Below are positions 1-13,378 of a stretch of 13,378 nt of DNA, one piece after another; the first letter of the stretch is position 1; every line of letters starts with the position of its first letter. The notes beneath the pieces were generated by a model. The model was given only the letters and a program-made list of their open reading frames with translations. It was not told where the DNA came from and made no database searches. This DNA is from an uncultured Flammeovirgaceae bacterium (GTDB lineage: Bacteria > Bacteroidota > Bacteroidia > Cytophagales > Cyclobacteriaceae). The DNA is taken from contig CAMLLI010000021.1 in assembly GCA_946480685.1 (NCBI GenBank), forward strand, positions 1 through 13,378. The letters are read 5' to 3'. Both the position numbers and the translations under genes were made by a program.

Positions 1-261
1 ACCATCCCCGAGATCAATTTGTGTGCGACCAACTTTCCACTTGCGTGATACAAGTTTATAGTCGTCAGACACCCGGTGTATATCGGCAATGCCTTGTAAA
101 TGTCCAAGCTGGCGAATGTCAAAATCTTTCTTACCGATGGCTACCAGGTAAGAGCCTTTCTGTGTTTTTACCTCGGTAGTTTTATACTCCAGGCTTTTTA
201 CTTTCGTAATGATAGCCTCTCTGTCGGGAGGTGCGATCGTTGGTTTTAGTTGAATGATCAT
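1..261 (-). CDS. aroF: 3-deoxy-7-phosphoheptulonate synthase (DAHP synthase), N-terminal part, cut by window edge
   Basis: The visible 87 codons begin MIIQLKPT and contain YKLVSRKW followed by IDLGDG. This matches the N-terminal ferredoxin-like regulatory domain and linker of type I-beta DAHP synthases (Thermotoga type, with PYKLVSRE...IDLGD at the same place). The enzyme condenses phosphoenolpyruvate and erythrose 4-phosphate, the first step of the shikimate pathway. The catalytic barrel lies beyond position 1 and cannot be seen. The gene follows trpA by 50 nt on the same strand, so it is probably the last or a late gene of the trp operon and would share the attenuation control. The ATG at 261 is the natural start because family members begin with the same M-I-x-x-L-K-P pattern. 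The family call is firm; whether the full protein has an added chorismate mutase domain is unknown. Confidence 0.87.
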   Translation of the reverse strand, partial: MIIQLKPTIAPPDREAIITKVKSLEYKTTEVKTQKGSYLVAIGKKDFDIRQLGHLQGIADIHRVSDDYKLVSRKWKVGRTQIDLGDG

Positions 262-311
262 AGCACGGTAGACATTAGGATTGTAGTTGGGTTTTTATTG
301 GGAGTTTGGTT

Positions 312-1088
312 TTACTTCTTCAGCGACTTCACGAATGCGTCAATGTCAGCCGGTATATCTTTTGCCTCTCGCAGTAAATTAATGAAAGCACTACCTACGA
401 TAGCACCCGCGCTATACTGCGAGGCTTTGGCAAAGGTTGAATGGTTTGATATACCAAAACCAATCAGGAACGGATTCTTCAATTTCAAATTCTGTAAGCG
501 CTCGAAATACTGCACTTGCTCAGAAGAGAAATCGCCTTTGGCACCCGTTATACTCGAGGCCGATACGGCATATATAAATCCTTCTGTTGCAGCATCAATT
601 TTACGAATGCGTTCTTCCGATGTAGTAGGTGAAATCAGAAACGTATTGCAAAGATTCAGTGATTTGAAAAGAGCTTTATACTGCTCTTCAAATTCATGCA
701 GCGGCAGGTCGGGTATAATAACACCATCCACCCCCAAGGCAGATGCATCTTTGGCAAACTTCTCTACACCATACTGTATAACCGGGTTGATATAGCCCAT
801 AAGTATAATGGGAAGCGATACCGTTTTACGTATCTCTTTTACCTGCTCCAACAGCAAGTGCAAGGTCATGCCGTTGTCGAGGGCGACTTTGTTGCTCTCC
901 TGGATTGTTGGTCCATCGGCAACCGGATCGGAAAACGGTATACCGATCTCGATGATGTCGGCACCGGCTTTCTCCAACGCCTGGGCTATGCGTACCGTAT
1001 CGTTCAGTGCCGGGAAGCCGGCCGTATAGTATACATTTAATATATTTCCTTTCTTTTTAGCGAAGAGTTCGGTTATTCTGTTTTTCAT
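312..1088 (-). CDS. trpA: Tryptophan synthase alpha chain
   Basis: The 258-aa protein has the usual TrpA length. It cleaves indole-3-glycerol phosphate to indole and glyceraldehyde 3-phosphate and passes indole to TrpB through the alpha2-beta2 tunnel. The signature EIGIPFSDPVADGP at residues 47-60 carries the two catalytic acids: E47 (E. coli E49) and D58 (E. coli D60). IPDLPL at 125-130, the SASSITG loop at 177-182 and GFGIS at 210-214 (phosphate binding) are also present. It lies 52 nt downstream of trpB and 50 nt upstream of the aroF-like gene. The ATG at 1088 fits the family N-terminus (MKNRITELF). No truncation or missing motif was seen. Confidence 0.97.
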   Translation of the reverse strand: MKNRITELFAKKKGNILNVYYTAGFPALNDTVRIAQALEKAGADIIEIGIPFSDPVADGPTIQESNKVALDNGMTLHLLLEQVKEIRKTVSLPIILMGYINPVIQYGVEKFAKDASALGVDGVIIPDLPLHEFEEQYKALFKSLNLCNTFLISPTTSEERIRKIDAATEGFIYAVSASSITGAKGDFSSEQVQYFERLQNLKLKNPFLIGFGISNHSTFAKASQYSAGAIVGSAFINLLREAKDIPADIDAFVKSLKK

Positions 1089-1140
1089 TTTTCTGCGGTT
1101 GATGTTTTAAGGCTGAGGATTTCGGATAAATAGTATACTC

Positions 1141-2322
1141 TTAATATTTACCCCATCGAATATAGGTCTCCAGGTCTTTATCCCCTCTTCCAGAAAGATT
1201 AACAACCACAACATCATCTTTATCAAACTCAAACTGACTCAGGGCAGCCAGTGCGTGTGCTGATTCTATAGCCGGTATAATTCCTTCCAGTTTACCCAGC
1301 TCAATGCCAGCCTTCATCGCTTCGTCATCGGTAGCGCTTACAAATTTTACGCGACCTGTCTCAAACAAGTGTGCGTGCATCGGACCTATACCGGGATAGT
1401 CCAACCCCGCAGATATAGAATGAGGTTCTACTACTTGCCCGTCTTCGGTTTGCATCAGCAACATTTTACTGCCGTGTAGTACACCTACTTTTCCTAGCGC
1501 TGTTGTAGCAGCAGACTCTCCTGAGTTAACACCTTTACCTGCAGCTTCCACACCGACTAAATTTACATGTTCATCATCCAGGAAATGATAGAATGCTCCG
1601 GCGGCATTACTTCCACCACCAACGCAGGCAAAGACATAGTCAGGGAACGGATTACCGATCTCTTCCTGCAATTGCTTTTTGATTTCATCGCTGATCACTG
1701 ACTGAAACCTCGCTACCATATCCGGGTATGGATGCGGGCCTACCACGGAACCAATGATATAGTGTGTATCGGTTGGATTGTTGATCCAGTGACGCAGCGC
1801 TTCGTTAGTCGCATCTTTCAATGTCATGCTTCCGCTCAGAGCCGGTACTACCTTCGCTCCCAGTATGCGCATACGCTCTACGTTGGGGCGCTGGCGTTCC
1901 ATATCTACCTTGCCCATATATACGATGCACTCCATTCCCATCAGTGCGCATACCGTAGCCGTTGCAACACCGTGTTGGCCGGCACCGGTCTCAGCAATGA
2001 TCTTCTCCTTGCCCAGGCGTTTCGCGAGCAGTATCTGTCCTATCGTATTATTTACCTTGTGTGCACCGGTATGACAAAGGTCTTCGCGCTTCAGGTATAT
2101 CTTGGCACCATATTTCTCTGACATACGCGTGGCATGATATAAAGGCGTAGGGCGCCCCACGTAATTCTTTAGCAAGTCATGAAACTCCTTCTTGAAATCA
2201 TCGCTCTGAATGATCTGAAGATATTTATTCCGAAGTTCCTCTACATTGGGATACAGCATTTCAGGGATGTATGCTCCTCCGAACTGTCCGTAGTATCCGC
2301 GTTGATCAACTGTATATTTCAT
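1141..2322 (-). CDS. trpB: Tryptophan synthase beta chain
   Basis: This 393-aa PLP enzyme condenses indole with serine to give tryptophan. The PLP lysine is K89 in [16 protein letters not shown] (residues 77-92). The catalytic glutamate is E111 in ETGAGQHG (111-118). The phosphate-binding GGGSNA motif is at 235-240, and the C-terminal NLSGRGDKD lies at 375-383. The N-terminal [12 protein letters not shown] segment places it with the TrpB1 group that pairs with TrpA rather than the TrpB2 group. It follows trpF after 73 nt, the longest ordinary gap in this operon. That gap has no terminator-like hairpin, so co-transcription is likely. Confidence 0.98.
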
Positions 2323-2395
2323 ATTTTTAAAGCTTCTGGTTGCTGGTTACAAGATGTGTGATGAGGTTTGGGTGTGATGTTATGCGTGTTGGTTT

Positions 2396-3022
2396 TTATA
2401 GTTTCGATACTTGTGTGATGAGTGTATTTAGTTTCTCAATGCTTTTCAGCGCGGGTTGTACTTCTACTCCGCTGTTAACGTCAAGTGCATGAAGGTTCAT
2501 ATTCTTCAACGCTGCTATGTTCGTAACATTGTCGGGGGTGATGCCTCCGCTGAGGAAGAAGGGTATTTGCTGATCATATCGTTGTAACACTGACCAGTCA
2601 AATGCCTGCGCGTTTCCTCCGTAGTATTTGCCTTTTGTGTCGAACAAAAAGAAATCGACTACGGACTGATACGGTTTCGTTACTGCGAAATCAAAATCAT
2701 AGTCCACGGAAAAAACTTTGATCACCCCGATGCCTGCCTGTTTGATGACAGCACAAACTTCTACCGATTCATTTCCATGAAGCTGCAGGTAATCCAGTTG
2801 CAACGTGCGGGCTAGTGCAAGCATTTTTTCCGGTGTCTCATTTACAAACACGCCTACTTTTTTTATATCTACAGGAAAAGCTTCCGGTACGAGAAAGTCT
2901 TCCCCGACAAAGCGTGGTGATTTTTGATAGAAGATAAAGCCCATATAGTCCGGCTGCAATGCAGCTACACCCAGCACATTTTCAGCATCCCGCATTCCGC
3001 AAACTTTCAGCTTTACTTCCAT
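2396..3022 (-). CDS. trpF: Phosphoribosylanthranilate isomerase
   Basis: This 208-aa single-domain TIM barrel converts N-(5-phosphoribosyl)anthranilate to the deoxyribulose isomer (Amadori rearrangement). The catalytic cysteine is C8 in KVCGM (residues 6-10), and the general acid is D128 in LFDT. Further family marks are LQLHGNE (79-85), the phosphate-binding LSGGITPDN (157-165) and DVNSGVE (181-187). It is separate from trpC, unlike the trpCF fusion of enteric bacteria. The start at 3022 lies 19 nt after the trpC stop, so the two are tightly linked in the transcript. Confidence 0.96.
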   Translation of the reverse strand: MEVKLKVCGMRDAENVLGVAALQPDYMGFIFYQKSPRFVGEDFLVPEAFPVDIKKVGVFVNETPEKMLALARTLQLDYLQLHGNESVEVCAVIKQAGIGVIKVFSVDYDFDFAVTKPYQSVVDFFLFDTKGKYYGGNAQAFDWSVLQRYDQQIPFFLSGGITPDNVTNIAALKNMNLHALDVNSGVEVQPALKSIEKLNTLITQVSKL

Positions 3023-3041
3023 ACTATATCTATACTATACT

Positions 3042-3854
3042 TTATGCGTTTAGTTTTAGCCCTTCTGCTTTCCGGAGTTCGTCCATAAATTCCATGGCAG
3101 CATGTTCCGGTCTGCTGTGTTTCATAAAGTTCTCACCCATCAGAAATCCGCGATAGCCATACTTCTTTAATTCAAGAATGGTATCTACCGAAGAGATTCC
3201 GCTCTCGGATACTTTCACTACCGAATCGGGTATAAGTGGTGCCAGGCGTTTGGATACTTCGATGCCCACTTCAAATGTTTTCAGGTTACGATTATTAACA
3301 CCGATCAGGTCTGCACCTGCTTCAAGGTTTCTCTTCAACTCATCTTCATCGTGTACTTCCAGTAGTACCTCAAGACCAAAGGTGTGTGCAAAGGCTGTGA
3401 GTTCCTTTACCTGCTTCGGCTCCAGTACAGCAGCAATCAACAGTATAGCATCGGCTCCAATGGATTTTGCCTCTACGATCTGGTACTCATCAATTGTAAA
3501 ATCTTTACGGATAATCGGACAGAAATTAAACTTCCTTGCGATCATCAGGTCATCGTTCGTGCCGCCAAAAAATGGTTTGTCGGTTAGTACTGAGAGAGCC
3601 GAAGCACCGGCCTGCATATAGCCTATCGAAGTACGTTCAACCGAAGCATGCGCGTTGATCGTTCCTTTGGATGGCGATTGCCGTTTAAACTCGGCAATAA
3701 TACCGGTCTTGTCTTCGCGCAGTATATATTTCTTCATCGAAACCGGCAGTGTAGAAAAATATATTCCTTTCTCCAGCAGCTTTACCGGGTACAGGCTTTT
3801 TCGTTCTTCTACCTCTTTGCGTTTTTGTTCAATGATCGTATCGAGAATATTCAT
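3042..3854 (-). CDS. trpC: Indole-3-glycerol-phosphate synthase
   Basis: This 270-aa TIM barrel closes the indole ring by decarboxylating cyclisation of the TrpF product. EFKRQSPSKG at residues 55-64 carries catalytic E55 and K57. LSVLTD..FFGG is at 88-98, and IIRKDF at 114-119 includes catalytic K117. LLEVHDEDE at 164-172 contains E166, GVNNRNL is at 185-191, and the phosphate-binding VSESGI is at 215-220. It is a stand-alone enzyme of normal length. It lies 36 nt after trpD and 19 nt before trpF. Confidence 0.97.
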   Translation of the reverse strand: MNILDTIIEQKRKEVEERKSLYPVKLLEKGIYFSTLPVSMKKYILREDKTGIIAEFKRQSPSKGTINAHASVERTSIGYMQAGASALSVLTDKPFFGGTNDDLMIARKFNFCPIIRKDFTIDEYQIVEAKSIGADAILLIAAVLEPKQVKELTAFAHTFGLEVLLEVHDEDELKRNLEAGADLIGVNNRNLKTFEVGIEVSKRLAPLIPDSVVKVSESGISSVDTILELKKYGYRGFLMGENFMKHSRPEHAAMEFMDELRKAEGLKLNA

Positions 3855-3890
3855 GCGTTTGGTGTGTTGGTATATATCTGTAAACGTTAA

Positions 3891-4877
3891 CTAAGGCTGT
3901 ACAAGTTTCTTGAATGATTGAAGTGCTTTGCCTGACTCAAGTGCTTCTTTCGCACGCTGCAATGCTGCCGGCAATCCATCCTGCTGATGACCTGCATAAA
4001 GTGCCATGCCTGCATTGGCAATCACAGCTGCGTTTTGTGCTGCAGTTCCTTTACCTTCCAGTACTTTCATAAATACTTTCGCTGACTCCTCTACGGTGTC
4101 ACCACCTTTCAGGTCTTCATATTTTAGTTGAGGTAAATTCAGATCAGCGGGAGTTGCGAGGCGTTCGCCCTGGTTGTAGAAATACTTGAATGCACTGGTA
4201 AGCGATACTTCATCATAGCCATCAATAGAATGAAGAATCACAAAATCTTTATCGGTGTTCTGGTATAGATATCCATACTGTCGCGCGAGCTCCAAGCTAA
4301 ACACACCTACGAGTTGTCGTTTTGGAAACGCAGGATTTACCATCGGACCTAACATATTAAAGAATGTTTTCACACCGAGCTCTTTCCGGATGGGTGCTAC
4401 ATTTTTCATCGCCGGGTGAAACAGCGGTGCATGCATGAAACAGATGTTTGAGCGATCTAAACTACGCTTCAACTCATCTACATCATTGGTAAATTTATAG
4501 CCAAAGTATTCGAGCAAATTGGAAGATCCACAGGCAGAAGAAACACCATAGTTACCATGCTTGGCAACCGGCTGACCAGCCGCTGCTACTACAAAAGACG
4601 AAAGTGTAGATATATTAAATGTATTCTTGCCGTCACCGCCTGTACCACATACATCCATTACCGGTTGATCAAATTTAGCAGGCAAACACAATTCAAGCAT
4701 GGCATCGCGAAAGCCCTGCAGTTCGTCTACGGTTATGCTTCGCATCATATATACCGTCATGAACGCGGTTGTCTGACTCGGATTATATTTACCTGTAGCA
4801 AGATCAACCAATACTTGTCTCGCAGTTTCTTTGGTGAGCGAGCGATGATCGATCAGTTCGTTTAATATATGTTTCAT
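3891..4877 (-). CDS. trpD: Anthranilate phosphoribosyltransferase
   Basis: This 328-aa enzyme transfers the phosphoribosyl group of PRPP to anthranilate. The PRPP-binding GTGGDG is at residues 78-83, followed by KNTFNIST. KHGN is at 106-109, RKELGVKTFFNMLGP (anthranilate and phosphate contacts) at 164-178, and the metal-binding acidic pair D222-E223 in the YDEVS segment. It is not fused to trpG, unlike the enteric form. Gene order TrpG to TrpD with a 60-nt gap supports one transcript. Confidence 0.97.
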   Translation of the reverse strand: MKHILNELIDHRSLTKETARQVLVDLATGKYNPSQTTAFMTVYMMRSITVDELQGFRDAMLELCLPAKFDQPVMDVCGTGGDGKNTFNISTLSSFVVAAAGQPVAKHGNYGVSSACGSSNLLEYFGYKFTNDVDELKRSLDRSNICFMHAPLFHPAMKNVAPIRKELGVKTFFNMLGPMVNPAFPKRQLVGVFSLELARQYGYLYQNTDKDFVILHSIDGYDEVSLTSAFKYFYNQGERLATPADLNLPQLKYEDLKGGDTVEESAKVFMKVLEGKGTAAQNAAVIANAGMALYAGHQQDGLPAALQRAKEALESGKALQSFKKLVQP

Positions 4878-4937
4878 TCTTTATTTAGAATTTAGCGTTC
4901 AGGACTTGGACTTGGTTTGGTGTTTGGCATCGGATTC

Positions 4938-5504
4938 TCAACGCTTCAGCCAGTTCGCGATCATCTTCGGACCTTCCGGTGTCATAACAGACTCGGGATG
5001 GAACTGCACGCCTCTTACATCATACTTCGCATGTTGTAATGCCATCACCAGCCCTTCATCGTTCACGGCAGTAACTTTCAGGTCCGGTGTAAAGCTCTCT
5101 GGTAATACAGCCCATGAATGGTAGTGCGTTGCCTGAAATTTTTCAGTCACGCCTTTAAAAAGATAATCAGAAGAATCCTTCACTTCTACTACTGATGTAA
5201 CTCCGTGTAGCACTTTAGGTATATTATATAGTTTAGCACCGTATACTTCGCCTATACCCTGGTGCCCGAGACAAACACCGAGTATACTTTTGGAAGCGCC
5301 ATACTCGTGAATTACCTGCTTCATAATTCCGGCTTCATCCGGTATACCGGGTCCGGGCGAGAGCAATATTTTATCATACTTTTTCACATCTGCCACGCTG
5401 ATCTTGTCATTCCTAAAAATATCCACAGCGTATCCCAACTCACGTATAATGTGTACCAGGTTATATGTAAATGAATCGTAATTATCGAGAACCAGTAGTT
5501 TCAT
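4938..5504 (-). CDS. trpG: Anthranilate synthase glutaminase subunit
   Basis: This 188-aa class I glutamine amidotransferase releases ammonia from glutamine for TrpE. The nucleophile is C78 in GVCLGHQ (residues 76-82). The rest of the triad is H169 and E171 in QFHPES (167-172). LSPGPG at 48-53 forms the oxyanion strand region. The gene could in principle also serve p-aminobenzoate synthesis, as in some bacteria, but its place in the trp operon argues for TrpE as partner. It is separated from trpE by about 550 nt containing the four-helix-bundle gene and its flanking repeats. This is unusual for two subunits made in equal amounts. Confidence 0.96.
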   Translation of the reverse strand: MKLLVLDNYDSFTYNLVHIIRELGYAVDIFRNDKISVADVKKYDKILLSPGPGIPDEAGIMKQVIHEYGASKSILGVCLGHQGIGEVYGAKLYNIPKVLHGVTSVVEVKDSSDYLFKGVTEKFQATHYHSWAVLPESFTPDLKVTAVNDEGLVMALQHAKYDVRGVQFHPESVMTPEGPKMIANWLKR

Positions 5505-5527
5505 CTCTTTTTGATTATAAAATTTGA

Positions 5528-5557
5528 AGATTTTAAGATTGGAAAATTTTTAAAATT
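5528..5557. repeat. Left arm of the inverted repeat flanking the four-helix-bundle gene
   Basis: This 30-nt AT-rich arm matches the reverse complement of 6024-6053 at 25 of 30 positions, aligned by hand without gaps. The mismatches are at arm positions 10, 18 and 22-24. The core AGATTTTAA.ATTGGAA is preserved in both arms. A 12-nt piece of this arm (5533-5544, TTAAGATTGGAA) is also perfectly inverted at 6013-6024, so the right side holds two related copies. The arm lies 23 nt upstream of the trpG start and 6 nt beyond the four-helix-bundle stop. Confidence 0.85.
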
Positions 5558-5563
5558 CTGAGA

Positions 5564-5977
5564 TTATAAATTATTCTTCTTATTGTTTTTCTTTTTGGAT
5601 TCGTAGTCGTCTAAATAGTTGATGAATCCTTTTATGTTTTTTGATGCGGTGATTAGTTTGTTGTGCAGACGTTCGTAGTCATCTTGCGGTACTATGCCGG
5701 CTTCTTTCAGTACGAACAGATTGCTTCGTAGTTCTCCGGCTGATCCTTTTGCATATCCTAAAAAGCGCATAAATACATTGTTATTATTATACTCAAAGCC
5801 TTCTGCTATATTATTGGATACTGATATAGCAGCCCTTCGAAGTTGATCTTTAGAGGAGAAATCCTTTTCCAATTTTCCTCTTGACGATATACTATATATA
5901 TCCACCCCTATAGAAACCGCTTCCTTCCAAATCTCCAAATCCGCAAACCGTTCAATCCTCGCCATAACTTTTTTCAT
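5564..5977 (-). CDS. Four-helix-bundle protein of the S23 / 23S rRNA intervening-sequence (IVP) family
   Basis: This 137-aa protein has the family pattern FADLEIWKEA at residues 11-20, KDQLRRAAISVSNNIAEGF at 43-61, and FMRFLGYAKGSAGELRSNL at 69-87. The C-terminal tail is rich in K and N. Members of this family are encoded inside 23S rRNA intervening sequences. They are also distant relatives of Avd, the accessory protein of diversity-generating retroelements. The biochemical role of free-standing members is not established; basic residues and the Avd precedent suggest nucleic-acid binding. No reverse transcriptase or variable repeat is visible in the window. The ATG at 5977 is used; M5 (5965) is an equally good alternative because many relatives begin just before the F-x-D-L motif. 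The location inside the trp operon has no obvious metabolic logic. Confidence 0.9.
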   Translation of the reverse strand: MKKVMARIERFADLEIWKEAVSIGVDIYSISSRGKLEKDFSSKDQLRRAAISVSNNIAEGFEYNNNNVFMRFLGYAKGSAGELRSNLFVLKEAGIVPQDDYERLHNKLITASKNIKGFINYLDDYESKKKNNKKNNL

Positions 5978-6012
5978 TTATTTAACCGTTTTATCCGAGG
6001 GGCCTTTTAATG

Positions 6013-6053
6013 TTCCAATCTTAAATTTTTTTAATCTTCCAATTTTAAAATCT
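6013..6053. repeat. Right arm of the inverted repeat, with a second overlapping short copy
   Basis: Positions 6024-6053 are the inverted partner of 5528-5557 (25/30). Next to it, 6013-6024 (TTCCAATCTTAA) is a perfect 12-nt inverted match to 5533-5544. The right side therefore carries two degenerate copies of the same AT-rich unit in tandem. In the minus-strand transcript one arm position (18) becomes a U-G wobble pair, so a long RNA stem enclosing the four-helix-bundle gene is possible. Confidence 0.82.
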
Positions 6054-6055
6054 CT

Positions 6056-7456
6056 CTATATCTTCTCAGCCATCAACACCGCCTTCCGAAGCGCAGTAAG
6101 TTTATTGTTCACCTCCTGCAATTCACTTTCGGCTTGTGATTTGGATACAACTCCGGCTCCGGCCTGGTATATCAGTTTATTTTCATGACTTAAGAATGTA
6201 CGGATCATGATGGCGTGATTGAACGATCCGTCAAAACCTATAAATCCTATTGCTCCCCCGTAAAATGTTCTGTTTGTGTTTTCGTATTTATTGATAAGCG
6301 TCATGGCCATGTGTTTAGGCGCACCGGATAGTGTACCAGCCGGAAATGTGTCGGCAGCCATTCCGATAATGGATGAGTCGCTTGCCAGTGTCCCGGTAAC
6401 TTTGGACACTAAATGTATAACGTGCGAGTAGTATTGAATTTCCTTGAACACTTCAACATGTACACTCGAAGCATTTCGGCTCATATCGTTACGGGCTAAA
6501 TCTACCAGCATTACGTGCTCCGCATTTTCTTTTTCATCAGCAGCAAGTCGTTCGGCAATCGCTGCATCTTCCTGGTCGTTGCCCGATCTGCGAAATGTTC
6601 CGGCTATAGGGTATATATGTGCCTTGCCGCCCTTTACCTGCAACTGTGCTTCCGGTGATGAACCGATCAGCTTAAAATTACCATAGTCAAAATAAAACAG
6701 GTAAGGTGATGGATTGATGGAACGCAACGCGCGGTATACATTAAACTCATCTCCTTTAAAGCCACATTGAAATCTCCTGGAAAGTACGATCTGAAAAACA
6801 TCACCGCGGTAACAATGCTCTTTGCCTTTTTCAATCACTTTGAGAAACTCTTCATCGGTGAAGTTAGATTCCTCACCATTCACCAACGAAAACTTATAGG
6901 TAGAGAAGCGATTGCTGAATATGATCGGCTCAATTCTGTCGAGTGAGCTTGGTGTAACGGACTGATGTGAATGTTCGAATAAACTCAGTTCGTTGGAGAA
7001 ATGATCTACGACAATTACATACCGGTATAGTTTGTAGATCGCATCGGGTATCATCTTTTTCTTCTGATCGATCGTTACGGTTTCAAAAAACCGAACGGCA
7101 TCGTACGATAAATATCCGAAGAGTCCGCAGTTAGGATACTTGGAACCAACCTGCTGCTGAACATCAAATTTATTTCTGAAATCTTCGAGCAGTGAAGTAA
7201 CGTGTCCTACACCTGAAATTTTTATCTGCTCCGCTTTACCATCCGGATATTGAATGGAAGCTTCATTGTCTACCACCTCGAACGATGCAATAGGGTCGCA
7301 GCATATAAAGGACAAACTGTTTTCATGACCATGATAATCGGAGCTTTCCAGGAGAATGCTTCCTGCAAACACATCGCGCAGTTTCAGATATATATTAACA
7401 GGGGTGAGTGTATCTGCCAGAAGTTTCTTGGTGTAGGTTGTTAATGCATACTTCAT
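6056..7456 (-). CDS. trpE: Anthranilate synthase component I
   Basis: This 466-aa subunit converts chorismate and ammonia (from TrpG) to anthranilate. The N-terminal LLES motif at residues 35-38 is the tryptophan feedback site, so the enzyme is probably inhibited by the end product. Catalytic-domain motifs are all present: PIAGTFRR (283-290), LVDLARND (317-324), FPAGTLSGAPK (371-381), YGGAIGF (399-405) and QAGAGVV (431-437) followed by an E-x-E-x-x-E-x-x-N-K end. The ATG at 7456 gives a normal N-terminus; it is preceded by an A-rich stretch rather than a clear Shine-Dalgarno sequence. It is the first enzyme gene after the attenuator. Confidence 0.97.
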   Translation of the reverse strand: MKYALTTYTKKLLADTLTPVNIYLKLRDVFAGSILLESSDYHGHENSLSFICCDPIASFEVVDNEASIQYPDGKAEQIKISGVGHVTSLLEDFRNKFDVQQQVGSKYPNCGLFGYLSYDAVRFFETVTIDQKKKMIPDAIYKLYRYVIVVDHFSNELSLFEHSHQSVTPSSLDRIEPIIFSNRFSTYKFSLVNGEESNFTDEEFLKVIEKGKEHCYRGDVFQIVLSRRFQCGFKGDEFNVYRALRSINPSPYLFYFDYGNFKLIGSSPEAQLQVKGGKAHIYPIAGTFRRSGNDQEDAAIAERLAADEKENAEHVMLVDLARNDMSRNASSVHVEVFKEIQYYSHVIHLVSKVTGTLASDSSIIGMAADTFPAGTLSGAPKHMAMTLINKYENTNRTFYGGAIGFIGFDGSFNHAIMIRTFLSHENKLIYQAGAGVVSKSQAESELQEVNNKLTALRKAVLMAEKI

Positions 7457-7473
7457 GTTCGTTTCTATTTTTT

Positions 7474-7500
7474 CGATCGGACTTGTTCAGGAACCGATCG
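7474..7500 (-). promoter_or_regulatory. Stem-loop / palindrome between the attenuator and trpE
   Basis: CGATCGG (7474-7480) and CCGATCG (7494-7500) form a perfect 7-bp stem around a 13-nt loop, about 18 nt before the trpE start. The distal arm lies inside a 12-nt perfect DNA palindrome, AACCGATCGGTT (7492-7503). It lies beyond the terminator U-run and no U-run follows it, so it is not a second terminator. It could influence trpE translation or mRNA stability, or be a protein-binding palindrome; which of these is unknown. Confidence 0.5.
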
Positions 7501-7515
7501 GTTAAAGTTTAAATC

Positions 7516-7551
7516 AAAAAAAGAAGGCCTGCTGGTGAACAGCAGGCCTTC
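7516..7551 (-). terminator. Intrinsic terminator of the trp attenuator
   Basis: On the minus strand a 12-bp perfect GC-rich stem (GAAGGCCUGCUG with CAGCAGGCCUUC) closes a 5-nt loop and is followed at once by seven U. This is a textbook factor-independent terminator. It lies between the leader peptide and trpE, where it would stop transcription before the structural genes. The left stem and loop overlap the antiterminator partner (7535-7543), so the two folds exclude each other. It may also be the normal 3' end of the upstream ribosomal protein transcript. Confidence 0.93.
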
Positions 7552-7605
7552 GGCATTATCGCGTTAACATAAAAAGGCTGTTCACATATCGTGTTTCGAT
7601 ATATG
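7535..7605 (-). promoter_or_regulatory. trp attenuator: pause hairpin and antiterminator
   Basis: Two competing folds are visible in the leader RNA. The pause hairpin pairs CAUAUAUCG (7605-7597), directly after the three Trp codons, with CGAUAUGUG (7591-7583); there is one U-G wobble and the loop is AAACA. The antiterminator pairs GUGAACAGC (7585-7577) with GCUGUUCAC (7543-7535), nine perfect pairs. The second sequence is part of the terminator stem and loop. A ribosome stalled on the Trp codons would cover the 5' pause arm, free the 7591-7577 strand and favour the antiterminator. A ribosome reaching the UGA at 7584-7582 would cover that strand and let the terminator form. Confidence 0.88.
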
Positions 7606-7638
7606 CCACCACCAAGCTATGTTATTGAATTGTATCAT
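7582..7638 (-). CDS. trpL: trp operon leader peptide
   Basis: This 18-codon frame encodes MIQFNNIAWWWHISKHDM and ends in UGA. Three consecutive UGG codons (7614-7606) in an 18-residue peptide, placed ahead of competing RNA hairpins and a terminator, make it a ribosome-stalling sensor of charged tRNA-Trp. The peptide itself is expected to have no function. The AUG lies 6 nt after the stop codon of the upstream ribosomal protein gene. It has no strong Shine-Dalgarno sequence (the spacer is GAAAAC), so translation may be partly coupled to that gene. The stop codon lies inside the antiterminator arm, which is the expected geometry for release of attenuation. Confidence 0.88.
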   Translation of the reverse strand: MIQFNNIAWWWHISKHDM

Positions 7639-7644
7639 GTTTTC

Positions 7645-7824
7645 TTATTCTGCTTTCTTTTTAGCAGGTGTTCTTTTTTTAGCAGGAGTTGCAGCAGCAT
7701 CGGCTGTTCCTTTTTTAGAAGTTGCTCTCTTCAGACGAGCTTTGATAGCATTTTTACTTCTTGTAACACCGTAAGAGCCTTTCGTGCGCTTACCTTTTTT
7801 GGATTTTTTATCTCCTCTTCCCAT
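7645..7824 (-). CDS. thx: 30S ribosomal protein THX (bTHX)
   Basis: This 59-aa, strongly basic protein starts MGRGDKKSKKGKRTKGSYG, which matches the bTHX/S31e family of small 30S proteins (M-G-x-G-D-x-K-[ST]-x-x-G-K...GSYG). These bind the head of the small subunit. The C-terminal half is a lysine/alanine-rich tail with two copies of a TPAKK motif (residues 45-49 and 51-55), similar to unstructured nucleic-acid-binding tails. The stop codon is 6 nt before the trp leader AUG. No TTTG, the core of the Bacteroidota -7 box, occurs on the coding strand of this gene. That leaves no obvious internal promoter for trp and suggests read-through from here. Confidence 0.88.
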   Translation of the reverse strand: MGRGDKKSKKGKRTKGSYGVTRSKNAIKARLKRATSKKGTADAAATPAKKRTPAKKKAE

Positions 7825-7967
7825 GAATTTAGTTAAAATTGATGCGGCAATAATAGTAAAGTCTTGATTGATTACAAATACCAGACAAAAAAATTACAAT
7901 TATTCCAACACCATTGTCAGTCTAACAATGAGACAAGGAAACTCCGGCAAATCCCAGTTCAGGATGA
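7825..7967 (-). promoter_or_regulatory. Probable promoter region for thx and the trp leader
   Basis: This 143-nt AT-rich gap lies between the small gene ending at 7968 and thx. It contains imperfect matches to the Bacteroidota promoter pattern (TTG, then about 19-20 nt, then TAnnTTTG). One is a minus-strand GGTATTTG near 7883-7876 with several upstream TTG triplets; none is convincing. A 6-bp inverted repeat CATTGT/ACAATG (7912-7917 and 7925-7930) lies upstream. It has no adjoining U-run, so it is not a clear terminator and could be an operator. The promoter role is inferred mainly from position. Confidence 0.35.
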
Positions 7968-8219
7968 CTATTTCTCTTCTGCAGGCAGCAAAGAAGGAAC
8001 ACTCATGGCCAGAACTCCCGGATAGAACTGGTAGATTTTGGTAAAGAACCCAGCCGTTTCGGCCGTTAACTTGGAGAAGAAAATCATATCGGGGCGCTCA
8101 TCATATTGCATCGAACGTTGATTTTGAGCAGAAAATCTTCGAACAACATAACCCTTCGCTTCCAGTCCGGTAATCACATCCTCACTATAATTATCCAGAA
8201 GCCACACTACACCAGTCAT
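7968..8219 (-). CDS. Small hypothetical protein with a receiver-like alpha/beta pattern
   Basis: From the ATG at 8219 this gives 83 residues beginning MTGVVWLLDNYSEDV and ending in AEEK. The frame stays open upstream to an ATG at 8288, but those 23 residues look less protein-like. The start at 8219 is preceded by an AAATAAAAGT stretch typical of weak Bacteroidota start regions. The alternation of hydrophobic strands (VVWLL; GYVVRRF; PDMIFF) with helices recalls the first half of a CheY-like fold. However, no conserved phosphoacceptor aspartate can be assigned. I do not recognise the family and assign no function. It lies upstream of thx on the same strand. Confidence 0.5.
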   Translation of the reverse strand: MTGVVWLLDNYSEDVITGLEAKGYVVRRFSAQNQRSMQYDERPDMIFFSKLTAETAGFFTKIYQFYPGVLAMSVPSLLPAEEK

Positions 8220-8425
8220 ACTTTTATTTGTTTGTGTAGTATATGACCAACCATTATGCCAACCGCCTAATTCGTGCAGAAAGGCCAATTGTTAACTATA
8301 GTTCTCCCAACAATAGAAATAGCGAATAAACTCTATACCATTTCGGGCGCTTGTGAAACAAAAAACATGCGATGGTTAAACACATCAGTATATTTGATCC
8401 GTACATCGAAGCATGTATATACTAA

Positions 8426-8461
8426 AATACCCGAAGCGTGTGCTCCGGGTATTCTATTTTT
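8426..8461 (-). terminator. Hairpin terminator after the phosphoesterase/barrel gene
   Basis: AATACCCG (8426-8433) pairs with CGGGTATT (8446-8453); after one mismatch a further 3 bp close a GTGT loop. On the minus strand the stem runs into TTAGTATAT. On the plus strand it runs into CTATTTTTATG, the better U-tract, so it may work in both directions. It lies about 35 nt beyond the stop of the minus-strand gene ending at 8487, which it most likely serves. Apart from this hairpin, the 8220-8486 gap shows no gene that I can support. Confidence 0.6.
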
Positions 8462-8486
8462 ATGACAAACCTATATATAGTTTATC

Positions 8487-11400
8487 TCAGAACAGGAAAC
8501 CGAGTCGGATGTAAAACATGTTGCCGTCTTTACTGTGTGCCAGTTCGGCTGCGAGCACGGTTAAATTAAATGGTGTAACCCATATTCCTCCACCGTATCC
8601 CTTATGCCATACGCTGGATGTACCATCGGCTGTGCTGGGATCTTTACCGGTGGCATCTTTATACCATACGCGCCCGACATCAAAGAAACCATTTATACCT
8701 ACGGATGCCGGGAATATATAGGAGCGGAAGCTGGCAATCTTCAGGCGCACTTCATTGTTGCTATAGAAATCGCGATCGCCGTAGAAACGTGTTTTACGGA
8801 AACCGCGAAGTTCGGTTTTACCATCGAGTATCTGCGCCTGGTATATTTCATATTTACCTGTGTTGATACCACCACCGGCACGAAGCGCAAAGGTTACGCG
8901 GGCCGGAAGTCTGAACGACTGGTAGAACGCAACGGATGCGTTATGCGCAGTGAAGTCATGTGCACGAGACTCCAGACCTTTATATACCGTTGAGGATTGA
9001 TTTAACACCACACCACGTGTTGTCAGTATCCGGCTGTCGCGCTTATCGATGAGAAACTCGGTGCGAAGTCCCGCAAAGGTTTTGGACACTTCGAACAAAG
9101 GTTCATCCAGGGTAGCGGCATACTCCGCGATATAGCGTGGTGATTTGGTTGGTCGTTCAATCTCCACGCGCTGGTATACCGGACCGATTTTAAAAAGTCC
9201 TGCGCTACCAAACGGACGCGTCAGCATGGCTCGCAGATCTATTTGTTGCAAGCGAATACGATAGTAGTCAATTGAAGTCCTGAGCTGATCTTCGTATTGG
9301 GGTTCATCGTCAAGCTCATCATTATATACTGTCTCATTACCCCAGCCGAAGAAGTTGTTTACGAAGTTGGGAGCTTTCACATCGAAGTCAAGTGCTATAC
9401 CCCACTTGCCGAATACCTGCGAGAAGCGGCCATCGTATTTAAAATTATAGGAGCTGGTGAGCGGAGCATAGCTGAACAAAAACAAGTGCTGTGTCTTAAA
9501 CGGAAATTTACGGAAGCCATGCTTGGTATACAGAAAACCTCCGCCTATAAATATACCATCGTCATAGTTAAAGGTTCCGTAAACAAGCGGTGCCAGTACA
9601 GGGTACCGATATGCCCTGCGATCGTACAGGTTTACATCCGGATCATCGGTGGTCTTATCAGCCAGGTGTCGCTTGCTGTTGATGGCTATACCAGCAGGTA
9701 CATCGTATATCTTATACGGCTGTCTCCAACCTTTTACAGAGGCATTGTTTCGTACCGAATCGCCACCATCACCACCGATCACCCGCACCATTATTTTTCC
9801 TTTACCTTCTCCGGTAAAATTAAATATATCATCTCCGCCAAAACCATATAGTCTTACTTCGTCCGTTTCGCTGGCCAGGAATTTACGCTCATATAGTTTT
9901 GAAGTGTGTTCTCCGGACTTGCTGATCTTATATATACTTACCGTGGCATCGCCATTCGGCTCTTGCTGTATATCAAAATACTCACGCTTGTCAGAACCGG
10001 TTACGTCAACTTCACGCGCCAGGAATTTATAGTGCTCCTGTGCATACTCCGGCAAACGGTCTCTTCGTGATTTCAGTTTACGCGCAATCTCTTCACCGTG
10101 CAGTTTATATATTTCAGCAGGCAATCGTTTTACGGCAGCGTCAATTGTCTCATCGGTCAGTGATTGTTGCACGCTCTTCGCCTGCTCCTGCCATTGTGCT
10201 GCCGATGGTTGATTCAGAAAACTTCTGTCGAAGTAACGTGCGTTGAACATGAACCCGGGCGTCCATCGTACTTCTTCATTAAAGCCTTCAAACTTTGGCA
10301 GCGCCCACTTCCGGCTCCATACTTTGGCAAGTATACCATCGCTCACAAACAGCGCCTGATCGCGATCGCGTGGTATAGGACGATAGTATTCTGTTTTCTT
10401 TTCTTTGAAAGAGGCCCAGCGCCACTGATCATCATGACGATCCCAGTCGCCTATAACAATATCAAAAACACGCGAGCGCAGCACGAACTCCTGGTCAACA
10501 TAATTATCATTGTCTTCCATGAGTTTCTCCAGTACTTTATCAGTGCTGATAACTTTTTTGGAATTTCCGAAGTACGGTTTATCACTCGCATCTCCCGCAG
10601 GACGTTCTTCGAACAACATCAACGTGTTGGCAAATTCTTTCCGGTATACTCCGAAGCGCGGATCATCCGGGATATATACTACCTGCGGGTTGGTATGATA
10701 TATACCGGCCGCTTCTGCTAGGGGTGTTACTGTCAGTGCTCCGTACGGATGTGCAGCTGAGATCTGGTCTTGCACAAGGTCTGCAGCAAAAGTTTTCTGC
10801 AACATTTCAGGCACAGCTTTCTCCGGGAATTTCTCGATGGAACGTAAGGTATACTCCTGTCCTAAAGAATCCGCGAGGCGCAGCGACAGCGTCTGCATGC
10901 CTCCTCCCTTTTGCAATATCTTTAACCCGCCGGCTACACCACCGATGTTGAATACAGGAACATCGATATCCTGCTTCCACTCATCGCGGTAATTTTTGCC
11001 GAGTATCGTTTTATGAAATTTACCGGCAGTATAACGATCGCTGGCATGTACACGAACTGTTTTTGAAAAATCAGGCAACGCCTGCTCACCTTGTGCTTCC
11101 GGATTTACCTCCGCTTTTACCTGTACGGTATATACAGGCTGTTCTTTACCGATCTCGAAGTAGTCAATGGAAGAAGCGCCTCCGTTTGAAACGTTGATCT
11201 TTACAAAGCCCATGGCGGCCGAGGCAAAACGGGCGTATCCTTTCCTCTTTACAAAAGTATATTTAGAGGCCGATCCACTGGTAACATAATGTACACTGTC
11301 TTTCCAGGCATATTGCAGCGCATGCTCATGACCATTGACATATATAGTATTCGGATATTTCTTCAGCAGCTGCGACATCACCTGGATATAGCGTTTGTAT

Positions 11401-12197
11401 ACCGGGTGCGGAGTGTCCTGTATATCGCCTATGAATTTTCGGTACAATGGGTATATCGAGCCGATACCCGGCATCGGTATATATAGGTCGTGATTGAGGT
11501 CTAATAGCGGGAACAAGTGATCCTTCCAGGTAAATACACCTCCGTGTTCACCGTACGTGTAAAGTGGATGGTGAGCCGTCACAATAACGCGTTTACCTAT
11601 ATTCCGGTTGAAGATGTCTTCCAGTTGTATCACGGCATCCTCCGGACGCTTTACCTCACAGGGACTGTCGTCACCTTCGGGTTTATCCCACGGGTGCAGA
11701 AACCATTGAGAGTCTATAATTACCAGCACAGCATCTTTACTCAGCGGCACCTCTACCGGGCCGGGACAACCTCCTTCGGGTTGAAAGTGTATATGTTCAT
11801 TGTGAAGCGAATCAACCCACGCTTCCTGGTGGGCAATCTGTTGCCAGCCGTCCGAATGTCCTTTTTTCCAGTCGTGGTTTCCGGGTATAAAGTATACATC
11901 CGTGTTAAATCCCTGGAGCAGGTTGAGTTGAGCTTTCAGGATCGCTTCTGCCTCCTGGCGGCCGCGTTCATCGGGTGCCGGAAGTCCCTTGGGGTAAATA
12001 TTGTCTCCCAGAAAAATTACCACCGAAGGTATAGCAGGATCGTACTTCTTTTGTAATAATTCACGCAGGCCGTTCGTTGGTAAGGTTGGTTCTCCTGCAT
12101 CACCAATCATATAGAGGTTAAAGCTCTGTTGCTGAGGATAGAGCGGAGAGCTGATGAGAAGGAACAATAGAAAATTAGCGAGTCGAAGTCTAATCAT
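8487..12197 (-). CDS. Outer-membrane metallophosphoesterase with kinase-like middle region and Omp85-type beta-barrel
   Basis: This 1236-aa protein starts with a signal peptide (residues 1 to about 22). Residues 25-345 are a calcineurin-like phosphoesterase of the ACP5/purple acid phosphatase type. Its motifs are GDAGE (32-36), GDN (64-66), GNHDW (106-110), AHHPLY (208-213) and NGHEHALQ (288-295), so metal binding looks intact. The middle part (about 500-730) contains FDIVIGDWDRHDDQW (578-592) and PRDRDQALF (609-617). These recall the catalytic-loop and metal motifs of HipA/FAM20-like kinases. Residues 785-815 are Gly/Asp-rich. The C-terminal part (about 865-1236) is an Omp85/BamA-type barrel: DKRDSRILTTRGVVL (1051-1065), ELRGF (1129-1133, loop-6 signature), FFDVGRVWY (1171-1179) and a terminal Phe. 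The phosphoesterase would face the periplasm or cell surface, anchored in the outer membrane. Substrate and kinase activity are unknown. It seems to be transcribed alone. Confidence 0.85.
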   Translation of the reverse strand: MIRLRLANFLLFLLISSPLYPQQQSFNLYMIGDAGEPTLPTNGLRELLQKKYDPAIPSVVIFLGDNIYPKGLPAPDERGRQEAEAILKAQLNLLQGFNTDVYFIPGNHDWKKGHSDGWQQIAHQEAWVDSLHNEHIHFQPEGGCPGPVEVPLSKDAVLVIIDSQWFLHPWDKPEGDDSPCEVKRPEDAVIQLEDIFNRNIGKRVIVTAHHPLYTYGEHGGVFTWKDHLFPLLDLNHDLYIPMPGIGSIYPLYRKFIGDIQDTPHPVYKRYIQVMSQLLKKYPNTIYVNGHEHALQYAWKDSVHYVTSGSASKYTFVKRKGYARFASAAMGFVKINVSNGGASSIDYFEIGKEQPVYTVQVKAEVNPEAQGEQALPDFSKTVRVHASDRYTAGKFHKTILGKNYRDEWKQDIDVPVFNIGGVAGGLKILQKGGGMQTLSLRLADSLGQEYTLRSIEKFPEKAVPEMLQKTFAADLVQDQISAAHPYGALTVTPLAEAAGIYHTNPQVVYIPDDPRFGVYRKEFANTLMLFEERPAGDASDKPYFGNSKKVISTDKVLEKLMEDNDNYVDQEFVLRSRVFDIVIGDWDRHDDQWRWASFKEKKTEYYRPIPRDRDQALFVSDGILAKVWSRKWALPKFEGFNEEVRWTPGFMFNARYFDRSFLNQPSAAQWQEQAKSVQQSLTDETIDAAVKRLPAEIYKLHGEEIARKLKSRRDRLPEYAQEHYKFLAREVDVTGSDKREYFDIQQEPNGDATVSIYKISKSGEHTSKLYERKFLASETDEVRLYGFGGDDIFNFTGEGKGKIMVRVIGGDGGDSVRNNASVKGWRQPYKIYDVPAGIAINSKRHLADKTTDDPDVNLYDRRAYRYPVLAPLVYGTFNYDDGIFIGGGFLYTKHGFRKFPFKTQHLFLFSYAPLTSSYNFKYDGRFSQVFGKWGIALDFDVKAPNFVNNFFGWGNETVYNDELDDEPQYEDQLRTSIDYYRIRLQQIDLRAMLTRPFGSAGLFKIGPVYQRVEIERPTKSPRYIAEYAATLDEPLFEVSKTFAGLRTEFLIDKRDSRILTTRGVVLNQSSTVYKGLESRAHDFTAHNASVAFYQSFRLPARVTFALRAGGGINTGKYEIYQAQILDGKTELRGFRKTRFYGDRDFYSNNEVRLKIASFRSYIFPASVGINGFFDVGRVWYKDATGKDPSTADGTSSVWHKGYGGGIWVTPFNLTVLAAELAHSKDGNMFYIRLGFLF

Positions 12198-12319
12198 GAC
12201 ACAAACTAAATTAAAGAAGAGCAGAACTGCATAATTCTGCCGTTAATACTTCACTATTCTATTCTACATCAAACTAAATATAAATTTTGTTAGTTTTAGG
12301 TTTATGTTCGACTAATGGT
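12198..12319. promoter_or_regulatory. Divergent promoter region
   Basis: These 122 nt separate two divergent genes, so both promoters should lie here. On the minus strand TTAGTTTG occurs twice (near 12277-12270 and again close to the start of the phosphoesterase gene); each is one base away from TAnnTTTG. On the plus strand AAATTTTG (12282-12289) is also one base off. No clear -33 TTG at the right distance supports any of them. A 6-bp inverted repeat GCAGAA/TTCTGC (12221-12226 and 12235-12240) with an 8-nt spacer could be an operator or a leader hairpin. Confidence 0.4.
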
Positions 12320-13378
12320 ATGATTGAGACGGAACTGGTTCGGAAAGCTAAGGTCTATGCCGAAGAAATCCTTAATAATAAACTGCCAAAAAGCTGTGTA
12401 TATCATAACCTCGGCCACACGCAGGAGGTAGCACAGGCGGCCCAGGAAATTGGCGCTGCTTCCAATCTTACCAGTGACCAGATGGAAACTGTTCTCATTG
12501 CCGCGTGGTTGCACGACATCGGTTATCTGAACGGTCCTAAAGATCATGAAAAGGAATCGGCCATCATTGCTGTTAAATTGCTGCGCGACTGGAATGCTTC
12601 GGAGAAGAAAGCGGAAGATGTACAGCGCACGATTCTGGCAACCGTAATGCCACAGGCTCCGCAGGATATTATGGGCCAAGTGCTCTGCGATGCCGACCTT
12701 CATCACCTTGCCAAGACAGATGTTCGCGACCGTGCCAAGCGACTGCGCGAAGAAATGGCCATCACTAAAAATGTACATTTTGCTTCAGATGACGAATGGC
12801 TTCAGGCCAACCTGAAGTTTATGAAGAACCATGAGTACTTTACCGACTACGGCAAGAATGTTTTACAACCGCTAAAGAAACAGAATATCAAAAGACTGAA
12901 GAACGAGTTGAAGCCGGAAGCTTCGAAGAATGAAGGGCTGCAGGAGATGGAGAAGGAAATCGAAAAGCTTCGTAAAAAACTCGATAAGGGTTCACGTCCT
13001 GATCGCGGTATAGAAACGATGTTTCGCACAACGCTGGAGAACCACATTAACCTGAGTGGTATGGCGGATACGAAGGCCAACATCATGATCTCCATCAACA
13101 CCATTATACTCTCCATCGTTGTCAGTGTACTCTTTCGCAAGCTGGAAGATTTTCCGCACCTGGTAGTGCCAACGCTCATCCTGGTGTTTACATGTCTCAC
13201 GGCTATTGTTATGGCTATATTAGCCACACGCCCCAACATTGCTGAAGGTAAATTTACCCGCGAAGACATTCTGAATAAAAAGACGAACCTGCTTTTCTTT
13301 GGTAACTTTCACAACATGGCGCTAAAGGATTACGAGTGGGGTATGCGTGAGATGATGAAGGATTACGATTACCTCTAC
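12320..13378 (+). CDS. HD-domain phosphohydrolase fused to a Pycsar-effector-like two-helix membrane domain, cut by window edge
   Basis: The 353 visible codons start MIETELVRKA. An HD domain spans about 20-180, with H33 (in YHNLGHT), H65-D66 (in AAWLHDIGY) and D124/D126 (in CDADLHH) as metal ligands. A charged, probably coiled-coil linker covers 183-225. From about 232 the sequence (FRTTLENHINLSGMADTKAN, then IMISINTIILSIVVSV) matches the Pycsar effector / DUF5706 family. It has two predicted membrane helices (about 253-272 and 280-302), then RPNI and NLLFFGNFHNM. In Pycsar defence the related PycTM effectors respond to cyclic pyrimidine nucleotides and disrupt the membrane. Here the HD domain could hydrolyse or sense a nucleotide. 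No pyrimidine cyclase is visible in the window. This architecture is widespread in Bacteroidota, so a housekeeping role is possible. The ATG at 12320 is used because no in-frame start lies just upstream. Confidence 0.82.
   Translation, partial: MIETELVRKAKVYAEEILNNKLPKSCVYHNLGHTQEVAQAAQEIGAASNLTSDQMETVLIAAWLHDIGYLNGPKDHEKESAIIAVKLLRDWNASEKKAEDVQRTILATVMPQAPQDIMGQVLCDADLHHLAKTDVRDRAKRLREEMAITKNVHFASDDEWLQANLKFMKNHEYFTDYGKNVLQPLKKQNIKRLKNELKPEASKNEGLQEMEKEIEKLRKKLDKGSRPDRGIETMFRTTLENHINLSGMADTKANIMISINTIILSIVVSVLFRKLEDFPHLVVPTLILVFTCLTAIVMAILATRPNIAEGKFTREDILNKKTNLLFFGNFHNMALKDYEWGMREMMKDYDYLY

What the first reader, a model, noticed from the sequence alone, without database searches (positions are those of the whole stretch)
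7516..7638. Complete ribosome-mediated trp attenuator with a WWW leader peptide in a Bacteroidota-type operon
All parts are readable: an 18-codon leader with three tandem Trp codons, a 9-bp pause hairpin starting right after them, a perfect 9-bp antiterminator whose 5' arm contains the leader stop codon, and a 12-bp terminator with seven U. The geometry matches the enterobacterial trpL model closely, yet the sequences look unrelated. Such attenuators are best described in Proteobacteria. I cannot check how widely this form is already catalogued in Bacteroidota.
Basis: partly seen in the sequence, partly recalled or inferred. Interest (0 to 1): 0.8.

Follow-up and report, generated by a model that had tools for sequence, protein, structure and literature searches.

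The report
Tryptophan attenuator behind ribosomal-protein gene
A short RNA switch that senses tryptophan lies in front of this bacterium's tryptophan genes; the switch is of a known kind, but here it seems to work as the conditional end of a ribosomal-protein gene's message, an arrangement shared by a group of relatives.

Summary
Homologous leaders support trp attenuation. A Trp-run mini-ORF plus terminator precedes trpE in 66 of 80 related loci; none occurs elsewhere in those loci. Hairpin 1:2 covaries on three of five measures. Among 24 close units the antiterminator arms GTGAACAGC and GCTGTTCAC occur together in 11, and neither occurs in 13. The kind is known: Rfam RF01692 'Bacteroid-trp'; the window scores 29.4 bits, below its cut-off of 49.

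The less expected part lies just outside the finding. The leader ATG sits 6 nt behind a gene for ribosomal protein bTHX. In 24 such close-set units a Bacteroidota-type promoter-like site precedes bTHX in 22, and none was found between bTHX ATG and leader. The attenuator therefore probably decides whether transcripts started at bTHX stop or run on into trp: a new variant of a known kind, without RNA data.

The parts
7848..7878 (-). Bacteroidota-type promoter-like site: TTTG (7878-7875), 19-nt spacer, TATTATTG (7855-7848), one mismatch to TAnnTTTG
   Evidence: a site with at most one mismatch 24-32 nt before the bTHX ATG in 22 of 24 coupled units; 26 of 4800 mononucleotide shuffles. The consensus is recalled, not from a call.
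7645..7824 (-). gene for 30S ribosomal protein bTHX, 59 aa
   Evidence: NCBIfam TIGR04560 39.1 bits, cut-off 26; below the cut-off of Pfam Thx (14.3 vs 29.7); one copy in each of 10 linked genomes.
7582..7638 (-). trp leader ORF MIQFNNIAWWWHISKHDM-stop
   Evidence: 6 nt after the bTHX stop; AWWWH core kept in the 16 leaders with GCT/GCA and CAT/CAC changes (these 16 were chosen by eye for that core)
7606..7614 (-). three tandem Trp codons
7583..7605 (-). hairpin 1:2 (pause / protector), 9 bp
   Evidence: covariation
7577..7585 (-). antiterminator 5' arm (segment 2), holds the leader stop UGA
7535..7543 (-). antiterminator 3' arm (segment 3)
7523..7551 (-). terminator hairpin 3:4, 12 bp
7516..7522 (-). 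seven-T run of the terminator
6056..7456 (-). trpE, anthranilate synthase component I
   Evidence: PF00425, PF04715
4938..5504 (-). trpG
   Evidence: PF00117
3891..4877 (-). trpD
   Evidence: PF00591, PF02885
3042..3854 (-). trpC
   Evidence: PF00218
2396..3022 (-). trpF
   Evidence: PF00697
1141..2322 (-). trpB (by place in the operon and PALP family)
   Evidence: PF00291
312..1088 (-). trpA
   Evidence: PF00290

Best explanation
It is a ribosome-mediated transcription attenuator of the trp operon, placed as the conditional terminator of a bTHX transcript. RNA polymerase starts upstream of bTHX, copies bTHX and then the leader ORF. With enough Trp-tRNA the ribosome runs to the leader stop and covers segment 2, so terminator 3:4 forms and the RNA ends near 7516 as a bTHX-leader message. 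With too little Trp-tRNA the ribosome stalls on the WWW codons and covers segment 1; segment 2 pairs with segment 3 before segment 4 is made, and the polymerase reads into trpE-G-D-C-F-B-A. The leader is probably translated by ribosomes coming off bTHX (stop to ATG 6 nt). Shown by sequence and comparison: the parts, the competing stems, covariation, Trp codons, gene order, promoter-like site. Inferred: termination, its control by Trp, the start of transcription, translational coupling. The confidence below is for trp attenuation at this place; the first rival disputes only the promoter.
For: Anatomy. Trp-run leader plus terminator upstream of trpE: 66 of 80 relatives with strict rules, none elsewhere; 77 of 80 with looser rules. 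Hairpin 1:2 in 23 units: 87.9% of cells paired (shuffles 77.2), 22 cells changed on both sides (shuffles 7.0), covariation score 0.359 (0.184), each 0 of 500 shuffles. Antiterminator arms: GCTGTTCAC present in 11 of 11 units with GTGAACAGC and in 0 of 13 without; well-supported branches of a TrpE tree force at least 2 changes. bTHX directly upstream: 24 coupled units, gap -1 to 15 nt; promoter-like site before bTHX in 22 of 24, between bTHX ATG and leader in 0 of 24. TrpE-like gene downstream of bTHX in 35 of the 86 bTHX genes of a family-level sample.
Against: No RNA data. At equilibrium the terminator (-22.5) is stronger than the antiterminator (-14.2), and folds with segment 1 masked still show the terminator, so the switch must be kinetic, as is accepted for E. 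coli trp (recalled). Two covariation measures did not exceed shuffles: pairs changed on both sides 4 (225 of 500 shuffles, 143 of 500) and further pair types (387 and 75 of 500); the shuffles do not allow for kinship. Over 106 units the own antiterminator pairing beat the mean of other leaders in only 78, and 66 were in the best 5 of 100 shuffles. In 7 of 13 second-class units the script's best match was another pairing than the one I propose. All 22 promoter-like sites before bTHX have one mismatch in the -7 box; a promoter of other sequence inside bTHX is not excluded.
Confidence: 0.85

Rival explanations
1. Attenuation as described, but trp has its own promoter inside the bTHX gene, and the close spacing is only compaction. 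(Not exclusive with the attenuation part of the best explanation.)
For: In linked units with wider gaps (30 nt or more) a promoter-like site lies between bTHX and the leader in 6 of 16, so a separate trp promoter is the arrangement in some relatives.
Against: No such site from the bTHX ATG to the leader ATG in 24 of 24 coupled units, against 22 of 24 before bTHX. The scan sees one promoter type only.
Confidence: 0.25
2. The terminator is just the constitutive end of bTHX, and the WWW peptide and antiterminator are chance.
For: Terminators after genes are ordinary; the terminator is the most stable element.
Against: In the 80 loci Trp-run mini-ORFs with terminators were found before trpE only; both stems covary.
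Confidence: 0.03
3. A protein or tRNA (TRAP-like or T-box-like) rather than a ribosome reads the leader.
For: None found.
Against: No Rfam family (T-box is one of them, recalled) reaches its gathering score in the window; Trp codons lie in frame in short ORFs in most relatives. TRAP sites were not searched for.
Confidence: 0.02

Closest known systems
Rfam RF01692 Bacteroid-trp (Bacteroidete tryptophan peptide leader RNA; listed in Table 1 of Weinberg et al. 2010, PMC2864571)
   Same: Upstream of trpE in Bacteroidota, same leader layout with UGG run; the window aligns over the whole model, 1-131; 6 of 20 relatives scanned pass the cut-off upstream of trpE, all six flavobacteria by title.
   Different: Window 29.4 bits against a cut-off of 49; none of the 6 bTHX-linked loci scanned (L001-L005, L007) passes, nor does one flavobacterium, L006. 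In many flavobacterial leaders the antiterminator reads GUCGUGA:UCACGAC (loop and 3' arm of the terminator); in the window it uses the 5' arm and loop (by reading, not a formal test).
Enterobacterial trp leader (trpL attenuator; recalled)
   Same: Trp codons in a short leader, 1:2, 2:3 and 3:4 stems, U run, leader stop near segment 2.
   Different: Three Trp codons in a row; bTHX gene directly upstream with no promoter-like site between; Rfam's enterobacterial trp leader family is not among the 10 weak matches.
Leader-peptide attenuation upstream of amino-acid operons in Flavobacterium psychrophilum (PMC9723704, passages read)
   Same: Same phylum; clues for leader-peptide attenuation reported for amino-acid biosynthesis operons.
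   Different: The main text has no word beginning with trp, and the passages seen name no upstream ribosomal-protein gene; supplements were not seen.

Membership tests
Rfam RF01692 Bacteroid-trp | score at or above the gathering threshold (49 bits) | tested here: not met
   29.4 bits, E 0.22 in a 401-base search; no match at gathering
Rfam RF01692 Bacteroid-trp | lies upstream of trp genes in Bacteroidota with in-frame UGG run | tested here: met
   nearest relative L001 is a Flammeovirgaceae MAG, TrpE 97% identical
Rfam RF01692 Bacteroid-trp | fits the consensus fold over the full model | tested here: inconclusive
   aligned to positions 1-131, with several non-standard pairs marked
ribosome-mediated amino-acid attenuators (trp type) | short ORF with regulatory Trp codons upstream of trp genes | tested here: met
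   (translation itself not shown)
ribosome-mediated amino-acid attenuators (trp type) | mutually exclusive antiterminator and intrinsic terminator, conserved by covariation | tested here: met
   with the weak points told in the Against line
ribosome-mediated amino-acid attenuators (trp type) | termination relieved by tryptophan starvation | not testable with these tools
   needs RNA 3'-end mapping or a reporter
ribosomal protein bTHX | score over the curated NCBIfam cut-off | tested here: met
   39.1 vs 26 bits; Pfam Thx below cut-off (14.3 vs 29.7)

The most novel reading that the evidence does not exclude
In a group of Cytophagales-like Bacteroidota the trp operon has given up its own promoter: the only bTHX gene and trp form one transcription unit, the attenuator is the conditional terminator of a ribosomal-protein message, and the sensing ribosome is handed over from bTHX to the leader by termination-reinitiation, so that tryptophan sensing is tied to the rate of making ribosomes.
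Probability: 0.5. Interest if true: 0.6.

Novelty: new variant of a known kind. Interest (0 to 1): 0.42.

Why it matters
It extends a catalogued Bacteroidota trp leader to relatives that the Rfam model does not pick up at its cut-off (0 of 6 linked loci scanned). It also shows an arrangement in which a ribosomal-protein gene may supply both the promoter and the ribosomes for an amino-acid attenuator. That gives a testable case of how leader peptides are started in bacteria that mostly do without Shine-Dalgarno sites (recalled), and of antiterminators that change register while both arms stay matched.

Tried and rejected
Own-genome search: no genome is held for the window. Rfam at gathering score: nothing. 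The other nine weak Rfam matches (STnc370, ctRNA_pGA1, OrzO-P and others) are all below their cut-offs and were not followed. A first pattern search TGGTGGN{0,3}CAY was too loose to be useful; it served to get genome handles. Plasmid collection: no match. Considered and rejected: chance, plain bTHX terminator, T-box or TRAP control (see rivals).

Rows dropped and weak points of counts; 3 of 109 upstream stretches gave no unit (L009, L010, L065); 28 of the 109 had been chosen by their WWW motif, so only the 80 trpE loci test presence; for L023, L052 and L063 only the upstream of two leaders was scored; some of the 28 may come from the same species as some of the 80 (only L082, L098, L136 and L159 were left out as doubles). 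One search is strict and misses units seen by eye (such as L017, L031, L049). L200 was left out of 24 because its hairpin is 3 nt shorter; the second class was set by the loose motifs (A/T)TCGGTG and CCG(A/G); 10 of 11 first-class units also hold a match to that loose segment 3 motif, so only the first-class arms tell the classes apart. 'coupled' was set as a gap under 30 nt from the last ATG before the Trp run, so a short gap is partly by definition; the bTHX reading frame was capped at 120 aa, which gave wrong gaps for L236, L244 and L250; with the true stops their gaps are about 43, 41 and 50 nt, so the groups do not change. One search found no terminator in L245; a GC-rich hairpin with a broken T run is there; 31 of 78 pattern places of the order sample were upstream of trpE; the other 47 had no trpE match in the flank fetched, and the reversed control pattern also matched in some genomes, so many are chance; two of the 81 bTHX loci were cut short by contig ends (L241, L247), and loci L204-L254 hold only about 1000 nt downstream.

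Papers: PMC2864571 passages (Table 1 lists Bacteroid-trp, Bacteroidetes, RNA 'y', cis-reg 'y', switch 'n'; the words tryptophan and leader peptide do not occur in the main text); PMC9723704 passages; other papers only as search listings. Searches for bTHX with Bacteroid, ribosomal protein THX with trpE, and bTHX with operon gave 0, 0 and 2 papers (the 2 look unrelated from their listing). The library lacks most subscription journals.

Full report
What is there. On the minus strand, reading towards trpE, the window has: a TTTG-N19-TATTATTG promoter-like site (7878-7848), a 59-aa gene of ribosomal protein bTHX (7824-7645; NCBIfam TIGR04560, 39.1 bits against a cut-off of 26), six bases, then the leader ORF MIQFNNIAWWWHISKHDM (7638-7582), and trpE at 7456.

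More than chance. Relatives of TrpE were collected from genome contigs; 80 loci were kept of more. A mini-ORF with at least two TGG in a row followed by a terminator was found within 520 nt upstream of trpE in 66 of 80 loci, and nowhere else on either strand of the same loci (0 in 1,116,446 bases). With looser rules 77 of 80 loci and the window have a unit (misses L009, L010, L065). L010 shows a leader-like ORF with a single Trp codon by eye. The window's segment 2 and 3 pairing was reached by 0 of 100 shuffles; over 106 units, 66 were in the best 5 of 100, and own pairing beat the mean cross pairing in 78 of 106. Folding energies: 1:2 -8.2, 2:3 -14.2, 3:4 -22.5 kcal/mol. With segment 1 masked the free-energy minimum is still the terminator, so antitermination must win by being made first.

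Covariation. In 11 close units hairpin 1:2 pairs in 89.9% of cells, with 14 cells changed on both sides against 5.3 in shuffles. In 23 units it pairs in 87.9% (shuffles 77.2), 22 cells against 7.0, score 0.359 against 0.184, each 0 of 500 shuffles, and slid versions pair in at most 41.1%. Two measures do not exceed shuffles: the number of pairs changed on both sides (4; 225 and 143 of 500) and further pair types (387 and 75 of 500). The fourth pair is broken in 10 of 23, the fifth in 5. The shuffles do not allow for kinship. The antiterminator arms fall into two classes in 24 units: GTGAACAGC with GCTGTTCAC (11 units, the window among them; 9-11 bp, the script's best match in all 11) and units with neither (13), where (A/T)TCGGTG faces CCG(A/G).... 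For 6 of these 13 the script's best match is that pairing (6-10 bp); for the other 7 it is another one, and the proposed pairing is shorter, by eye. The first-class arms go together in 24 of 24. On a TrpE tree the well-supported branches force at least two changes of class; L254 (second class) groups with the window, L001 and L252 (first class) at 96/90. Many branches of that tree are weak, and L004 and L005 are long. In many flavobacteria a further register, GUCGUGA:UCACGAC, uses the loop and 3' arm of the terminator.

The bTHX link. In the window and L001-L005, L007 the leader starts right behind bTHX. A motif search in 291 genomes of the order matched in 67, at 78 places, 31 of them upstream of trpE and 5 of these behind bTHX. 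A bTHX search in 148 genomes of the family-level group found the gene in 86; a TrpE-like gene lies downstream in 30 of 81 newly fetched loci and in 5 already known, 35 of 86. All 10 linked genomes tested have one bTHX gene. Of 41 linked units (these 35 and six more, the window among them), 24 are coupled (gap under 30 nt), 16 have wider gaps and one (L196) shows no Trp-run leader. In the 24 coupled units the gap from bTHX stop to the first leader ATG is -1 to 15 nt; 22 of 24 have a promoter-like site before bTHX (26 of 4800 shuffles), each with one mismatch in the -7 box, and 0 of 24 have one between bTHX ATG and leader ATG. In the 16 units with wider gaps, 6 have a site between bTHX and leader and 1 before bTHX (gaps of L236, L244 and L250 corrected to about 43, 41 and 50 nt). 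The simplest reading is that the coupled form lost the trp promoter and took over that of bTHX. The promoter consensus is recalled, and an unlike promoter inside bTHX is possible.

How it most likely works. As in the classical trp attenuator: a ribosome at the WWW codons frees segment 2 for 2:3 and readthrough; a ribosome at the stop covers segment 2 and lets 3:4 end the RNA near 7516. In the coupled form the RNA that ends there is the bTHX message, so bTHX would be transcribed at either tryptophan level and trp only when tryptophan is short. Translation of the leader by ribosomes leaving bTHX is an inference from the spacing.

What is known. Rfam has a Bacteroidete tryptophan peptide leader, RF01692, listed in Table 1 of Weinberg et al. 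2010 (PMC2864571; passages read). The window aligns over its full length at 29.4 bits, below the cut-off of 49; the 6 bTHX-linked loci scanned do not pass either, while 6 of the 20 loci scanned, all flavobacteria, do. So it works like that family and is probably kin, but fails its formal test. A F. psychrophilum transcriptome paper reports clues for leader-peptide attenuation before amino-acid operons (PMC9723704, passages). No paper linking bTHX to trp was found in three searches of a library that is not complete.

Verdict. The attenuator is real as far as sequence can show and of a known kind; its place as conditional terminator of a ribosomal-protein transcript is the part worth following.

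Noticed in passing
L175, L189, L214, L216, L250 (between bTHX and trpE); L023, L052, L063; possibly L060: Two Trp-rich leader ORFs in tandem, each followed by its own terminator, before one trpE: double trp attenuators.
   Followed up: partly
window 5564-5977 (-): A four-helix-bundle gene (TIGR02436 / PF05635, 23S rRNA IVP-like) lies inside the operon between trpE and trpG. Of 80 loci only two matched it: L002 after trpE (66% over 73 aa, at the end of the contig) and L001 weakly (51% over 51 aa), although L001 is otherwise 82-88% identical DNA.
   Followed up: partly
window 7500-7474 (-): A second hairpin CGATCGG...CCGATCG lies between the terminator and trpE; L001 keeps the stem with another loop.
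   Followed up: partly
window 8487-12197 (-): A 1236-aa protein joins a calcineurin-like phosphoesterase region to an Omp85-type barrel (PF00149, PF01103).
   Followed up: no
L010, upstream of trpE: A leader-like ORF with one Trp codon before a GCTTGCTGTTCGCAGTAAGC terminator: perhaps a decayed or different leader.
   Followed up: no
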